A DNA stretch of 64,000 bases, from assembly GCF_016107395.1 (NCBI RefSeq), contig NZ_JAAIKO010000026.1, positions 1-64,000 of the forward strand, written 5' to 3'. The notes beneath the pieces were generated by a model. The model searched no databases. It was not told the DNA's origin and saw only the letters and a program-made list of their open reading frames with translations. This DNA comes from Streptomyces fildesensis. GTDB lineage: Bacteria > Actinomycetota > Actinomycetes > Streptomycetales > Streptomycetaceae. This document shows, in pieces, positions 1 to 64,000 of this stretch. Made by a program: the position numbers and the translations under genes. Numbering within the stretch: position 1 is the stretch's first letter; the number at the start of each line of letters is the position of its first letter.

Positions 1-1466
1 TCGGCGTAGGTCAGGGCGGTGTCGTCGCACGTCACGGCTACCGCGTCCGGTGCACGCTCGGCCTGCGCCTCGAACAACCCCGGCAGCGTGGTCTCTGCAA
101 CCGGCGGAGCATCCGCGGCCATACCCAGCAGGGCGGTGCGGTCCTCGTCGGTGAGCAGGTCGATCCGGCCTACGGGTTGGGTGGGATCGGCCGTGGTCAC
201 GGCCCGTAACACGGTGAGCAGGCGCTGATGATGAGCGGCCAGCTCGCCGTCCGAGCAGATCTCAGGGTGGGCATTGACATCGACCTTGAGGCCGGTCCCG
301 TCGCGCCGGTCCCACACGGCGACCGTGAAGTCGCCCACCAGGCCCGAGGAAAGGTTGTGCGCGGTGGTCGGCAGACCGGCGAAGTCGAGCACGTAGTCGA
401 ACGACATCACGTTGACGACCGGTGCGTACCACGTTCCCAGACTGCCCGGCAGGTCCAGGTCCCGTTGCAGGTCCTCGGCCCGGTACCGCTGGTGCCTGCC
501 CAGCTCGACCACTCGGTCCGCGATCTGCCCGAGGAGGTCACCGAGCGACAGATCCGGTCGGAACGAGAGCCGCAGCGGAAGGACGTTGGAGGCCATGCCG
601 GGAGTACGGCGCTGGAGCTGGTCCAGACGCCCGGTCACCGGCAGGCCGAGCACGACGCACGATGAGCCGGTCATCCGATGGAGATAGACGGCTGTTGCCG
701 CGATGACCAGGTGTGACCAAGGGGCCCGGGCGTGCCGCGCCGCTGCGCGTAAGTCGTTCAGCTCCACGGCCCCCAGGCCGGCTGTCCGCCGAAGGTAGTG
801 CTCCGGGGTGGTCGACGGCCGGTCGACGAACCCGGTCGGTTCGGGGCGGTCGGCGAATTGCTCGGTCCAGTACTCCCGGTCGAGGGAGAATTGTTGGGAA
901 TCGCGGTACTTCTCATCGGCGGCCAGCAGCTCGTGCAACGGGCTGAAGGGGCTCGGTTTCACCGGGTGGTCCTGGACAAGGGCGGTGTAGACCTCGGCGA
1001 CCCGGCGGGTGATCAGGAGTGCTCCGAAGGCGTCCATCACGGCGTGGTGGTAGCCCTGGTACCAGTAGAAGCGGTCGGGGCCCAGACGGAGCAGCGCGTA
1101 CTCGAAGAGCCGGTCGCCGGCGAGGTCCATCGGCCGGGCCACCGCGGCCTCCAGCCAGGCGTGGGCGGCTCGTTCGGGGTCGGGTTCGGCGCTGAGGTCG
1201 ATCATCGTGGGCGACCAGTCACCGAGTCCGTGGAGGACCTGTCGGCCGTCGCCGCGCTCTTCCACAAAACGGACGTGCAGTGCCTCCGTCTCGGAGACAA
1301 CCCGCAGGAGGGCTTGCTCGAAGAGCACCGGATCCACTCGTCCGTGGATTTCCAGATAGTCGCCCACCCGGAAAACCCGGTTGGCTCCCGCCAACCGCTG
1401 TTCGGCCATCCATATCTCGCGTTGCGCGGCCGTGAGCGGCAGTGTGGCGCCAGCACTGATGGACAA
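1..1466 (-). CDS. Non-ribosomal peptide synthetase, N-terminal condensation domain and start of adenylation domain (partial)
   Basis: Leftward gene cut by the window edge; about 488 codons are visible. I chose the TTG at 1464-1466 because a strong ribosome binding site (GGAGGTGG, complement of 1471-1478) lies 7 nt upstream. Residues 1-440 read as a condensation domain: an LTAAQREIW opening, then HHAVMD with H140, H141 and D145 as the catalytic motif. The usual glycine after the aspartate is replaced by Ala146. From about residue 455 an adenylation domain begins (LPGLFEAQAERAPDAVAV). The enzyme should condense a carrier-bound acyl or aminoacyl donor with an amino acid activated by its own A domain. 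Because the protein starts with a C domain, it needs an upstream donor. The divergent AMP ligase and free carrier protein are the obvious candidates (inference). Confidence 0.9.
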   Translation of the reverse strand, partial: MSISAGATLPLTAAQREIWMAEQRLAGANRVFRVGDYLEIHGRVDPVLFEQALLRVVSETEALHVRFVEERGDGRQVLHGLGDWSPTMIDLSAEPDPERAAHAWLEAAVARPMDLAGDRLFEYALLRLGPDRFYWYQGYHHAVMDAFGALLITRRVAEVYTALVQDHPVKPSPFSPLHELLAADEKYRDSQQFSLDREYWTEQFADRPEPTGFVDRPSTTPEHYLRRTAGLGAVELNDLRAAARHARAPWSHLVIAATAVYLHRMTGSSCVVLGLPVTGRLDQLQRRTPGMASNVLPLRLSFRPDLSLGDLLGQIADRVVELGRHQRYRAEDLQRDLDLPGSLGTWYAPVVNVMSFDYVLDFAGLPTTAHNLSSGLVGDFTVAVWDRRDGTGLKVDVNAHPEICSDGELAAHHQRLLTVLRAVTTADPTQPVGRIDLLTDEDRTALLGMAADAPPVAETTLPGLFEAQAERAPDAVAVTCDDTALTYA

Positions 1467-2042
1467 GTCCCCACCTCCGGAATATCCCCCGCGCGGACAT
1501 TGCCTGGGGGAGAAAAGTAAAAGAAATCCTGACAGCCGCGAAGACAATGAGAAAGCGCGACCGGACATCGGAGAATGCGCGACCGTCTGACCATCGGAAC
1601 GGTGGGTCGCCTCGTACGCCGGAACCGGCGCAACTGCCCTGAACCAAAATCCCTAGAAACCTAACCCGAGGTCACTGGGTGGTCAAGGAGATCAATGTGG
1701 GAGGTCTCGTATGTGTCCCGCCGGCGGGACAACCGGCGTACGCCGCAGCCGACGGAATCCTGTGGGTGCGCAGCCTCGCGGGCGGTCCAACGACGATCCC
1801 CGCAGGTGTGCGCTGCCGAGGACTCGCTGGTGAGAGGAGTGCGAACGGCTTCGACTGCCACGCCGGTCACCTCACGCGCAGGGTCCTCCAGCGGCGCATC
1901 GCGTCGAATGCCGGCTCCTTCCGAGGCGGTCCGGGTGCGTTGGTGGCGTGCTTGCTCGGCGTTTCTCGGCGGTGCTAACTTCACCGTCATCAAATGCCGG
2001 AGCGAATATTGCACGGGCCGGTTTTCTCGTAAGGATGCGTTT
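1467..2042. promoter_or_regulatory. Divergent promoter region of the NRPS locus
   Basis: No convincing gene lies in these 576 bases; open frames here lack start signals and homology. Two features stand out. A 15-base direct repeat, GAGAA(A/T)GCGCGACCG, occurs at 1549-1563 and 1571-1585, exactly 22 bp apart, upstream of the NRPS start. A perfect 18-bp palindrome (TGTCCCGCCGGCGGGACA) lies at 1714-1731. A weak -10-like TACTTT reads leftward at 1519-1514. Both elements are candidate binding sites for cluster regulators; this is inference from position and symmetry. Confidence 0.5.
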
Positions 2043-3446
2043 ATGGCGGATGCATGGTGGGGAGAACACCTGTTGGGTCGAGGGGCCGACGACGAGCTGT
2101 GGGCGGTTTCCCGTGCTCCCGTCACCCGTGGCGAACTCCGGGCAGCGGTCGGTGGCCTTGCAGGCGATTTCCGGGAGCACGGTATTGCCCACGGCAGCTC
2201 CGTTCTACTGCGCATGAAGCCGAGTTTCACGTATCTGCAGGTACTGCTGGCTCTGTGGAGCCGCGGGGCGCAAGTCATTCTGGTCGATTTTCGGCTGAGA
2301 CCGGCCGAATACGAGCCGCTGGTGGAGCTGGTGCGTCCGCAGTACCTGGTTGCGGCGGCCGGGGCTGATGGGCCGGTGGCCGGATTCCGTCAGGAGTCCG
2401 CATTCTCGGTCCGGCGGCTGTCGAACGGGCGGCCGGCCGACGACGACATCCGCCTGGTGCAGTTCAGCTCGGGTTCGACGGGCAGGCCGAAGGTCATCGG
2501 CCGCCCGGCCGACTCCGTGCTGGCCGAGCTCGACCGGCACGCCGCACTCCCCGGGGTTCCTGGCAAGGGCGACCGGGTTCTGCTGCTGAACTCCGTCATG
2601 CACAACATGGGTCTGGTCAGTGGGGTGCTGCATGCGCTGGTGTCCGGGGCGACGCTGGTCGTCCCCCCGACGCTCCGCCCCACCGAGGTGGTGCGGCTGA
2701 TGTCAGCCGCCGAGATCTCCGCCGTGTACGGGACACCCGCCCACTACGAACTCCTGGTGCGCACAAGGGATCCGCTGGACCTGCCCTCGCTGCGGCTGGC
2801 CGTCTCGGGCGGTGAGCGGGTTCCGCACGAGACCTACGAGCAGTTCGGTGAGCGCTTCGGCCTGCCGATCAGCCAGGTCTACGGCCTGACCGAGATCGGG
2901 CTGATCGCTGGTGACCTCTCCGGGACGTGCCTGCCCCCACAGCTGGGGCCACCGGTGCCGGGGGCCGAGGTGAAAGTCGTCGACGAGGAGCTCCACGTCC
3001 GGATGGACCGCTCGCCGTACCTCTACGGGGAGTATGCCGACCGCTTCACGGACGGCTGGCTGCGGACCTTCGACCGATTTCACCAGGACCCGACGACCGG
3101 GGTGCTGACCATGCTCGGCCGGACCGACTCGCTCGTCATCGTCGGCGGGTTGAAGGTCGACCTCACAGAAGTGGAGGCGGCCCTGCTGAGCCATCCCCGG
3201 GTGACCGATGCCGTGGTGACCCATGCGGAGGCCATCGAAGCGTTCGTCGGAGCCCATGAGGCGGTCACCGCGGACGAACTCACCGTCTGGTGCCGGGAAC
3301 GGTTGAGCGCGGCCAAAATCCCCAGGCGGTTCTTCGTCACGCGGCAGCTGCCCCGGAACTCGATGGGCAAGTTGACCCGCAACCGCGCACTGATGCACGA
3401 GCACGTCACGTCGGAGGCGTCTTCCAAGCCATGGGACACAGCATGA
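2043..3446 (+). CDS. Stand-alone AMP-dependent ligase (adenylation enzyme)
   Basis: A 467-residue ANL-superfamily enzyme that should activate a carboxylic or amino acid as the AMP ester and load it on the adjacent carrier protein. Visible core motifs are [11 protein letters not shown] near residue 140 (A3), QVYGLTE (A5), [15 protein letters not shown] (A8 hinge) and [10 protein letters not shown] with the catalytic lysine near residue 443 (A10). The A7 region reads GWLRTFDR where families usually have GD. The frame stays open to 1695, but the ATG at 2043 follows an AAGGA sequence and begins where family homology begins. The gene overlaps the carrier protein gene and is divergent from the NRPS. 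The substrate cannot be predicted from the residues seen. Confidence 0.85.
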
Positions 3447-3679
3447 TCTCAAAGAGTGACATCAGAGTGATCCTGTCCGAGAATGCCGGGCTCGGGCCCC
3501 CGGACGAGTTTCCCGACGATGCCGAACTGGTGATCGACTCGCTCACCCTGCTCGTCCTCCAACATGTGCTGGAGGAGAAGCACGGTGTCGTCATAGACCC
3601 GCAGTTCGAGGACATGGAGCTGTTCACCTCGATCAACGGGATTCACAAGTACGTGATGAGGGTCGTCGAAGAGAGATGA
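3431..3679 (+). CDS. Acyl/peptidyl carrier protein
   Basis: Small acidic protein (82 residues from the ATG at 3431; a second in-frame ATG at 3443 is equally possible). It carries the phosphopantetheine attachment motif [10 protein letters not shown], with Ser37 as the attachment site counted from the first ATG. Its start overlaps the 3' end of the AMP ligase gene in another frame, which suggests translational coupling and that the ligase loads this carrier. It should present an activated starter to the condensation domain of the divergent NRPS. The carrier assignment is firm; the cargo is unknown. Confidence 0.85.
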
Positions 3680-3763
3680 CGAACCCCACCGCCCGGCAAT
3701 GCCGGCGCGGGCATGAAGCATGCGCAGCCACCCGAATCTGACCACTTTCTGTAGGGAGAAACG

Positions 3764-3964
3764 ATGGCCAACCCCTTCGAGAACCCTGACGGCAGCTACC
3801 TCGTACTCGTCAACAACGAGGGCCAGCACTCGCTGTGGCCCGCCTTCGCCGAAGTGCCCGCGGGCTGGACGGTCGCCCTCGCCGAGACCGACCGCCAGTC
3901 CTGCCTCGACTACGTCGAGGAGCACTGGACCGACATACGCCCCCTCAGCCTCGTACGCCGATAG
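3764..3964 (+). CDS. MbtH-family NRPS accessory protein
   Basis: A 66-residue protein with the hallmark MbtH pattern: [20 protein letters not shown], then [12 protein letters not shown] and TDIRPLSL near the C-terminus. MbtH proteins bind NRPS adenylation domains and are often needed for their solubility and activity. The ATG at 3764 is preceded by a GGGAGAAACG ribosome binding site. It lies between the carrier protein and an unknown gene in the rightward operon, and presumably serves the divergent NRPS. Length and motifs match the family. Confidence 0.95.
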
Positions 3965-3973
3965 GAGAACGCG

Positions 3974-4537
3974 ATGGACGACACCGCCTTCCAGACACTG
4001 CTCCTGAGAGAAGAGGACCTCGAAGAGTCGTTCTTCGGCGAGGAACCGAGCGCCGCCTACGACCCCAGCTTCGTTTCCGGTGACGAGTCGGGGCGCGCCA
4101 TTGTCGACCTGACGAACATGCTGACGCACGGCACGCATCCGGAGGCGACACAGCATGCCTCCGCACTGTTCACGAACGTCGTGGGCTCGGTGATATTCCA
4201 CAACGTCACGCGGTTCGGCAACCAGGCCTGCCGGCAGGTGTTCGAGGAGATCTCCGCCGCAGTACGCGACTGCACGCACTACCGGATGGAACTGAACGAC
4301 GGCGTCCAGCTGGACATCACGAAAGTCGGCCAGGAACCGATCTCCGTCGGAGACGGCAGCTTCATGGTGCGATGGCTGTCCACCGTCGAGCACTTCCGTA
4401 TCGAGACGTCCTGGGTCATCGTGATGAAGGACGACATCCTTTCGCTGGTGAACACCCGAGTCCCGGACGAGTCCGAGATCCGTCGTCTCGCGCGCATCGC
4501 GGTCGATCGCGTGTCGGATCTGACGGGAACACCATGA
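3974..4537 (+). CDS. Uncharacterised protein of the NRPS operon
   Basis: A 187-residue protein with no signal peptide or membrane segment. The first 40 residues are acidic and look disordered. The rest appears a mixed alpha/beta domain (SFMVRWLSTVEHFRIETSWVIVMKDDILSLVNTR) that loosely recalls PknH-type extracellular sensor folds, but I could not establish homology. Two cysteines lie near the middle (NQAC and RDC). The gene starts 9 bases after mbtH with a GGAG ribosome binding site and overlaps the next gene by ATGA, so it is co-transcribed and probably co-translated with it. Function unknown. Confidence 0.75.
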   Translation: MDDTAFQTLLLREEDLEESFFGEEPSAAYDPSFVSGDESGRAIVDLTNMLTHGTHPEATQHASALFTNVVGSVIFHNVTRFGNQACRQVFEEISAAVRDCTHYRMELNDGVQLDITKVGQEPISVGDGSFMVRWLSTVEHFRIETSWVIVMKDDILSLVNTRVPDESEIRRLARIAVDRVSDLTGTP

Positions 4538-5166
4538 ACTCCACGGGATCCGTCGTCGATATCGAGTCCGCGCTCGAATCGGTCGACTTATGGCTGACCG
4601 ACTACATTGCGACGAACCATCCGGAGATCGGCCGAATGGGCCCCATCTGCCCTTTCGTGGCCCCCTCTCGCAAGAACAGAACCATGGAGATCCGTATCCG
4701 CCTGGTCGGGCACTCGCCGACCCCCGACCTGGTGGAGGAGATCGTACGGAGCAGCCTGCACGAGTACCTGCTGACCTCCTGGCAGGGACGGAATCCCATG
4801 CTGCGCGCCATGGTGGTCGTCCTTCCCGATCTCCACAGCGAGGACACCGAGCTTCTCGACAAGGCGCAGGAACGCGTCAAGGACGACTACGTGGCGCAGG
4901 GCCTCATGGTCGGTCAGTTCCACGAGAACTGCGATGTGAGGGCAGCAAGGAATCCGCGGTTCGCTGTGAGCAAGGCACCCGTACCCGTCCTCGCGATTCG
5001 CTCCATCGCCCTGCACGACATCTTCTTCCTGTCCGAGCGGGCGCAATGGTTCGAGAAGTACCGTGAGAAGTTCGGCAAGTTCTTCGGACCGCAGACCGCG
5101 CCGATGGACGCGATCCTGGTGGAGCGCTACCGGCAGTCCGAACGGGACTACGGGTACCGGGACTGA
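4534..5166 (+). CDS. DUF6875-like protein of the NRPS operon, with a TTA codon
   Basis: A 210-residue protein beginning in an ATGA overlap with the preceding gene. The segment NHPEIGRMGPICPFVAPS resembles the signature region of proteins annotated DUF6875 in streptomycetes, which occur near secondary-metabolite genes; function is unknown. Codon 19 (4588-4590) is TTA, so translation should depend on the bldA leucyl-tRNA, a common developmental checkpoint in Streptomyces biosynthetic clusters. It is the last gene of the operon and ends 23 bases before the convergent GST-like gene. Family assignment is from memory of the motif and is moderate. Confidence 0.7.
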   Translation: MNSTGSVVDIESALESVDLWLTDYIATNHPEIGRMGPICPFVAPSRKNRTMEIRIRLVGHSPTPDLVEEIVRSSLHEYLLTSWQGRNPMLRAMVVVLPDLHSEDTELLDKAQERVKDDYVAQGLMVGQFHENCDVRAARNPRFAVSKAPVPVLAIRSIALHDIFFLSERAQWFEKYREKFGKFFGPQTAPMDAILVERYRQSERDYGYRD

Positions 5167-5189
5167 CCTCGCCGTTGCGCCGACAACGC

Positions 5190-6122
5190 TCAGCTGATCC
5201 GCAGGACTCCGGGGAGCTCGATCGCGGCGCCTGATGATTCCGGGCCACGGCAGGTGCGGCGGTGCAGACGGGCCATCCGGTCCGTGCGGAGGTTGTCGCG
5301 GAAGGCCGGGTGGCCGTGCAGGCGTCGCACGTAGGCCCACAGGCGGTCGTGCCGGGCGATGGCGTGTACCGCGTCGGCGTCCAGGTGGAGACGGCCGACG
5401 AGGTCGAGGTGTACGAGGGTCACCCAGAGGTCCACGTCCGCGGCGGTCAGTTCGTCGCCCAGCGCATAGGGCCCGGTGGCCAGTTGGCGGTCGAGAAGGT
5501 CCAGTGCCGCGAGCAGGGTTTCCAGCGCCTCCCCTCGGCGGTGCGATGCCGGGGCCGCACCGGCCCGTTGGGCGGCTTCGGCGATGTCCTCGTCAAGGAG
5601 TTGCCGGATGGTCTCGATGTCCGCGACGAGGGCCGGCGGGCGCAGGCGGGGCAGGCCGTCCCGGCCGTGCTCGGTGAGGTGGTCGGCGAGGTCGACGAGG
5701 TCGCGGAGGATGTCGGGGGTCTGATCGCTGACGATGCGTCCGCTCCAGCGGTCGGACAGCGCGGGCACGGTGAGTGGACCGTCGTAGTGGTGCCGGGTGG
5801 CCTCGTAGGCGCTGCGCAGTGCCACGAGCGGGTCGGGGGTGCCGGCCGACCGGGGGACGGGGGTGATGGTGACCGAGTCCGTGAGGGCGAGCAGGTCCAG
5901 GGTGATCGACACCCGCAGGGACCGCGGACAGCCCGGCGCTAGGTACACGTTGTAGCGGAGGGGCGCCGGATAGAACCCGCCGGCGAGGTCGACGCCGATA
6001 CGGCTGCCGAAGTGCGACGCGCGGGCGGCCAGGGTGACCTGGGGGTCGGACACGGCGGGTCGGAGATCGCGGACGGTGGCCGGGCGTGAGGTGAGCGGGC
6101 TGGGCAGAGCTGTCTCGGGCAT
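5190..6122 (-). CDS. Xi-class glutathione S-transferase-like (thiol reductase) protein
   Basis: A 310-residue two-domain GST fold. The thioredoxin-like half has LAPGCPRSLRVSITLDLLAL, matching the CPWAxRxLI active-site region of glutathionyl-hydroquinone reductases, and SDQTPDILRDL matches their SNES-type motif. The C-terminal helical half runs ALDLLDRQLATGPYALGDELTAADVDLWVTL. Actinobacteria use mycothiol rather than glutathione, so the true co-thiol is uncertain. The start at 6122 follows a GGAGAG site. A short leader-peptide ORF lies 147 bases upstream, and flavin sulfur-monooxygenase genes lie beyond it, which suggests a role in organosulfur use (inference). Confidence 0.8.
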   Translation of the reverse strand: MPETALPSPLTSRPATVRDLRPAVSDPQVTLAARASHFGSRIGVDLAGGFYPAPLRYNVYLAPGCPRSLRVSITLDLLALTDSVTITPVPRSAGTPDPLVALRSAYEATRHHYDGPLTVPALSDRWSGRIVSDQTPDILRDLVDLADHLTEHGRDGLPRLRPPALVADIETIRQLLDEDIAEAAQRAGAAPASHRRGEALETLLAALDLLDRQLATGPYALGDELTAADVDLWVTLVHLDLVGRLHLDADAVHAIARHDRLWAYVRRLHGHPAFRDNLRTDRMARLHRRTCRGPESSGAAIELPGVLRIS

Positions 6123-6268
6123 GGCTCTCCAATGCGGGGAGGGAAGCAGCCTGGGCGTGCCGAAGCGGCATCGGTGGCAGGACGCCTGGAGAGCCCGGTG
6201 TCTGGGTGTGCGGACGACGCCTGGCCCGGTGATGTGCGCCTACGGGAGCCCCTCAGGAGCTGTCCCGG

Positions 6269-6385
6269 TCAGACCGCCGGGCTGCCGGTCGCGCTGCAGA
6301 CCCGCAACAGGTCGATGTGGAGACGTCGGGTCAGGAGCGGCCGACGGGCGCTCGCCTTCCCCGTCCCACTGCCAGTGCGCGGCAT
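6269..6385 (-). CDS. Sulfur-type leader peptide (38 aa)
   Basis: A 38-residue ORF whose C-terminal part contains RRLHIDLLRVCSATG. This is the R-x-x-H-[IV]-D-x-x-R-V-x-S pattern of short actinobacterial leader peptides found before sulfur-assimilation genes. The same pattern recurs at 7286-7405 and 13650-13724 in this window. It ends 147 bases upstream of the GST-like gene on the same strand. It contains a single cysteine codon near the end. Likely role: translation-dependent attenuation by sulfur or cysteine supply (inference by analogy with mycobacterial cysteine-responsive leader ORFs). Its GGTGGAG lies directly against the ATG, so the exact start is uncertain. Confidence 0.6.
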   Translation of the reverse strand: MPRTGSGTGKASARRPLLTRRLHIDLLRVCSATGSPAV

Positions 6386-6584
6386 CTCCACCGGTCCCAT
6401 CATCGGGGCTCGTGAGACACGAGACCACGCTTGTCCCGCCACCCCGGCAGGACCCGGTCATCACCCAGGGCACCCCGTCGCGGAGAAGGGTTGCCTGTCA
6501 GCGGGCCGGGGCCGATGACCCACTGGGGCAGGAACCCCGAGGTGGGCGCTGAATATCGTTACCGTCCTCAACAGTGTGGTTGCG

Positions 6585-6690
6585 CCCTGTGACGGAGTCA
6601 AGAAGGCGGCGGCTCCGTCTCATGGACCGGTACTGGACGACGGACACCACGCTGGTGAGGATCACGTACCAGACGGTGGCGACCACCGGG
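6585..6690 (-). pseudogene. C-terminal remnant of an amino-acid ABC permease, inverted
   Basis: Read leftward, this stretch gives VVATVWYVILTSVVSVVQYR followed by a basic tail. This closely matches the last transmembrane segment and end of polar amino-acid/cystine ABC permeases (typical pattern VA-VWYL-LTS-LS--Q). It lies head-to-head with the truncated ATPase that starts at about 6675 on the other strand. In intact operons permease and ATPase run in the same direction. It appears to be debris left by an inversion or deletion. The match is short, so the call is moderate. Confidence 0.5.
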
Positions 6691-7169
6691 TGCTGGACGG
6701 CGTGGACCTGACGGTGCGGCCAGGACAGGTCACGGTGATCCTCGGGCCGTCCGGCTCCGGCAAGTGCACCCTGCTGCGGGTGATCAACCACCTGGAGAAG
6801 CCGGAGGTCGGCTACGCCAGCCTCAACGGCGAACTGATCGGCGTCCGCAGACAGGGCGAACGGCTCAAGGAGCTGAGCGAGCGCGCGATCCTCGCTCAGC
6901 GCAGCCGGATCGGCTTCGTCTTCCAGAACTTCAACCGCTTCCCGCACCTGACCGTGCTGGACAACGTGGCAGCGGCGCCCGTGGCGACGGGCCTGCTGCG
7001 CAAGCCCGAGGCGCAGGCGCTGGCCCGTACCCTCCTCGACCGGGTGGGGCTGGCCGACAAGACCGGTGCGCATCCCCGGCAGTTGTCCGGCGGCCAGCAG
7101 CAGCGGGTGGCGATCGCCCGTGCCCCCGCACTGCGGCCGGGGGTGATTCCACCTCGTACGGACGCCTGA
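6675..7169 (+). pseudogene. Truncated amino-acid ABC transporter ATP-binding protein
   Basis: The homologous part starts at GDHRVLDGVDLTVRPGQVTV. It shows Walker A as GPSGSGKCT (the usual GKST serine is Cys), the Q-loop FQNFNRFPHLTVLDN and the signature LSGGQQQRVAIARA. It then stops at PALRPGVIPPRTDA, exactly where Walker B (VILFDEP) should follow. About 90 C-terminal residues, including Walker B and the switch histidine, are absent, so the protein cannot hydrolyse ATP normally. The family would be polar amino-acid/cystine import, often linked to sulfur-source operons. An open frame continues upstream to 6576, without family homology. Confidence 0.8.
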
Positions 7170-7285
7170 GCATGGGGCGGAATAGGTGGCGTGGCGGCTG
7201 CGTTGTGGGCGACGGGGGTACAGGCATGCCCCCCGGGTCGGCACTTTCTGGTGGACCGCGGACACGATGGGTGGAGGTGACGTCG

Positions 7286-7405
7286 ATGCAGGCTGAATCC
7301 GGCCGGTTCGTCGTCGAACCCCTGGTCCCGCGTGGCTGCGTGCACCTGTACTCCCGGTCCCACATCGACCTGCTGCGGCTGGCCGGCGCGCTCTGTTGCG
7401 CCTGA
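7286..7405 (+). CDS. Sulfur-type leader peptide (39 aa) before the monooxygenase operon
   Basis: A 39-residue ORF with a good ribosome binding site (GGAGG at 7273-7277) that ends YSRSHIDLLRLAGALCCA. It has the same HIDLLR core as the other two leader ORFs and a Cys-Cys pair near its end. It lies 71 bases before the GTG start of the first flavin monooxygenase, and a 7-bp hairpin (7417-7444) fills the gap. This arrangement fits ribosome-mediated attenuation, in which slow decoding of the tandem Cys codons under cysteine shortage would relieve a downstream block. Mechanism is inferred from analogy. Confidence 0.75.
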   Translation: MQAESGRFVVEPLVPRGCVHLYSRSHIDLLRLAGALCCA

Positions 7406-7416
7406 CGCGTTCCCCG

Positions 7417-7444
7417 CGCCGGGCCCTGCCGAGCAGACCCGGCG
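7417..7444 (+). promoter_or_regulatory. Hairpin between leader ORF and operon (candidate attenuator)
   Basis: CGCCGGG (7417-7423) pairs perfectly with CCCGGCG (7438-7444) around a 14-base loop. It lies 12 bases after the leader-peptide stop and 31 bases before the operon start. There is no T-run, so it may act on translation or on a Rho-type terminator rather than as a classical intrinsic terminator. Confidence 0.45.
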
Positions 7445-7475
7445 ATCGTGTACGGCCGATCAGGAAGACATCGTT

Positions 7476-8684
7476 GTGCCCGCATTTCCTCCTTCACCTC
7501 TGCATCTTGCCGTGGCCCTGGACGGCGCGGGCTGGCACCCGGCCGCCTGGCGCGCACCACAGGCCAGGCCTCGCGACCTGCTCACCGCCGGCTACTGGGC
7601 CGACCTCGTCACCGAGGCGGAACGCGGCCTGCTCGACTTCGTCACCTTCGAGGACGCCCTCGGGCTGCAGTCGTCGCGCTTCACCGAGCCGGACGATCGC
7701 ACCGATCAGGTACGCGGCCGGCTGGACGCGGTCCTCATCGCCGCCCGCGTCGCACCGCTGACGCGTCACATCGGGCTGGTGCCGACCGTCGTCACCACCC
7801 ACACCGAGCCGTTCCACATCTCCAAGGCGATCGCCACCCTGGACTACGTCAGCACCGGCCGTGCGGGCCTGCGGGTCCAGGTGTCGGCACGGCAGAGCGA
7901 GGCGGCCCACTTCGGCCGTCGTACGTTCCCGCCTCTGCGCATCGAGGACCTGGACACCCCGGAGGTCCGGGAGTTGACCGCCGAGCTCTTCGAGGAGGCC
8001 GCCGACCACGTCGAGGCCGTCCGCCGTCTGTGGGACAGCTGGGAGGACGACGCGGAGATCCGCGACACCTCCACCGGGCGCTTCGTCGACCGCGACAAAC
8101 TGCACTATGTCGACTTCGAGGGCCGGCACTTCAGCGTCAAGGGACCCTCGATCACCCCCCGGCCGCCCCAGGGACAGCCGGTCGTCACCGCCCTGGCGCA
8201 CCAGAGCGTCCCCTTCCAACTGGTGGGCCGTTCCGCCGACATCGGCTACGTCACCCCGCACGACCCCGGCCACGCCCGCGCCATCTCCGACGAGATACGC
8301 GCGGCCCAGGCCGCGGCAGGGCGCTCCGACGAGCCCCTGCACATCTTCGGTGACCTGGTGGTCTTTCTCGACGACGACGCGGCAGCGGCGGCGGACCGCA
8401 AGGCACGCTTGGACGACCTGGCGGGTTACCCGTACACCAGCGACGCGAAGATCTTCACGGGAAGCCCCGCACAACTCGCCGACCTGCTCCTGCAGTGGCA
8501 GCAGGCCGGACTGTCCGGCTTCCGGTTGCGTCCCGGCGTCATCGGCCATGACCTTCCGGCGATCACCCGCGGCCTGGTGCCCGAACTCCAGCGCCGCGGC
8601 GCCTTCCGGCGGGTGTACGAGGCCGACACCCTGCGCGGGCTGCTCGGGCTGTCCCGTCCCGCCAACCGCTACGCCACCGTCTGA
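7476..8684 (+). CDS. LLM-class flavin-dependent monooxygenase
   Basis: A 402-residue luciferase-like (TIM-barrel) flavin enzyme: LHLAVALDGAGWHPAAWR at the N-terminus, LLDFVTFED, then IGLVPTVVTTHTEPFHISKAIATLDYVSTGRAGLRVQVS, the usual substrate and flavin pocket strand. Enzymes of this type oxidise C-S or C-N bonds with FMNH2 and oxygen, and many release sulfite or a thiol from organosulfur compounds. The GTG at 7476 follows AGGAAG. It is the first gene of a four-gene monooxygenase operon behind a sulfur leader peptide, which suggests sulfur scavenging. Substrate unknown. Confidence 0.85.
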   Translation: MPAFPPSPLHLAVALDGAGWHPAAWRAPQARPRDLLTAGYWADLVTEAERGLLDFVTFEDALGLQSSRFTEPDDRTDQVRGRLDAVLIAARVAPLTRHIGLVPTVVTTHTEPFHISKAIATLDYVSTGRAGLRVQVSARQSEAAHFGRRTFPPLRIEDLDTPEVRELTAELFEEAADHVEAVRRLWDSWEDDAEIRDTSTGRFVDRDKLHYVDFEGRHFSVKGPSITPRPPQGQPVVTALAHQSVPFQLVGRSADIGYVTPHDPGHARAISDEIRAAQAAAGRSDEPLHIFGDLVVFLDDDAAAAADRKARLDDLAGYPYTSDAKIFTGSPAQLADLLLQWQQAGLSGFRLRPGVIGHDLPAITRGLVPELQRRGAFRRVYEADTLRGLLGLSRPANRYATV

Positions 8685-8704
8685 GCCGGGAGGACCGTCC
8701 GACC

Positions 8705-10087
8705 ATGAGCAAGCCACTGAAGCAGATCCATCTCGCGGCCCACTTCCCCGGTGTCAACAACACCACCGTGTGGAGCGACCCGCGGGCCGGCAGCCACATC
8801 GAGTTCAGCTCGTTCGCGCACTTCGCGCGGACCGCCGAACGCGCCAAGTTCGACTTCCTGTTCCTCGCCGAAGGGCTGCGGCTGCGCGAACAGGCCGGGC
8901 AGATCTACGACCTGGACGTGGTCGGGCGGCCGGACACCTTCACGGTGCTGTCCGCTCTGGCCGCGGTGACCGAGCGCCTGGGCCTGACCGGCACCATCAA
9001 CTCCACCTTCAACGAGCCCTACGAGGTGGCCCGCCAGTTCGCCAGCCTCGATCATCTGTCGGACGGGCGTGCCGCCTGGAACGTCGTCACCTCCTGGGAC
9101 GCGTTCACCGGCGAGAACTTCCGCCGCGGCGGCTTCCTCCCGCAGGACCAGCGGTACTCCCGCGCCACGGAGTTCCTCGCGACCGCCATCGAGCTGTTCG
9201 ACTCCTGGCACGGTGAGGAGATCGTCGCCGACCAGGAGTCCGGCATCTTTCTGAAGGACGCGCGCGCCGGGGCCTTCGTCCATGAGGGAGAGCATTTCGA
9301 CATCGCCGGGCAGTTCAATGTCCCGCGCAGTCCGCAGGGCCGTCCGGTGATCTTCCAGGCCGGTGACTCGGAGGAGGGCCGGGAGTTCGCGGCCTCCACC
9401 GCGGACGCGATCTTCAGCCGGTACGGCACCCTGAAGGAGGGTCAGGAGTTCCACGCCGACGTCAAGCGCCGGCTCGCCCGCTACGGGCGCCGCCCCGAGC
9501 AGCTGCTGATCCTGCCGGCCGCGACCTTCGTGCTCGGCGACACCGACGCCGAGGCCCAGGAGCTGGCCCGCGAGGTGCGCCGGCAGCAGGTCAGCGGAGC
9601 GACCGCGCTCAAGCACCTGGAGTTCGTCTGGAACCGCGACCTGTCCGGCTACGACCCGGACGGCCCGCTGCCCGACATCGACCCGGACCTCGGTGAGCAC
9701 ACCATCGCCCGCGGCCGCGCGCAGGTGCGGATGTACCGTGACCCGCTGGCCACCGCCCGCCAGTGGCGTGAGCTCGCGGCGGTCAACAACTGGTCGATCC
9801 GCGACCTCGTCATCGAGACCGGCAGCCGGCAGATCTTCGTCGGCTCCCCGGCCACCGTCGCCGAGTCCATCAACACCCTCGTCCAGGCCGATGCCGCCGA
9901 CGGCTTCATCCTGGTTCCGCACATCACCCCCACCGGTCTGGACGGCTTCGCCGACACCGTCGTACCGCTGCTGCAGGAGCGCGGTGTCTTCCGCACCGCG
10001 TACGAGGGCACCACGCTGCGCGACCACCTGGGACTGGCCCACCCCGACGCCGCCGCCGAGCCGGGCACCGGGCGGGTGGCGTCGTGA
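8705..10087 (+). CDS. NtaA/SnaA/DszA-family FMN-dependent monooxygenase
   Basis: A 460-residue member of the nitrilotriacetate/dimethylsulfide/dibenzothiophene-sulfone monooxygenase family: KQIHLAAHFPGVNNTTVWSDP at the N-terminus, TGTINSTFNEPYEVARQFASLDHLSDGRAAWNVVTSWD, and NVPRSPQGRPVIFQAGDSEEG. It is two-component: reduced FMN comes from a separate flavin reductase, which is not encoded here. Its length fits the family. It starts 20 bases after the preceding gene and overlaps the next by GTGA, so it is part of the same operon. Probable role: C-S bond cleavage for sulfur supply. Confidence 0.88.
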   Translation: MSKPLKQIHLAAHFPGVNNTTVWSDPRAGSHIEFSSFAHFARTAERAKFDFLFLAEGLRLREQAGQIYDLDVVGRPDTFTVLSALAAVTERLGLTGTINSTFNEPYEVARQFASLDHLSDGRAAWNVVTSWDAFTGENFRRGGFLPQDQRYSRATEFLATAIELFDSWHGEEIVADQESGIFLKDARAGAFVHEGEHFDIAGQFNVPRSPQGRPVIFQAGDSEEGREFAASTADAIFSRYGTLKEGQEFHADVKRRLARYGRRPEQLLILPAATFVLGDTDAEAQELAREVRRQQVSGATALKHLEFVWNRDLSGYDPDGPLPDIDPDLGEHTIARGRAQVRMYRDPLATARQWRELAAVNNWSIRDLVIETGSRQIFVGSPATVAESINTLVQADAADGFILVPHITPTGLDGFADTVVPLLQERGVFRTAYEGTTLRDHLGLAHPDAAAEPGTGRVAS

Positions 10088-11161
10088 AGTTCCTGGCCAT
10101 CACCCTCATCGTGCACGCCCCCGACCCGGTGACCGGGGTGCTGAAGCCGACCCACGACCGTTTCCGCGAGGTGATCGACAACGCGGTGTTCGCCGAGGAG
10201 ACCGGGTTCGACGGCTTCGGCGTCGGCGAACGCCACGAGCGGCCGTTCATCTCCTCGTCGCCACCGGTCGTGCTCAGTCACATCGCCGCGCTCACCTCCA
10301 GGATCCGGCTGTTCACCGCCGTCACCACCCTCAGCCTGCTCGACCCGGTACGCGCCTACGAGGACTACGCGACCTTGGACCACTTGTCCGACCCGCCTGG
10401 ACCTGATCATCGGGAAGGGCAACGGCACCGCCCAGCGCGAGCTGTTCCAGGTCACTCCCGATGACCAGTGGGAGCGCAACGCCGAGAGCTATGAGCTGTT
10501 CCGCCGGATCTGGCGGGAGGACAAGGTGACCGCAGAACCGCGCTTCCGCCCGGAGCTCACCGCCGCCGAGGTGTGGCCCAGGCCGTACCAGCAGCCGGTG
10601 CGGGTCTGGCACGGCAGCGCCACCAGCCGGGAGTCCGTCGACCTCGCCGCCCGCTACGGCGACCCGCTGTTCTCGGCCAATGTCACCAACCCCATCGAGC
10701 CCTACGCCGAACTCGTCCGCCACTACCGGGAGCGCCGGGCCCACTACGGCCACGACGCCGCCCACGCGGTGGTCGGCGCCGGTACCGCCGGGTACTACGC
10801 GGCACGCACCTCGCAGGAGGCGATCGCCGCCTACCGGCCGGTCTTCGAGGGGCAGCTGGCCTTCCAGAAGCGGCTGGGTCTGGAGCCGGTGTTCGCGACC
10901 CTGGAGGACTTCGTGGAGCGCAGCTCGGCGCTGATCGGCAGCCCCCAACAGGTGATCGACAAGGTGCACCGCTACCACGAGCAGTTCGGCCACAGCGTGC
11001 TCCATCTGCAGGCGGACGCGAGCGGGCTCGGCGACGCCCGGCACCGGGCCTCGCTGGAACTCTTCCAGTCCGACATCGCGCCCGTACTGCGGCGCGACAT
11101 CCCCGACCCACCGTTCCCCTGGGCCCCGGTCCTCGCCGCGCCCCGACCCGCCGACTTCTGA
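10084..11161 (+). pseudogene. LLM flavin monooxygenase with an internal frameshift
   Basis: Translation starts at the GTG (10084) overlapping the previous stop: MKFLAITLIVHAPDPVTG through VRAYEDYATLDHLSD. The conserved continuation GRLDLIIGKGNGTAQRELF is found only one frame over. At 10390-10396 the DNA reads GACCCGC where GACGGCCGC would give LSDGRLD, so two bases are missing. The second frame then runs cleanly to the stop at 11159-11161. Without the shift the protein would be about 360 residues, normal for the family. As it stands the product ends at 10464 with an unrelated tail. It is a real lesion or a sequencing error in a GC run. Confidence 0.85.
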
Positions 11162-11175
11162 GGAGCACCCCGATC

Positions 11176-12321
11176 ATGTCCGGCATCCCTCTCGGGGTTC
11201 TCGACCTCGTCCCGGTTCCGTCCGGGTCCACCGCGGCCGACGCGCTGCACAACAGCATCGACCTCGCCCGCCAGACCGAGCGGTTCGGCTACACCCGCTA
11301 CTGGGTCGCCGAGCACCATCTCAACCCGGGCGTCGCCGGGACCTCTCCCGCTGTCGTGCTGGCCCTGACCGCCTCCGCGACCTCCACGATCAGGATCGGT
11401 TCCGGGGCGGTCCTGCTGGGCCACCGCACCGCCCTGTCCACCGTCGAGGAGTTCGGCCTCATCGACGCCCTGCACCCCGGGCGGCTCGACCTGGGCCTCG
11501 GCCGCTCCGGGGGACGTCCCCCCAGTCCGAGCGCGGACTCCGTTCCGGCCGTGGGACCCGTCGTGACCGCGACCCCGGTCATCGACGGACACGCTCCCAA
11601 CGGGCTGCGGATCCCACCCCGGTTCTCCTTCGAGCACCTGCTCGGCTCACCCCGGTTCGCCCTCCAGCAGCGCCTGCTGCGCCAACCGAACGCCGAGGCG
11701 CAGGATTACGGCGAGCAGATCGACGACATCCTCGCCCTGCTGCGCGGCACCTACCGTTCGGCCGACGGCGTCGAGGCGCACGCCGTGCCCGGCGAGGGCG
11801 CCGCCGTGCAGGTGTGGATCCTGGGCAGCAGCGGCGGGCAGAGCGCCGACGTCGCCGGCCGCAACGGTTTGCGTTTCGCCTCCAACTACCACGTCAGCCC
11901 GGCCACCGTCCTGGAGGCGACCGAGGGGTACCGCGCCGCGTTCCAGCCCTCCGACGATCTCGACAAGCCGTACGTCAGCGTCTCGGCCGACGTCGTCGTC
12001 GCCCAGGACGACGCGACGGCCCGTGAACTCGCCGCCGGCTACGGTCCGTGGGTCCGCAGCATCCGCACCGCAGAGGGCGCCATCGCCTTCCCCACCCCCG
12101 AGCAGGCCCGCGCCCATGTGTGGACCGACGAGGACCGGGCTTTGGTGGCCGACCGCGTCGACACCCAGTTCGTCGGCACCGCAGGACATGTGGCCGACCA
12201 GCTCGAACGACTTCAGGAGGCCACCGGCGCCGACGAGCTGGTCATCACGACCATCACGCACGACCACGCCGACCGGGTGGGTTCCTACCGGCTCCTGGCC
12301 GAGGAGTGGCAACGCCGCTGA
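11176..12321 (+). CDS. LLM-class flavin-dependent oxidoreductase
   Basis: A 381-residue luciferase-like enzyme: IPLGVLDLVPVPSGSTAADAL, then RYWVAEHHLNPGVAGTSPAVVLALTASATSTIRIGSGAVLLGHR, and LHPGRLDLGLGRSG. The first family glycine loop is followed by a low-complexity insert (GRPPSPSADSVPAVG) whose DNA holds a 14-bp palindrome, GGGGGACGTCCCCC, at 11509-11522. That looks like an inserted repeat. ATG at 11176 follows AGGAG. It is the last gene of the monooxygenase operon and probably acts in the same organosulfur pathway. The substrate is not predictable. Confidence 0.85.
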   Translation: MSGIPLGVLDLVPVPSGSTAADALHNSIDLARQTERFGYTRYWVAEHHLNPGVAGTSPAVVLALTASATSTIRIGSGAVLLGHRTALSTVEEFGLIDALHPGRLDLGLGRSGGRPPSPSADSVPAVGPVVTATPVIDGHAPNGLRIPPRFSFEHLLGSPRFALQQRLLRQPNAEAQDYGEQIDDILALLRGTYRSADGVEAHAVPGEGAAVQVWILGSSGGQSADVAGRNGLRFASNYHVSPATVLEATEGYRAAFQPSDDLDKPYVSVSADVVVAQDDATARELAAGYGPWVRSIRTAEGAIAFPTPEQARAHVWTDEDRALVADRVDTQFVGTAGHVADQLERLQEATGADELVITTITHDHADRVGSYRLLAEEWQRR

Positions 12322-12389
12322 GGTCCTTCCCATGACGGGCCGCTGGGGGCCTGACAGCCCGCGGTCAATGGGTCGTAACGCATCGGCGG

Positions 12390-12439
12390 ACTGTCAGTCT
12401 GGGTTGACAACATGATGGCTGTCAGCCCAGACTGACAGT
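12390..12439. promoter_or_regulatory. 20-bp inverted repeat over a promoter: likely autoregulatory operator
   Basis: ACTGTCAGTCTGGGTTGACA (12390-12409) and TGTCAGCCCAGACTGACAGT (12420-12439) are inverted copies with one mismatch, separated by 10 bases. The left arm contains a perfect -35 TTGACA (12404-12409). A weak -10 CAGACT (12428-12433) sits 18 bases further on. The next gene begins at 12441, 7 bases after that box, with no ribosome binding site, so the transcript is probably leaderless. The HTH protein encoded immediately downstream is the natural candidate to bind it. Confidence 0.7.
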
Positions 12440-12440
12440 C

Positions 12441-12644
12441 ATGGAAGCAGGAGATCTCGCAGAACGCCTCAGGTCGCACGACCCCGCCGTCGGGCTACGG
12501 GCGGTGGGCGCCCTGCACCGACTGGCCGAGCAGATCGAAACGGCAGCGGTGGTCCGCGCCAGGGAGCAGGGATGGTCCTGGGAACAGATCGGGGATGCCC
12601 TCGGCGTGTCACGGCAATCGGCGCACGCCAAACACGGGAAGTGA
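12441..12644 (+). CDS. Small helix-turn-helix protein
   Basis: A 67-residue protein with a C-terminal [23 protein letters not shown], the typical regulator partner found beside Clp-N-domain proteins in streptomycetes. Its start abuts a large palindrome that covers the promoter, so it probably represses its own operon. It is separated from the Clp-N gene by only 7 bases and must be co-transcribed. The DNA-binding assignment is firm; regulation is inferred. Confidence 0.8.
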
Positions 12645-12651
12645 GACGACA

Positions 12652-13122
12652 GTGTTCGAACAGTTCGCAACAGGTGCCCGCGCGGCGGTCACGTCCGCTC
12701 TGGAAGAAGCCAGGCTGCGCGGCGATCGCCGCATCGGCACCGAGCACCTCCTCCTGGGAGTACTCCACGAGCCCGGCTCGCTCGCGGTCCGATCCCTCGG
12801 TACCGACCTGGAGGCCGCACGTACCGCCCTCGACGTCCTCGACCGGTCGGCACTGGCCGCGATCGGCATCGACGTCCAGGGCGTCGAGAGGCCGCCGGTC
12901 CCCGTCTCACGCAAGCGCACCCCCTTCACCTCCGGTGCCCGCTCGGTGCTCCCGCGCGCCCTCGTCGAGGTGAAGAAGGCCGGCAGCCGGCGCATCACGC
13001 CGGAGCACCTGCTGCTCGCGATCCTTGACTGTGAGCGGCCTGATCCCGCGGCAGAGCTGATGGAGCAGCTGGGCATCGACCGTGCGGCCGTCCGTGAACG
13101 CATCAGGCAGGCGGACGCCTGA
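12652..13122 (+). CDS. Clp N-terminal-domain protein
   Basis: A 156-residue protein with two Clp-N (ClpA/B/C N-terminal) repeats. The first includes [25 protein letters not shown] (about residues 25-50), the second [25 protein letters not shown] (about 115-140). No AAA+ ATPase module follows, so it is a stand-alone adaptor-like domain that may bind ClpP-associated partners or substrates. It starts with GTG 7 bases after the HTH gene. Such HTH/Clp-N pairs are common in Streptomyces; the biological role is not established. Confidence 0.85.
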
Positions 13123-13146
13123 GATCCCCGGTCCACCCAGAGATCG

Positions 13147-13345
13147 TCATGAGGTGGTGAGTTCGCGTACGAGCGCGGCGACCTGCTCGGTTTCGATGAG
13201 AAAGCCGTCGTGACCGTAGGGGGAGTGGACCATTCGCAGCCGGTCGGCCGAAGGAATACCGGCTGCCAACTCGGCCTGCTGGGCGGGTGGGTAGAGACGG
13301 TCGGAGTCGACTGCGGCGACCAGCGTCCTGGCGGTGACCCGGCGC
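13147..13345 (-). pseudogene. C-terminal remnant of homoserine O-acetyltransferase (metX)
   Basis: Leftward reading gives [53 protein letters not shown] and a stop at 13147. This is the last ~60 residues of MetX, with the catalytic Asp (VDSDRLYP) and His (GHDGF). All upstream MetX sequence is gone: the frame joins, out of phase, to a MetY fragment at about 13340. MetY and MetX normally sit in that order in one operon, so one deletion could have removed everything between. Confidence 0.8.
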
Positions 13346-13597
13346 TGCCCGCCTCGACGCCGTCACGCAGTTCGAAGGCCAGGACCGCGCCGGCACCACG
13401 CGGCAGATAGCGCTGCCCGGCCTCGTACCACTGGTTGGACGGCAGGCCCGGGTAGTGGACGGCGGCGACCTCGTCGCGCTGCTCCAGCCATTCGGCGAGC
13501 GCCTGGGCGTTGGCCGAGTGCCGTTCGATGCGCAGGCTGAGTGTCTCCACGCCCTGCAGCAGCAGGAAGGCGGAGAGCGCGCCGAAGGCGCGGAGAC
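13340..13597 (-). pseudogene. Internal remnant of O-acetylhomoserine sulfhydrylase (metY)
   Basis: Leftward reading gives [20 protein letters not shown], then [20 protein letters not shown], then [37 protein letters not shown]. This is the characteristic C-terminal third of PLP-dependent MetY/CGS-family enzymes. The pyridoxal lysine region and the true C-terminus are missing. It begins abruptly at about 13597, 50 bases after a sulfur leader-peptide ORF on the same strand, and runs into the metX remnant. It is non-functional debris of a metY-metX operon. Confidence 0.8.
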
Positions 13598-13649
13598 AAG
13601 GGGGATGATCAGCGGCCGGAGAGGGCGGCCGGACGCCGGGAGCGTGGCG

Positions 13650-13724
13650 TCAGCGCACGGCGCGACAACCGGTGCTGGTGACACGCCCGTAGTCCACGTG
13701 GCGACGGGTCACAAGCAGGGTCAT
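13650..13724 (-). CDS. Sulfur-type leader peptide (24 aa) before the metY/metX remnant
   Basis: A 24-residue ORF reading MTLLVTRRHVDYGRVTSTGC plus RAVR. It shares the RRHVD-x-x-R-V-x-S core with the leader ORFs at 6269 and 7286 and has one cysteine codon near the end. It lies on the same strand 50 bases upstream of the metY fragment, the position expected for an attenuator peptide of a methionine/sulfhydrylation operon. Its survival in front of a destroyed operon makes it a relic. A possible GCAGGG site lies inside the ORF, so initiation is unclear. Confidence 0.6.
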   Translation of the reverse strand: MTLLVTRRHVDYGRVTSTGCRAVR

Positions 13725-13836
13725 GCCGCAAAAAACCCACAGTGATGAGATCCGCACCAGCACGTCGTGCAGACCGAGTTGGGTCCCGGCCGGCCCGGCC
13801 GCCGCGGGCAGCCGAAGCCGGCTCGCGATCGAGGTC

Positions 13837-14619
13837 TCATCCGCGCTCGCGGAGGTACGCCTCCAGCTCTGCCGCCCCGGTCAGCATCGACCGTCCGCGG
13901 GCGGAGAGTCGACCGTGCCAGTCGCACAGTGCGGCCTCCAGCGGTTCCAGGCCGCCGGCCGCCCGCACCTGGGTGATCAGCGGGGCGATCTGCTCCAGCA
14001 GATAGCCGCCCCGCCTGAGCTGATGGGCCAGCCGGGCATCCCGAACGTCGGCCTCGTCGTAGACGCGGTAACCGGTCCGTGGGTCGCGGCGCGGGCGCAC
14101 CAGCTCGGCGCGCTCCCATTTGCGCAGCGTCGCGGGCCGGATTCCGAGCTGGTCCGCCAGCGGCCCGATGAACGTGGGCCCAATGAAGGTGCCGCCGGGC
14201 CCGGACACCGCGGCCGGCTCGGACTCCACGCCGGGCTCGGACCCGACACCGGGCTCGGACCCCAAACCGGGCTCCAGGTCGCGGAGGGCGCTCTCCACAG
14301 CCTGGAGCGTCCGCCGGTCGCCGAGCAGTTGGGCGTGGCTCTCGTCGATGAGGCGCAACGCCTCGTCGACCGCACCCTGGTTCACGGCCCGCAGGATCGC
14401 CGCCGCCGTCCGGTGGCCGTGGCCGGGCACCAGGGCGAGGAACGCGCGCAGGGCCCCGGCGTGCAGCGGGGTGTAGGTGCGGTAGCCGTGGGGTGTGCGA
14501 ACGGCGGCCGGCAGGATGCCGGCCTCCTCGTAGTTCCTGACCGCCTGCGTGGACAGACCGTGCCCGCGCGCCAGATCGACCGGCCTGAGCCGATCACCAC
14601 TTTGAAGGTTTCTCCGCAT
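13837..14619 (-). CDS. MerR-type regulator with two HTH domains (TioE-like)
   Basis: A 260-residue regulator with two MerR helix-turn-helix regions. The first covers residues 9-45 (VDLARGHGLSTQAVRNYEEAG, then TPHGYRTYT). The second is in the C-terminal half (ADQLGIRPATLRKWERAELV, then TGYRVYDEADVRDARLAHQL). A repetitive linker, GSEPGV/ESEP, separates them. Proteins called TioE-type have this double-MerR plan. The start is the ATG at 14617-14619; homology ends there although the frame is open further. It is divergent from the erythromycin-esterase homologue, its probable target, with inverted repeats between them. Confidence 0.82.
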   Translation of the reverse strand: MRRNLQSGDRLRPVDLARGHGLSTQAVRNYEEAGILPAAVRTPHGYRTYTPLHAGALRAFLALVPGHGHRTAAAILRAVNQGAVDEALRLIDESHAQLLGDRRTLQAVESALRDLEPGLGSEPGVGSEPGVESEPAAVSGPGGTFIGPTFIGPLADQLGIRPATLRKWERAELVRPRRDPRTGYRVYDEADVRDARLAHQLRRGGYLLEQIAPLITQVRAAGGLEPLEAALCDWHGRLSARGRSMLTGAAELEAYLRERG

Positions 14620-14642
14620 GAAGCTGACGATATCGCGGGAAA

Positions 14643-14674
14643 GTTTCAACCGAAGGTTCAACGATACCGTTGAA
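14643..14674. promoter_or_regulatory. Operator-like repeats between merR-type gene and esterase gene
   Basis: TTCAAC (14657-14662) and GTTGAA (14669-14674) form an inverted repeat with a 6-base gap, and a further GTTTCAAC lies at 14643-14650. Such dyads placed in the spacer of divergent promoters are typical MerR-family binding sites. The only candidate regulator nearby is the double-MerR protein. Confidence 0.5.
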
Positions 14675-14677
14675 GGC

Positions 14678-15895
14678 ATGGCTACTGACATCAAGGACAC
14701 CGTCCATGCCGTCGAGGCTGCCGCCGTCATGAGGCTGCTCCAGGACCGGCCTCGGCTGCTCGCCCTGGGCGAGCCCACCCACGGCCAGGATGCTCTGCTC
14801 GACCTGCGCAACGAGCTCTTCCAGCAGCTGGTCGAGCAGGAGGGCTACCGGACGATCACGATCGAGAGCGACTGCATGATGGGACTGGTCGTGGACGACT
14901 ACGTCACCTCGGGCACGGGCACTCTCGACGAGGTCATGGAGCAGGGAGTCAGCCACGGCTGGGGCACCTTCGCGGCCAACCGCGAGCTCGTGCGCTGGAT
15001 GCGCTCCTACAACGTCCGCGCCGAGACCGACGGCCGGCCCGCGTTTGAGCGGCTCCGCTTCGCCGGGTTCGACGGCCCGCTGGAGATCACCCATGCCGCG
15101 AGCCCCCGGCAGGCCCTCACCGCACTCCACGGCTACCTCGCGGCCCGGGTGGAAGCGGACCTGCTCCCCTGTACCGCGGACACCCTCGACCGCCTGCTGG
15201 GTGCCGACGACCGGTGGACCGATCCCGCCGCGATGATGGACCCGTCCCGATCCACGGGGCAGTCGGCCGAGGCCGGTCAACTGCGGCTGCTCACCGACGA
15301 TCTGGTGGCGCTGCTCGACGCGCGGACGCCGCACCTGATCACGGCGAACTCGCGGGACGACTGGGACCGGGCTCGCCTGTACGGGCGCACCGCGACCGGC
15401 CTGCTGCGCTACCACCACTCGATGGCCGACACTTCACCGGCCCGCATGACCCGGCTGTGCGCGCTGCGGGACTTGATGATGGCCCACAACCTCCTCGCCC
15501 TCGCCGAACGGGGCCCGGTACTCGTCCACGCCCACAACTCCCATCTCCAGCGGGAGAAGAGCACGATGCAGATGTGGCAGGGGCCGGTGGAGTGGTGGAG
15601 CGCCGGTGCGCTGGTGAGCGCCCAACTCGGCAAGGAGTACGCCTTCGTGGCCGCAGCCCTTGGCACGATCCGGCACCAGGGAGTGGACACACCGCCGCCG
15701 GACACCGTCGAAGGACTCCTGTACGCGCTCCCGGAAGACCGCTGCGTCATCGACGCCCCGCGGCTGGCCACCGCCCTCGGCACCACACGGCCCGAGACCC
15801 GCGTGTCCCCCTGGTTCGGCTACGCCCCGCTCGACCCGGCCCACCTGGCCGACAGCGACGGTCTCGTGTTCGTCAAGGACGTCCAGCAGAGCTGA
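14678..15895 (+). CDS. Erythromycin esterase family protein
   Basis: A 405-residue homologue of EreA-type macrolide esterases. ALGEPTHGQDALLDLRNELF carries the conserved Glu/His pair, IESD the catalytic-site Glu, and VLVHAHNSHLQREKSTMQMW a second conserved histidine segment; it ends YAPLDPAHLADSDGLVFVKD. Some family members open macrolactones, but many have unknown hydrolase roles, so macrolide resistance is only a possibility. I place the start at the ATG at 14678; an in-frame ATG at 14618 has no ribosome binding site and would run through the operator. It is divergent from the MerR-type regulator. Confidence 0.8.
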   Translation: MATDIKDTVHAVEAAAVMRLLQDRPRLLALGEPTHGQDALLDLRNELFQQLVEQEGYRTITIESDCMMGLVVDDYVTSGTGTLDEVMEQGVSHGWGTFAANRELVRWMRSYNVRAETDGRPAFERLRFAGFDGPLEITHAASPRQALTALHGYLAARVEADLLPCTADTLDRLLGADDRWTDPAAMMDPSRSTGQSAEAGQLRLLTDDLVALLDARTPHLITANSRDDWDRARLYGRTATGLLRYHHSMADTSPARMTRLCALRDLMMAHNLLALAERGPVLVHAHNSHLQREKSTMQMWQGPVEWWSAGALVSAQLGKEYAFVAAALGTIRHQGVDTPPPDTVEGLLYALPEDRCVIDAPRLATALGTTRPETRVSPWFGYAPLDPAHLADSDGLVFVKDVQQS

Positions 15896-16076
15896 ATGGC
15901 GGAGACCGCCCTGGCGCCCGGGGGCCGGCACGCGAAAACCAGTGGAGCGGCGCCGTTGTGCGCCACTACCGTGCTGCCGGACCGAGTCGTCTGGGCAAGG
16001 ACGTGCCGTTGTACACCGTGTGAGACCTCCCAAGTGCTGAATCGTCGCGCGTCGCGCATGTGCGCCGCGCTCCTTT

Positions 16077-16661
16077 TTGCTGCGGACTTCTCACCAGGAC
16101 TGGTGTACCTCTGTGCTCAAGAACTGGGTGGTCACGCCCACCTGCCTTCCGCTCGTTCTCCGCCGTTGCCACGCGTGCGCGTCCGGGTGCTTCCGGGCAA
16201 GCGGTAAATTTCGCGTCAACGCACACCACAAGCTCATCGACGCCTGGCTCCTCGTGCTCTGTACCGCTTGCGGGGAAACGGCGAAGCTCACGGTCCTGGA
16301 GCGGGTGAATGTGCGCTCCGTCCGACCTGAGCTGCTGGACCGGCTGCATGACAACGACCCTGGCCTGGCAGCTGAGCTGCTCCAGGATCCGGTCGTGCGG
16401 CGCCGTAATCGCATCGCCCTCGGCTGGGACAATGCCTGGCGCCTCGACACCGGCGGATCGGATCACCTGGACCAAGAGGTGATCGACATCTCGGTCCGTT
16501 TCGCGGCGCGGATTCCGGTCCGGCCGGTGCGGCTGATCGCTGAAGGTTGCGGGCTTTCGCGGGCCGAGGTCGAGAGACTGATCATGGAAGGGAGTCTCGT
16601 TTCGGCGGTCCGGCTGAGCGGCAAGCTCTCCGGCGACTTCACCTTCACGCTGAAGCGCTGA
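16077..16661 (+). CDS. DUF1062 family protein
   Basis: A protein of up to 194 residues with the DUF1062 pattern: NWVVTPTCLPLVLRRCHACA, then FRVNAHHKLIDAWLLVLCTACGETAKL. The paired CHAC and CTAC motifs look like a zinc ribbon. The C-terminal half (RPVRLIAEGCGLSRAEVERLIMEG) resembles a short helical or HTH-like segment. A GTG at 16113 may be the true start since conservation begins at NWVV. Function unknown; the gene stands alone and ends in a strong hairpin. Confidence 0.8.
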   Translation: MLRTSHQDWCTSVLKNWVVTPTCLPLVLRRCHACASGCFRASGKFRVNAHHKLIDAWLLVLCTACGETAKLTVLERVNVRSVRPELLDRLHDNDPGLAAELLQDPVVRRRNRIALGWDNAWRLDTGGSDHLDQEVIDISVRFAARIPVRPVRLIAEGCGLSRAEVERLIMEGSLVSAVRLSGKLSGDFTFTLKR

Positions 16662-16675
16662 GCCCTTCCCGGGAC

Positions 16676-16712
16676 CAGGGCCTGTCCGGCACGATGCGCC
16701 GGACAGGCCCTG
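16676..16712 (+). terminator. Strong hairpin after the DUF1062 gene
   Basis: CAGGGCCTGTCCGGC (16676-16690) pairs perfectly over 15 bp with GCCGGACAGGCCCTG (16698-16712) around a 7-base loop. It starts 15 bases after the stop codon. No T-run follows, as is usual for Streptomyces terminators. Confidence 0.75.
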
Positions 16713-16855
16713 ACGCCGGTCTCCTATGGCGCAGCCCGCCGCCGCTGCCCGTGGTGGGTGGTGGGGGTGGGCATGAGGCGCTCAGTCGGCCGGCAGATCA
16801 GGAGTCAGGGGATGAACTGGGCCTCGGCTCGCCGCCCGTGCCCCGGAGGGGGACC

Positions 16856-18592
16856 ATGGAGCAGAGGGGCGATACGGGGGGACAAGCCGAGGAGGCGCCC
16901 GTGTCGCACACCCGGTCCATCGACGTACTGATCGCGGGCGCCGGCCCCGTGGGACTGAGCGCGGCTGCCGAGCTCCGCCGCCAAGGGGTGCGCTGCCGTC
17001 TCATCGACCGGCTGCCGGCCCGCCTCCCGTATGCCAAGGCTGTCGGCATCCAGACGCGCACCCTGGAGATCTGGGACCGGATGGGCCTGGTCCGCGCCGT
17101 CCTGGAAGCCGCCGTTCCGATGCACGGCCAGCTGATCTACGTCAACGGCCGGGAGCAGGCGCGGATCGAGCTCGCGCTGCCGCCCGAGGTGCCCTACGGA
17201 TTCGCCGCGCTCCCGCAGTACGAGACCGAGCGCCTGCTGGAGGAATACGTCAGGGGCCTGGGCACGGCAATCGAGCGCTCCACCGAGTTGCTTTCGTTCA
17301 CCCAGGACGCGGGCGGAGTCACCGCCCGCCTGATGACCGCGTCCGGCGGTGCCGAGGAGGTCCGTACGCGCTATCTGATCGGCTGCGACGGCGCGCACAG
17401 CACCGTTCGCAAAGGACTGGGGCTCGGCTTCGAGGGAGGCGCCTTCGCCGAGGAGTACATGCTGGCCGACGTCGAGGCGGACTGGGACCTTCCGCCCGGA
17501 TACGGCGTGCGCTCCCTCCACCACACCGACGACGGCGCCACCGATGACCTGCTGGTCTGTATCCCGCTGCCCGGCGCCGGACGCTACCGCATGTCGATGC
17601 TGGTCCCGCCCGAACTCTCCGCCCAGGCGACAGACCCGGCGCCCGGGCGGACAGCCGGCGTAGCGCACGGCCTGGAGGGCGGCCGGGTCCCGGAGCTGTC
17701 CCATGTCCAGGCTGTCGTCGACCGCTTGGCCCCCAGGCCGGCCACCCTCTCCACCATGCGATGGTCCTCCGTCTTCCGCATCAGCCACCGGATCGTGGAC
17801 CGCTACGCCGACGGCCGGGTCTTCATCGCGGGCGACGCCGCCCACATCCACCCACCGACCGGCGCCCAGGGCATGAACACCGGCATCCAGGACGCCTGCA
17901 ATCTGGCCTGGAAGCTCGCGCTCGTCATCAGCGGGGAGGCCGGGCCGGCCCTGCTCACCAGCTACGACGCCGAACGTCGCCCGGTCGGCGAGGAGGTCGT
18001 CGGCCGGACGGTCCGGCACGCCACCCGCGGCATCGAGGCCGACCCGGACGACCCGAAGACCATCATGCTCCGCGAGGCCCAACTGCTCGTCGGCTACCGG
18101 GACGGCCCACTCGCCGACAGCCCGTACGGGCCGACCGACGCACCCCAGCCCGGCGACCGGGCCCCGGACTGCTCCGGCCTGACCACCCCCATCGCCACCT
18201 ATCCGCTGCGCCTGCTCGACATCCTGCGCGACCGCACGGGCCACGTGCTGGTCCTGTACGCGGCCGAGGCGGCCGACCTGGCCGAAGCCGCCGATGCTGC
18301 CGGGGTGCTGCGGATGACCGGCAGCAGCCCTGACACCCCCGACGGCCCGGACGCCGGGGCCGGCCTGCAGACCATCGCCGTCCTCGCCCGGGAAGCCGCA
18401 CCGACCGATCCCGGAGCCCTGGCCGTCCCCGGATACCGTGACACCGCCGGGGAGTTCGCCCGGTTGTACCGACCTGAGGGCCCGACCGGCTTCCTCGTCC
18501 GCCCGGACGGGCACCTTGGCGCCCGCTTCGCACTCGCCGACGCCAAGGCGGCTCTGTCCAGCTACGGTGCGGCCCTGTCCGCACCGGCCTGA
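16856..18592 (+). CDS. FAD-dependent aromatic-ring hydroxylase (PHBH/PgaE type)
   Basis: A 578-residue class A flavin monooxygenase. The FAD motif GAGPVGLSAAAELRRQG lies at about residues 24-40, the second (YLIGCDGAHSTVRKGLG) near 190, and the third (GRVFIAGDAAHIHPPTGAQGMNTGIQDA) near 330. A C-terminal thioredoxin-like extension is typical of polyketide and phenol hydroxylases. It should hydroxylate an aromatic or polyketide substrate with NAD(P)H and oxygen. The ATG at 16856 has a strong GGAGGGGG site. It is convergent with the flavoenzyme gene at 18632 and has no obvious pathway partners. Confidence 0.87.
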   Translation: MEQRGDTGGQAEEAPVSHTRSIDVLIAGAGPVGLSAAAELRRQGVRCRLIDRLPARLPYAKAVGIQTRTLEIWDRMGLVRAVLEAAVPMHGQLIYVNGREQARIELALPPEVPYGFAALPQYETERLLEEYVRGLGTAIERSTELLSFTQDAGGVTARLMTASGGAEEVRTRYLIGCDGAHSTVRKGLGLGFEGGAFAEEYMLADVEADWDLPPGYGVRSLHHTDDGATDDLLVCIPLPGAGRYRMSMLVPPELSAQATDPAPGRTAGVAHGLEGGRVPELSHVQAVVDRLAPRPATLSTMRWSSVFRISHRIVDRYADGRVFIAGDAAHIHPPTGAQGMNTGIQDACNLAWKLALVISGEAGPALLTSYDAERRPVGEEVVGRTVRHATRGIEADPDDPKTIMLREAQLLVGYRDGPLADSPYGPTDAPQPGDRAPDCSGLTTPIATYPLRLLDILRDRTGHVLVLYAAEAADLAEAADAAGVLRMTGSSPDTPDGPDAGAGLQTIAVLAREAAPTDPGALAVPGYRDTAGEFARLYRPEGPTGFLVRPDGHLGARFALADAKAALSSYGAALSAPA

Positions 18593-18631
18593 ACACCATG
18601 ACCGACCGCATCACCGGTTCCGCACTCCGGC

Positions 18632-20236
18632 TCAGTCGACGAGTACGCCGGGGTTGAGGATGCCGTGGGGGTCGAGGGCGTGCTTGGCGGCGCGCAGAGC
18701 GAGTGCGAAGGGTTCCGGGCGCTGGCGGTCGTAACCAGGGCGGTGGTCGCGGCCGACGGCGTGGTGATGGGTGATGGTGGCGCGGTGGCGGTGGAGGACG
18801 TCACTTGCGACGGTCTTGAGGTGGTCCCAGATGGCGACTTCGTCGCCGGGGCGGCCGGCGGCGAGGACCGTGAAGTAGGGGGCGGCGCCGTCGGGGTAGA
18901 CGTGTGTGAGGCGGCAGTTGATGGTTGCGGGGTGGCCGGTGATGTCGCGTGCGGCGGTCCCGACCTCGGTGCGGATGGCGTCGATGAGGGCGGGCAGCTG
19001 GTTCCAGGTGGTAGCCGTCTCGAAGGTCTCGACGACGGCTCCCATCCTGGCCAGACCGTCGCGCAGGTAGGGCATGCGCAGAAAGATGGAGCGCCAGGCA
19101 CCGACGGCCGCGTCGGCCGGGGCGCCTGCCTCGGCGGCGGACTCACCGCCCCGTCCGCCGTGCGCGCGGGCGAGGTCGAGGGCCTGGGCAAGGCGAGCGT
19201 GGACGGGTGCGGTGGCGGACTCGAAGCCGAGGACGAGTACCGCGGAGCCGTCCCGGGAGGCGCCGGCGAGTGCTGCCTCGCCGGAGTCGAGCAGGCGGCA
19301 GTTGGCGGGGGCGAGATCGGACTGGGCGATGGCGCGTACCCCGTTCAGCGCGGCGTGGAAGTCGGTGAAGGCGAGGGAAGCGGAAGCACTGTGGCGGGGG
19401 CGTTCCTGCAGGCGCACCCATGCCTCGGTGATGACGCCGAGGGCGCCTTCGGAACCGAGGAAGAGGCGGTCGGGAGAGGGCCCGGCGCCTGAGGCGGGCA
19501 GTCGCCAGGACGTGCTGGTACCGGCGGGGGTCACCACGCGCAGGGACTGGGTGAAGTCGTCGATGTGGGTGCGGCCGGTGGCGTAGTGGCCGCCTGCCCG
19601 GGTGGCGAGCCAGCCGCCGAGGGTGGAGAACTCGAAGCTCTGCGGGAAGTGGCGCAGGGTCAGGCCATGGGGTCGCAGTTGGTCCTCCAGCGCGGGGCCG
19701 AAGGTGCCGGCCTGGATGCGAGCGGAGCGGCTGTCGGCGTCGATCTCCAGGACCCGGTCCATGGCGGTCAGGTCGAGGGACATGACGGCGTGGTGGGTGT
19801 CTCCGCGGTACTCCACACCTCCGGTGACGGAGGAGCCGCCGCCGAAGGGGACCACGGCGACGTGGTGTTGGCCGGCCCACTCCAGAAGGTCGGCCACGTC
19901 CTGGTCGCGGGTCGGATGGGCGACCAGGTCGGGGATCCGGCCGGGCTGCCCGCGCAGGGCACGGATGACGTCGCGATAGGCCTTGCCCATGGCGTGGGCG
20001 GCGCGCGGTCCGGGGTCGGCGGTGACCAGGTGGGCGAGGCTTTGCGGGGGCTCGGCGCCGGGGCGTCCGATGTTCAGGTCGGCTGTCCGCGGGGCCGGCA
20101 GCGGGTGGGGGAGAGTGCCGGGGAGCAGGGCGCCCAGGGCGGTGCACTCGGCGTCGTCGGGGTGAGCGTCGGCCCATCCCCATCCCCACCAGGAGCGGAC
20201 GCGGGAGGTGCGGGGAGCGGTCGTGGGGTCGGGCAT
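18632..20236 (-). CDS. FAD-linked oxidase, alkyl-dihydroxyacetonephosphate-synthase-like
   Basis: A 534-residue VAO/PCMH flavoprotein. The FAD-binding loop VVPFGGGSSVTGGVEYRGDT lies near residue 140, TFGPALEDQLRPHGLTLRHFPQSFEFSTLGGWLATRAGGHYAT follows, and the C-terminal region is HAVGRDHRPGY, then ALDPHGILNPGVL. The order and motifs match bacterial AGPS homologues, used in ether-lipid-like chemistry or as flavin oxidases or dehydrogenases; the substrate is unknown. The start at 20236 coincides with the onset of homology. It is divergent from a TetR regulator 71 bases away, which probably controls it. Confidence 0.82.
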   Translation of the reverse strand: MPDPTTAPRTSRVRSWWGWGWADAHPDDAECTALGALLPGTLPHPLPAPRTADLNIGRPGAEPPQSLAHLVTADPGPRAAHAMGKAYRDVIRALRGQPGRIPDLVAHPTRDQDVADLLEWAGQHHVAVVPFGGGSSVTGGVEYRGDTHHAVMSLDLTAMDRVLEIDADSRSARIQAGTFGPALEDQLRPHGLTLRHFPQSFEFSTLGGWLATRAGGHYATGRTHIDDFTQSLRVVTPAGTSTSWRLPASGAGPSPDRLFLGSEGALGVITEAWVRLQERPRHSASASLAFTDFHAALNGVRAIAQSDLAPANCRLLDSGEAALAGASRDGSAVLVLGFESATAPVHARLAQALDLARAHGGRGGESAAEAGAPADAAVGAWRSIFLRMPYLRDGLARMGAVVETFETATTWNQLPALIDAIRTEVGTAARDITGHPATINCRLTHVYPDGAAPYFTVLAAGRPGDEVAIWDHLKTVASDVLHRHRATITHHHAVGRDHRPGYDRQRPEPFALALRAAKHALDPHGILNPGVLVD

Positions 20237-20260
20237 GGGTCCGATACTCCATGATGACTG

Positions 20261-20298
20261 AGGGTAATGTACCTGCCGGTAAATTAGGTTAGGGTAAT
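20261..20298. promoter_or_regulatory. Operator-like region between AGPS-like gene and tetR-type gene
   Basis: The divergent spacer holds a direct repeat AGGGTAAT at 20261-20268 and 20291-20298, plus a small dyad TACC-TGCC-GGTA at 20270-20281. This AT-richer patch is the only candidate binding site for the adjacent TetR-type protein. Confidence 0.45.
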
Positions 20299-20307
20299 AT
20301 CGAGCCC

Positions 20308-20928
20308 ATGACCACCCCCCAAGGCAGGGCCGGCACCAAGGGCGTCCCACGGCCTCGCCGTGAGCAGCAGATCCTGGCCGCCGCCACCGAAGAGTTCGGA
20401 CGCCACGGCTACGCTTCCGCATCGCTGGCCGCCATCGCCGCACGCGTCGGCGTCACCAAGACGTTGCTGCACCAGTACTTCGGCGCCAAGCAGGACCTCT
20501 TCCTCGCCTGCCTGAACCCGGTCGGCGACCAATTGCTGGACGCCATGCGCGCCGCGATGGCGGAGGGCGACGCCACCGCAGCGCGCACACCACTGCTGGT
20601 GCTGCGCGCCATCTTCTCCGCACTGGACGGCCGACGTGAGGGGTGGTTCGTGCTCTACGACGCCTCGCTGCCCGCCGACAGCGAGCCCGCCCGCACCGCC
20701 GCGCGCTACCGGACCGCCATCGACCAGCTCGCCGCAACCGGCACCGCCGACCTGTTGCGCGCGACCGGGTCCCCCGACCCACTCGATGCGGACGCGCTCA
20801 AATACGCCTGGCGGGGCCTGGTCAGCGCCCTGGTCCGCTGGTGGATCAACCATCCGGACCAATCCCCGGACGCCATGGCGGACCGCTGCGCCCGCCTCTT
20901 CGCCGCCACCGGCAGAGCCTTCGACTGA
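20308..20928 (+). CDS. TetR-family transcriptional regulator
   Basis: A 206-residue regulator with an N-terminal HTH: QQILAAATEEFGRHGYASASLAAIAARVGVTKTLLHQYFGAKQDLF (about residues 20-65), the canonical TetR DNA-binding domain. The ligand-binding C-terminal half is unremarkable. It is divergent from the AGPS-like flavoenzyme, which is its likely target; ligand unknown. Confidence 0.9.
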   Translation: MTTPQGRAGTKGVPRPRREQQILAAATEEFGRHGYASASLAAIAARVGVTKTLLHQYFGAKQDLFLACLNPVGDQLLDAMRAAMAEGDATAARTPLLVLRAIFSALDGRREGWFVLYDASLPADSEPARTAARYRTAIDQLAATGTADLLRATGSPDPLDADALKYAWRGLVSALVRWWINHPDQSPDAMADRCARLFAATGRAFD

Positions 20929-20982
20929 AGTGCTGTCCTGGAGGTCGACGACCGTGTGTGGAGTCGACCGCGACGACTCCGT

Positions 20983-21417
20983 CTAGGAAGTCGAGCTGTC
21001 CGAGGTGCTCGACGGATCCATCCACATGATCTGCCAGCCGTGGCCGTCAAGGTCGAAGAAGCTGCGTGAGTACATGAAGCCGTGGTCCTCCGGGCCATCC
21101 GCCTCGGTGCCGCCCGCGGCAAACGCAGCCTCAGCGACCGTGTCGACCTCATCGCGGGTTGCCACGCTGAAGCAGTAGAGCGCCAGCGCGTGCGTGGTGG
21201 GATCGGCCATCGGCAGCTTCGAGAACTGCGCGAACTTCTCGTGGCTGAGCAGCATGACGGAGGCTTGCTCGCCGACCAGCATGCAGGCCGCGGTCTCGTC
21301 GCTGAACATCGGGTTGAAGCTGAACCCGAGCCGCGTGAAGAACGCCTTGCTGCGCTCGGCGTCCGCCACGGGCATGTTCACGAACAGCATGCGACCGGCG
21401 TGTGCGGGAGTGGTCAT
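20983..21417 (-). CDS. VOC-family (glyoxalase/bleomycin-resistance fold) protein
   Basis: A 144-residue single VOC unit: MLFVNMPVADAERSKAFFTRLGFSFNPMFSD, then SRSFFDLDGHGWQIMWMDPSS. Such proteins bind a metal and act on or sequester small molecules; this subgroup is usually annotated only as VOC family. It is monocistronic, ends convergent to the tetR-type gene, and is divergent from thpR. No substrate can be inferred. Confidence 0.85.
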   Translation of the reverse strand: MTTPAHAGRMLFVNMPVADAERSKAFFTRLGFSFNPMFSDETAACMLVGEQASVMLLSHEKFAQFSKLPMADPTTHALALYCFSVATRDEVDTVAEAAFAAGGTEADGPEDHGFMYSRSFFDLDGHGWQIMWMDPSSTSDSSTS

Positions 21418-21618
21418 GGTGTGTCTCCAGTCCGAGGTTCGATGACGTACAACGGGGTAGACCCGCCGCGCCTGCAGAACTCATCGGTGGACTTCGGAAT
21501 TCGCATCGGGCTCTTCATCCGCTGGGCAGGACGATCCGAAAGAAACGGCCTGGACATGTTGCCTCTTCCGCGGCACCCGCGCCGGGGCATCGCCTGCCCG
21601 GGTGGTACGAAGTCCAGT

Positions 21619-22290
<672 letters not shown>

Positions 22291-22708
22291 GCGGGGTCGG
22301 GGCCGTCGGCGAATTGCGGCAGAACCATGTCGATCAGTGCGGTGACGTCGTTCCTCGGCATGCCGGGCGTGGAACCGCAGGCCGAGGCCGCTCGGGCGGA
22401 GATCCTCGAGTTCCTCCGGGTCTCCTTCACCACATGACCCGAACGCACGACGACTGATGACGAAGACACGTCAGCCGTGGAGACGACCGCGACGCGTGTT
22501 ACACCGGATCCGGCGGCCCCGCCCCTGAGGGGCGGCCGGCAACCAACTCGACGGCACCACCTTCACGGCACTCATCCGTGCCACGGCCCCGTCCCGGAAC
22601 ACACGGGGGTTCCGGGGCAGGGCCGTGGCATCACGGTGCACCGATTGCCACCACGGCCGGGCAGTGCCTCGGGTTCGCGCGCCGGCCCGTCCTGGCCATC
22701 GCCGGCGG
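22291..22708. terminator. Gene-free interval with two hairpins (bidirectional terminator)
   Basis: Between convergent thpR and the quinone reductase gene. A 7-bp hairpin, CCGCCCC-TGA-GGGGCGG, lies at 22519-22535. A larger one pairs 22580-22600 with 22609-22629 (21-base arms, 18 matches, three central mismatches, 8-base loop), which could end transcripts from both sides. The stretch 22291-22440 can be read on either strand as a short regulator-like C-terminus, but neither reading is long enough to call. Confidence 0.65.
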
Positions 22709-23488
22709 TCAGCCGCGCACGTGCAGCCCGAAACCCCGGTGGCCCGCGGGCTCCAGTCCCTCCTTCAGGTGCAGCGAGGGGATCTCGTAGTCACCGAAGT
22801 TCTGCCGCCGGAACGCGATCGGTTCGGTCGACTCCAGGGTGAGCAGGCGCTGTTCCCAGGCCTTGGCTACGTCGGTGTACTCCTCGTCGGTCATCCGGTC
22901 GGTGCCGTACCGCACGAACGGCGGCAGCACCTCGATGCCCGGGTAGTAGAGGATGCCGTGGTGGATCGGGAACAGCAGATCGTCGATGGGGCCGTTGATC
23001 CCACGAGCGGCGTAATGGGACTCCGGGCCGCCGGTGGTCACCGACAGCAGCGCCTTCCTGCCCGCGAGGGTGCCTTCGCCGAAGCGCTCGCCGTACTTGG
23101 TGTCGCTGTGCTCGCCGACGCCGTACGCGAAGTGGTAGGTGAACACCCGGTCCACCCAGCCTTTGAGGATCGCGGGCATCGAGTACCACCACAGCGGGAA
23201 CTGGAAGATGATCGTGTCGGCCCACAGCAGCTTCTCCTGCTCGGCGCGTACGTCCGCGGTGAGCGTCCCGGCGTCGAAGGCCCGGCCCGAGTCCAGGGCG
23301 ACCTTCAGCGGACTCGAGGCGTCGGGGCCGTAGTCCGCGGCGTCCACGACCGCCTTCCAGTTCATCGCGTACAGGTCGCTCACCCGTACCTCGTGCCCGG
23401 CGGTCTCCAGTGTGGACACCGCGAGGTCCTTCAGTGAGCTGTTGAGCGACTTCGGCTCCGGGTGGGCGTGGACGATCAGCGTCTTCAT
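22709..23488 (-). CDS. NAD(P)H:quinone oxidoreductase, flavodoxin fold
   Basis: A 259-residue NQO1/MdaB-type flavoprotein: KTLIVHAHPEPKSLNSSLKD at the N-terminus, FQFPLWWYSMPAILKGWVDRVF as the quinone/FAD-site helix, and LSVTTGGPESHYAARGINGP. It should catalyse two-electron reduction of quinones using NAD(P)H. It is divergent from an XRE-family regulator that starts 149 bases away, a common pairing in which the regulator controls the reductase. Confidence 0.9.
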   Translation of the reverse strand: MKTLIVHAHPEPKSLNSSLKDLAVSTLETAGHEVRVSDLYAMNWKAVVDAADYGPDASSPLKVALDSGRAFDAGTLTADVRAEQEKLLWADTIIFQFPLWWYSMPAILKGWVDRVFTYHFAYGVGEHSDTKYGERFGEGTLAGRKALLSVTTGGPESHYAARGINGPIDDLLFPIHHGILYYPGIEVLPPFVRYGTDRMTDEEYTDVAKAWEQRLLTLESTEPIAFRRQNFGDYEIPSLHLKEGLEPAGHRGFGLHVRG

Positions 23489-23637
23489 GGGAACTCCTTC
23501 GGATCGGATGCCTTCGATCCTGGGCGCCGCGGCGCCCGCTGTTCAGGGGCGCCTCTTCCATCGGACGGGACTTCCTGGTATCGGCAGGACCACCTTCACG
23601 GGCACGTCGCGGGAACCACGGAGGCCATACTGAGGGC

Positions 23638-24486
23638 ATGGACGATCTTGCGAGCTTCCTGCGGACCCGGCGTTCCCGGGTCGACCCGGCGGCCGTCGGC
23701 ATCCCCACCGACAGCCGGCGCCGCGTCGAAGGGTTGCGCCGCGAAGAGGTCGCGCACCTGTCCGGAGTCAGCGTCGACTACTACGTACGCCTGGAGCAGG
23801 GCCGCGCGACCCAGCCCTCCGAGCAGGTCCTCGACGCGCTCGCCGGTGTCCTCGGCCTGGACGAGACCGAGCGCGGGCACCTCTACCGGCTCGCCCGGCA
23901 GCGCCGCCGCCGCGCGAAGGCGCCGGGCGGGCGGGTCCGGCCGGAGCTGCTGCGCGTTCTCGACCTGGTCGCCGACGCACCTGCGCTGATCATGGACCAT
24001 CGGCTGGACGTGCTCGCCGGGAACCGCCTCGCCGGGCTCCTCTTCGGCCGGCCGATGCCGGGCCTGAACACCGCCCGGCACATCTTCCTCGAGGAGGCCG
24101 AGCGCGGCCTTTACGCGGACTGGGAGAAGTGCACCCTCGACGTGGTCGGGCACCTGCGCCTGGCCGCCGGCAAGTACCCCGAGGACCCCCGCCTGGCCTC
24201 ACTCATCGGCGAACTGGCGATGGGCAGCGAACGCTTCCGCCGTCTCTGGGCCCGCGCGGACGTGCGCGCCCGCACGCACGGACGCAAGGCGTACCGGCAC
24301 CCGCTGGTCGGACTGCTGGAACTGCACCAGGAGAATTTCGCACTACCCGACGAGACAGGCATGGAGCTGCTGGTGCTGTCCGCGGCTCCCGGCAGTCCCG
24401 CCGAGGACGGGCTGCGCCTGCTCGCGGGGCTGGGCGCGGACAGCGGTGACGCGCAGCGCGCGGTGAACGCTCCGGTCCGCGAGTAG
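23638..24486 (+). CDS. XRE/HipB-type regulator with MmyB-like ligand domain
   Basis: A 282-residue regulator: N-terminal HTH (GLRREEVAHLSGVSVDYYVRLEQGRATQPSEQVLDALAGVLGL, about residues 28-70), then the MmyB-like C-terminal domain (APALIMDHRLDVLAGNRLAGLLF, later VRARTHGRKAYRHPLVGLLEL). This is a very common Streptomyces regulator plan, usually controlling a divergent oxidoreductase, here the quinone reductase. A small hairpin (ATCCGC-TTC-GCGGAT, 24516-24530) follows the gene. Confidence 0.9.
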   Translation: MDDLASFLRTRRSRVDPAAVGIPTDSRRRVEGLRREEVAHLSGVSVDYYVRLEQGRATQPSEQVLDALAGVLGLDETERGHLYRLARQRRRRAKAPGGRVRPELLRVLDLVADAPALIMDHRLDVLAGNRLAGLLFGRPMPGLNTARHIFLEEAERGLYADWEKCTLDVVGHLRLAAGKYPEDPRLASLIGELAMGSERFRRLWARADVRARTHGRKAYRHPLVGLLELHQENFALPDETGMELLVLSAAPGSPAEDGLRLLAGLGADSGDAQRAVNAPVRE

Positions 24487-24537
24487 CTCGACGACGCCCG
24501 GTCCTTGACCGCCGTATCCGCTTCGCGGATGCTTTCG

Positions 24538-24564
24538 TTGCGATACGTGCGCTGCGTACCGCAA
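24538..24564. promoter_or_regulatory. Palindrome upstream of the mycothiol-formaldehyde operon
   Basis: TTGCGATACG (24538-24547) and CGTACCGCAA (24555-24564) are inverted copies with one mismatch and a 7-base gap, ending 24 bases before the start codon. The TTGCG/CGCAA half-sites resemble those of the 17-bp repeat found across the betaine island, but with a wider gap. It may be a variant site for the same IclR regulator (inference). Confidence 0.55.
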
Positions 24565-24588
24565 TAAGAAACCAGCCGAGGAGTAGTC

Positions 24589-25674
24589 ATGGCCCAGCAG
24601 GTTCGTGCTGTCGTCGCCCGGGGGAAGGGTTCCCCGGTCAGTCTGGAAACGATCATCGTGCCGGACCCCGGGCCGGGCGAAGCCCTTGTGAGGATCCAGG
24701 CCTGCGGGGTCTGTCACACCGACCTGCACTACCGCGAGGGAGGCATCAACGACGACTTCCCCTTCCTCCTCGGCCATGAGGCGGCGGGCGTGGTCGAGTC
24801 CGTCGGCGAGGGCGTGACCGATGTGGCTCCCGGCGACTTCGTGATCCTCAACTGGCGTGCGGTGTGCGGTCAGTGCCGCGCCTGTCGGCGTGGCCGCCCC
24901 TGGTACTGCTTCGACACCCACAATGCCGAGCAGAAGATGACCCTGCTCGACGGCACCGAGCTGTCCCCGGCGCTGGGCATCGGCGCCTTCGCCGAGAAGA
25001 CCCTCGTCCACGCCGGACAGTGCACCAAGGTCGACCCCGCCGTCTCCCCGGCGGTCGCCGGTCTGCTGGGCTGCGGTGTCATGGCCGGCATCGGCGCGGC
25101 GATCAACACCGGCAACGTCGGCCGTGGCGACTCCGTCGCCGTGATCGGCTGTGGCGGCGTCGGCAACGCCGCCATCGTGGGGGCCCGGCTGGCCGGGGCG
25201 GCGACGATCATCGCGGTCGACATCGACGACCGCAAGCTCGAGACCGCGCAGCGGATGGGCGCCACCCACACCGTGAACTCCCAGGCCACCGACCCCGTCG
25301 AGGCCATCCGCGGGCTGACCGGCGGCAATGGCGCCGACGTCGTCATCGAGGCGGTCGGCAGGCCGGAGACCTACCGGCAGGCGTTCTACGCCCGCGACCT
25401 GGCCGGGACCGTCGTGCTGGTGGGCGTGCCCACGCCCGAGATGAAGCTGGAGTTGCCGCTGCTGGACGTCTTCGGGCGCGGTGGCTCGCTCAAGTCGTCC
25501 TGGTACGGCGACTGCCTGCCGTCCCGGGACTTCCCGATGCTGGTCGACCTCCATCTGCAGGGCCGCCTCGACCTGGGCGCCTTCGTCACCGAGACGATCG
25601 CCCTGGACGAAGTCGAGAAGGCCTTCGACCGGATGCGCAACGGTGACGTGCTGCGTTCGGTGGTGGTCTTCTGA
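24589..25674 (+). CDS. mscR: S-(hydroxymethyl)mycothiol dehydrogenase
   Basis: A 361-residue zinc medium-chain dehydrogenase: [14 protein letters not shown] and [15 protein letters not shown] (catalytic zinc), [15 protein letters not shown] (structural zinc, four Cys), and the NAD fold [16 protein letters not shown]. This is the actinobacterial enzyme that oxidises the formaldehyde-mycothiol adduct to S-formylmycothiol and can also reduce S-nitrosomycothiol. The next gene overlaps it by TGATG. Its place at the head of the betaine-degradation island fits detoxification of formaldehyde released by betaine demethylation. Confidence 0.9.
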
Positions 25675-26315
25675 TGGCCGCCGCTTCCGCCGTCCGCATC
25701 GACCATGTCGTCACGAGTGGGACGTTCAGTCTCGACGGCGGTACCTGGGACGTCGACAACAACGTCTGGATCATCGGCGACGACAGCGAGGCGATCGTCA
25801 TCGACGCCGCGCACGACGCCGCCGCCATCGCGTCCGCTGTCGGGGACCGTACGCTGCGCGCGATCGTGTGCACACACGCCCACAACGACCACATCGACGC
25901 GGCTCCCGCGCTGGCGGCACTGACCGGTGCGCCGATCCTGCTCCACCCGGATGACCTCTTCCTGTGGAAGCAGACCCACCCGGAGCGGTCTCCCGACGGC
26001 GAACTCGCCGACGGCCAGGAGCTGTCGGTGGCCGGGATCGAGCTGGCTGTTCTGCACACCCCGGGCCACGCGCCAGGTGCGGTGTGTCTGTACGCGCCCG
26101 AGCTGGGCACCGTCTTCACCGGCGACACGCTGTTCGCCGGCGGTCCGGGGGCCACGGGCCGCTCCTTCTCGGACTTTCCGACGATCATCGACTCCATCCG
26201 GGAGCGGTTGCTCACGCTGCCGCCCGGCACGGTCGTCCGTACCGGACACGGCGACGGGACGACCGTCGGAGCCGAGGCGCCGCAGCTCGACGAGTGGATC
26301 AAGCGAGGCCACTGA
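25674..26315 (+). CDS. Metallo-beta-lactamase-fold hydrolase (probable S-formylmycothiol hydrolase)
   Basis: A 213-residue glyoxalase-II-like protein with the metal motif THAHNDHIDAAP (HxHxDH), TPGHAPGAVCLY, GDTLFAGGPGATGRSF, and a final GHGDGTTVG histidine. Members of this subgroup sit beside mycothiol formaldehyde dehydrogenase and are thought to hydrolyse the thioester S-formylmycothiol to formate plus mycothiol. The one-base overlap of stop and start shows translational coupling to mscR. It is followed by a rho-independent terminator. The substrate is inferred from context. Confidence 0.85.
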   Translation: MAAASAVRIDHVVTSGTFSLDGGTWDVDNNVWIIGDDSEAIVIDAAHDAAAIASAVGDRTLRAIVCTHAHNDHIDAAPALAALTGAPILLHPDDLFLWKQTHPERSPDGELADGQELSVAGIELAVLHTPGHAPGAVCLYAPELGTVFTGDTLFAGGPGATGRSFSDFPTIIDSIRERLLTLPPGTVVRTGHGDGTTVGAEAPQLDEWIKRGH

Positions 26316-26344
26316 CCGCCCCTGAGCTGCCCGTTCGTACGTCA

Positions 26345-26370
26345 ACCGCCCCATGCTGTGGGGCGGTTTT
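26345..26370 (+). terminator. Rho-independent terminator
   Basis: ACCGCCCC (26345-26352) pairs perfectly with GGGGCGGT (26360-26367) around ATGCTGT, and a TTTT run follows. It lies 30 bases after the MBL hydrolase stop, separating the mycothiol operon from the Rieske ferredoxin operon. Confidence 0.85.
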
Positions 26371-26410
26371 CGTGTCTCTTGACAGCGGCTGGGGGCGCCT
26401 CCAAACTGTT

Positions 26411-26427
26411 GTTGCGCTTCCCGCAAT
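26411..26427. promoter_or_regulatory. IclR-type operator candidate, Rieske ferredoxin operon
   Basis: GTTGCG-CTTCC-CGCAAT matches the inverted repeat GTTGCG-N5-CGCAAC at 11 of 12 positions and ends 27 bases before the ferredoxin start codon. It is one of seven such sites in the island. Confidence 0.65.
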
Positions 26428-26454
26428 CAGTTTCGTTATACGCACCGAGGTGTC

Positions 26455-26817
26455 ATGAAGATTCCCGTGTGCCGGCTCGCGGATCTGCCGCGAGGCGAGG
26501 CCTACCGGCTCGAAATCGACCCGCCTGTCTCGGTGTTCCACACCGACGACGGAGAGGTCTTCGCCATCGACGACACATGCACCCACCAGGACGCCTCACT
26601 CGCTGACGGCTGGCTGGAAGGGTGCGAGGTCGAATGTCCGCTGCACGCGTCGAAGTTCGACCTGCGCACCGGCGCGGTCGACACATCGCCGGCCAAGCGT
26701 CCCGTCCGAACACACCAGGTCCTGGTCGAGGACGGCATGATCTACGTCGAGCTGTCCCCGGCCGCGCCCAACCTCCCGCCCTGCGTCGGGGCCCGGCTCG
26801 CGCAAGGCTCCGCGTGA
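26455..26817 (+). CDS. Rieske [2Fe-2S] ferredoxin component of a non-heme iron oxygenase
   Basis: A 120-residue Rieske ferredoxin with both cluster-ligand motifs: CTHQDASLADG (C-x-H, about residues 42-44) and CPLHASKFDLRTGA (C-x2-H, about residues 62-65). It ferries electrons from a reductase to the terminal oxygenase. The reductase gene overlaps it by GTGA and the oxygenase alpha gene follows, so the three encode a complete chain. From the pathway context the oxygenase is probably a glycine-betaine demethylase. Confidence 0.9.
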   Translation: MKIPVCRLADLPRGEAYRLEIDPPVSVFHTDDGEVFAIDDTCTHQDASLADGWLEGCEVECPLHASKFDLRTGAVDTSPAKRPVRTHQVLVEDGMIYVELSPAAPNLPPCVGARLAQGSA

Positions 26818-28025
26818 GAAGCGTGGCCGTGGTGGGTGCCTCGCTCGCCGGTCTGTCGGCCGCCCGCTCCCTGCGCAGGCAGGGGTACGACGGGCGGCTG
26901 GTCATCATCGGCGACGAACCCCACCGGCCCTACGACCGGCCCCCGCTGTCCAAGGAGTTCCTCACCGGGGCCGTCGCCGAGGCCGACCTCGCCCTGGAAG
27001 CGGACGGCGAGGACCTGGCCGCCGAATGGCTGCTCGGCGCCCGTGCCACCGGCTTCGACCGTACCGAGCGCCGGATACGCCTCGCCGGTGACACAGCCGT
27101 CCGCGCCGACGGCATCGTCATCGCCACCGGCGCCGCTGCCCGCACACTGCCGGCCCGTGCGGGCGGGCGGAAGCTGGCCGGCGTCCACACGCTGCGCACC
27201 CTGGACGACGCCCGTGCGCTGCGGGACGACCTGGCCCGTGGCGGGCGCCTGGTCGTCATCGGCGGCGGCTTCATCGGTGCCGAGGTCGCCTCGACGGCGT
27301 ACGCCCTCGGGCTGGACGTGACGGTCGTCGTGGTGGCGCCGACTCCGCTGGCCCGACCGCTCGGCGAGACGATGGGCGGTGTCGTGTCATCGCTCCACGC
27401 CGACCACGGTGTACGGCTGTTGTGCGGCGTCGGGGTCAAGGGGTTCAGCGGCGGCGAGCGAGGAGAGGCGGGAGTCCCGACGGCCGACGGCCGGGGGAGG
27501 GTGACAGCGGTCCTCCTGGAGGACGGCCGCCGGCTGCCCGCCGACATCGTCGTCGTCGGGGTGGGCGCCCGGCCGAATGTGGAATGGCTGGAGAGCTCCG
27601 GCATCGAGCTGGAGAACGGCGTCAAGTGCGGTGCGGACGGCCGCACCAACCTCACCGCCGTCGTCGCGGTCGGCGACTGCGCCAACTGGTACGACCCCGC
27701 CGCCGGAATCCACCGCCGCGTCGAGCACTGGACCGGCGCCAAGGAACGCCCCGCCGTCGCCGTCACCACCCTGCTGTCCGGTGGCGCCGGGGAGCCGGGA
27801 CCCGTCAGGCCGCCGTACTTCTGGTCGGACCAGTACGGCGTACGGATCCAGTTCACGGGCCATGCGGCCGCGGCGGACAGTGTCACGGTCGAGGAAGGAG
27901 CGGCGGACGACCGCAGCTTCCTCGCGGTCTACCGCCGTGCCGGGGCTCCGGTCGCGGTGCTCGGGATGGACCAGCCTCGGCTGTTCACCCGCTGGCGCAA
28001 GCAACTGGCTGCCGCCGGGGCTTGA
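26814..28025 (+). CDS. FAD/NAD(P)-dependent ferredoxin reductase (BphA4-like)
   Basis: A 403-residue reductase starting at GTG within a GTGA overlap with the ferredoxin gene. The FAD fold SVAVVGASLAGLSAARSLRRQ opens the protein, PYDRPPLSKEFLTG follows, then the NAD(P) fold GRLVVIGGGFIGAEVASTAY near residue 145 and AVVAVGDCANWYDP near residue 285. The C-terminal reductase domain includes PPYFWSDQYGVRIQFTGHA. This is the standard oxygenase-coupled ferredoxin reductase, delivering NAD(P)H electrons to the adjacent Rieske ferredoxin. The frame is open upstream but homology starts here. Confidence 0.9.
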   Translation: MRSVAVVGASLAGLSAARSLRRQGYDGRLVIIGDEPHRPYDRPPLSKEFLTGAVAEADLALEADGEDLAAEWLLGARATGFDRTERRIRLAGDTAVRADGIVIATGAAARTLPARAGGRKLAGVHTLRTLDDARALRDDLARGGRLVVIGGGFIGAEVASTAYALGLDVTVVVVAPTPLARPLGETMGGVVSSLHADHGVRLLCGVGVKGFSGGERGEAGVPTADGRGRVTAVLLEDGRRLPADIVVVGVGARPNVEWLESSGIELENGVKCGADGRTNLTAVVAVGDCANWYDPAAGIHRRVEHWTGAKERPAVAVTTLLSGGAGEPGPVRPPYFWSDQYGVRIQFTGHAAAADSVTVEEGAADDRSFLAVYRRAGAPVAVLGMDQPRLFTRWRKQLAAAGA

Positions 28026-28080
28026 CAGCGGGGGCCGCGCGCCACATTCTGCCCGCAAGAAGTTGCGCCATCCACGTCAG

Positions 28081-28097
28081 GTTGCACATCACACAAC
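28081..28097. promoter_or_regulatory. IclR-type operator candidate, Rieske oxygenase gene
   Basis: GTTGCA-CATCA-CACAAC matches the inverted repeat GTTGCG-N5-CGCAAC at 10 of 12 positions and ends 19 bases before the GTG start. A GTTGCG half-site also lies at 28072-28077. Confidence 0.55.
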
Positions 28098-28116
28098 GTC
28101 CCCAGGGAGTGCCCAC

Positions 28117-29253
28117 GTGACATCGACCAGCCTGCCGGACAGCCTGATCGCCACCCTCCCCGGCTCCTGCTACACCGATCCGGAGGTCTTCGCCCAGGAG
28201 CAGGAACGGATCTTCGAGACGATGTGGTTCTGCGTCGCGCGCGCCTCGGAACTCGCCAGGCCCGGCGCCTTCCGGACGGTCGAGGTGGGCCGCGAGAGCA
28301 TCCTCGTCGCCCGCTCCCGCGACAACGCGATCCGCGCCTTCTTCAACGTGTGCCGGCACCGCGGTGCCAAGCTCCGCACCGAGGAGTCCGGCGAGGTCAG
28401 CCGGGCCTTCCAGTGTCCCTACCACGCCTGGACGTACGACCTCACCGGCAAGCTGATCGCCGCTCCCAACCTCACCAAGATGCCGGACGTCGGCCGTACC
28501 GAGTACGGCCTGGTGGGTGTGCACGTACGCGAATGGCTCGGCTATGTGTGGGTCTGCCTGGCCGAGGAGCCGCCCAGCTTCGAGGAGCAGGTCATCGGCG
28601 CGGTCGTGGAGCGGCTGGGCGATGTGGAGCCGATCGAGCACTACGACATCGACAACCTCGCGGTCGGCAAGCGGATCGTCTACGACGTCAAGGCGAACTG
28701 GAAGCTCATCATCGAGAACTTCATGGAGTGCTACCACTGCGCGACGATCCATCCCGAACTCACCGAGGTGCTACCGGAGTTCGCCGACGGCTACGCCGCC
28801 CAGTACTACGTCGGCCACGGCGCCGAGTTCGGTTCGGACATCCAGGGTTTCACGGTCGACGGCACCGAGGGCCTGGACCGGATACCCGGTGTGTCCCCCG
28901 ACCAGGACCGCCGCTACTACGCGATCACCGTCCAGCCGCAGGTCTTCATCAACCTCGTGCCGGACCATGTCATCTTCCACCGGATGTACCCGGTCGCCGC
29001 CGACCGCACGATCGTCGAGTGCGACTGGCTCTACCTCAAGGACGTCGTGGACAGCGGCAGGGACGTCAGCCGCTCCGTCGAGCTCTTCGACCGCGTCAAC
29101 CGGCAGGACTTCGACGCCTGCGAGCGCTGCCAGCCCGCCATGAGCTCCCGCCTGTACGCCAAGGGTGGCGTCCTGGTCCCCAGCGAGCACCACATCGGCG
29201 CCTTCCACGAGTGGGTCCAGGAGCGGCTGGGGACGGCTCCTCAGCCGAGGTAG
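28117..29253 (+). CDS. Rieske oxygenase alpha subunit, probable glycine betaine monooxygenase
   Basis: A 378-residue terminal oxygenase. The Rieske centre is seen in NVCRHRGAKL and FQCPYHAWTYDLTG (about residues 81-105), and the mononuclear iron site in NWKLIIENFMECYHCATIHPEL (about 200-220). This is the choline-monooxygenase/GbcA/carnitine-oxygenase type. With BetA/BetB upstream in the pathway and dimethylglycine oxidase downstream, the logical reaction is O2-dependent demethylation of glycine betaine to dimethylglycine plus formaldehyde (inference). The GTG at 28117 has a GGGAG site. Its last 13 bases overlap the convergent iclR-type gene. Confidence 0.85.
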   Translation: MTSTSLPDSLIATLPGSCYTDPEVFAQEQERIFETMWFCVARASELARPGAFRTVEVGRESILVARSRDNAIRAFFNVCRHRGAKLRTEESGEVSRAFQCPYHAWTYDLTGKLIAAPNLTKMPDVGRTEYGLVGVHVREWLGYVWVCLAEEPPSFEEQVIGAVVERLGDVEPIEHYDIDNLAVGKRIVYDVKANWKLIIENFMECYHCATIHPELTEVLPEFADGYAAQYYVGHGAEFGSDIQGFTVDGTEGLDRIPGVSPDQDRRYYAITVQPQVFINLVPDHVIFHRMYPVAADRTIVECDWLYLKDVVDSGRDVSRSVELFDRVNRQDFDACERCQPAMSSRLYAKGGVLVPSEHHIGAFHEWVQERLGTAPQPR

Positions 29254-30038
29254 CCCATCCGGTGGCTGATCTCCGCCGCTCCCCTGATCAGTGTCGGTGC
29301 CAGCTCGTGCATCCGCTCCTCGGTGAAGCGGTAGGACGGCCCGGACACGGTGACCGCCGCGATGACCTCGCCGTCGCGGGAGCGGACGGGCGCGGCCATG
29401 GCGTGCAGGCCGACCTCCAGCTCCTCCAGGGTCCAGGCGTAACCGCGCTCCCTGGCCTCGGCGAGGTTCTTCTCCAGCTTCGTCTTCGAGGTCAGGGTGT
29501 GCGGGGTGAGCTTCTCCAGGCCCGCGTCCATGATCAGCTCGGCGCGCTCCCTGGCGGGCAGGTGGGCCAGCAGGATCTTGCCGCTGGACGTGGCGTGCAG
29601 CGGGGTCAGCTGGCCGACCCAGTTGTGCGCGCTGACGGCGGCCGGGCCGCGCACCTGGAAGAGGTTGATCGCGAACTGCTTCTCCATGACCGCGATGTTG
29701 ACGGTCTCCTCGAGCTCCTCGGCCAGCCGTTCGCAGACCGGGCGTCCCTGCTGGGTGATGTCGATCCGTCCGGTGACGGCGCCGGCCAGCCGGACGATCC
29801 CGAAGCCGAGCCGGTACTTGCCGCGCTCGGCGGCCTGCTCCACCAAACCGCGCGCTTCCAGGGCGCCCAGCAGCCGGAAAGCGGTCGACTTGTGCACGTC
29901 GATCTCCGTGGCCACTTCGCTCACCCCGGCCTCGCCGCGCTGAGCCAGGATCTCCAGGACGCTGATCGCGCGGTCGACGGACTGGACGCCGCCGGTCTGC
30001 GACCCGGCAGTTTCGTTATCTGCGCTGAAGTTGCTCAT
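29241..30038 (-). CDS. IclR-family regulator of the betaine/choline island
   Basis: A 265-residue IclR protein. The winged HTH (VDRAISVLEILAQRGEAGVSEVATEIDVHKSTAFRLLGALEARGLVEQ, about residues 20-68) precedes the effector domain (TPLHATSSGKILLAHLP, RERGYAWTLEELEVGLHAMAAPV). The start is the ATG at 30036-30038. A GTTGCT-CATAG-CGGAAC site covers its own start codon, so autoregulation is likely. Similar repeats precede six other genes or operons of the island, marking it as the pathway regulator. The effector could be choline, betaine or a product; not known. Confidence 0.88.
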   Translation of the reverse strand: MSNFSADNETAGSQTGGVQSVDRAISVLEILAQRGEAGVSEVATEIDVHKSTAFRLLGALEARGLVEQAAERGKYRLGFGIVRLAGAVTGRIDITQQGRPVCERLAEELEETVNIAVMEKQFAINLFQVRGPAAVSAHNWVGQLTPLHATSSGKILLAHLPARERAELIMDAGLEKLTPHTLTSKTKLEKNLAEARERGYAWTLEELEVGLHAMAAPVRSRDGEVIAAVTVSGPSYRFTEERMHELAPTLIRGAAEISHRMGYLG

Positions 30039-30046
30039 AGCGGAAC
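30030..30046. promoter_or_regulatory. IclR-type operator candidate at the iclR-type start codon
   Basis: GTTGCT-CATAG-CGGAAC matches the inverted repeat GTTGCG-N5-CGCAAC at 10 of 12 positions and includes the regulator's start codon. This is the placement expected for autorepression. Confidence 0.55.
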
Positions 30047-30103
30047 TATACGCGCGGTAAACAACAGGCCGGGGGAAGTGAAAGGGAGGCGATGGCTCTC
30101 CAA

Positions 30104-30120
30104 GTTGCGTGGCACGCAAC
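30104..30120. promoter_or_regulatory. Perfect IclR-type operator candidate upstream of betA
   Basis: GTTGCG-TGGCA-CGCAAC is the only perfect copy (12 of 12) of the repeat. The flanking T and A extend it to GTTGCGT/ACGCAAC arms with a 3-base centre. It lies 69 bases before the betA start codon. Confidence 0.75.
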
Positions 30121-30189
30121 CTGGTGCGTATGGCGCTACTCGTACTAGCATGCCTCGCGTATCGACGGCGCGAGCGAGACGAGACAGCC

Positions 30190-31848
30190 ATGGCTCCCTT
30201 GCAGTACGACTTCGTCATCGTCGGCGGCGGCTCGGCCGGCAGCGCGCTGGCCAACCGGCTCTCCGCCGAACCGGCCAACCGCGTGCTGGTGCTCGAAGCC
30301 GGCCGCTCCGACTACCCGTGGGACATCTTCATCCAGATGCCCGCCGCCCTCACGTTCCCCATCGGCAGCCGCTTCTACGACTGGAAGTACGAGTCCGAGC
30401 CCGAGCCCCACATGGGCGGCCGCCGCGTCTACCACGCACGCGGCAAGGTCCTCGGCGGCTCCAGCAGCATCAACGGCATGATCTTCCAGCGCGGCAATCC
30501 GCTGGACTACGAGCGCTGGGCCGCGGACCCGGGGATGGAGAAGTGGGACTACTCCCACTGCCTGCCCTACTTCCAGCGCATGGAGAACTGCCTTGCCGCC
30601 GACCAGGACGATGAGTTCCGTGGCCACGACGGCCCGCTCGTCCTCGAACGCGGACCCGCGTCCAGCCCGCTCTTTCCCGCGTTCCTCGCGTCCGTCCAGG
30701 AAGCCGGCTACCCGCTCACGGACGACGTCAACGGCTACCGCCAGGAGGGCTTCGCCGCCTTCGACCGCAACGTCCACCGCGGGCGTCGGCTGTCGGCCTC
30801 CAAGGCCTATCTGCACCCCGTCATGAAGCGGCCCAATCTCACCGTCAGGACCCGGGCGCTCGTCACCCGCGTCCTCTTCGAGGGCAAGCGCGCGGTCGGC
30901 GTGGAGTACCAGCGCGGTCGCGGCAAGCCGCAGCGGGTACGGGCCGGCGAGGTCATCCTCTGTGGCGGTGCCATCAACTCACCCCAGCTGCTGCAGCTCT
31001 CCGGTGTCGGCAAGGCGGAGGAGCTGCAGGATCTGGGCATCGAGGTCGTCCACGATCTGCCGGGCGTCGGCGAGAACATGCAGGACCACCTTGAGGTCTA
31101 CGTGCAGTACGCCTGCAAGCAGCCGGTCTCCATGCAGCCGTACATGAAGAAGTGGCGCTATCCCTTCATCGGCCTGCAGTGGCTGTTCCGCAAGGGTCCG
31201 GCCGCCACCAACCACTTCGAGGCCGGAGGCTTCGCCCGCAGCAACGAGGACGTCGACTACCCCAACCTGATGTTCCACTTCCTGCCGATCGCGGTCCGGT
31301 ACGACGGTTCCTCGCCTGCGGGCGGGCACGGCTACCAGGTGCACGTCGGGCCCATGTACTCCGACGCCATCGGCTCGGTGAAGATCAAGAGCAGGGATCC
31401 GCGCGAGCATCCGGCGCTCCGCTTCAACTACCTGTCGACCGAGCAGGACCGGCGGGAGTGGGTCGAGGCGATCCGGGTGGCCCGCAAGCTGCTCAACCAG
31501 CCCGCCATGGAGCCGTACAACGCCGGGGAGGTCTCGCCCGGGCCGTCGGTCGCGACGGACGAGGAGATCCTGGACTGGGTCGCCAAGGAGGGCGAGACGG
31601 CCCTGCATCCGTCCTGCACCTGCAAGATGGGGACCGATGCGATGGCGGTCGTGGACCCGGACAGCCTGCGGGTGCACGGCGTGCAGGGCCTGCGCGTCGT
31701 GGACGCGTCCGTCATGCCCTACGTCACCAACGGCAACATCTACGCCCCCACGATGATGATCGCCGAACGGGCCGCCGACCTCATCCTCGGCAAGGACCCC
31801 CTGCCGCCCTCCAAGTCGGCGTACTACCGCCACCGCGACCCGCGGTGA
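30190..31848 (+). CDS. betA: Choline dehydrogenase, GMC oxidoreductase
   Basis: A 552-residue flavoprotein. The FAD motif [20 protein letters not shown] is near the N-terminus, GMC signature 1 is [20 protein letters not shown] (about residue 95), and signature 2 is [16 protein letters not shown]. The end has HPSCTCKMG and [19 protein letters not shown] with the active-site His/Asn. It oxidises choline to betaine aldehyde, probably membrane-associated. The ATG at 30190 coincides with the start of homology. A perfect operator repeat precedes it, and the MetF-like gene overlaps its stop by GTGA. Confidence 0.9.
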
Positions 31849-32666
31849 GGACGCTTCTGCAGCGGGTCCGCTACGAGGTCCTGCCGGCCGGCCCCACCGA
31901 GGACCAGGTCCTCGCCCATGTCCCGCGCGACGTGGTGATCACCGTCACCGCGTCGCCGGTCAAGGGCCTCGACCCCACCCTGGACCTCACCGTCCGGCTC
32001 GCGGGCCATGGCTACCGCGTCGTCCCGCATGTGCCCGCGCGCCTCCTGCGCGACGGTGCGCACGTCGCGGAGATCGCCGACCGGCTCCGGGCCTCCGGCG
32101 TCGAGGACGTCTTCGTGCCGGCCGGCGACGCGAACCCCTCGGCGGGTGCGTACGAAGGGGCCTTGCCCGTGCTGCGGCAGTTGAGCGAGCTGGGCAGCCC
32201 CTTCCGCCATGTCGGCATCACCGGCTATCCCGAGCGGCATCCCCTGATCGACGACGACATCACCATTCAGGCCATGTGGGAGAAGCGCGTCCACGCCACG
32301 TACATCGTCAGCAACCTGTGCTTCGACCCGCAGGTCCTGGGGGAGTGGGTCGGGCGCATCCGGCGCCGCGGCGTGGCCCTGCCCGTGCATGTGGGGGTGG
32401 CGGGGCCCGTGGAGCGGACGAAGCTGCTCGCCATGGCCACCAAGATCGGCGTCGGTGAGTCGACGCGCTTCCTGACCCGGCACGCCTCGTGGTTCGTCCG
32501 CCTCTCCGCGCCCGGCGGCTATTCGCCGGAGCGGTTCCTCACGCGCACCGCGCCCGCGCTGACGGCGCCCTCGGCGGTGGTGGCGGGGCTGCACGTCTTC
32601 ACGTTCAACCAGATCGCCGAGACCGAGCGCTGGCGCCGCGCGATGCTCGAGCGCGCCGACAACTGA
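31845..32666 (+). CDS. Methylenetetrahydrofolate reductase-like protein
   Basis: A 273-residue MetF-fold protein lacking the usual EFFPP opening: [20 protein letters not shown], then [56 protein letters not shown] and [15 protein letters not shown]. It starts with GTG overlapping the betA stop. Dimethylglycine and sarcosine oxidation load C1 units onto tetrahydrofolate, so a dedicated folate C1 reductase beside these genes makes metabolic sense, but the divergence from housekeeping MetF leaves its reaction open. Confidence 0.78.
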
Positions 32667-32718
32667 TGCGTTCCGCACCACCTCTGCGAGGGTGCCGGCG
32701 CGCTCGCACGACGTGGCG

Positions 32719-33591
32719 TCAGCGGAAGACCACCGTGCGGTTTCCATCGATCATGACGCGGTTCTCGCTGTGCCATTTCACCGCGTGCGCGAGTACCTGC
32801 GCCTCGACATCGCGGCCCACGGTCACCAGCTCCTCCGGGTCGAGCGAGTGGTCGACCCGGACCACGTCCTGCTCGATGATCTGCCCTTCGTCCAGCTCCG
32901 GGGTGACGTAGTGCGCGGTCGCCCCGACCAGCTTGACCCCGCGGTCGTACGCCTGGTTGTAGGGACGTGCGCCCTTGAAGCTCGGCAGGAAGGAGTGGTG
33001 GATGTTGATCGCCCGCCCCTCCAGCTGCTTGCACAGATCATCGGAGAGGACCTGCATGTAGCGGGCCAGCACCACCAGCTCGATGTCCAGCTCACGCACC
33101 AGCTCCAGCAGCCGCGCCTCCGCCTCGGCCTTGGTCTCCCGCGTCACCGGCACGTGCAGGAACGGCACGTCGTAGGTGTCCGCGAGTGCTTCGAACTCCC
33201 GGTGATTGGAGACGATCGCCGGGATCTCGATGTTGAGCGCGCCGGTCCGCTGCCGGAAGAGCAGGTCGTTGAGGCAGTGCCCGAACTTGGACACCATGAT
33301 CAGCGTGCGCGTCGGGGTGGCCGCGTCCCGCAGCGTCCACCTGATCCCGTACGCCTCGGCGACCGGGCCGAATCGGGAACGCAGAGTTTCCAGACCTGTG
33401 TCCGGATCGGAGATGTCGAAGTGGACCCTCATGAAGTACCGGCCCTTGAGCCGCTCGTCGAACTGCTGGCTCTGCAGGATGTTGCCGGAGTTGCGTACGA
33501 GGAAGCCGCTCACCGCGTGGACGATGCCGGCCCGGTCCGGGCACGCGAGGGTGAGGACGTACTCGTGGCCGGGTTGTGGGCGAGGGGACAT
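32719..33591 (-). CDS. purU: Formyltetrahydrofolate deformylase
   Basis: A 290-residue PurU: an N-terminal ACT domain (YVLTLACPDRAGIVHAVSGFLVRNSGNILQSQQF) and a C-terminal formyltransferase-fold hydrolase domain (INIHHSFLPSFKGARPYNQAYDRGVKLVGATAHYV) with the conserved N-H-D set (NIHHSFLPSF; later DEGQIIEQD). It releases formate from 10-formyl-THF and frees THF, which balances the C1 load from dimethylglycine and sarcosine oxidation. The start at 33591 follows GGAGG. It is divergent from betB, with operator repeats between. Confidence 0.92.
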   Translation of the reverse strand: MSPRPQPGHEYVLTLACPDRAGIVHAVSGFLVRNSGNILQSQQFDERLKGRYFMRVHFDISDPDTGLETLRSRFGPVAEAYGIRWTLRDAATPTRTLIMVSKFGHCLNDLLFRQRTGALNIEIPAIVSNHREFEALADTYDVPFLHVPVTRETKAEAEARLLELVRELDIELVVLARYMQVLSDDLCKQLEGRAINIHHSFLPSFKGARPYNQAYDRGVKLVGATAHYVTPELDEGQIIEQDVVRVDHSLDPEELVTVGRDVEAQVLAHAVKWHSENRVMIDGNRTVVFR

Positions 33592-33605
33592 ATGCGACCT
33601 CCGCT

Positions 33606-33622
33606 GGTGCGTAATGAGCAAC
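33606..33622. promoter_or_regulatory. IclR-type operator candidate upstream of purU
   Basis: GGTGCG-TAATG-AGCAAC matches the inverted repeat GTTGCG-N5-CGCAAC at 10 of 12 positions, 14 bases upstream of the purU start. A further CGCAAC half-site lies at 33636-33641. Confidence 0.5.
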
Positions 33623-33746
33623 AGAGTGAGTGATGCGCAACATGGTCCAGTCCCGTAAGGCCTGCGGTCAAGAGGTGAAGCCCGCAGGTATCAACCCCTT
33701 GACGCGCGCCACCCGTTCGGCCAGGGTGTTCCACCACAAGCAATTC

Positions 33747-33763
33747 GATGCGCTATGCGCAAC
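33747..33763. promoter_or_regulatory. IclR-type operator candidate upstream of betB
   Basis: GATGCG-CTATG-CGCAAC matches the inverted repeat GTTGCG-N5-CGCAAC at 11 of 12 positions and ends 24 bases before the betB GTG start. Confidence 0.6.
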
Positions 33764-33787
33764 GGATTCGTCTGAAGGGCTCATCGC

Positions 33788-35269
33788 GTGGCGGACCTGT
33801 ATCTGGACGGTGAGTGGCGCGACCCGGTTGCGGGCGGCCGCCGGGAGATTCGCTGCCCAGCCGACGGCACGCTCGTCGCGAGCGTGGGCGAGGGGATGCG
33901 GGCCGACACCGAGGCCGCGATCCTCGCAGCACGCCGTGCCTTCGACGCGGGACCGTGGCCGGGCACGCCGGAGCGCGAGCGCGGGGCGCTGCTCCTTCGC
34001 GTGGCGGACATCCTGGAACGGGACGCGAAGGAATTCGCCAGGGCCGAATCGCTCGACACGGGCAAGCGGCTCGTGGAGAGCGAGTACGACATCGCGGATG
34101 TCGTCTCCTGTTTCCGTTACTACGGCGGGGTCGCGGGCACCAGCGCGGGCCGGGTCATCGACACGGGCCGCGACGACGCCATCAGCCGGGTCGTCCACGA
34201 GCCGATCGGTGTCTGCGGCCTGATCACCCCCTGGAACTACCCTCTTCTTCAGGCCTCCTGGAAGGTTGCGCCGGCCCTCGCCGCGGGCAACACCTTTGTC
34301 CTGAAGCCCAGTGAGCTGACCCCGTCCACCTCGATCCTGCTCATGCGGGCGCTGGAGGAGGCCGGGCTCCCCGCGGGGGCCGCCAACCTCGTCCTGGGCA
34401 CCGGGCCGGAGGTAGGGGCGCCGCTGTCCGAGCACCCGGATGTGGACATGGTGTCCTTCACCGGCGGGCTGGAGACCGGAAAGCGGATCATGGCCACGGC
34501 CGCCGCGACGGTGAAGAAGGTCGCGCTGGAGCTGGGCGGCAAGAACCCCAACGTCATCTTCGGCGATGCCGACTTCGAGACGGCCGTGGACTTCGCGCTC
34601 ACGGCCGTCTTCCTGCATTCGGGCCAGGTCTGCTCGGCCGGCGCCCGGCTGATCGTCGAGGACTCGCTGCACGACGCCTTCGTCGACGAGGTCGTACGCC
34701 GCGCGCGGCAGATCCGCCTCGGCGGACCCTTCGACGCCGCGGCCGAGACCGGCGCGCTGATCTCCGCCGCCCACCGCGACAAGGTCGAGGCCTATGTCGC
34801 CGCCGGCATCGCCGAAGGCGCCGTCCTGCGCTGCGGCGGCGCCCGCCCGGACGACCCCGCGCTCGCGGACGGCTTCTACTACCCGCCGACCGTTCTCGAC
34901 GAGTGCACCCAGGACATGCGCGTGGTGCACGAGGAGTCCTTCGGCCCGGTGCTGACCGTCGAACGCTTCAGCGGCGGCGAGAACGCCGAGGACGAAGCCG
35001 TACGCATCGCCAACGACACGGATTTCGGACTGGCCGGTGCCGTCTGGACACAGGACGCGGGCAAGGCGCAGCGAGTCGCCCGCCGGCTGCGCCACGGCAC
35101 CGTATGGATCAACGATTACCACCCCTATGTGCCGCAGGCGGAGTGGGGTGGGTTCGGGCAGTCGGGCGTGGGCCGGGAGCTGGGACCTGCCGGCCTGGAC
35201 GAGTACCGCGAGCCCAAGCACATCTGGCAGAACATCCAACCGCGGCCGCAGCGCTGGTTCCGCAGCTGA
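33788..35269 (+). CDS. betB: Betaine-aldehyde dehydrogenase
   Basis: A 493-residue NAD(P)-dependent aldehyde dehydrogenase: the cofactor region ITPWNYPLLQASWKVAPALAAGNTFVLKPSE, FTGGLETGKRIM, the catalytic glutamate in LELGGKNP (about residue 251) and the catalytic cysteine in SGQVCSAGARL (about residue 285). With BetA it forms the choline to glycine betaine pathway. The GTG at 33788 is preceded by AAGGG and starts MADLYLDGEWRDP. It probably leads an operon with the transporter genes, whose spacing is 66 bases or less and which have no operator copy of their own. Confidence 0.9.
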   Translation: MADLYLDGEWRDPVAGGRREIRCPADGTLVASVGEGMRADTEAAILAARRAFDAGPWPGTPERERGALLLRVADILERDAKEFARAESLDTGKRLVESEYDIADVVSCFRYYGGVAGTSAGRVIDTGRDDAISRVVHEPIGVCGLITPWNYPLLQASWKVAPALAAGNTFVLKPSELTPSTSILLMRALEEAGLPAGAANLVLGTGPEVGAPLSEHPDVDMVSFTGGLETGKRIMATAAATVKKVALELGGKNPNVIFGDADFETAVDFALTAVFLHSGQVCSAGARLIVEDSLHDAFVDEVVRRARQIRLGGPFDAAAETGALISAAHRDKVEAYVAAGIAEGAVLRCGGARPDDPALADGFYYPPTVLDECTQDMRVVHEESFGPVLTVERFSGGENAEDEAVRIANDTDFGLAGAVWTQDAGKAQRVARRLRHGTVWINDYHPYVPQAEWGGFGQSGVGRELGPAGLDEYREPKHIWQNIQPRPQRWFRS

Positions 35270-35335
35270 AGCGCACCGGGCCGGAGACCTGAAGCCCGGA
35301 AGGCCGAACACCTGAAGCATGGAGAGAGGTCGACA

Positions 35336-36430
35336 GTGATCCCAGCACAGACCGAGGTGTCGCGGCGGCGCGACAGGTCCCAGGACCCGGATCAGGACCG
35401 GACCCCGGTCATCTCCGTGCGCGGGCTGTGGAAGGTGTTCGGGCCGAAGGCCGAAAAGGTGCCGCAGTCCGAGGAGTTGTGCGGCCTGTCGCGCCGTGAG
35501 CTCATGGACCGTGCGGGATGCACGGCGGCGGTGCGGGACGTGAGCTTCGACGTGTCGCCCGGCGAGGTCTTCGTGGTCATGGGCCTGTCCGGCTCGGGCA
35601 AGTCCACCCTGGTGCGATGTCTGACCCGGCTGATCGAACCAACCGCCGGCCAGGTCGTCTTCGAGGGCGAGGACATCCGCGACGCCGACCCCAAGCGCCT
35701 GCGGGAGCTTCGCCGGCACAAGTTCTCCATGGTCTTCCAACACTTCGGGCTGCTGCCGCACCGGTGCGTGGTGGACAACGTCGCGTACGGCCTGGAGATC
35801 CGCGGCATGGGCAAGGCGCAGCGCACCAAGCGCGCGCTGGAGGTCGTCGAGCTGGTGGGCCTGTCCGGCTACGAGAACTCCTACCCCGACCAGCTCTCCG
35901 GCGGTATGCAGCAGCGTGTCGGCCTCGCGCGGGCGCTGGCCGGCGATCCGGATGTGCTGCTCTTCGACGAGCCGTTCTCGGCGCTGGACCCGATGATCCG
36001 GCGGGACATGCAGAACGAGGTCATCCGGCTGCACCACGAGGTCGGCAAGACCATGGTCTTCGTCACCCACGACCTGTCCGAGGCGCTCAAGCTGGGCGAC
36101 CGCATCCTGATCATGCGCGACGGCAAGACGGTCCAGTGCGGTACGGGCGACGAACTGGTCGGCGCTCCCGCCGACGACTACGTCCGCGACTTCGTGAAGG
36201 ACGTGCCGCGTGCCGATGTCCTGACGCTGCGCTGGATCATGCGCCCGGCGGGGCCGGACGACGATCTCGGCGGACCCGAGTTCGGCCCGGACGTGGTGGT
36301 GCGGGACGCCACCAGGGCGGTGTTCGACGCGGTGAAGCCGGTCAAGGTCGTCGAGAACGGCAAGCTGCTGGGTGTCGTCGGCGACGAGGAGATCCTCGCG
36401 GTGATCGCGGGCGTGGAAGGCGGCGCGTGA
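35336..36430 (+). CDS. proV: Glycine betaine/proline-type ABC transporter ATP-binding protein
   Basis: A 364-residue ProV/OpuAA-type ATPase. The family-typical insert [26 protein letters not shown] precedes Walker [10 protein letters not shown] (about residue 85). The signature is [18 protein letters not shown], Walker B is [20 protein letters not shown] and the switch is VTHD. A single CBS-like C-terminal region ends with [25 protein letters not shown] start with GGAGAGAGG. The next gene overlaps by TGATG. It powers quaternary-amine uptake feeding the catabolic enzymes here. Confidence 0.9.
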
Positions 36431-38454
36431 TGGCCGTCGTCGCCCAGGTGCCCACGCGACTGGGGGCGATCCGCGCCATCCCGCGCCGGTTCGTCGTCGC
36501 CGGGATACTGGCCCTCTGGCTGCTGATCTTCGCCGTGTTCCGCGGCCACCAGACGCTCGCGCTGGCGGCGGCCGACCTGACCGGTCTGCACCGCTGGTTC
36601 AACGACGTCAACGACTCGATCGGCGCCGACCGCAACAGCAATCCGCTCTTCCTCTACTTCTTCAACGAGATCCGGCTGGTCATCGACAACCTGGTGACCT
36701 TCATCCAGTCGCTGATCTCCCAGCCCTCGAGCGGCCGCGGAGTCCCGCAGATCGGGTGGCTCGGTGTCGTCGGCATCGTCGGCTACCTCTCCTGGGCCCT
36801 GGGCAACGTGCGGGTCGCGCTGCTCGCCATGGCCGGCTTCACCTTCTTCGGGCTGCAAGGCCTGTGGCAGGAGAGCATGGACACCCTGGCCCTGACGCTC
36901 TCGGCGGTCTTCGTCTCGCTCCTCATCGGCATCCCGCTCGGCGTGTGGGCCGGGATGTCCGACCGGGCCAACCGGATCATGACGCCGTTCCTGGACTTCA
37001 TGCAGACGATGCCGACCTTCGTCTATCTCGCCCCGCTCACGCTGTTCTTCCTCATCGGGCCGGCCTCCGCCACGATCGCCACGCTGATCTACGCGGCGCC
37101 TCCCGCGATCCGTATCACCGCGCACGCCATTCGGTCCGTGCCGGCGACGACGGTCGAGGCGGCCTATTCGCTGGGCTCGACGCGGCGCCAGACGCTCACC
37201 AAGGTGCTCCTGCCGATGTCCAAGCGGACCGTGGTGATGGGCATCAACCAGACCATCATGGCCGCCCTGGCCATGGTCACCATCGCCGCGCTGATCGACG
37301 CACCCGGGCTCGGCAAGACCGTGGTCAAGGCGTTGCAGTCGCTGGACGTCGGCACAGCGTTCAACGCTGGTCTCGCCATCGTCGTCATGGCCATCGTCCT
37401 CGACCGCGTTACGACGGCGGCGAGCGAGCGCAGCGCGACCGGGGTCCCCTCAGCAGAGGGGAGGGGCCGGGCTCCCGGTCGCCTGGGCGGCCCGTTCGTG
37501 AAGTGGCGCCGGCATCTGCTGGTGGCGGGCGGCGTGGTGGCCGCGGTCCTGGTGTATCTGTCGCACACCTACGTGTGGGCGGCGGAGTTCCCCGGCGAGG
37601 GCAGTACCGGCAGCACCATCGCCAGTGCGGCGGACACCGTGACCACCTGGGCGCAGGACCACCTCTCCGGCATGACGAACGCCCTGCGTGACGCCGTCAC
37701 CAACGGTCTGCTCAACCCCTTTCAGTCGCTGCTGACCGACTCCCCGTGGTGGCTGGTCGGCGCCGTCCTGGTCGCCGTCGGAGCCGTGCTGGGCGGCCGG
37801 CGGGCCGGAGTGACGGCCGGGGTGTGCGTGGCCCTGCTCGTCGGCACCGGCATGTGGTCGGACAGCATGACGACGCTGGCGTCGACCGCCGTGGCGACGG
37901 TGCTGGTGATGGCCCTCGGGGTCGTGGTGGGCGTCTGGATGGGGCGCAGCCCTATGGCCGACCGGCTCATCCGGCCCACTCTGGATGCGGCGCAGGTCAT
38001 GCCGCCGTTCGTCTATCTGGTGCCGTTCCTCGCGCTGTTCGGGGCGACCCGGTTCACCGCGATCGTCGCCGCGGTCGTCTATGCGGCGCCCGTCACGATG
38101 AAGATCATCGCGGACGGGGTGCGGGCCGTGCCGGAGACCACCGTCGAGGCGGCCGCGGCTGCCGGGTCCAATACCTGGCAGATCATCACCAAAGTCCAAC
38201 TGCCGATGTCACGCAGCGCCCTGGCTCTCGCTGTCAACCAGGGCCTGATCTACGTGCTGTCGATGGTTGTAGTGGGCGGCCTGGTCGGTGCGGGCGCCCT
38301 CGGCTACGACGTCGTAGCCGGTTTCTCGCAAGGAGAGCTGTACGGCAAGGGGCTGGCGGCGGGACTCGCCATCGTGTTGCTCGGCGTCATGTTCGACGGG
38401 ATCACACAGGCGGCGGCGCGCCGTACCACGGCGGTGAACGGCCGTCGGCACTAG
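36430..38454 (+). CDS. proW: Glycine betaine ABC permease, two fused ProW-type domains
   Basis: A 674-residue membrane protein with two complete permease units. The first EAA-like loop is VPATTVEAAYSLGSTRRQTLTKVLLPMS (about residues 238-265); the second is VPETTVEAAAAAGSNTWQIITKVQLPMS (about 567-594). ProW-type transporters normally use a homodimer, so a tandem fusion provides both halves in one chain. The joining region contains GVPSAEGRGRAPGR, encoded by a hairpin-forming GC-rich insert (37446-37461). It starts with ATG overlapping the proV stop. Confidence 0.88.
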   Translation: MAVVAQVPTRLGAIRAIPRRFVVAGILALWLLIFAVFRGHQTLALAAADLTGLHRWFNDVNDSIGADRNSNPLFLYFFNEIRLVIDNLVTFIQSLISQPSSGRGVPQIGWLGVVGIVGYLSWALGNVRVALLAMAGFTFFGLQGLWQESMDTLALTLSAVFVSLLIGIPLGVWAGMSDRANRIMTPFLDFMQTMPTFVYLAPLTLFFLIGPASATIATLIYAAPPAIRITAHAIRSVPATTVEAAYSLGSTRRQTLTKVLLPMSKRTVVMGINQTIMAALAMVTIAALIDAPGLGKTVVKALQSLDVGTAFNAGLAIVVMAIVLDRVTTAASERSATGVPSAEGRGRAPGRLGGPFVKWRRHLLVAGGVVAAVLVYLSHTYVWAAEFPGEGSTGSTIASAADTVTTWAQDHLSGMTNALRDAVTNGLLNPFQSLLTDSPWWLVGAVLVAVGAVLGGRRAGVTAGVCVALLVGTGMWSDSMTTLASTAVATVLVMALGVVVGVWMGRSPMADRLIRPTLDAAQVMPPFVYLVPFLALFGATRFTAIVAAVVYAAPVTMKIIADGVRAVPETTVEAAAAAGSNTWQIITKVQLPMSRSALALAVNQGLIYVLSMVVVGGLVGAGALGYDVVAGFSQGELYGKGLAAGLAIVLLGVMFDGITQAAARRTTAVNGRRH

Positions 38455-38476
38455 GCAGTCAAAAGGAGCACGACAC

Positions 38477-39469
38477 ATGGCAATACACCTCGTCGCGGGT
38501 ACCCGTCCCGCGAGATGGCGCGCCGGCGCGGCCGGACTGACCGTACTGGGTCTCGCCCTCACCGCCTGCGGCGGTGCCAAGGTCGGTGACACCCCCTCCG
38601 CCGCGGGCAGCAGCTCCGGCGGTAAGTGCGGCACCTTCAATCTCGCCGTCAACCCGTGGGTCGGCTACGAGGCGGACGCGGCGGTCGTCGCCTACGTCGC
38701 GGAGCACAAACTCGGCTGTACGGTCAAGAAGAAGGACCTCAAGGAGGAGGTCGCGTGGCAGGGCTTCGGGACCGGTGAGGTCGACGCGGTCCTGGAGAAC
38801 TGGGGCCATGACGACCTGAAGAAGAAGTACATCACCGATCAGAAGACCGCCGTGGCGGCCGGCCCGACCGGCAACAACGGGGTCATCGGCTGGTACGTAC
38901 CGCCGTGGCTGGCGAAGAAGTACCCGGACATCACCAGTTACAAGAACCTCAACAAGTACGCGTCGCAGTTCAAGACCTCGGAGTCGGGCAGCCAGGGCCA
39001 ACTGCTGGACGGCGACCCGTCGTACGTCACCAACGACGCGGCGCTGGTGAAGAATCTGAACCTGAACTTCAAGGTGGTGTACGCGGGCAGCGAGACCGCG
39101 CTCATCCAGGCCTTCCGGCAGGCCGAGAAGAAGCAGGAGTGGATCCTCGGCTACTTCTACGAGCCGCAGTGGTTCCTCTCCGAGGTGCCGCTGGTCAAGG
39201 TCGACCTGCCCCCGTACAAGGAGGGCTGCGACGCCGTCGCGGCGGCGGTCGCCTGCGACTATCCCGTGTACGACCTGGACAAGATCGTCAGTACCAAGTT
39301 CGCCGCGTCGGGCAGTCCGGCCTACAGCCTGGTCAAGAGTTTCTCGTGGACCAATGACGATCAGAACCTCGTCGCGAAGTACATCGCCGTCGACAAGATG
39401 TCGGACGAGGCGGCTGCGAAGAAGTGGGTCGAGGCCAATGGCGACAAGGTGGCCGCCTGGCTGAAGTGA
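38477..39469 (+). CDS. proX: Glycine betaine-binding lipoprotein
   Basis: A 330-residue OpuAC/ProX-type binding protein: a signal peptide ending in the lipobox LTACGG (lipidated Cys near residue 32), the mature domain CGTFNLAVNPWVGYEADAAVVAYVAEHKLGC, then ENWGHDDLKKKYITDQKTAVAAGPTGNNGVIGWYVPPWLA, the typical Trp-rich binding-site region. It is anchored outside the membrane and delivers betaine or choline to the fused permease. The final transporter gene, it is followed by a strong terminator. Confidence 0.9.
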   Translation: MAIHLVAGTRPARWRAGAAGLTVLGLALTACGGAKVGDTPSAAGSSSGGKCGTFNLAVNPWVGYEADAAVVAYVAEHKLGCTVKKKDLKEEVAWQGFGTGEVDAVLENWGHDDLKKKYITDQKTAVAAGPTGNNGVIGWYVPPWLAKKYPDITSYKNLNKYASQFKTSESGSQGQLLDGDPSYVTNDAALVKNLNLNFKVVYAGSETALIQAFRQAEKKQEWILGYFYEPQWFLSEVPLVKVDLPPYKEGCDAVAAAVACDYPVYDLDKIVSTKFAASGSPAYSLVKSFSWTNDDQNLVAKYIAVDKMSDEAAAKKWVEANGDKVAAWLK

Positions 39470-39573
39470 CCTGTCGGGTGGCGGGAGAAACGTTCCGTCG
39501 GCGACCTCCCGGACGACGTCCGGGGGAGCCCCACCTGACCACCGGCGTGACGCACGTCGGCGAGAGCACACCG

Positions 39574-39613
39574 CAGTGCCCGGAGAGCTGTTCCGACAGC
39601 CCTCCGGGCACTG
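39574..39613 (+). terminator. Extended hairpin after the transporter operon
   Basis: CAGTGCCCGGAG (39574-39585) pairs perfectly with CTCCGGGCACTG (39602-39613). Inside it, GCTGT (39587-39591) pairs with ACAGC (39596-39600), giving one long 17-bp stem with two bulged bases and a TCCG tetraloop. TCGTTT follows. Confidence 0.85.
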
Positions 39614-39675
39614 TCGTTTGCCCCCTTGACACCTCCCGGAGGGACCGGCACATTGAGTTGCGCAACCTGAAGCTT

Positions 39676-39692
39676 GTTGCGCTGAAAGCAAC
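39676..39692. promoter_or_regulatory. IclR-type operator candidate upstream of dimethylglycine oxidase
   Basis: GTTGCG-CTGAA-AGCAAC matches the inverted repeat GTTGCG-N5-CGCAAC at 11 of 12 positions, 29 bases before the start. A compact perfect dyad, GTTGCGCAAC, lies just upstream at 39657-39666. Confidence 0.6.
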
Positions 39693-39706
39693 TCGGACTG
39701 CTGTAA

Positions 39707-42169
<2,463 letters not shown>

Positions 42170-42183
42170 TCAGGAGACGCCCG

Positions 42184-43416
42184 ATGAGCCCCCGCACCCC
42201 CGGCGCCGATCTCCCCGAGCACCCCGACTGGCTGTGGCGCACGCCCGAACCGAAGAAGTCGTACGACGTCATCATCGTCGGCGGCGGCGGACACGGCCTC
42301 GCCACCGCCCACTACCTGGCCAGGAACCACGGCATCACCAACGTCGCGATCCTGGAGAAGGGCTGGCTCGCGGGCGGCAACATGGCCCGCAACACCACCA
42401 TCATCCGCTCCAACTACCTCTGGGACGAGAGCGCCGGGATCTACGAGCACGCGCTCAAGCTCTGGGAGGGCCTGGAGGAGGAGCTGGACTACCCGATCCT
42501 CTTCTCCCAGCGCGGCGTACTCAACCTCGCCCACAGCCTCCAGGACGTGCGCGACAGCGTCCGCCGCGTGGAGGCCAACCGCCTCAACGGCGTCGATGCC
42601 GAATGGCTCGACCCGCGGCAGGTCCAAGAGGTCTGCCCGATCGTCAACATCTCCCCGGACGTGCGCTACCCGGTGATGGGCGCCACGTACCAGCCCCGCG
42701 CGGGCATCGCCAAGCACGACCACGTCGCCTGGGGCCTCGCCCGCTCGGCGGACGCCGCCGGCATCGACATCATCCAGAACTGCGAAGTCACCGGCATCGA
42801 CATCGCCGGCGGCCGGGTGATCGGGGTTCAGACCACCCTCGGCCCGATCGCGGCGGGAAAGGTCGCGCTCTGCTCGGCGGGCCATTCGTCGGTCCTCGCC
42901 GCCATGGCGGGCTTCGAGGTGCCGCTGCAGAGCCATCCGCTGCAGGCGCTGGTGAGTGAGCTGCTGGAGCCCGTCCACCCCACCGTGGTGATGTCCAACG
43001 CCGTGCACGTCTACGTCAGCCAGGCCCACAAGGGCGAGCTCGTCATGGGCGCGGGCATCGACTCGTACAACTCCTACACCCAGCGCGGCGCCTTCCACAT
43101 CATCGAAGAGCAGATGTCCGCCGCGCTGGAGCTCTTCCCCGTCTTCGCCCGCGCGCACGTGCTGCGCACCTGGGGCGGCATCGTCGACGTCAGCCCCGAC
43201 GCCTCACCGATCGTCGGCCTGACCCCGGTGGACAACCTGTACCTCAACTGCGGCTGGGGCACCGGTGGTTTCAAGGCCACCCCCGGCGTGGGATGGGTCT
43301 TCGCCCACACCATCGCCCACGACGCCCCGCACCACCTCAACGCCCCCTTCTCGCTCGACCGTTTCACCACCGGCGCGCTCGTCGACGAGCACGGCGCGGC
43401 CGCGGTAGCCCACTGA
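42184..43416 (+). CDS. soxB: Sarcosine oxidase beta subunit
   Basis: A 410-residue flavin subunit: [35 protein letters not shown] (FAD fold near residue 30), then [20 protein letters not shown], the covalent-FMN-site region, and [20 protein letters not shown]. With alpha, gamma and delta subunits it oxidises sarcosine to glycine, producing 5,10-methylene-THF and H2O2. It starts 14 bases after dmgO with GGAG and is followed by the delta-alpha fusion gene after 13 bases. Confidence 0.93.
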
Positions 43417-43429
43417 GGAGCCCGAAACC

Positions 43430-46400
43430 ATGCTGCTCATCCCATGCCCCTGGTGCGGACCCCGCGACGAGGCCGAGTTCCACTACGGCGGTCAGGCGCA
43501 CCTCGCCTACCCCGAGGACCCCTCGGCCCTGACGGACGAGCAGTGGGCCCGCTACCTCTTCTTCCGCGACAACCCCAAGGGGCCCTTCGCCGAGCGCTGG
43601 ATGCACTCGGCGGGGTGCCGCCGGTGGTTCAACGCGGTACGTGACACGTCGACGAACGAGTTCATCGAACCTCGCTGCGGGCAGACCGCTCCGCGTGGCG
43701 AGCGCGGTGAGTTGGGGGAGGGTGGGCGCAACACGACCACCGGCCCGCAGCCGACCACGAAGCCTGGGGGTCCAGAGGTGGAGTCCCCGGTTTCGGAACG
43801 GGACCGGGCGGGGGAGACCCAGCCGTTCCGGCGCGCCACCGGTGGCCGCATCGCGCGCAGTGACCGGCTGGCGTTCACCTTCGACGGAGTCGCCTACGAA
43901 GGCCATCCCGGCGACACCCTCGCCTCCGCCCTCCTCGCCAACGGCGTCATCCGGACCAACACCAGCATCAAGCTCGGCCGCCCCCGCGGCATCTTCTCCG
44001 CCGGTGTCGAAGAACCCAACGCCGTCATCCAGATCGAGGAGCCCTTCCCCGAGCCGATGCTCCCCGCGACGACCGTCGAGCTGTACGACGGCCTCGTCGC
44101 GACCGGCCTCCCCGGCAGGGGACGGCTCGCCACCGAGCCCGACCCCGCCCGCTACGACGCCGTGCACGCCCACTGCGACGTGCTGATCGTCGGCGCGGGT
44201 CCGGCCGGACTGGCCGCGGCCGCGGCCGCCGCCCGCAGCGGTGCCCGCGTCATCCTCGCCGACGACCAGCCCGAGCTCGGCGGAAGCCTCCTCAGCACCG
44301 GCCGGCTCCCCTCCTGGCCGGCCGAGGTCGCGGCGCTGCTCGAAGCGAGCGCGGACGTACGCGTCCTGCGCCGCACCACCGTCTTCGGCTACTACGACGA
44401 CAACCACCTCCTCGCCGTGGAGCGCCGCACCAACCACCTTGGCGCCCACGCCCCGGACAACGTCTCCCGCGAGCGCGTCTGGCGCATCCGCGCCCGCCGA
44501 GTCGTCCTCGCCACCGGTGCCCACGAGCGCTCCCTCGCCTTCGCCGACAACGACCGCCCGGGCGTCATGCTGGCCGCTTCAGCCCGTAGTTACGTCAACC
44601 GCTACGGAGTCGTCCCTGGGCGCAGGGCCGTCGTCTTCACCACCAACGACAGCGCCTACGCCGCCGCCCGTGACCTCGCCGCCGCGGGCGTGGACGTCGT
44701 GGCGATCGTCGACACCCGCCGCGAGCCGGGCGCGCAGGTCCCCGGTGTCGAAGTCCTGGCGGGCCACGCGGTCATCGGCACACAGGGCGGGGACCGCCTC
44801 ACCTCGGTCACCGTCGCGCCGTACGGATCGGAAGGGCCGGACGGATCGCAGGGATCGGGCGGGTCCGACGCACCGCAGCGCGAGTTCACCGCCGACCTGC
44901 TCCTGGTCTCCGGCGGCTGGAACCCCGTGGCGCACCTGTTCAGCCAGGCCGGCGGCAAGCTCCGCTACGACGACGCCCTCGGCTCCTTCGTCCCCGACAG
45001 CTGCCGGCAGGCGGTCGAGGTGGCGGGCACCGCCAACGGCGTCTTCGACCTGGCAGCGGTCCTCGCCGAGGGCGCCGCGGCCGGCATCCGTGCCATCGAG
45101 GCCGCGGGCTACCCGGCTGCGACCTCCCAACTCCCGCCGGTGACAGCCGAGCCGGCCTCCCCGCCCGCGCACGTCCATGTGGTCCCGGGCGCCGCCGAGG
45201 CGTCGAGCTTCGTCGACCTTCAGCGCGATGTCACCGTCGCCGACCTCACGCGGGCCGCCGGCACCGGGATGCGGTCCGTCGAGCACACCAAGCGCTACAC
45301 CACCGCCGGCACCGCCAACGACCAGGGCAAGACCTCCGGCGTACTGGCGTCGGGCACCGTCGCCCACCTCCTCGGTGTCGACATCTCCGTCCTCGGCACG
45401 ACCACCTTCCGGCCCCCGTACACCCCGGTCTCCTTCGCCACCCTCGCGGGCCGCGACCGAGGTGTCCTCCACGACCCGGCCCGCCTCACCGCCCTCCACC
45501 CCTGGCACACCGCTCACGGTGCGCGCTTCGAGAACGTCGGCCAGTGGAAGCGCCCGTGGTACTACCCGCTGTCCGGGGAGGACATGGAGACCGCCGTCCT
45601 GCGCGAATGCCGTGCCGCCCGCGAGGGCGTGGCCTTCATGGACGCCTCCACCCTCGGCAAGATCGACGTCCAGGGCCCGGACGCCGGGGTCTTCCTCGAC
45701 CGGATCTACACCAACATGATGAGCACCCTGAAGGTCGGCATGATCCGCTACGGCGTCATGGCCCGCCTGGACGGCATGATCTTCGACGACGGCACCGCCA
45801 TCCGCCTCGCCGACGACCGCTACATCGTCACCACCACCACGGGCAACGCGGCCGCCGTCCTGGAGTGGATGGAGGAGTGGCTGCAGACGGAATGGCCCGA
45901 CCTGCGGGTCCGCTGCACCTCCGTCACCGAGCAGTGGGCCACCGTCGCTCTCGTCGGTCCCCGTTCCCGTGAGGTCCTCGGCGGCCTGGCCCCCGGCCTG
46001 GACGTGCAGAACGACAGCTTCCCCTTCATGGCCTGGCGCGACACGACCGTCGCGGGCATTGCGGCCCGCGTCTGCCGGATCAGCTTCTCCGGCGAGCTGG
46101 CCTACGAGATCAACATCTCCCCGTGGGACGCCCTCGCCCTGTGGGAGGCGCTCGACGAAGCGGGGACCCCGTACGGGATCACCCCGTACGGCACCGAGAC
46201 CATGCACGTCCTGCGCGCGGAGAAGGGCTACCCGATCATCGGCCAGGACAGCGACGGCACGGTCACCCCGCAGGACCTCGGCATGAGCTGGGTCGTGTCG
46301 AAGAAGAAGCCGGACTTCGTCGGCAAGCGGTCCTACAGCCGCGCCGACACCCTCCGCCCCGACCGCAAGCACCTCGTCGGGCTGCTCCCCGAGGATCCCA

Positions 46401-46654
46401 GCGCCTTCCTCCCGGAGGGCACCCACCTCGTCGCCGACAGCGTGCTCCCGGCACCTCCCGTTCCGATGCTCGGTCACGTCACCTCCAGCTACCGCAGCGC
46501 CGCCCTCGGCCGGACCTTCGCGCTCGCCCTCATCAAGGGCGGCCGGGACCGCATCGGCGAGCGGCTCTACGCCCCCGTCGGCGACCGGCTGATCCCGGTG
46601 ACCGTCGCCAGCCCCGTCCTCTACGACCCCGAGGGAGCCCGCCGCGATGGCTGA
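43430..46654 (+). CDS. Fused sarcosine oxidase delta-alpha subunits (SoxD-SoxA)
   Basis: One uninterrupted 1074-residue frame. Residues 1-78 are SoxD with its zinc ligands Cys6, Cys9, His59 and Cys63 (LIPCPWCG; ERWMHSAGCRRWF). Residues about 79-127 are a Gly/Thr/Pro/Glu-rich linker (GERGELGEGGRNTTTG). From about residue 130 SoxA begins (FRRATGGRIARSDRLAFTFDG), with the dinucleotide fold VLIVGAGPAGLAAAAAAARS near 251 and a GcvT-like folate domain after about 720 (VAFMDASTLGKIDVQGPDAG). SoxD and SoxA are normally separate genes. An in-frame GTG at 43778 (GAGGTGGAG context) could start a separate alpha chain. No stop codon separates the parts. Confidence 0.88.
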   Translation: MLLIPCPWCGPRDEAEFHYGGQAHLAYPEDPSALTDEQWARYLFFRDNPKGPFAERWMHSAGCRRWFNAVRDTSTNEFIEPRCGQTAPRGERGELGEGGRNTTTGPQPTTKPGGPEVESPVSERDRAGETQPFRRATGGRIARSDRLAFTFDGVAYEGHPGDTLASALLANGVIRTNTSIKLGRPRGIFSAGVEEPNAVIQIEEPFPEPMLPATTVELYDGLVATGLPGRGRLATEPDPARYDAVHAHCDVLIVGAGPAGLAAAAAAARSGARVILADDQPELGGSLLSTGRLPSWPAEVAALLEASADVRVLRRTTVFGYYDDNHLLAVERRTNHLGAHAPDNVSRERVWRIRARRVVLATGAHERSLAFADNDRPGVMLAASARSYVNRYGVVPGRRAVVFTTNDSAYAAARDLAAAGVDVVAIVDTRREPGAQVPGVEVLAGHAVIGTQGGDRLTSVTVAPYGSEGPDGSQGSGGSDAPQREFTADLLLVSGGWNPVAHLFSQAGGKLRYDDALGSFVPDSCRQAVEVAGTANGVFDLAAVLAEGAAAGIRAIEAAGYPAATSQLPPVTAEPASPPAHVHVVPGAAEASSFVDLQRDVTVADLTRAAGTGMRSVEHTKRYTTAGTANDQGKTSGVLASGTVAHLLGVDISVLGTTTFRPPYTPVSFATLAGRDRGVLHDPARLTALHPWHTAHGARFENVGQWKRPWYYPLSGEDMETAVLRECRAAREGVAFMDASTLGKIDVQGPDAGVFLDRIYTNMMSTLKVGMIRYGVMARLDGMIFDDGTAIRLADDRYIVTTTTGNAAAVLEWMEEWLQTEWPDLRVRCTSVTEQWATVALVGPRSREVLGGLAPGLDVQNDSFPFMAWRDTTVAGIAARVCRISFSGELAYEINISPWDALALWEALDEAGTPYGITPYGTETMHVLRAEKGYPIIGQDSDGTVTPQDLGMSWVVSKKKPDFVGKRSYSRADTLRPDRKHLVGLLPEDPSAFLPEGTHLVADSVLPAPPVPMLGHVTSSYRSAALGRTFALALIKGGRDRIGERLYAPVGDRLIPVTVASPVLYDPEGARRDG

Positions 46655-47252
46655 GACCGCCACCCGGACCACCCGCCACAGCCCCCTGGCGCACGCCGCC
46701 GACCGCTTCGCCGCCGCCACCCGCACCTCCAGCGGCGATCTGCGCCTGGCCGAACTCCCCTTCCGCACTCAGCTCAACGTCCGCCTCGACCCCAAGGGCC
46801 CCGCCGGCGACGCCGTCGGGCTCGCGCTCGGCCTCCCGCTCCCTCTCGAACCCGACACCGCGGTACGGGCCTGTGACGCCGTCCGTGACCTGGCCGTCCT
46901 CTGGCTCGGACCCGATGAATGGCTCGTCGTCGGCCGGCCCGGCACCCAGCAGGACCTGGAGAGCCGGATCCGTGCGGCCATCGGCGAGGAGCCTGCCGCT
47001 GTCACCGACGTCTCCGCCCAGCGCACCACCCTGCTGGTCGCCGGCCCCCGCGCCCGCGACCTGCTCGCCCACGGTTGCTCCCTCGACCTGCACCCCCGCG
47101 CCTTCGGCCCCGGCCGCTGCGCACAGACGACGCTCGCCCGCGCGCAGGTCGTCGTCGTAGGCCGCAAGGGAGGCTTCTGGCTCCTCGTCCGTTCCTCCTT
47201 CGCCGACTATGTCGCGGACTGGCTCCTCGACGCCGCCACCGAATACCTCTGA
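46647..47252 (+). CDS. soxG: Sarcosine oxidase gamma subunit
   Basis: A 201-residue SoxG: HSPLAHAADRFAAATRTSSG, ELPFRTQLNVRLDPKGPAG, LWLGPDEWLVVGRPGTQ and VTDVSAQRTTLLVAGPRARDLLAHGCSLDLHP, ending FWLLVRSSFADYVADWLLDA. The fold is half of a GcvT-like domain and it completes the heterotetrameric oxidase. It overlaps the preceding gene by 8 bases, so translation is coupled. It is the last gene of the dmgO-sox operon and is followed by a very strong hairpin. Confidence 0.92.
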   Translation: MAETATRTTRHSPLAHAADRFAAATRTSSGDLRLAELPFRTQLNVRLDPKGPAGDAVGLALGLPLPLEPDTAVRACDAVRDLAVLWLGPDEWLVVGRPGTQQDLESRIRAAIGEEPAAVTDVSAQRTTLLVAGPRARDLLAHGCSLDLHPRAFGPGRCAQTTLARAQVVVVGRKGGFWLLVRSSFADYVADWLLDAATEYL

Positions 47253-47272
47253 GAACGGGCCCTGACCCCGGA

Positions 47273-47311
47273 GCCGGGACACTGGCGGGCGGCGCCCGCC
47301 AGTGTCCCGGC
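47273..47311. terminator. Very strong hairpin closing the betaine island
   Basis: GCCGGGACACTGGCGGGC (47273-47290) pairs perfectly over 18 bp with 47294-47311 around a 3-base loop. It sits between convergent soxG and the glycosidase gene, so it should stop transcription from both sides. Confidence 0.88.
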
Positions 47312-47374
47312 TGGCGACGCCGGCTCCATCACCGCAGTGCAGACGGACCTGGGATGAGGGGGGTGTCGTGGACC

Positions 47375-49972
47375 TCAGCTCGGCAGCGACCAGCGCTGGT
47401 TGACGTTGCCGGTGCACGTCCAGATGATCAGGGCGGTGCCGTTGGCGGAGCTGCCGCCGCCGGCATCGAGGCACAGGCCGGACTTGGTGTTCCGCAGCGT
47501 GCCGTCGCTCCTTGGTGTCCAGGCCTGGGCGGGAGTGCCGTTGCAGGTGTAGAGCTGCACCACGGTGCCGGGGGTCACGGCGCCGCCCCTGACGTCCATG
47601 CACTTGCCGTTGGCCCGCAGGGTGCCGTCCGCCGAGACGGTCCACCTCTGGGCAGTCGTCCCATTGCAGCCGTACAGCTGGAGCGGCGTGCCGTCGGCCG
47701 TGCTGCCGCCCGTGATGTCGACGCAGGCGCCGCCGATTCCGGTGATCGGGCCCGACGGTGCGATGGGCGGAAGGGCGTCCCTGACGTGCTGGGCCAGCGC
47801 GATCGGATCGCCGGAGGGCGAGGTGCTGTAGCTGTTGGTCTGTCTGGCCCAGCTGTCGTCCATCGCGAACCAGTCGATCGCCACCGGAGCAGTGCCGCCG
47901 GTGAGTGCGGTGTCGAGCGAGGCGAAGTACGCCGCCCACCGCTTGGCGTAGAGATCGGAGATCAGGCCGCCCCACTCACGGTTGGCGTAGTCGTGCACGC
48001 CCGCCTCGCTGGCCGCCCTGTCGCCCCAGGTGGTGAGGATGGACCGGGCGTCGTACTCCAGTTGGCTCTTCTCCGCGGCGGTGGCCCCCGACGCGCGGGC
48101 GCTCGTCAGCCACGTGCCCAGCAGGAACGCCGGGTCGCTGGAGACGAGCTGGTCGAGCAGGGCCTCATCGCCCTTCCATTCGGTGACGAGACCGCGGAAC
48201 TGGGTCAGGTTCTTCGCCGTGTAGGCGGCGTTGATCTGCGGCAGCAGTACCCGGCTGCGGTTGGCCAGTGCCTGGCGGGCGACGTCGACCAGGTCGTACC
48301 GGTAGGCGGTCGAGGCCTGTTTGTCCGGGGCGACCTGTAGCAGTTCCGCCAGTGCGTTCTGCACGGTGGCCGCGTCGTAGCGCATGCCGTCCGGGCTCCA
48401 CTCCGCAGCATGACTCGCGGTGCGCCCCGGGCGCGCGGTGAACAGGCTGTCCTGCGGCTCGCTCCAGGTACCCGACGCGGTGCTGTACGGGCCGCGGCGC
48501 AGCAGCTCCCAGGCCGCAGCTGCGTGAGCGTCGGCGCCTCCGTAGCGGCGTGCCGAGTAGTCGGCGAACCAGGCGGTCCGGTCGATGGGGCCCGGTTGCC
48601 AGGCCAGTTCGGTGAACAGGTCGAAGGAGGCGGGGTTGCCGCCGGTCCCCTCCGGCAGATAGGCGATGCCCTGCAGAGCACTGTTCTTCTTGCTGAGCCA
48701 CTGCTGGAATCGGCTCACCCAGGTACTGGTGTTGGCGCCGATGCTGGTGTGGCCGCCGAAGTTGTCGATGGCGCCGAAGGCGTACGGGGTGCCGCCCCAC
48801 GCGGTTTCGCGGTCGAGGTTGTCGTAGCGGTCGGAGAGACCGTCGACGATCAGCATGCGTGCCTTGTCAACACCCTTGAGCACAGCGGCAGATGGGTTGT
48901 TCTGCCAGCCGAGGATGACCCAGGTCGCGCCCGGGTGGGCGGTGTCCAGGGCGTGTTGGACCGCGGTGGCGGCGTCGGTCACGTTGACGCTTCCGGGCAG
49001 CCCGCCCTCGTGCAGCAGGTCCATCTTGTACAGGGTGCTGTCACCGAACCGGGTGCGCTGCGCGGCGTAGTAGGCGGCGGCGACCCGGGTGAAGACGGCG
49101 TTGGTGGGGTCGAGCCAGTCGGGCCGCTGGAAGCCGACCCAGTCGCCCTGCGCCACCACCTTGGCGCCGGGATTCCTGTCGGTGAAGCCCGGTGGCACGG
49201 TGCCGTAGTAGCCGGGCAGCACCGGAGTCATGCCCAGCGCGCGGAGCTGGTCCGTGATCTGCCGGCCCTCGGCCGCGCGGGCGTTGATCAGCTGCTCCGA
49301 GACGGGTCCGCCGAAACCGGACATGTTCTGCAGCAGCCACCAGCCCTGGTGCGCGGGGCCCGGGATCCACGATCGCAGCTCGGCGCCGCTGTAGCCGAAG
49401 CTCTGCAGCGCCTTGTAATAGGGGTACTCGGCGCCCATCTGGACGAAGACCTCGTTGACGCCGTGCAGAGCCAGCACGTCGATCTCGTGCTGGTACGAGG
49501 CGAAGTCGCGGTAGGCGCCGGAGTAGCCGTCGTCGGTGTCGTTGAGGGCGTACCGGTGGGGGACCGTCGCCGAGCGGGTGACCGGGTCCGGCACGGCAGG
49601 CAAGGCGGCCGGGAGCTTGCCGAGGCTGTCACCGGGCCAGCCGATGTCCACACCCGCGACGTGCTCCAGGTACCAGCCGACGCCGGTGAGCAGCGTGGCC
49701 GGCGAGGTGCCCGCGACCGTGATGGCGCCGACCGAACCGGAGAGCGTGAAGGCGTCGCCGGAGGCCGGCTTCGGCACCGGCACGAGGGAGAACTGCGCTG
49801 CTGCCCGGGCCGGCAGCAACCGGGACAGGGCTGCGCTCGCCGGTGCGGGGTCGAACGCGGCTGAGACGGAAGGGGGGTTGGGATTCGCGTGTGCGGTGGG
49901 ATCTCCGTACATCGACGCCGTCAGCAGGACGATCGACGAGAGCGTTGCGCGGGCGCTGGATTTCCATCTCAT
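47375..49972 (-). CDS. Secreted GH89 alpha-N-acetylglucosaminidase with ricin-type lectin domain
   Basis: An 865-residue exported enzyme. The N-terminal signal segment is SSARATLSSIVLLTASMYGD. A GH89/NAGLU-like core follows: SASYQHEID-type helix (FASYQHEIDVLALHGVNEVF), GWWLLQNMSGFGGPVSEQL, MTPVLPGYYGTVPPGF, and probable catalytic glutamates in LLHEGGLPG and YLPEGTGGNP. The last ~130 residues are a CBM13/ricin B lectin with three QRW/QAW repeats (TTAQRWTV, PAQAWTP, VNQRWSLPS). It should remove alpha-linked GlcNAc from glycans outside the cell. It is divergent from a ROK regulator. Confidence 0.88.
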   Translation of the reverse strand: MRWKSSARATLSSIVLLTASMYGDPTAHANPNPPSVSAAFDPAPASAALSRLLPARAAAQFSLVPVPKPASGDAFTLSGSVGAITVAGTSPATLLTGVGWYLEHVAGVDIGWPGDSLGKLPAALPAVPDPVTRSATVPHRYALNDTDDGYSGAYRDFASYQHEIDVLALHGVNEVFVQMGAEYPYYKALQSFGYSGAELRSWIPGPAHQGWWLLQNMSGFGGPVSEQLINARAAEGRQITDQLRALGMTPVLPGYYGTVPPGFTDRNPGAKVVAQGDWVGFQRPDWLDPTNAVFTRVAAAYYAAQRTRFGDSTLYKMDLLHEGGLPGSVNVTDAATAVQHALDTAHPGATWVILGWQNNPSAAVLKGVDKARMLIVDGLSDRYDNLDRETAWGGTPYAFGAIDNFGGHTSIGANTSTWVSRFQQWLSKKNSALQGIAYLPEGTGGNPASFDLFTELAWQPGPIDRTAWFADYSARRYGGADAHAAAAWELLRRGPYSTASGTWSEPQDSLFTARPGRTASHAAEWSPDGMRYDAATVQNALAELLQVAPDKQASTAYRYDLVDVARQALANRSRVLLPQINAAYTAKNLTQFRGLVTEWKGDEALLDQLVSSDPAFLLGTWLTSARASGATAAEKSQLEYDARSILTTWGDRAASEAGVHDYANREWGGLISDLYAKRWAAYFASLDTALTGGTAPVAIDWFAMDDSWARQTNSYSTSPSGDPIALAQHVRDALPPIAPSGPITGIGGACVDITGGSTADGTPLQLYGCNGTTAQRWTVSADGTLRANGKCMDVRGGAVTPGTVVQLYTCNGTPAQAWTPRSDGTLRNTKSGLCLDAGGGSSANGTALIIWTCTGNVNQRWSLPS

Positions 49973-50009
49973 GCGAGGCCGCCTAGTCCGGTCGGGTTCC
50001 GCGAGGTGT

Positions 50010-50032
50010 TAGTAACGAACCGTTCGATACTA
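50010..50032. promoter_or_regulatory. 23-bp operator palindrome between glycosidase and ROK regulator
   Basis: TAGTAACGAAC-C-GTTCGATACTA is symmetric about 50021 with a single mismatched pair (A50015/A50027). It lies 38 bases upstream of the glycosidase start and 78 bases upstream of the regulator start. ROK regulators bind such dyads and respond to sugars. Confidence 0.7.
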
Positions 50033-50109
50033 TGGAAGCCCTGAAGTCGTCCGTCAAGGGGTCGCGGGCCCGATCCCGGCTGCGACACTGTGTCCGGGAG
50101 GGTGATCTG

Positions 50110-51411
50110 ATGCCGTCAGAGCTGGCAGCGACCGGACCGCACGTGCTGCGGCGGATCAACGGACAGGCGGTCCTGACGGCGCTTCGGCAGGCCGCGGGCG
50201 GTACGGCCCGGGTCTCCGAACTGGCCGCGGCGACCGGCCTTTCGCGCCCCGCCGTCACCAGGGCGCTGGCCGATCTGGGCAACGACGGGCTGGTGGGCCC
50301 GCTGGACGACGGCACCGGCACGGGAACCGGCAGCGGCGAGGAGGGCCGGCCCGGCAGACCTGCCCGGCGGGTCCGGTTCCGTTCCGAGATGGGGCATGTC
50401 GCGGGCGTCGACATCGGTCCGCACAAGGTGCTGGTCCTCATCGCTGACCTCTCCGGCGAGATCCTCACGACCCACCGCGCCACCGTCCCGCCCGGCGCGG
50501 ACGCACCCCAACTCGTCGCCCTGGTCCGCGAAGGGCTGACGGAGGCGGCGCGGCGGGCGGGCCTGGAACCGACCGACCTGTGGGCGGTCTGCGCGGGAAC
50601 GCCCGGCATCGTCGACCGCGAACGCGGGGTGGTGCTGAAGGCACCGAGCATCCCGGGCTGGGCCGGGCCGGCGATTGTGCCGGAGCTGCGCGAGTGGCTC
50701 GGCTGCCCGGTCCTGCTCGACAACGACGCGACCCTCGCCGTCCTGGCCGAGCTGCGTTACGGTCCGGCCCGGGAGACCCGCAGCATGGTCCTCGTCCACT
50801 GGGGCGAGCGGATCGGCACCGGCATCATCATCGACGGCGTACCGCTCCGCGGGGCCTCGGGGGCCGCGGGCGAACTCGGCTTCCTCGACCTGTTCGCCCG
50901 ACTGGACTCGCCGACGGAACCGGTGACGCTAGTGGAGCCGTCCGACGGATCGCAGCTGCCCGCCGACGGCATGGGACCGTTCGAACGACTCGTCGGCGCG
51001 GCCGAGATCCGCCGCCTCGCGGCAGCGGCGTACACCGACGCCCGGCGCGCGGCACCACCCGGACTGACGGACGGCCGCAGCGGCCTGGCCCCGCTCTTCA
51101 CCGCGGCCTCCGACGGCGACCCGGTCGCCCTGGCCGTCGTCGACCGGGTAGCCGCCCGCTTCGCCCGCGGCCTGGCCGTCCTGCTCCTTCTCCTCGACCC
51201 CGGCCACCTGGTGATCGGCGGTGGAATCTCCGAGGCCGGCGACATCCTCCTCGACCCGATCCGCCGCCACCTCAAGGGCCACACCCTGGTTCCCACCGTG
51301 ATCGACGCCTCCCAACTGGGCGGCCAGGGCGTGGCCCTGGGAGCCGTCCGGCTGGCCCTGGAAGCCGCCGAATCCCGCCTGGGCCTCACGCTGCAGAGCG
51401 GACAGGGCTGA
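50110..51411 (+). CDS. ROK-family transcriptional regulator
   Basis: A 433-residue regulator. The N-terminal winged HTH (AATGLSRPAVTRALADLGNDGLV, about residues 37-60) is followed by a GTGTGTGSGEE low-complexity linker, then the ROK sugar-kinase-like domain (GVDIGPHKVLVLIADLSGEI; VLLDNDATLAVLAELRYG; GASGAAGELGFLDL). It starts at the ATG at 50110 with a GGAGGG site, although the frame is open to 50032, inside the operator. Probably represses the divergent GH89 gene until GlcNAc or a related sugar binds (inference). Confidence 0.88.
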   Translation: MPSELAATGPHVLRRINGQAVLTALRQAAGGTARVSELAAATGLSRPAVTRALADLGNDGLVGPLDDGTGTGTGSGEEGRPGRPARRVRFRSEMGHVAGVDIGPHKVLVLIADLSGEILTTHRATVPPGADAPQLVALVREGLTEAARRAGLEPTDLWAVCAGTPGIVDRERGVVLKAPSIPGWAGPAIVPELREWLGCPVLLDNDATLAVLAELRYGPARETRSMVLVHWGERIGTGIIIDGVPLRGASGAAGELGFLDLFARLDSPTEPVTLVEPSDGSQLPADGMGPFERLVGAAEIRRLAAAAYTDARRAAPPGLTDGRSGLAPLFTAASDGDPVALAVVDRVAARFARGLAVLLLLLDPGHLVIGGGISEAGDILLDPIRRHLKGHTLVPTVIDASQLGGQGVALGAVRLALEAAESRLGLTLQSGQG

Positions 51412-51650
51412 GCGGCCGCAGGGATGCAGCGGTCGAAGGCGGCGGGTCGCCGCGTGTAGGTGGTCGCTGTCTTTCGTCGTCCAGGCCGAGCGGCAACTCC
51501 CCGAGCCTGACGACGCCATGAAGCGCCGCGACGGCCTTGCTCGCTCCGTGACGGGATACTTCCCGACCACCCCCCCCGTTCGGCAGGCCGCACCTCCTGA
51601 CCTAAAGTGCCATCAGCTCCCGGCGGGAGCGAGCGGAGGCCCGCTGGACG

Positions 51651-51974
51651 ATGCCGGCCCCGGAACACCTTCGACCTGGGACGCAGCCTGTGCATGACGA
51701 GGACGAGCCGGTCTTCAAACGAAGCAACTGGGGAACCAGTCGTTACTACTACAACCCCCGAAACCCCCTCGGCCTGGCCCTTATCGTCGTCAGCGTGGTC
51801 TTCGCCGCGACGATGTTGATCCTCATGGCCAATCGGGCAGGACCGTTCAAACCACCGCCTGCCCACGCACCGTGGAGCCCGCCACCGTACGACTACTCCT
51901 GGCCGCCACCTTCAGCCGGCCCCACGCCCTGGCCGTCCCTGCCGCCGGTCACCGACACGCCCGGTGGCCACTGA
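51651..51974 (+). CDS. Small single-pass membrane protein
   Basis: Up to 107 residues (GTG at 51690 is an alternative start). A hydrophilic N-terminus ending RSNWGTSRYYYNPRNP leads into one transmembrane helix, LGLALIVVSVVFAATMLILM (about residues 40-60), then a Pro-rich outer tail (PPPAHAPWSPPPYDYSWPPP). No homology is recognised. Coding is supported by GC3 bias and the sensible topology, but the start is uncertain. Confidence 0.6.
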   Translation: MPAPEHLRPGTQPVHDEDEPVFKRSNWGTSRYYYNPRNPLGLALIVVSVVFAATMLILMANRAGPFKPPPAHAPWSPPPYDYSWPPPSAGPTPWPSLPPVTDTPGGH

Positions 51975-52241
51975 GTCCACCCGCTGGGCGGGCAGGGCTT
52001 TGACTCCGACGACGGCCGGCGCTTCTCCGGTACGGGAACCTGTCGGCCCGGTGCGGGAGGTGGTGCACCGTCAGGTCCTACTCTTCCGGCTCCCAGGCGC
52101 GGAGCAGGTCGATCAGACCCGCGTCTCCCAGGTCTGTGCGTCACCCGGGGACGCATATGAACCCACGATCAGATGGGCCGGGGGCCGGCATCGTTGTGCC
52201 TGTTCCTGTGCCTGTGCCGGTGGCCCGGGCTAGGCTCAGGC

Positions 52242-52625
52242 ATGCGATCTCGAACAGGCGGTATGTGGTGGGGCACCACGATCGAAGCGGCGGACCCCAG
52301 TCGCTTGGCGAGGTTCTACGCCGAACTTCTCGGCTGGCATATCGGGCACGAGGAGCCGGGAACGGCCATCGTCGCCGCCTCTCCGCAAGGGCCGTTCTTC
52401 GTGTTCCAGCAGGCGGAGGGCTATCGGGCTCCGGTGTGGCCACCGGTCGACGGCGCCCAGCGCCCGATGATGCACTTCGACTTCCAGGTCGGAGACCTGG
52501 ACTCAGCGGTCGCCGAGGCGGTCGCCCTGGGCGCCACCGTGGCGGAGTTCCAACCGCAGGAGAGCGTCCGGGTGCTCTTCGACCCGGCCGGTCACCCCTT
52601 CTGCCTGTGCCGCGATGGTGATTAG
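52242..52625 (+). CDS. VOC-family protein
   Basis: A 127-residue single VOC domain: GMWWGTTIEAADPSRLARFYAELLGWHIGHEEPG, then DGAQRPMMHFDFQVGDLDSAVAEAVALGA and VLFDPAGHPFCLCRDGD. Members bind divalent metal and small ligands; several confer drug binding, most are unknown. The ATG at 52242 begins homology. It stands alone downstream of a short noncoding stretch (51975-52241) in which I see nothing. Confidence 0.82.
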   Translation: MRSRTGGMWWGTTIEAADPSRLARFYAELLGWHIGHEEPGTAIVAASPQGPFFVFQQAEGYRAPVWPPVDGAQRPMMHFDFQVGDLDSAVAEAVALGATVAEFQPQESVRVLFDPAGHPFCLCRDGD

Positions 52626-52698
52626 GCCAGGCAACGTTGGCCCTTCTGGCGGCTTCGCGTAGGCGTTCGGCGGCGGATCATGCTGCAACACCAACGGT

Positions 52699-53676
52699 CT
52701 AGTCCCCGGCTGTCAGCAGTGCCTCTGCCACGCTCGTCCGCGCGTAGAGCACCAGGCGTCCCGTCCGGTGGGCCGTGACCAGGCCGGCTGCTCGCATGGC
52801 CGTCAGATGCTGTGATGCGCCACCGGCGGTCAGGCCGGTCCGGGCGGCGAGGTCGGTCGTGGTGGCGGGGGTCGTGAGATGGGCGAGGAGCAGGGTCCGG
52901 GAGCGGCCGAGGACGGCGGACAGGGCGGTCGGGGTCGGGACGGTGCGGGGGTTCCAGAGGGTGCCGACGCCGCGGGGCGGGTAGCGCAGGGTCGGCTGCC
53001 AGGGGTCGTAGCCGATCGTGGAGAAGATGCGCGGCCAGATGAAGGCCGAGGGGCACAGCAGCAGGCCGCGGCCGTCCAGGGTGCGCTCGCCGCTGACGAA
53101 ACGGTGCGCCAGGTTCAAGGTGCCGGAGTCCCAGCCGAGTTGGGGGTCGAGGTCGTCGAAGAGACGCCGGGCGCCGCCCTCGGCCAGGAGTTGGGCGCGG
53201 TGCAGGATGTCGCCCTCGAGGAGGGTACGGATGCGCGGCCAGTGCGGGGCGATCGCCACGTCCCAGTAGGCGGCGATGGTGTCCGCGAGCCGGCCCAGGC
53301 CGCGCTCCGGGTCTGCGCGCAGGGCTTCCACTCCCGGCTGGGCCGCGTCGGAGGAGGTCCGCAGGAGGTCGAACGGGGTCGCGCGCAGCGTCGCCAGTTC
53401 CACGTCGAGGGAGGGCTGCGGGGTGGTCGGCGGCGGGACCAGAAAGCCGGGGATGCCGTACGTGGGGACCTGGACCAGGGCGGAGAGCGGAGCCAGGTCC
53501 AGCTTCGCGGCCGCGAGGCGGGGGCGGACCTGGTCGGTCCAGCGGCGGTGCAGGCCCTGTTCATCGGCGCCCTTGAGGACCCGCACACTGGCCACGACCT
53601 CCCACAGGGGAGAGACCGCGAAGCGGGTGCGGGCCACGTCCTCGGCCGTGAACTCGATCTGCAGCATTTTGTTCAC
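52699..53676 (-). CDS. ArsR-type regulator with DUF5937-like N-terminal domain
   Basis: A 325-residue protein. The long N-terminal domain (MLQIEFTAEDVARTRFAVSPLWEVVASVRVL) is the pattern usually annotated DUF5937. The C-terminal ArsR winged HTH is SRTLLLAHLTTPATTTDLAARTGLTAGGASQHLTAMRAAGLVTAHR (about residues 262-307). It is divergent from an MFS exporter gene 47 bases away, a standard Streptomyces pairing in which the regulator controls the pump. Confidence 0.88.
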   Translation of the reverse strand: MNKMLQIEFTAEDVARTRFAVSPLWEVVASVRVLKGADEQGLHRRWTDQVRPRLAAAKLDLAPLSALVQVPTYGIPGFLVPPPTTPQPSLDVELATLRATPFDLLRTSSDAAQPGVEALRADPERGLGRLADTIAAYWDVAIAPHWPRIRTLLEGDILHRAQLLAEGGARRLFDDLDPQLGWDSGTLNLAHRFVSGERTLDGRGLLLCPSAFIWPRIFSTIGYDPWQPTLRYPPRGVGTLWNPRTVPTPTALSAVLGRSRTLLLAHLTTPATTTDLAARTGLTAGGASQHLTAMRAAGLVTAHRTGRLVLYARTSVAEALLTAGD

Positions 53677-53723
53677 GCTAAATCATTGGGGCGCGCAGCG
53701 AACCGTGGGGCACTTTGTGCGCC

Positions 53724-55037
53724 ATGTTCAGATCACCGGCCCGGCCACCGAGCACCGCGAGCTCCCTGTGGCAGATACCCGACTTCCGCGCCCTGTTCAC
53801 CGCGACCGCGATCAGCCAGTTGGGCACCAACATCGCGTACGTCGCCGTCCCGCTGCTCGCCGTCACCGCACTGGACGCGAGCGCCGGACAGGTGGGCCTG
53901 CTCGCAGCCCTCGGCACGGCCGCTTTCCTGTTCATCGGGCTGCCCGCTGGGGCCTGGGTGGACCGGATGCGGCAGCGGCGGGTGCTGATCGTCGCGGATC
54001 TGGTGCGATCGGTGCTCTTCGTTTCCGTTCCGGTGGCCTGGTGGCTGGATCGGCTCACTCTCGGACAGCTCTACGCCGTGGTGCTGCTCAACGGCTGCGC
54101 GACCGTGTTCTTCGATGTCGGCTCGCAGACCATGCTGCCGCAACTGGTGAGCCGGGACGGACTGGTGCGGGCCAATGCCGCGATGGTCGGCCTTCAGGCC
54201 GCGGGCAATGTCGCGGGCCGCGGCGCGGGCGGCGGTCTCGTTCAGCTGCTCACCGCGCCGTTCGCGGTGGCGTGCAGCGCCGCCGGGTATCTGGCCTCGG
54301 CGATCAGACTCATGGGCGTACGCACATCACAGCAGACCCCGGCCCGACAAGATCGCACCACATCCCTGCGTGCGGAGATGGCCCGGGGCCTGCGGCACGT
54401 ACTGGGCAACCCGGAGCTGCGGGCCCTCGCCTTCACCGCAGCCGTGCTCAATCTCGGTGCGGTGATCGTGAACACCCTGCTTCCGATCCTGTTCGTGCGG
54501 GAACTCCACCTGCCCGAGGGAGTACTGGGCCTGTACTGGGCGATCGGCGGTGTCGGTATCTTCCTCGGCGCCCGCACCGCCCGCGCCATCGCCGCGCGCC
54601 TCGGCTACGGCCGCACCCTCGGACTCGTCGGCCTGTGTCTGGCCCCCGCAGCCCTCCTCGTGCCGCTGATCGACCGCGGCGGGTGGCTGTATGTGGCGGG
54701 CGCCGGCTGGCTTCTGGTCACCTTCAAGATGGGCGTCGACAACGTGCTCGGTGTGAGTCTGCGCCAGCAACTGACCCCGGACGCCCTCCTCGGCCGCATG
54801 AACGCCACTTTCCGCTTCCTGCTCACCGGCGCCATCGCAGTCGGCTCCGCGGTGGCCGGGATGCTCGGCGAGTTCGCCGGACTGCGCACCACGCTGTGGG
54901 TGGGCGGCGGGCTGATGGCCGTCGCGTTCCTGCCGGTCCTCCTGTCCCCGGTCCGCACCCGCACCGAACTGCCTCAGCCCCCTCAGCCCGACCGCCGGAG
55001 TGAGCCCCAGCTCGTCCAGGAGGGGAAGCCCGCCTGA
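53724..55037 (+). CDS. MFS transporter
   Basis: A 437-residue major-facilitator protein with about 12 hydrophobic segments: FRALFTATAISQLGTNIAYVAVPLLAVTALDASAGQVGLL, then PAGAWVDRMRQRRVLIVADLVRS (the loop 2-3 motif). This resembles the enterobactin-exporter/macrolide-efflux-like group. It likely exports a small toxic compound under control of the divergent ArsR-type protein. The ATG at 53724 is used; an in-frame TTG at 53715 is possible. There is no clear ribosome binding site. Confidence 0.87.
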   Translation: MFRSPARPPSTASSLWQIPDFRALFTATAISQLGTNIAYVAVPLLAVTALDASAGQVGLLAALGTAAFLFIGLPAGAWVDRMRQRRVLIVADLVRSVLFVSVPVAWWLDRLTLGQLYAVVLLNGCATVFFDVGSQTMLPQLVSRDGLVRANAAMVGLQAAGNVAGRGAGGGLVQLLTAPFAVACSAAGYLASAIRLMGVRTSQQTPARQDRTTSLRAEMARGLRHVLGNPELRALAFTAAVLNLGAVIVNTLLPILFVRELHLPEGVLGLYWAIGGVGIFLGARTARAIAARLGYGRTLGLVGLCLAPAALLVPLIDRGGWLYVAGAGWLLVTFKMGVDNVLGVSLRQQLTPDALLGRMNATFRFLLTGAIAVGSAVAGMLGEFAGLRTTLWVGGGLMAVAFLPVLLSPVRTRTELPQPPQPDRRSEPQLVQEGKPA

Positions 55038-55106
55038 GGCATTCACTCAAGCCAGACCATTCGGCTTCGCTCCAGCGCCGGCGGGGACACCGCACCCGTC
55101 ATCGCC

Positions 55107-55643
55107 TTACGCAGTGGACGCGTTGTGCAGATCGACCATCGGGCGCACGGGCGGCGGCAGCCGGTCCCCGGCCGACGATCCCTTCACGGAGAGCTGCTCG
55201 ACGACCTCGGTGGGGGTCGGCCGCCGGGTGGGGTCGTGGTCGAGGCAGCGGGTGACGAGTTCGGACAGGTGGGACGGCAGCATGGCGAGGGCGGACTCGA
55301 GGGATTCGCCGACGATGATGTTGCTGGATTTGAGGTCGCGGTGCACGATCCCGCAAGCATGGATGCCTTCGAGGCCGTCGGCGACACCGATGGCCAGGGT
55401 CTGGACGGTCTTGGCGGGGAGCGCGCCGTGCCGGCGCAGCACGTCATGCAGCGAGGGGCCCGGGATGTACTCGGTGACCAGCCAGGGCGGCTCGCCGTTG
55501 GGATCAGCGGCGACCACCGACGCCGTATGGAATCCGCCGACCCGGCGCGCGGCCTCGATCTCCCGGCCGAACCGCTTGCGGAACGTGCGATCGGCGGCCA
55601 GCTCCGTCCGGACGACACCGCACCCACGTAAGACTTTCGTCAT
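55107..55643 (-). pseudogene. Serine/threonine protein kinase remnant
   Basis: A 178-residue frame that reads as scattered pieces of a Streptomyces Ser/Thr kinase: RTFRKRFGREIEAARRVGGFHTASVV, WLVTEYIPGPSLHDVLRRHG, then ACGIVHRDLKSSNIIVGE with the catalytic HRDLKSSN. It then jumps directly to LPSHLSELVTRCLDHDPTRRPTPTEVVEQL. The glycine-rich loop, the VAIK-type lysine region, DFG and the whole activation segment are missing. It cannot be an active kinase. Both the N-terminal truncation and the internal deletion are visible in the sequence. Confidence 0.8.
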
Positions 55644-55746
55644 CAGCGTGAGGGCGCACCAGGACCCCTTGTTCCGCTTAGCTGGATGGCACAAAGGGGC
55701 GCAGGGGATCCGGCCTCTTCGAAGAACGAGAGAGGGAATCAGCATC

Positions 55747-56292
55747 ATGCGTGCGGTCACTGCACTGCTCACTTTTCTGAAGAAGCCGCTGGGCATCGCC
55801 CTGTCCAGCATCGCGGTGCTGCTGCTGGCCGTGGGCCTGTACTGGTTCCAGCCGTGGAAGCTGTGGGTGGACGAGACGGTCAACGACGCGGTGCCGACCG
55901 CCGCCCCCGCCAAGGCCGATGGCGGGCGGGCGATGCCGTCCGTCCTTGCGACCGGCGAGCTGATCAGCCACGAGCACGCGACGAAGGGTTCTGTACGCAT
56001 CATCCAACTCGCGGACGGAAAGCGGACGTTGCGTTTGGAGGGTCTCGACACCAGCAATGGCCCCGACCTGCGGGTCCTGGTCACCGACGCTCCGGTGAAG
56101 AAGGGCACGGCGGGCTGGCGGGTCTTCGACGACGGGAAGCATGTCAGTCTCGGCAAGCTCAAAGGCAACAAGGGCGACCAGAACTACGACCTGCCCGCCG
56201 ACATCGACCTGGCCACCTACACCAGCGTCAGCATCTGGTGCGACCGATTCGACGTCTCCTTCGGTGCGGCGGAGCTGAAGCGCGCGGCGTGA
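55747..56292 (+). CDS. DM13-domain exported/membrane-anchored protein
   Basis: A 181-residue protein with one N-terminal hydrophobic helix (LGIALSSIAVLLLAVGLYWF) followed by an extracytoplasmic DM13 domain: ATGELISHEHATKGSVRIIQL, RLEGLDTSNGPDLRVLVTDAP, and YDLPADIDLATYTSVSIWCDRFDVSFGAAEL with the conserved Cys. DM13 domains are thought to take part in redox or electron transfer at the cell surface. It is monocistronic; its upstream region carries the kinase remnant on the other strand. Confidence 0.85.
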   Translation: MRAVTALLTFLKKPLGIALSSIAVLLLAVGLYWFQPWKLWVDETVNDAVPTAAPAKADGGRAMPSVLATGELISHEHATKGSVRIIQLADGKRTLRLEGLDTSNGPDLRVLVTDAPVKKGTAGWRVFDDGKHVSLGKLKGNKGDQNYDLPADIDLATYTSVSIWCDRFDVSFGAAELKRAA

Positions 56293-56323
56293 GTCACCCG
56301 TCGGCGGGGCGCTCCACGGCCCG

Positions 56324-56349
56324 CCCGCCGTCTCCGGACGGCCGGCGGG
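56324..56349 (+). terminator. Hairpin after the DM13 gene
   Basis: CCCGCCG (56324-56330) pairs with CGGCGGG (56343-56349) around 12 bases, 32 bases after the DM13 stop. There is no T-run. The remainder of 56350-56584 shows nothing I can assign. Confidence 0.5.
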
Positions 56350-56584
56350 TGGTGGCTCGGGGCTGCCCGTCAGCCGACCGCGGCCGTCCTTGGCTGTTCC
56401 CGGTGCGCCCGGGCCGTGGCCATCAGTTGAACGAGCGAAACCGGCGCGGGCGGCGGCGCTCAGCTTCGTTCACGAGCACCCCGCCGGCTGCCCCGGCCTC
56501 CTGGTACGCGCGGGCGGGGAACGCATCGGGCAGCACCGGTAGTCGGGATGCCTCAGGCGCCGCCCGCGAGAGTGGGCTCGGCGG

Positions 56585-57604
56585 TCAGCGGCGCCGCAGT
56601 GCCGGGTCGAGGAGCGCGGGCGGGGTGTCGTTCTTCTCGTGTGCGGCCAGGTCGGTGCCGGGGGCGACGACGGCATCGATGGCGTCGAGTACGTCGGCGG
56701 CGAGCACGGTGTCGGCGGCGGCGAGCTGCGAGCGCAGGTGGTCCAGGGTGCGGGGGCCGATCAGTGCGGTGGTCACGGCCGGATGCGCGGTCACGAATCC
56801 GAGTGCGAGCTGGATCAAGGTCAGGCCGGCCTCGTCGGCGACCTTGGCCAGCTGCTCGACGGCATCGAGCTTGGCCCGGTTGGCGGGTATGGCGGTGTCG
56901 AAGCGTTGCGGCATGAACGTGGAGCGGCTGGTGGTGATGTCCTTGCCCTCGCGGATCGCGCCGGACAGCCAGCCCGAGGCCAACGGACTCCACGCCAGCA
57001 CCCCGAGCCCGTACTGCTCGGTCACGGGCAGCACGTGGGTCTCGATGCCGCGCTGCAGTATCGAGTAGCTGGGCTGTTCGGTGACGTAACGGCGCAGGTG
57101 GTACTCGCGAGCGGCCCACTGGGCCTGCACGATGCGGTACGCGGGAAACGTCGAGGAGCCGAAGTAACGGATCTTTCCCGCGCGCTGCAGGTCGGTCAAC
57201 GCCGACAGCGTTTTCTCGTCATCGGTGCTCGGGTCCCACCGGTGGATCTGGTAGAGATCGACGTGGTCGACACCGAGACGGCGCAGACTGTTGTCCAGCT
57301 CGGTGACCAGCCAGCGGCGCGAACTGCCCTGACGGTTGCGCTCGTCACCCATCGGCAGGCTCGCCTTCGTGGCCAGCACGATGTCGTCGCGACGGCCGGC
57401 AATGGCCTTGCCGACCAGCTCTTCCGACTCGCCGCCGCTGTACGCGTCGGCGGTGTCGATGACGTTGATCCCGCCCTCAAGGGCGGCGTCGACGATGGCG
57501 GTGACCTCGTCCTGGGTGGTGCGCCCGATCCTGCCGAAGTTCATCGCGCCGAGTGCGAGGGAGCTGACCTGCACACCGGTGCGGCCCAAAGTGCGGTACT
57601 GCAT
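56585..57604 (-). CDS. Aldo/keto reductase
   Basis: A 339-residue AKR: MQYRTLGRTGVQVSSLALGAMNFG, then INVIDTADAYSGGESEELVGKA with catalytic Asp and Tyr, HVDLYQIHRWDPSTD with His, and the cofactor end LALGFVTAHPAVTTALIGPRTLDHLRSQL. It reduces carbonyl compounds with NADPH; the YajO/YghZ-like subgroup has broad substrates. Two tandem palindromes (57715-57754) lie about 110 bases upstream and look like binding sites for a TetR-type regulator, but no regulator gene is adjacent. Confidence 0.9.
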   Translation of the reverse strand: MQYRTLGRTGVQVSSLALGAMNFGRIGRTTQDEVTAIVDAALEGGINVIDTADAYSGGESEELVGKAIAGRRDDIVLATKASLPMGDERNRQGSSRRWLVTELDNSLRRLGVDHVDLYQIHRWDPSTDDEKTLSALTDLQRAGKIRYFGSSTFPAYRIVQAQWAAREYHLRRYVTEQPSYSILQRGIETHVLPVTEQYGLGVLAWSPLASGWLSGAIREGKDITTSRSTFMPQRFDTAIPANRAKLDAVEQLAKVADEAGLTLIQLALGFVTAHPAVTTALIGPRTLDHLRSQLAAADTVLAADVLDAIDAVVAPGTDLAAHEKNDTPPALLDPALRRR

Positions 57605-57714
57605 GACCGTGTTCCTCCATTGCGGGTGAAGCGTGGTGGCAATACAGGGCTTGGCCGTCGGGCCGCTGCGGCCCCTGTGGCCTCCGCGGCCCCTGCTCCG
57701 ACATCGTGAGCAAA

Positions 57715-57754
57715 CGGAACCGCGTTCCGATTAACGATACGGAACGACGTTCCG
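57715..57754. promoter_or_regulatory. Tandem CGGAAC-N3-GTTCCG palindromes upstream of the aldo/keto reductase
   Basis: CGGAAC-CGC-GTTCCG (57715-57729) and CGGAAC-GAC-GTTCCG (57740-57754) are two perfect dyads, 25 bp apart start to start. Twin sites of this shape are typical TetR-family operators. The rest of 57605-57988 contains no convincing gene. Confidence 0.65.
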
Positions 57755-57988
57755 CTTTGGCAAGCCGGCGGCCGGCCGAGGATGTGGCGCGGGGTACGGC
57801 GGCGACCGTGATGGGCGGCCGCTGGGCGCCCCACCGCAGTCGGGTCGCGTTCCTGCCGCGCACCCACGGACATGTGTCCGAGTGGCTCAACCCCGAGTGG
57901 CCGCGACGTGTGTCCGTGAGGCCGGCGTCAGCGGTGGGTCCTAGCCTCGTCCTCTAAGGACCAACGTCATCACCCGGAGGGCAGCACC

Positions 57989-58402
57989 ATGGCCTCGATG
58001 CCGCAGAAGATCACCACCTTCCTCATGTTCGAAGGCAGGGCAGAGGAGGCGCTGACCCTCTACACGTCGCTGTTCGAGGACTCAGGCGTCGTCGACATCA
58101 CCCGCTACGGGGCTGACGGCCCCGGTGAGGCGGGCACGGTTCAGCACGCCACGTTCTCGCTCGCCGGACAGCGGTTCATGTGCATCGACAGTTACGTCAA
58201 GCACGAATTCGGGTTCACCCCGGCGGTGTCGCTGTTCGTCAACTGCGACACCGAGGCCGAGCTCGACCGCCTCTACGCTGCCCTCGCCGACCAGGGCACG
58301 GAGCTCATGCCGCTGGGCTCGTACGGCTTCAGTACCAAGTTCGGCTGGGTGAACGACCGCTTCGGCGTCTCCTGGCAGCTGAATCTGCCCGAGGGGCAGT
58401 GA
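57989..58402 (+). CDS. PhnB-like VOC protein
   Basis: A 137-residue protein of the PhnB/3-demethylubiquinone-methyltransferase-like VOC family: QKITTFLMFEGRAEEALTLYTSLFEDSGVVDI, then TVQHATFSLAGQRFMCIDSY, FTPAVSLFVNCDTEAELDRLY and KFGWVNDRFGVSWQLNLPE. The biochemical role is not known for most members. Start ATG with GGAGGG. A long hairpin follows. Confidence 0.88.
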   Translation: MASMPQKITTFLMFEGRAEEALTLYTSLFEDSGVVDITRYGADGPGEAGTVQHATFSLAGQRFMCIDSYVKHEFGFTPAVSLFVNCDTEAELDRLYAALADQGTELMPLGSYGFSTKFGWVNDRFGVSWQLNLPEGQ

Positions 58403-58452
58403 CCTGGCGCGTGCTGTCCTCGTCAGGGGCGGGGCGGGTTGTCCTCGCCGTA

Positions 58453-58504
58453 CAGCGCGGCGAACTCATCGCGCGCCTCCGGCGGCGATGAGTTCGCCGT
58501 GCTG
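58453..58504. terminator. Long hairpin between convergent genes
   Basis: The 20-base arms 58453-58472 and 58485-58504 are inverted copies with one mismatch (core GGCGAACTCATCGC fully paired) around a 12-base loop. It separates the PhnB-like gene from the convergent small gene and probably terminates both. Confidence 0.75.
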
Positions 58505-58536
58505 CAGCGGGACGGCCATCGACCTCTATGGCGTAC

Positions 58537-58902
58537 TCACGCGCCCTCGTCGTCCGGGGAGTGGGGGATGTCGAGTCCGGCCACATCATGACCGAGCTGC
58601 TGCAACCCGCGGGTGACGAGGTCTGCCTCGTGCCAGAGCCGGGCGTACTCCTTCCGCAGGTCCTCGAGACCGGTCACGTACAGACCGCTGGGCTTGTCGC
58701 CGACCTGGTCCCAGGCCGCCTGGGCGGTCGCCTCGGCGATGTGTTCGTCGGTGGTCCCGGTGACCTGCCATCGGCTCAGCTGGTCCGCAGCGCCCGACGT
58801 GCCGACCGCCACCTGCCGATCCAGGTACCCGCTGACCGCCGTTCGGGCGGCGGCGAGCGCGTCCGGCGGTCCGTTCGCGGCGTTCTGCGACGGATGCGTC
58901 AT
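58537..58902 (-). CDS. Small hypothetical protein
   Basis: A 121-residue acidic, mostly helical protein with no signal peptide or membrane helix: AARTAVSGYLDRQVAVGTSGAADQLSRWQVTG, then VTGLEDLRKEYARLWHEADLVTRGLQQLGHDVAGLDIPHSPDD. No family recognised. GC3 bias and the clean end against a bidirectional terminator support it as a gene. Confidence 0.65.
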   Translation of the reverse strand: MTHPSQNAANGPPDALAAARTAVSGYLDRQVAVGTSGAADQLSRWQVTGTTDEHIAEATAQAAWDQVGDKPSGLYVTGLEDLRKEYARLWHEADLVTRGLQQLGHDVAGLDIPHSPDDEGA

Positions 58903-59206
58903 GCCTCCAGAATATCGGTGATTGTCCAGTAGTGCCTGGGCGGCGGCGCCACCGCGGGCCGCTGAAGCAGGCCATCGAACGCGGTGTCCGCAAGGCCTGG
59001 CGGCCAGGACCGCGGGTGGTGGCGATCAGCGTGGGGACACCTGGTCATCGGCTGCACGCCGATCGCTGCGCGCGAGCACCGAAGCCCGGCGCCCGGCCAG
59101 CTCGTTCCCGGCGGCCGAGTGCCTGTTTCCGATGCCGTCATGCCAGGACAGTCATGGTGATCAAGAGTTCGTTGCGCGCGCCTGTCGGCCGTGGTTGGCT
59201 CGCCGG
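58903..59206. other. Gene-free interval
   Basis: About 300 bases between the divergent small gene and the peptidase E gene. Open frames exist on both strands but show no ribosome binding sites or recognisable homology. Nothing assignable. Confidence 0.5.
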
Positions 59207-59875
59207 ATGGAGCTTCTGTTGACGTCGAGCGGGCTGCGCAACGAGACACTGCAGGATGCGCTGCGGGACACACTGGGAAAGCCGTTCGGGTCGGCGAACG
59301 TCGCATACATTCCCACGGCGTCCCTCGCCGAGCCCGGGGACCACGGGTCGCTCGTTGCGGACATGAGCAGGCTGCACGGTCTCGGCTGGCGGGAGTTCGA
59401 CGTCCTGGAGCTGAACGGCCTGCCCCGGCGGATGGTGCTCGACCGGCTGCTCCACGCCGACGTCATCTATGTCGAGGGCGGCAATCACTACCACCTCGCG
59501 CGCAGCATCACCAACAACGACCTGGCCGGCGGCTTCCTGGAGGTGCTGGAGAGTCGGGTGTATGTGGGAGTGAGTGCCGGATCGATGATCTTCAGCCGGA
59601 ATCTCACCGAGCACTCCGCCGACGTGATCGGGGACGCTGCTGACCTCCATGTGCTCGGCGCGACGACCGTGGACCCGCCGTTCGGTCTCTTCGACTGGTA
59701 CCTGAAGCCGCACCTGAACTCGCCGGATTTCCCGGAACGGGACGAGGCCTGGGCTGATCGCATCGCCGCGCGGGCGGACTTCCCGATCTACCTCATCGAC
59801 GACGAGACGGCTGTTCGCGTCAGTGACGACAAGGTGGACGTCATCTCCGAAGGCCGGTGGCGGTTTCATCCGTGA
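59207..59875 (+). CDS. Peptidase E / class-I glutamine-amidotransferase-like protein (S51)
   Basis: A 222-residue S51-family protein: LLLTSSGLRNETLQDALRDT, VAYIPTASLAEPGDHG, VIYVEGGNHYHLARSI and the nucleophile elbow YVGVSAGSMIFSRN with the serine of GxSAG. Peptidase E cleaves Asp-X dipeptides, but many homologues are cyanophycinase-like or uncharacterised. The ATG at 59207 starts homology. It is monocistronic. Confidence 0.85.
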   Translation: MELLLTSSGLRNETLQDALRDTLGKPFGSANVAYIPTASLAEPGDHGSLVADMSRLHGLGWREFDVLELNGLPRRMVLDRLLHADVIYVEGGNHYHLARSITNNDLAGGFLEVLESRVYVGVSAGSMIFSRNLTEHSADVIGDAADLHVLGATTVDPPFGLFDWYLKPHLNSPDFPERDEAWADRIAARADFPIYLIDDETAVRVSDDKVDVISEGRWRFHP

Positions 59876-60045
59876 CCCAACGCTTGGTGCGGAGCCTGGG
59901 GCACGGGGTGGTACGGCGCTCAGCGCCTGATCCTGAATCCGGCATGCAAGGACCGCTCGCGGGCCTCACCACGTGGTCTGGATCAAGGAGAACTGAATCT
60001 GACGCGGCAACCGCCGGGCGGTGTTCGTGGGGCCGTGCATGGTCC

Positions 60046-60285
60046 GTCCGGGCACTGACCCGGCACTTCACCGAGCAGCTGGGCATCAGCCCCGGACGCT
60101 GGCTGCTGGACCGGCGGATCGCCGCCACCCGGGCCCTGCTGGAGGAGACCGACCTGCCGGTGGAGACCATCGCGCGCCGGGTCGGCCTTTCCTCGGCCGT
60201 CAACCTGCGCCGGCGCTTCCACGAGGCCCTGCGCACCACGCCTGCCGCCTACCGGCGCGCCTTCCGCGTGGACAATGCCGGGTAG
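60046..60285 (+). pseudogene. C-terminal remnant of a GlxA/AraC-type regulator
   Basis: Only the AraC HTH domain is recognisable: VRALTRHFTEQLGISPGRWLLDRRIAATRALLEETDLPVETIARRVGLSSAVNLRRRFHEALRTTPAAYRRAF. This is the second half of a two-HTH domain. The first recognition region and the entire DJ-1/PfpI-like sensor half are absent, and the frame upstream (from 59857) is non-homologous. Probably non-functional debris. Confidence 0.7.
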
Positions 60286-60386
60286 GGGGCTTGTTCGGGG
60301 CGGCGGACCGTTCTGGCTCGCCGCCGGGCACGACTCGGGTTCGCCCGCAAGCCAGGCAGGCCGGTCCCCAACTACCGTTGCCCCTC

Positions 60387-60816
60387 ATGACAGCCACCGA
60401 GATGGACATCAACGGGGAATTGATCCGGGATCTGCTGCGTGAGCAGCATCCGGACCTGGCGGATCGCCCCTTGAAGCTCGGAGCGCGAGGCTGGGACAAC
60501 CAAGTGTGGCGCCTCGGCGACGACCTCGCCGTCCGATTGCCCTGGGCGACACAGTCCGCGGACGCGCTGCTGCGCAAGGAGCACGCTTGGCTGCCCATCC
60601 TCGCCCCGCACCTTCCCCTGCAGATTCCCGTCCCGCAGCGCCTCGGTGAGCCGTCCGAACGGTTTCCGCGGCCCTGGCTCGTCACGACCTGGGTGCCGGG
60701 CGAGCCTGCCGACCGCGCCCCCGCCCCGCGCGCCACGGAAGCGGCCGTCACCCTGGCCGCCTTCTTGACAGCCCTGCACCGACCGGCCCCCGACGGGGCG
60801 CCCGCGGGCCGAAACC
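60387..60816 (+). pseudogene. Aminoglycoside-phosphotransferase-family N-lobe remnant
   Basis: MTATEMDINGELIRDLLREQHPDLADRPLKL, GWDNQVWRLGDDLAVRLPW, LLRKEHAWLPILAPHLPLQIPVPQRLGEPSERFPRPWLVTTWVPGEP and AAVTLAAFLTALHRPAP match the first ~140 residues of APH-type kinases. The catalytic HGDLHxxN and metal DxD segments never appear: at about 60816 the sequence switches to the end of a sugar-ABC permease. It cannot be active. Confidence 0.75.
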
Positions 60817-60897
60817 GCGGGGGATGTCCTGATCGTCTTCGCCTTCGCCCAGCGGCACTTCGTGGAAGGGCTCGCGCAGACAGGACTGAAGGGATGA
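60817..60897 (+). pseudogene. C-terminal tail of a MalG-type sugar ABC permease
   Basis: The reading VLIVFAFAQRHFVEGLAQTG plus LKG and a stop at 60895-60897 is the characteristic end of carbohydrate ABC permeases (pattern P-L--FL--QR-FV-G---G-KG). No other part of the permease is present. It is joined directly to the phosphotransferase fragment in a different frame, marking a deletion junction at about 60816. Confidence 0.65.
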
Positions 60898-60924
60898 GAG
60901 GCGGGTGCGCGTCGCGCCGGCCCG

Positions 60925-61419
60925 TTACTCCAGGCGGCGTCTGATCGTGCGCATGAGGTCGACGGCTTGGTCCTCGGTGACGGTCTCTCCGGGAGTGGTG
61001 GATACGAAGCTGGTCAGGCGCAGGCAGTGGTCCTTGTACGGGCCGCCGACTCTCACGACCCCGTCGCTCGTGCCCTTGTAGGCATTGACATCCAGTTCGT
61101 CGGCTATGCGCGTGCCCGGTTCACCGCACTGGGCTCTGCTCTTGTTGACCTTGAGCCACACCACCCAGGTGCTGAGGGCTTGAGGCTGCCGCCAGTGGCA
61201 TTCATAGCCGTAACTGCCCTCGATGACATCCGATTTTACCTTGGCGCCGATCGCCTGCTCGACCTCTGCGGTGGTCAGCAGGTCGCACGGGCTCGTCCAG
61301 GCCACCGACGCCGAGTCGGAGTCCCCGCCCCCGCAACCGGCCAGCACCACCATCATGGAAGCGGCCAGGACCGCCATCGCTCTTCGCATACTGGATTTTG
61401 GCATCGTCGCTGTTCCCAT
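60925..61419 (-). CDS. DUF3558-like lipoprotein
   Basis: A lipoprotein of up to 164 residues. The signal AMAVLAASMMVVLAGCGGG has an LAGC lipobox, followed by a small extracytoplasmic domain with four further cysteines (SPCDLLTTAEVEQAIGA, YECHW, AQCGEPG, DHCLRL). The CDLLT start and spacing resemble DUF3558/LpqE-like actinobacterial lipoproteins. Start uncertain (ATGs at 61419, 61404 and 61389). Function unknown. Confidence 0.75.
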   Translation of the reverse strand: MGTATMPKSSMRRAMAVLAASMMVVLAGCGGGDSDSASVAWTSPCDLLTTAEVEQAIGAKVKSDVIEGSYGYECHWRQPQALSTWVVWLKVNKSRAQCGEPGTRIADELDVNAYKGTSDGVVRVGGPYKDHCLRLTSFVSTTPGETVTEDQAVDLMRTIRRRLE

Positions 61420-61467
61420 GCGGTGCTTTCGACAAGCCCCGTCCGGGACGGTGGTGCGTCGTGCTGG

Positions 61468-62316
61468 TCAGTGGCGGTGGGCTGTGATGATCCAGGCACG
61501 GGAGTCGAAGTACACGCCGTTGCCGGTGTCGTGGGCGGCGAGGGTGGCGCGTAGCCGCGTGCGTGCCTGCTCAGCGGTCGCGGCGTCGAGGTCGGCCAGC
61601 AGGTCCTGGAATTTCAGCAGGCGCAGCACATTGTCGAAGGCGGTGACGGTGTCCGGGCCGTAGTAGACAGGCTCGTGCACGTCGGTGAAGGTGACGTCCG
61701 TGAAGCCGGCCGCCGTCAGGATGTCTTCCGTGCTGCCCGGGTCGGCGAGGGAGAACGCGTCCCGACCGGGGGCGGGCGGGATGGGTGCGGCGGTTGCGGC
61801 AGTGAGACTTTGGCGGATCGCTGACGCCCATTCATTGCGGTCGCGGTCCTGCCAGACCAGCAGCACGAGGCGCGCTGCGGGACGCAGAGCGCGCCCGATA
61901 TTGGTGAACGCGGCGACCGGGTCGGCGAAGAACATCGTTCCGAACCTGCTGATACAGAGGTCGAAATGCGTCAGTGGGAAGGGGTGAACCTGGGCGTCCG
62001 CCAGTTGGTAGCTGACGTTGGGCAGTGCCTGCTCGTCACTGAGCTGACGGGCCCGTTCGAGCATGGGTGCGGAGACATCGACGCCCAGCGCGCTTCCGGC
62101 GACGGCGGCGCGGGCCGCCTCGCGCGTGGTCTGGCCCGTGCCACAGCCGATGTCGAGCACTCGGTCGTGGGAGCCGACCCGGGCAGCGGCGCGGAAGCGC
62201 TCGTTGTACAGCCGCAACTCCGCGTCGTAGTCGAAGAGTTCGGTAGCTCCGGTCGCGTGCTCACCCGCGGCCGGCTCGGAGCTCGGCGGTGTCTGGGTTC
62301 CCTGCTGGTCGGACAT
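61468..62316 (-). CDS. Class I SAM-dependent methyltransferase
   Basis: A 282-residue enzyme with the SAM motif VLDIGCGTGQTTREAARAA (about residues 55-73), LGVDVSAPMLERARQL, YQLADAQVHPFPLTHFDLCISRFGTMFF and a Methyltransf_11/25-type core. The ATG at 62316 (MSDQQG) is preferred over the one three codons upstream. The acceptor is unknown. It lies on the same strand as the downstream-strand oxidoreductase/hydrolase pair but 64 bases away. Confidence 0.87.
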   Translation of the reverse strand: MSDQQGTQTPPSSEPAAGEHATGATELFDYDAELRLYNERFRAAARVGSHDRVLDIGCGTGQTTREAARAAVAGSALGVDVSAPMLERARQLSDEQALPNVSYQLADAQVHPFPLTHFDLCISRFGTMFFADPVAAFTNIGRALRPAARLVLLVWQDRDRNEWASAIRQSLTAATAAPIPPAPGRDAFSLADPGSTEDILTAAGFTDVTFTDVHEPVYYGPDTVTAFDNVLRLLKFQDLLADLDAATAEQARTRLRATLAAHDTGNGVYFDSRAWIITAHRH

Positions 62317-62380
62317 CACGGTCACCGTATCCTCTCGATACCGATTTCGACATGTTGTCGGTCGTGCGGATGTCGATGTC

Positions 62381-63199
62381 TCAAGGCTCTACCGGGCCGT
62401 CGCGCAGTACGCCTCGCACCTGGTCCAGCGACACCGTTTCCGGTGGGAACTCCGTCAGCCACCAGGTGGCTCCCGCTGTGGCGTAGGGCGTCGGATCGGC
62501 GCCGGGTGGGAGGGCGACGGCGATGTCGTACGGGGTCGTCCGTCCCCGGCGGAGCTCGGTGACGGTGGCGACGATGTCGGCGAGCTGGTCCGGGTGTTCG
62601 AGATTGACCGGGAAGAAGCCGTCGTGCCCGGCTGCGCGGCGCAGCGGTTTGACGTTGCCGGGAAGCCCCGCCACCCACACCGGCACGCCGGGCCGCTGCA
62701 CCGGCCGGGGGAGGAAGGAGATGCCGTCGACGGTGTAGTGCCGGCTGTGGTGGTGCACCGGCTTGCCGGACCATGCGGCGGTGAGGATCTCCAGGGACTC
62801 GTCGACCATCTGCCCCCGCCGGCGGTCGTCGAGTTCCTCGCCGGTCGCGCGGAGCTCGTCGGCGAAGCGGTCGCTGCCGAGACCGACGCCGAGGGTGAGG
62901 CGGCCGCCGCTGAGCCGGTCCAGCGTCGCGGTCTCCCTGGCGACCTTGGGGGGCCTGCGGCGGGCTAGAGGGGTGACCATGGGGCCGAGCCGAAGGTCCT
63001 GGGTGGCGGTGGCGATCGCGGCCAGCGTGATCCAGGGGTCGGCCACCTGCCGGATCGGCGCCCGCCAGCGCAGGTGGTCCCATACGAACACGCCGTGCCA
63101 GCCGGCCTCCTCCGCCTCGGCGGCGAGATGTGCGACCACCATCGGTTCGGCGAGATCGTCGAAGATCGGCAGCCAGAGGGCCGAACGCAACCGGGTCAT
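62381..63199 (-). CDS. F420-type LLM oxidoreductase
   Basis: A 272-residue luciferase-like enzyme: LRSALWLPIFDDLAEPMVVAHLAAEAEEAGWHGVFVWDHL, then LRLGPMVTPLARRRPPKVARETATLDRLSGGRLTLGVGLGSD, the standard bacterial-luciferase/F420 fold. Actinobacterial members commonly use coenzyme F420 as hydride carrier. It overlaps the upstream alpha/beta hydrolase gene by ATGA, so the two are translated together. Substrate unknown. Confidence 0.87.
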   Translation of the reverse strand: MTRLRSALWLPIFDDLAEPMVVAHLAAEAEEAGWHGVFVWDHLRWRAPIRQVADPWITLAAIATATQDLRLGPMVTPLARRRPPKVARETATLDRLSGGRLTLGVGLGSDRFADELRATGEELDDRRRGQMVDESLEILTAAWSGKPVHHHSRHYTVDGISFLPRPVQRPGVPVWVAGLPGNVKPLRRAAGHDGFFPVNLEHPDQLADIVATVTELRRGRTTPYDIAVALPPGADPTPYATAGATWWLTEFPPETVSLDQVRGVLRDGPVEP

Positions 63200-64000
63200 G
63201 TCCGGCCGCCTGTGGTGTGCCGGATCAGAGCGGGTACGAACACGTCCCACAGCGGCATCGGGAGGTCGTGCCCCGCGCCTTCCAGGACCAGCAGCTGAGC
63301 GCCGGGAACCGTGTCGCGCAGCGCCTGCCCGTGGGGGAGTGGGAGGAACGGGTCATGGTCGCCGTGCACCACCAGAGTGGGCGCCTTGATGTCGGCGAAG
63401 CCGTGGGACGGCCCGTCGAAGGTCATCGCGTAGTGGTTGGTCAGGGTGGACGCGATGTTGCGTGTGCGGGTCACGTCCCGCTCGACCAGCGCACGCGTGG
63501 CGGTTTCGTCGAAATAGGGCGAGCCGCCCGAGTACGCCTTTGCCGAGGCGAAGACGAAGTCCACCACCGCGGCGTGATCGGCGGGGTCCGGGTCGGCGGG
63601 GGTGTTGTCGGTGAGCTCGGCCGACGGCGGTGGGAGGTGGTCGTCGCCCGTGGACGTGGAGACGAACGTCAGTGACGCGACCCGGTCGCAGTGGCCCACT
63701 CCGAGAATGAGCCCGATTCCGCCGGACATGGACCGGCACACGATGTGGGCGCGCTCGATGTTCAGGGCGTCCAGGATGCCGAGTGCGTCCCCGGCCAGGT
63801 CGGTGAACGTGTAGCCCGGGTGCCCGGGCGGGTAGCTGGTGGATCTGCCGGTGTCCCGGTTGTCGTAGCGGATCACGAACCGGTCGCCGTGTGCGAGCTG
63901 TTCGCACAGTTCGGCTTCCCACCAGAGCATGGAGGCGGCCGCACCATCGATGAGGAGGACCGCCGGGTTCGCGGGGTTTCCGAAGGTCTCGACGCACAGC
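63196..64000 (-). CDS. Alpha/beta hydrolase (partial, N-terminus beyond window)
   Basis: About 268 codons visible; the 5' end lies past the right edge. Features: FGNPANPAVLLIDGAAASMLWWEAELCEQLAHGDRFVIRYDNRDTGRS (oxyanion region), nucleophile elbow IVCRSMSGGIG with the serine in small-x-Ser-x-small context, APTLVVHGDHDPFLPLPHG (Asp) and LEGAGHDLP (His). The elbow differs from the common GxSMGG. It is coupled by ATGA to the F420-type oxidoreductase. Confidence 0.87.
   Translation of the reverse strand, partial: LCVETFGNPANPAVLLIDGAAASMLWWEAELCEQLAHGDRFVIRYDNRDTGRSTSYPPGHPGYTFTDLAGDALGILDALNIERAHIVCRSMSGGIGLILGVGHCDRVASLTFVSTSTGDDHLPPPSAELTDNTPADPDPADHAAVVDFVFASAKAYSGGSPYFDETATRALVERDVTRTRNIASTLTNHYAMTFDGPSHGFADIKAPTLVVHGDHDPFLPLPHGQALRDTVPGAQLLVLEGAGHDLPMPLWDVFVPALIRHTTGGRT

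Follow-up and report, generated by a model that had tools for sequence, protein, structure and literature searches.

Predicted two-input sulfur control by a SAM-IV riboswitch and a translated leader in a decayed gene cluster of Streptomyces fildesensis

Three leader ORFs in a decayed sulfur cluster

Our analysis of a 64,000-nucleotide stretch of the Streptomyces fildesensis genome (contig NZ_JAAIKO010000026.1, positions 1 to 64,000; hereafter the window) points, from sequence, to two-input sulfur control in a decayed gene cluster, where a SAM riboswitch and a translated leader would act together. We put the probability of this reading at about 0.58. Two known RNA sensors would here be joined in one predicted control element, recurrent across Actinomycetes sulfur operons. 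Riboswitch-uORF-Rho control and cysteine leaders are each known, whereas their combination, the fixed UGU codon and a branch of leaders without cysteine look new.

All three short ORFs reported in the initial annotation are present: leader ORF 1 (P0001; 6269–6385, minus strand; MPRTG...LLTRRLHIDLLRVCSATGSPAV) upstream of a GST-like gene, leader ORF 2 (P0002; 7286–7405, plus strand) upstream of a luciferase-like monooxygenase operon, and leader ORF 3 (P0003; 13650–13724, minus strand; MTLLVTRRHVDYGRVTSTGCRAVR), which has no clear SD. The start codon of leader 1 is uncertain because GGTGGAG abuts the ATG. The motif R-x-H-[IV]-D-x-x-R-[VL] is common to the three ORFs; a six-frame search of the window finds it three times, and 60 dinucleotide shuffles gave a mean of 0.1 and a maximum of 1. 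The R-x-x-H spelling first given for it matches P0001 only. All three had also been said to end with cysteine codons, which applies to P0002, while P0001 and P0003 carry theirs further inside (a single TGC nine codons ahead of the stop and a single TGT five codons ahead of it, respectively). Counted from the H of the motif, leader 1 has Cys TGC at +7 and GGC at +11, and the +11 codon is TGT in leader 2 (7394–7396) and leader 3 (13665–13667).

By their sequence, the three ORFs belong to a leader-peptide family that is widespread in bacteria and found ahead of sulfur genes. NCBIfam NF042934 (cis_reg_atten, putative leader peptide; cut-off 27) is passed by P0002 at 32.2 bits, with P0001 just under the cut-off at 26.3 bits and P0003 under it at 17.3 bits. 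The best fit of P0003 is NF042936 (Ms4527A family; cut-off 45) at 29.5 bits, with P0001 at 23.2 bits; both lie under the cut-off, which was exceeded in 0 of 35 same-genus genomes. Across the whole 9.39-Mb genome NF042934 has eight matches at E≤0.001, two of them in the window, P0003 being far weaker in this search (E 0.265). Neither family name goes beyond a putative leader or refers to the link with SAM-IV, the UGU rule or the Cys-less GST branch described below.

Profile matches confirm the identity of the genes behind the leaders. The GST-like gene (5190–6122, minus strand; GST_C_2), whose profile is nearest Xi-class or glutathionyl-hydroquinone-reductase-type structures, forms a complete open frame of 310 aa. 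The luciferase-like (LLM) monooxygenase operon occupies 7476–12321 on the plus strand, and its third gene is split between two frames (10084–10464 and 10526–11161). At 13147–13550 on the minus strand lies a metY C-terminal remnant (Cys_Met_Meta_PP, profile positions 245–309 of 381), then a metX-like end recognized by eye. A profile match further identifies a truncated amino-acid-type ABC transporter ATPase (6576–7169, plus strand), probably the remnant of an adjoining module.

The window cluster is decayed: module 1 has a SAM-IV riboswitch and a leader without UGU, module 2 a UGU leader without SAM-IV, and module 3 a UGU leader without its gene. Before leader 2 no SAM-IV was found on the plus strand (6000–7500, E≤10), whereas the counterpart of this leader in two relatives (L077 and L078) has one; no SAM-IV remnant was found before leader 3 at E≤10. 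The proposal of a former multi-operon sulfur cluster is supported by a locus of the same genus (L057), in which the aptamers of three SAM-IV and leader modules (ABC permease, GST gene and monooxygenase) lie within ~1.6 kb, and by the MetY-type pairing at L187, where, read to the locus end, a P0003-type leader stands ahead of a Cys_Met_Meta_PP gene. The sulfur link extends to other leaders of the same genome: four of the five tested genes behind them fit, encoding a PALP-family (cysteine-synthase-type) enzyme, a nitrite/sulfite reductase, a rhodanese and an ABC permease. For the remaining one, which encodes a GNAT acetyltransferase, no sulfur function is evident. At one accessory locus (L082) the frame recorded is DUF1684 and not a sulfur gene, and the choice of frame may have missed a monooxygenase.

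A SAM-IV riboswitch in tandem with the leader

Just upstream of leader 1 lies a SAM-IV riboswitch aptamer (6422–6535, minus strand), a full match to Rfam RF00634 that scores 62.4 bits (gathering score 38). It was overlooked in the initial annotation, whose model leaves the riboswitch out. The aptamer is somewhat degenerate (62 bits against 97–118 for the core copies of the genus). In 35 same-genus genomes most accessory copies, unlike the core ones, are followed by a leader ORF (35 of 41 against 0 of 35); the count started from nine ORF-less sites not labelled core, of which L043, L049 and L067 are core by next-gene homology, leaving six of 41. These six, together with the degenerate window aptamer, weigh against two-input control. 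Between the aptamer end and the H of the motif (not the start codon), SAM-IV-linked leaders have 51–127 nt. Among 47 loci of GST homologues, 44 have a like ORF and 38 a SAM-IV above the gathering score, upstream on the strand of the gene. The sequences are related, and such counts are not independent events.

The tandem is also seen in other families (L223 and L232–L234, L246 being the same place as L233), and at L199, again in another family, SAM-IV is followed by a poly-Cys ORF; two pattern matches (L213 and L220) were excluded by eye as chance. Most of the SAM-IV elements retrieved outside the family have no leader ORF (16 of 20 in one sample, 29 of 30 in another), a further point against two-input control.

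Directly 3' of the aptamer is a hairpin (6405–6426, minus strand) that is likely the expression platform. In an alignment of 26 sequences (23 distinct) 98.3% of its cells are paired, and it covaries modestly: four both-side changes were counted against 1.0 in shuffles (0 of 500 as high), and two pairs have both-side changes, a number that 55 of 500 shuffles reach. The window row has a compensatory U-A pair. Leader 1 and its SAM-IV might instead be decaying relics, functionless in this strain, as the low aptamer score, the truncated ABC gene, the split LLM gene, the loss of SAM-IV at module 2 and the metY remnant would suggest. We consider this doubtful, given that the GST gene is intact, the leader motif is kept and the compensatory pair preserves the hairpin.

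Available portions of published reports describe related arrangements. In S. clavuligerus a premature transcription unit that carries a predicted SAM-IV lies ahead of an aminotransferase class V gene (PMC8269248). In M. tuberculosis the Mbox controls a uORF (rv1805A) by a translational platform and Rho (PMC12810186), and B12 riboswitches occur with uORFs (B12-ppe2/metE; PMC11260477). As far as these portions go, the M. tuberculosis systems share with ours a riboswitch and a small upstream ORF and, for the Mbox, Rho; they differ in ligand, and the word 'cysteine' is absent from both texts. Neither the tandem of SAM-IV and leader ORF nor the UGU rule was found in the portions of open-access literature searched.

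A single UGU codon at a fixed distance

Wherever a leader has Cys at +11 from the H of the motif, the codon is TGT (171 of 171 leaders), against a background TGT share of 19.6% (509 of 2593), drawn from the long frames with high GC3 in the loci retrieved; the following base is G in 0 of 171. The 171 leaders come from every locus then collected, class-wide loci included, and were selected for Cys at +11, with only the codon and its neighbours tested. Within them, the class-wide loci have TGT at +11 in 68 of 68 aligned (from 70 loci with 23 family labels, L265 and L299 not being alignable), and in their alignment the H can be A. Poly-Cys leaders keep one invariant UGU position while their other Cys codons vary, and synonymous variation is seen at leader positions other than +11. 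Of 129 leaders in which the motif was found, after removal of one false pattern match (L016), 83 have Cys at +11; R(-2) is present in all 129 (seven letters were allowed there) and R(+5) in 127, H and D being required by the search pattern and hence not findings. All 28 non-GST leaders among 35 SAM-IV-linked ones, counted by eye, have Cys at +11. Any model of cysteine attenuation in these bacteria has to accommodate this sharp rule, by which one UGU stands at a constant distance from a conserved peptide.

The constraint could act on RNA, with the UGU-H tetranucleotide and the leader sequence conserved because they base-pair or bind a protein, not because they are decoded. The unvarying third-base T, the exclusion of G from the next base, AGT at +11 in ten GST leaders with Cys at +7 only (where the T is kept) and the S-S codons of the SSAY group, invariant at the DNA level, would fit such a constraint; the +11 window has no special downstream pairing potential and synonymous variation occurs elsewhere in the leader, so we hold this explanation to be quite improbable. 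A programmed frameshift at a hungry UGU, by which leader and following gene would be fused, is barely credible. In the window leader 2 runs on into the monooxygenase gene through an open +1 frame, and across the 171 leaders this frame stays open for at least 60 codons in 96, compared with 56 for the other shifted frame; fusion is contradicted by the spread of downstream genes over frames 0, +1 and +2 (47, 37 and 46 of 130 loci).

GST leaders without the +11 cysteine

Leaders of GST genes, the type to which leader 1 belongs, lack Cys at +11 in 46 of 46 cases, and at 20 of 44 GST loci the leader has no Cys at all after the motif and stops at +11. Purifying selection nevertheless acts on the peptide, with a pN/pS of 0.07 across 19 leaders that are linked to SAM-IV and have no Cys beyond the motif. 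The Cys-less branch amounts to a natural version of the Cys-to-Ser experiment suggested in the initial annotation, cysteine having been removed by evolution and the peptide kept. Since GST leaders lack the +11 Cys, many having none after the motif, leader 1 makes the weakest example of simple Cys-codon attenuation; since none of the 46 has the UGU, the cysteine input in its stated form cannot hold for leader 1. The idea that the mycobacterial type of control acts here is plausible for leaders 2 and 3, where TGT at +11 is kept, and doubtful for leader 1, whose relatives lost the +11 codon and in many cases any Cys beyond the motif.

Plain attenuation as in mycobacteria would make SAM-IV an independent upstream element and the motif a functionless leftover of shared ancestry. 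The frequency of Cys at +11 (83/129, and 28/28 of the non-GST SAM-IV-linked leaders) fits it, and there is published work on Cys leaders of mycobacteria (Canestrari 2020, as cited in parts of PMC9094748 and PMC13236596). We judge it unlikely, as the Cys-less leaders are under selection and a single UGU is invariant even where the other Cys codons of poly-Cys leaders vary. In what those citing texts convey, the mycobacterial polycysteine uORF attenuators have in common with our leaders short Cys ORFs ahead of sulfur genes, and a like core, R-R-A-V-D-L-C-R, occurs in poly-Cys leaders L238–L240, L242 and L243; here, by contrast, there is often one fixed Cys codon, often behind a riboswitch, and one branch is Cys-less. 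The portion available of an S. lividans reannotation gives eight leader peptides and assigns none of them to cysteine (PMC8079986).

We tentatively raise one further possibility, at a probability well short of even. The leader may be a nascent-chain sensor whose motif, lodged in the exit tunnel, stops the ribosome with a fixed codon at +11 (UGU in nearly all non-GST leaders) in the decoding site; in the GST branch this codon would have become a stop in many species, giving TnaC-like arrest at termination, coupled to SAM-IV and free of cysteine sensing. TGT to TGA is one change, and the conservation beyond the sensed codon expected of an arrest peptide is present in the Cys-less leaders. The TnaC-type arrest peptide works with Rho. 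The analogy would lie in the stop codon as a possible stall site and the C-rich RNA that follows; for the Cys-less leaders here, arrest and ligand are both hypothetical.

RNA between leader and gene

Accessory sulfur operons of relatives have the order SAM-IV, hairpin, leader ORF with R-x-H-[IV]-D-x-x-R-V, C-rich stretch and gene. What is observed are these parts, how they are ordered and conserved, the rule for the codon and the C-rich RNA; from them we infer leader translation, ligand response, stalling and a part for Rho. Under two-input control, SAM binding would cause the leader to be translated less, or fewer transcripts to extend beyond it. With the leader translated and Cys-tRNA scarce, the ribosome would slow at the wobble-read UGU 11 codons past the H of the motif and, held there, would cover the C-rich RNA downstream and keep Rho off; a fast ribosome would leave this RNA exposed, and transcription would end. 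Expression of the gene would then require low SAM together with low cysteine.

The downstream switching hairpins of the initial annotation were not supported. First, terminator-like sites number 0 in 6000–7600 and T5 runs follow leaders at only 5 of 170 loci, and attenuation by an intrinsic terminator was rejected. In the accessible part of its description, the Rhodobacterales cysS uORF (uORFC-8-2; PMC8632094) likewise contains Cys codons but, unlike the leaders here, is dominated by UGC and followed by an intrinsic terminator. Second, ribosome-footprint folding of 39 GST-module sequences, including the window, gave a mean change in SD accessibility near 0 with no consistent effect of a stalled ribosome, leaving SD unmasking unsupported in this equilibrium model. 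The leader-to-gene RNA of the window is not unusually stable (z 0.32), which, with the unchanged SD accessibility, counts against two-input control.

The C-rich RNA after the leaders suggests Rho, C-richness itself being no test of it. C-G skew before leader-preceded genes is +0.223 (75 of 78 positive) against +0.049 in controls (319 of 554). In the window it is weak, at +0.138, +0.071 and +0.355 over 80 nt for leaders 1, 2 and 3. The stretch that separates leader 1 from the GST gene (6123–6268, minus strand), with C in excess of G (skew +0.18), is a candidate Rho-loading region and contains SD-pairing segments. In an alignment fold of 17 SSAY-type relatives, each pair of the SD hairpin is kept in 15–17 sequences, with little covariation.

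Three leader ORFs concentrated in the window

The three short ORFs proposed in the initial annotation were all found as described: leader 1 (6269–6385, minus strand) precedes a GST-like gene, leader 2 (7286–7405, plus strand) a luciferase-like monooxygenase operon and leader 3 (13650–13724, minus strand) a metY/metX remnant. All three fit NCBI leader-peptide models in a profile search, to differing degrees. They do share a motif, although the R-x-x-H form originally given for it fits leader 1 only; the corrected common motif is R-x-H-[IV]-D-x-x-R-[VL]. A loose form of the motif matches three times in the 64-kb window, versus a mean of 0.1 in 60 dinucleotide shuffles. As the whole genome holds eight matches to the putative leader peptide model NF042934 at E ≤ 0.001, two of them ~1 kb apart in the window where the weaker third also lies, leader ORFs are truly concentrated here.

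A SAM-IV aptamer in tandem with the leader ORF

An Rfam match places a SAM-IV aptamer, absent from the initial annotation, at 6422–6535 on the minus strand; 36 nt separate its end from the leader 1 ATG. This tandem of aptamer and leader ORF, together with the invariant UGU codon and the cysteine-less branch described below, are the parts that merit specialist attention. A covariance search found SAM-IV in 35/35 same-genus genomes (76 places above the gathering score, one below). Each genome has one core copy, which lies ahead of a gene homologous to an Aminotran_5 (cysteine-desulfurase-type) gene; no leader ORF occurs within 300 nt of any of these 35. Accessory copies carry one in 35 of 41 cases, with the motif histidine 51–127 nt past the aptamer. 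The accessory-copy genes tested encode luciferase-like monooxygenases, ABC permeases, solute-binding proteins (families 3 and 5, NMT1) and the GST; one tested copy has a DUF1684 frame behind it. For GST homologues in named genomes, the ORF lies upstream in 44/47, and SAM-IV lies upstream on the gene's strand, above the gathering score, in 38/47. In the GST module a hairpin with covarying pairs directly follows the aptamer (98.3% of cells paired; four double changes versus 1.0 in shuffles), and the window's own copy has a compensatory pair.

Outside the family, a like ORF was present at 4 of 20 second-site SAM-IV loci, before genes for an FMN reductase (L223), a PAPS_reduct-domain protein (L232), a monooxygenase (L233) and a solute-binding protein (L234). 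One of 30 best-site loci (L199) has a poly-Cys ORF followed by a Cys_Met_Meta_PP gene; inspection by eye found no leader ORF at the rest of these 50 loci. Two further loci lie within the genus. L081 holds three SAM-IV matches in ~1.0 kb on both strands without a leader ORF, one barely above gathering at 40.8 bits. At L006, the gene behind a leader resembling the SAM-IV-linked MYAGPGMAAWRRHGR type encodes a GNAT acetyltransferase and is not obviously sulfur-related; both SAM-IV matches of that genome lie away from this locus.

The proposal of a former sulfur cluster holds up, since the comparison locus L057 has three closely spaced tandem modules, for an ABC permease (minus strand), GST and monooxygenase (both plus), and like parts occur in the window. 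In the window these parts are rearranged and eroded: the ABC ATPase is truncated, the third monooxygenase gene is split (in this draft genome, such frame breaks may alternatively be sequencing errors) and a metY remnant lies behind leader 3. Leader 2 has no SAM-IV, though its relatives at L077 and L078 have one (over an 89-nt stretch spanning the leader, DNA identity is 76%, E 7e-13).

An invariant UGU codon at +11

We collected 129 distinct leaders without using cysteine as a search condition, after removal of one false match; codons are counted from the motif histidine. Cysteine stands at +11 in 83, and its codon is TGT in 83/83. The remaining 46, every one from a locus with the GST gene, have cysteine at +7 only (21), at +10 only (7) or nowhere after the motif (18). 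Where cysteine stands at +4 its codon is TGC in 9/9, and at +7 in 33/34. In an enlarged set the +11 codon is TGT in 171/171 leaders, including all 68 aligned from 70 class-wide profile-search loci with 23 family labels; poly-Cys leaders among these keep +11 as TGT while their remaining cysteine codons vary. Background TGT usage is 19.6% in long frames drawn from the fetched loci and 9/73 in the window, and third-base T occurs at 1–26% across the remaining positions from −4 to +15 of leaders with Cys at +11. We infer that UGU at +11 is a sensing codon read by wobble. The base that follows is C in 132 leaders, T in 33 and A in 6; G is found there in 0/171, although codons beginning with G make up 42% of background.

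A cysteine-less branch before GST genes

Twenty of the 44 GST leaders, 19 of them SAM-IV-linked, lack cysteine and end L-T-R-R-L-H-I-D-L-x-R-[VI]-S-S-A-Y-stop. Over 15 codons, the SAM-IV-linked ones (18 distinct sequences) have pN 0.023 versus pS 0.325, so the peptide has been retained under purifying selection. The stop occupies +11, the place of UGU, in 18/18 distinct sequences (TAG 9, TGA 9); because these leaders form a related group, the change may have been a single event. Leader 1, with TGC at +7 and GGC at +11, is of the Cys+7 type and belongs to a branch that does not follow the cysteine codon rule. The initially proposed control by cysteine leaders is an incomplete mechanism: leader 1 comes from that branch and stands in a SAM-IV tandem.

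RNA downstream of the leaders

The region 20–100 nt before the start of leader-preceded genes is C-rich and G-poor (skew +0.223, positive in 75/78) compared with control regions (+0.049, 319/554; Mann-Whitney p 2.5e-19, uncorrected for relatedness); after the 35 core aptamers the skew is +0.054 (positive in 22/35). No intrinsic terminators were seen downstream of leaders in the window's leader region or the fetched loci. Together these features point to Rho as a candidate factor there. Rho was proposed for mycobacterial cys leaders in 2005 (PMC1262725) and has been reported for an M. tuberculosis Mbox-uORF (PMC12810186).

A hairpin covers the GST-gene SD, and each of its pairs is kept in 15–17 of 17 SSAY-type relatives, though they covary little; a stalled ribosome had no consistent effect on SD accessibility in an equilibrium folding model. 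Between leader stop and GST start, L111 and L117 contain repeated units that extend this spacing to 231 nt at both loci and whose copy number seems to differ between species.

Other features of the window

A near-perfect inverted repeat seen by eye at 12380–12440 (ACTGTCAGTCTGGG...CCCAGACTGACAGT) looks like an operator; directly downstream lie a small ORF (12441) and a Clp_N gene. An erythromycin-esterase-family gene (14618–15895, plus strand; PF05139, 188 bits) adjoins a frame that by eye is regulator-like (13837–14811, minus strand).
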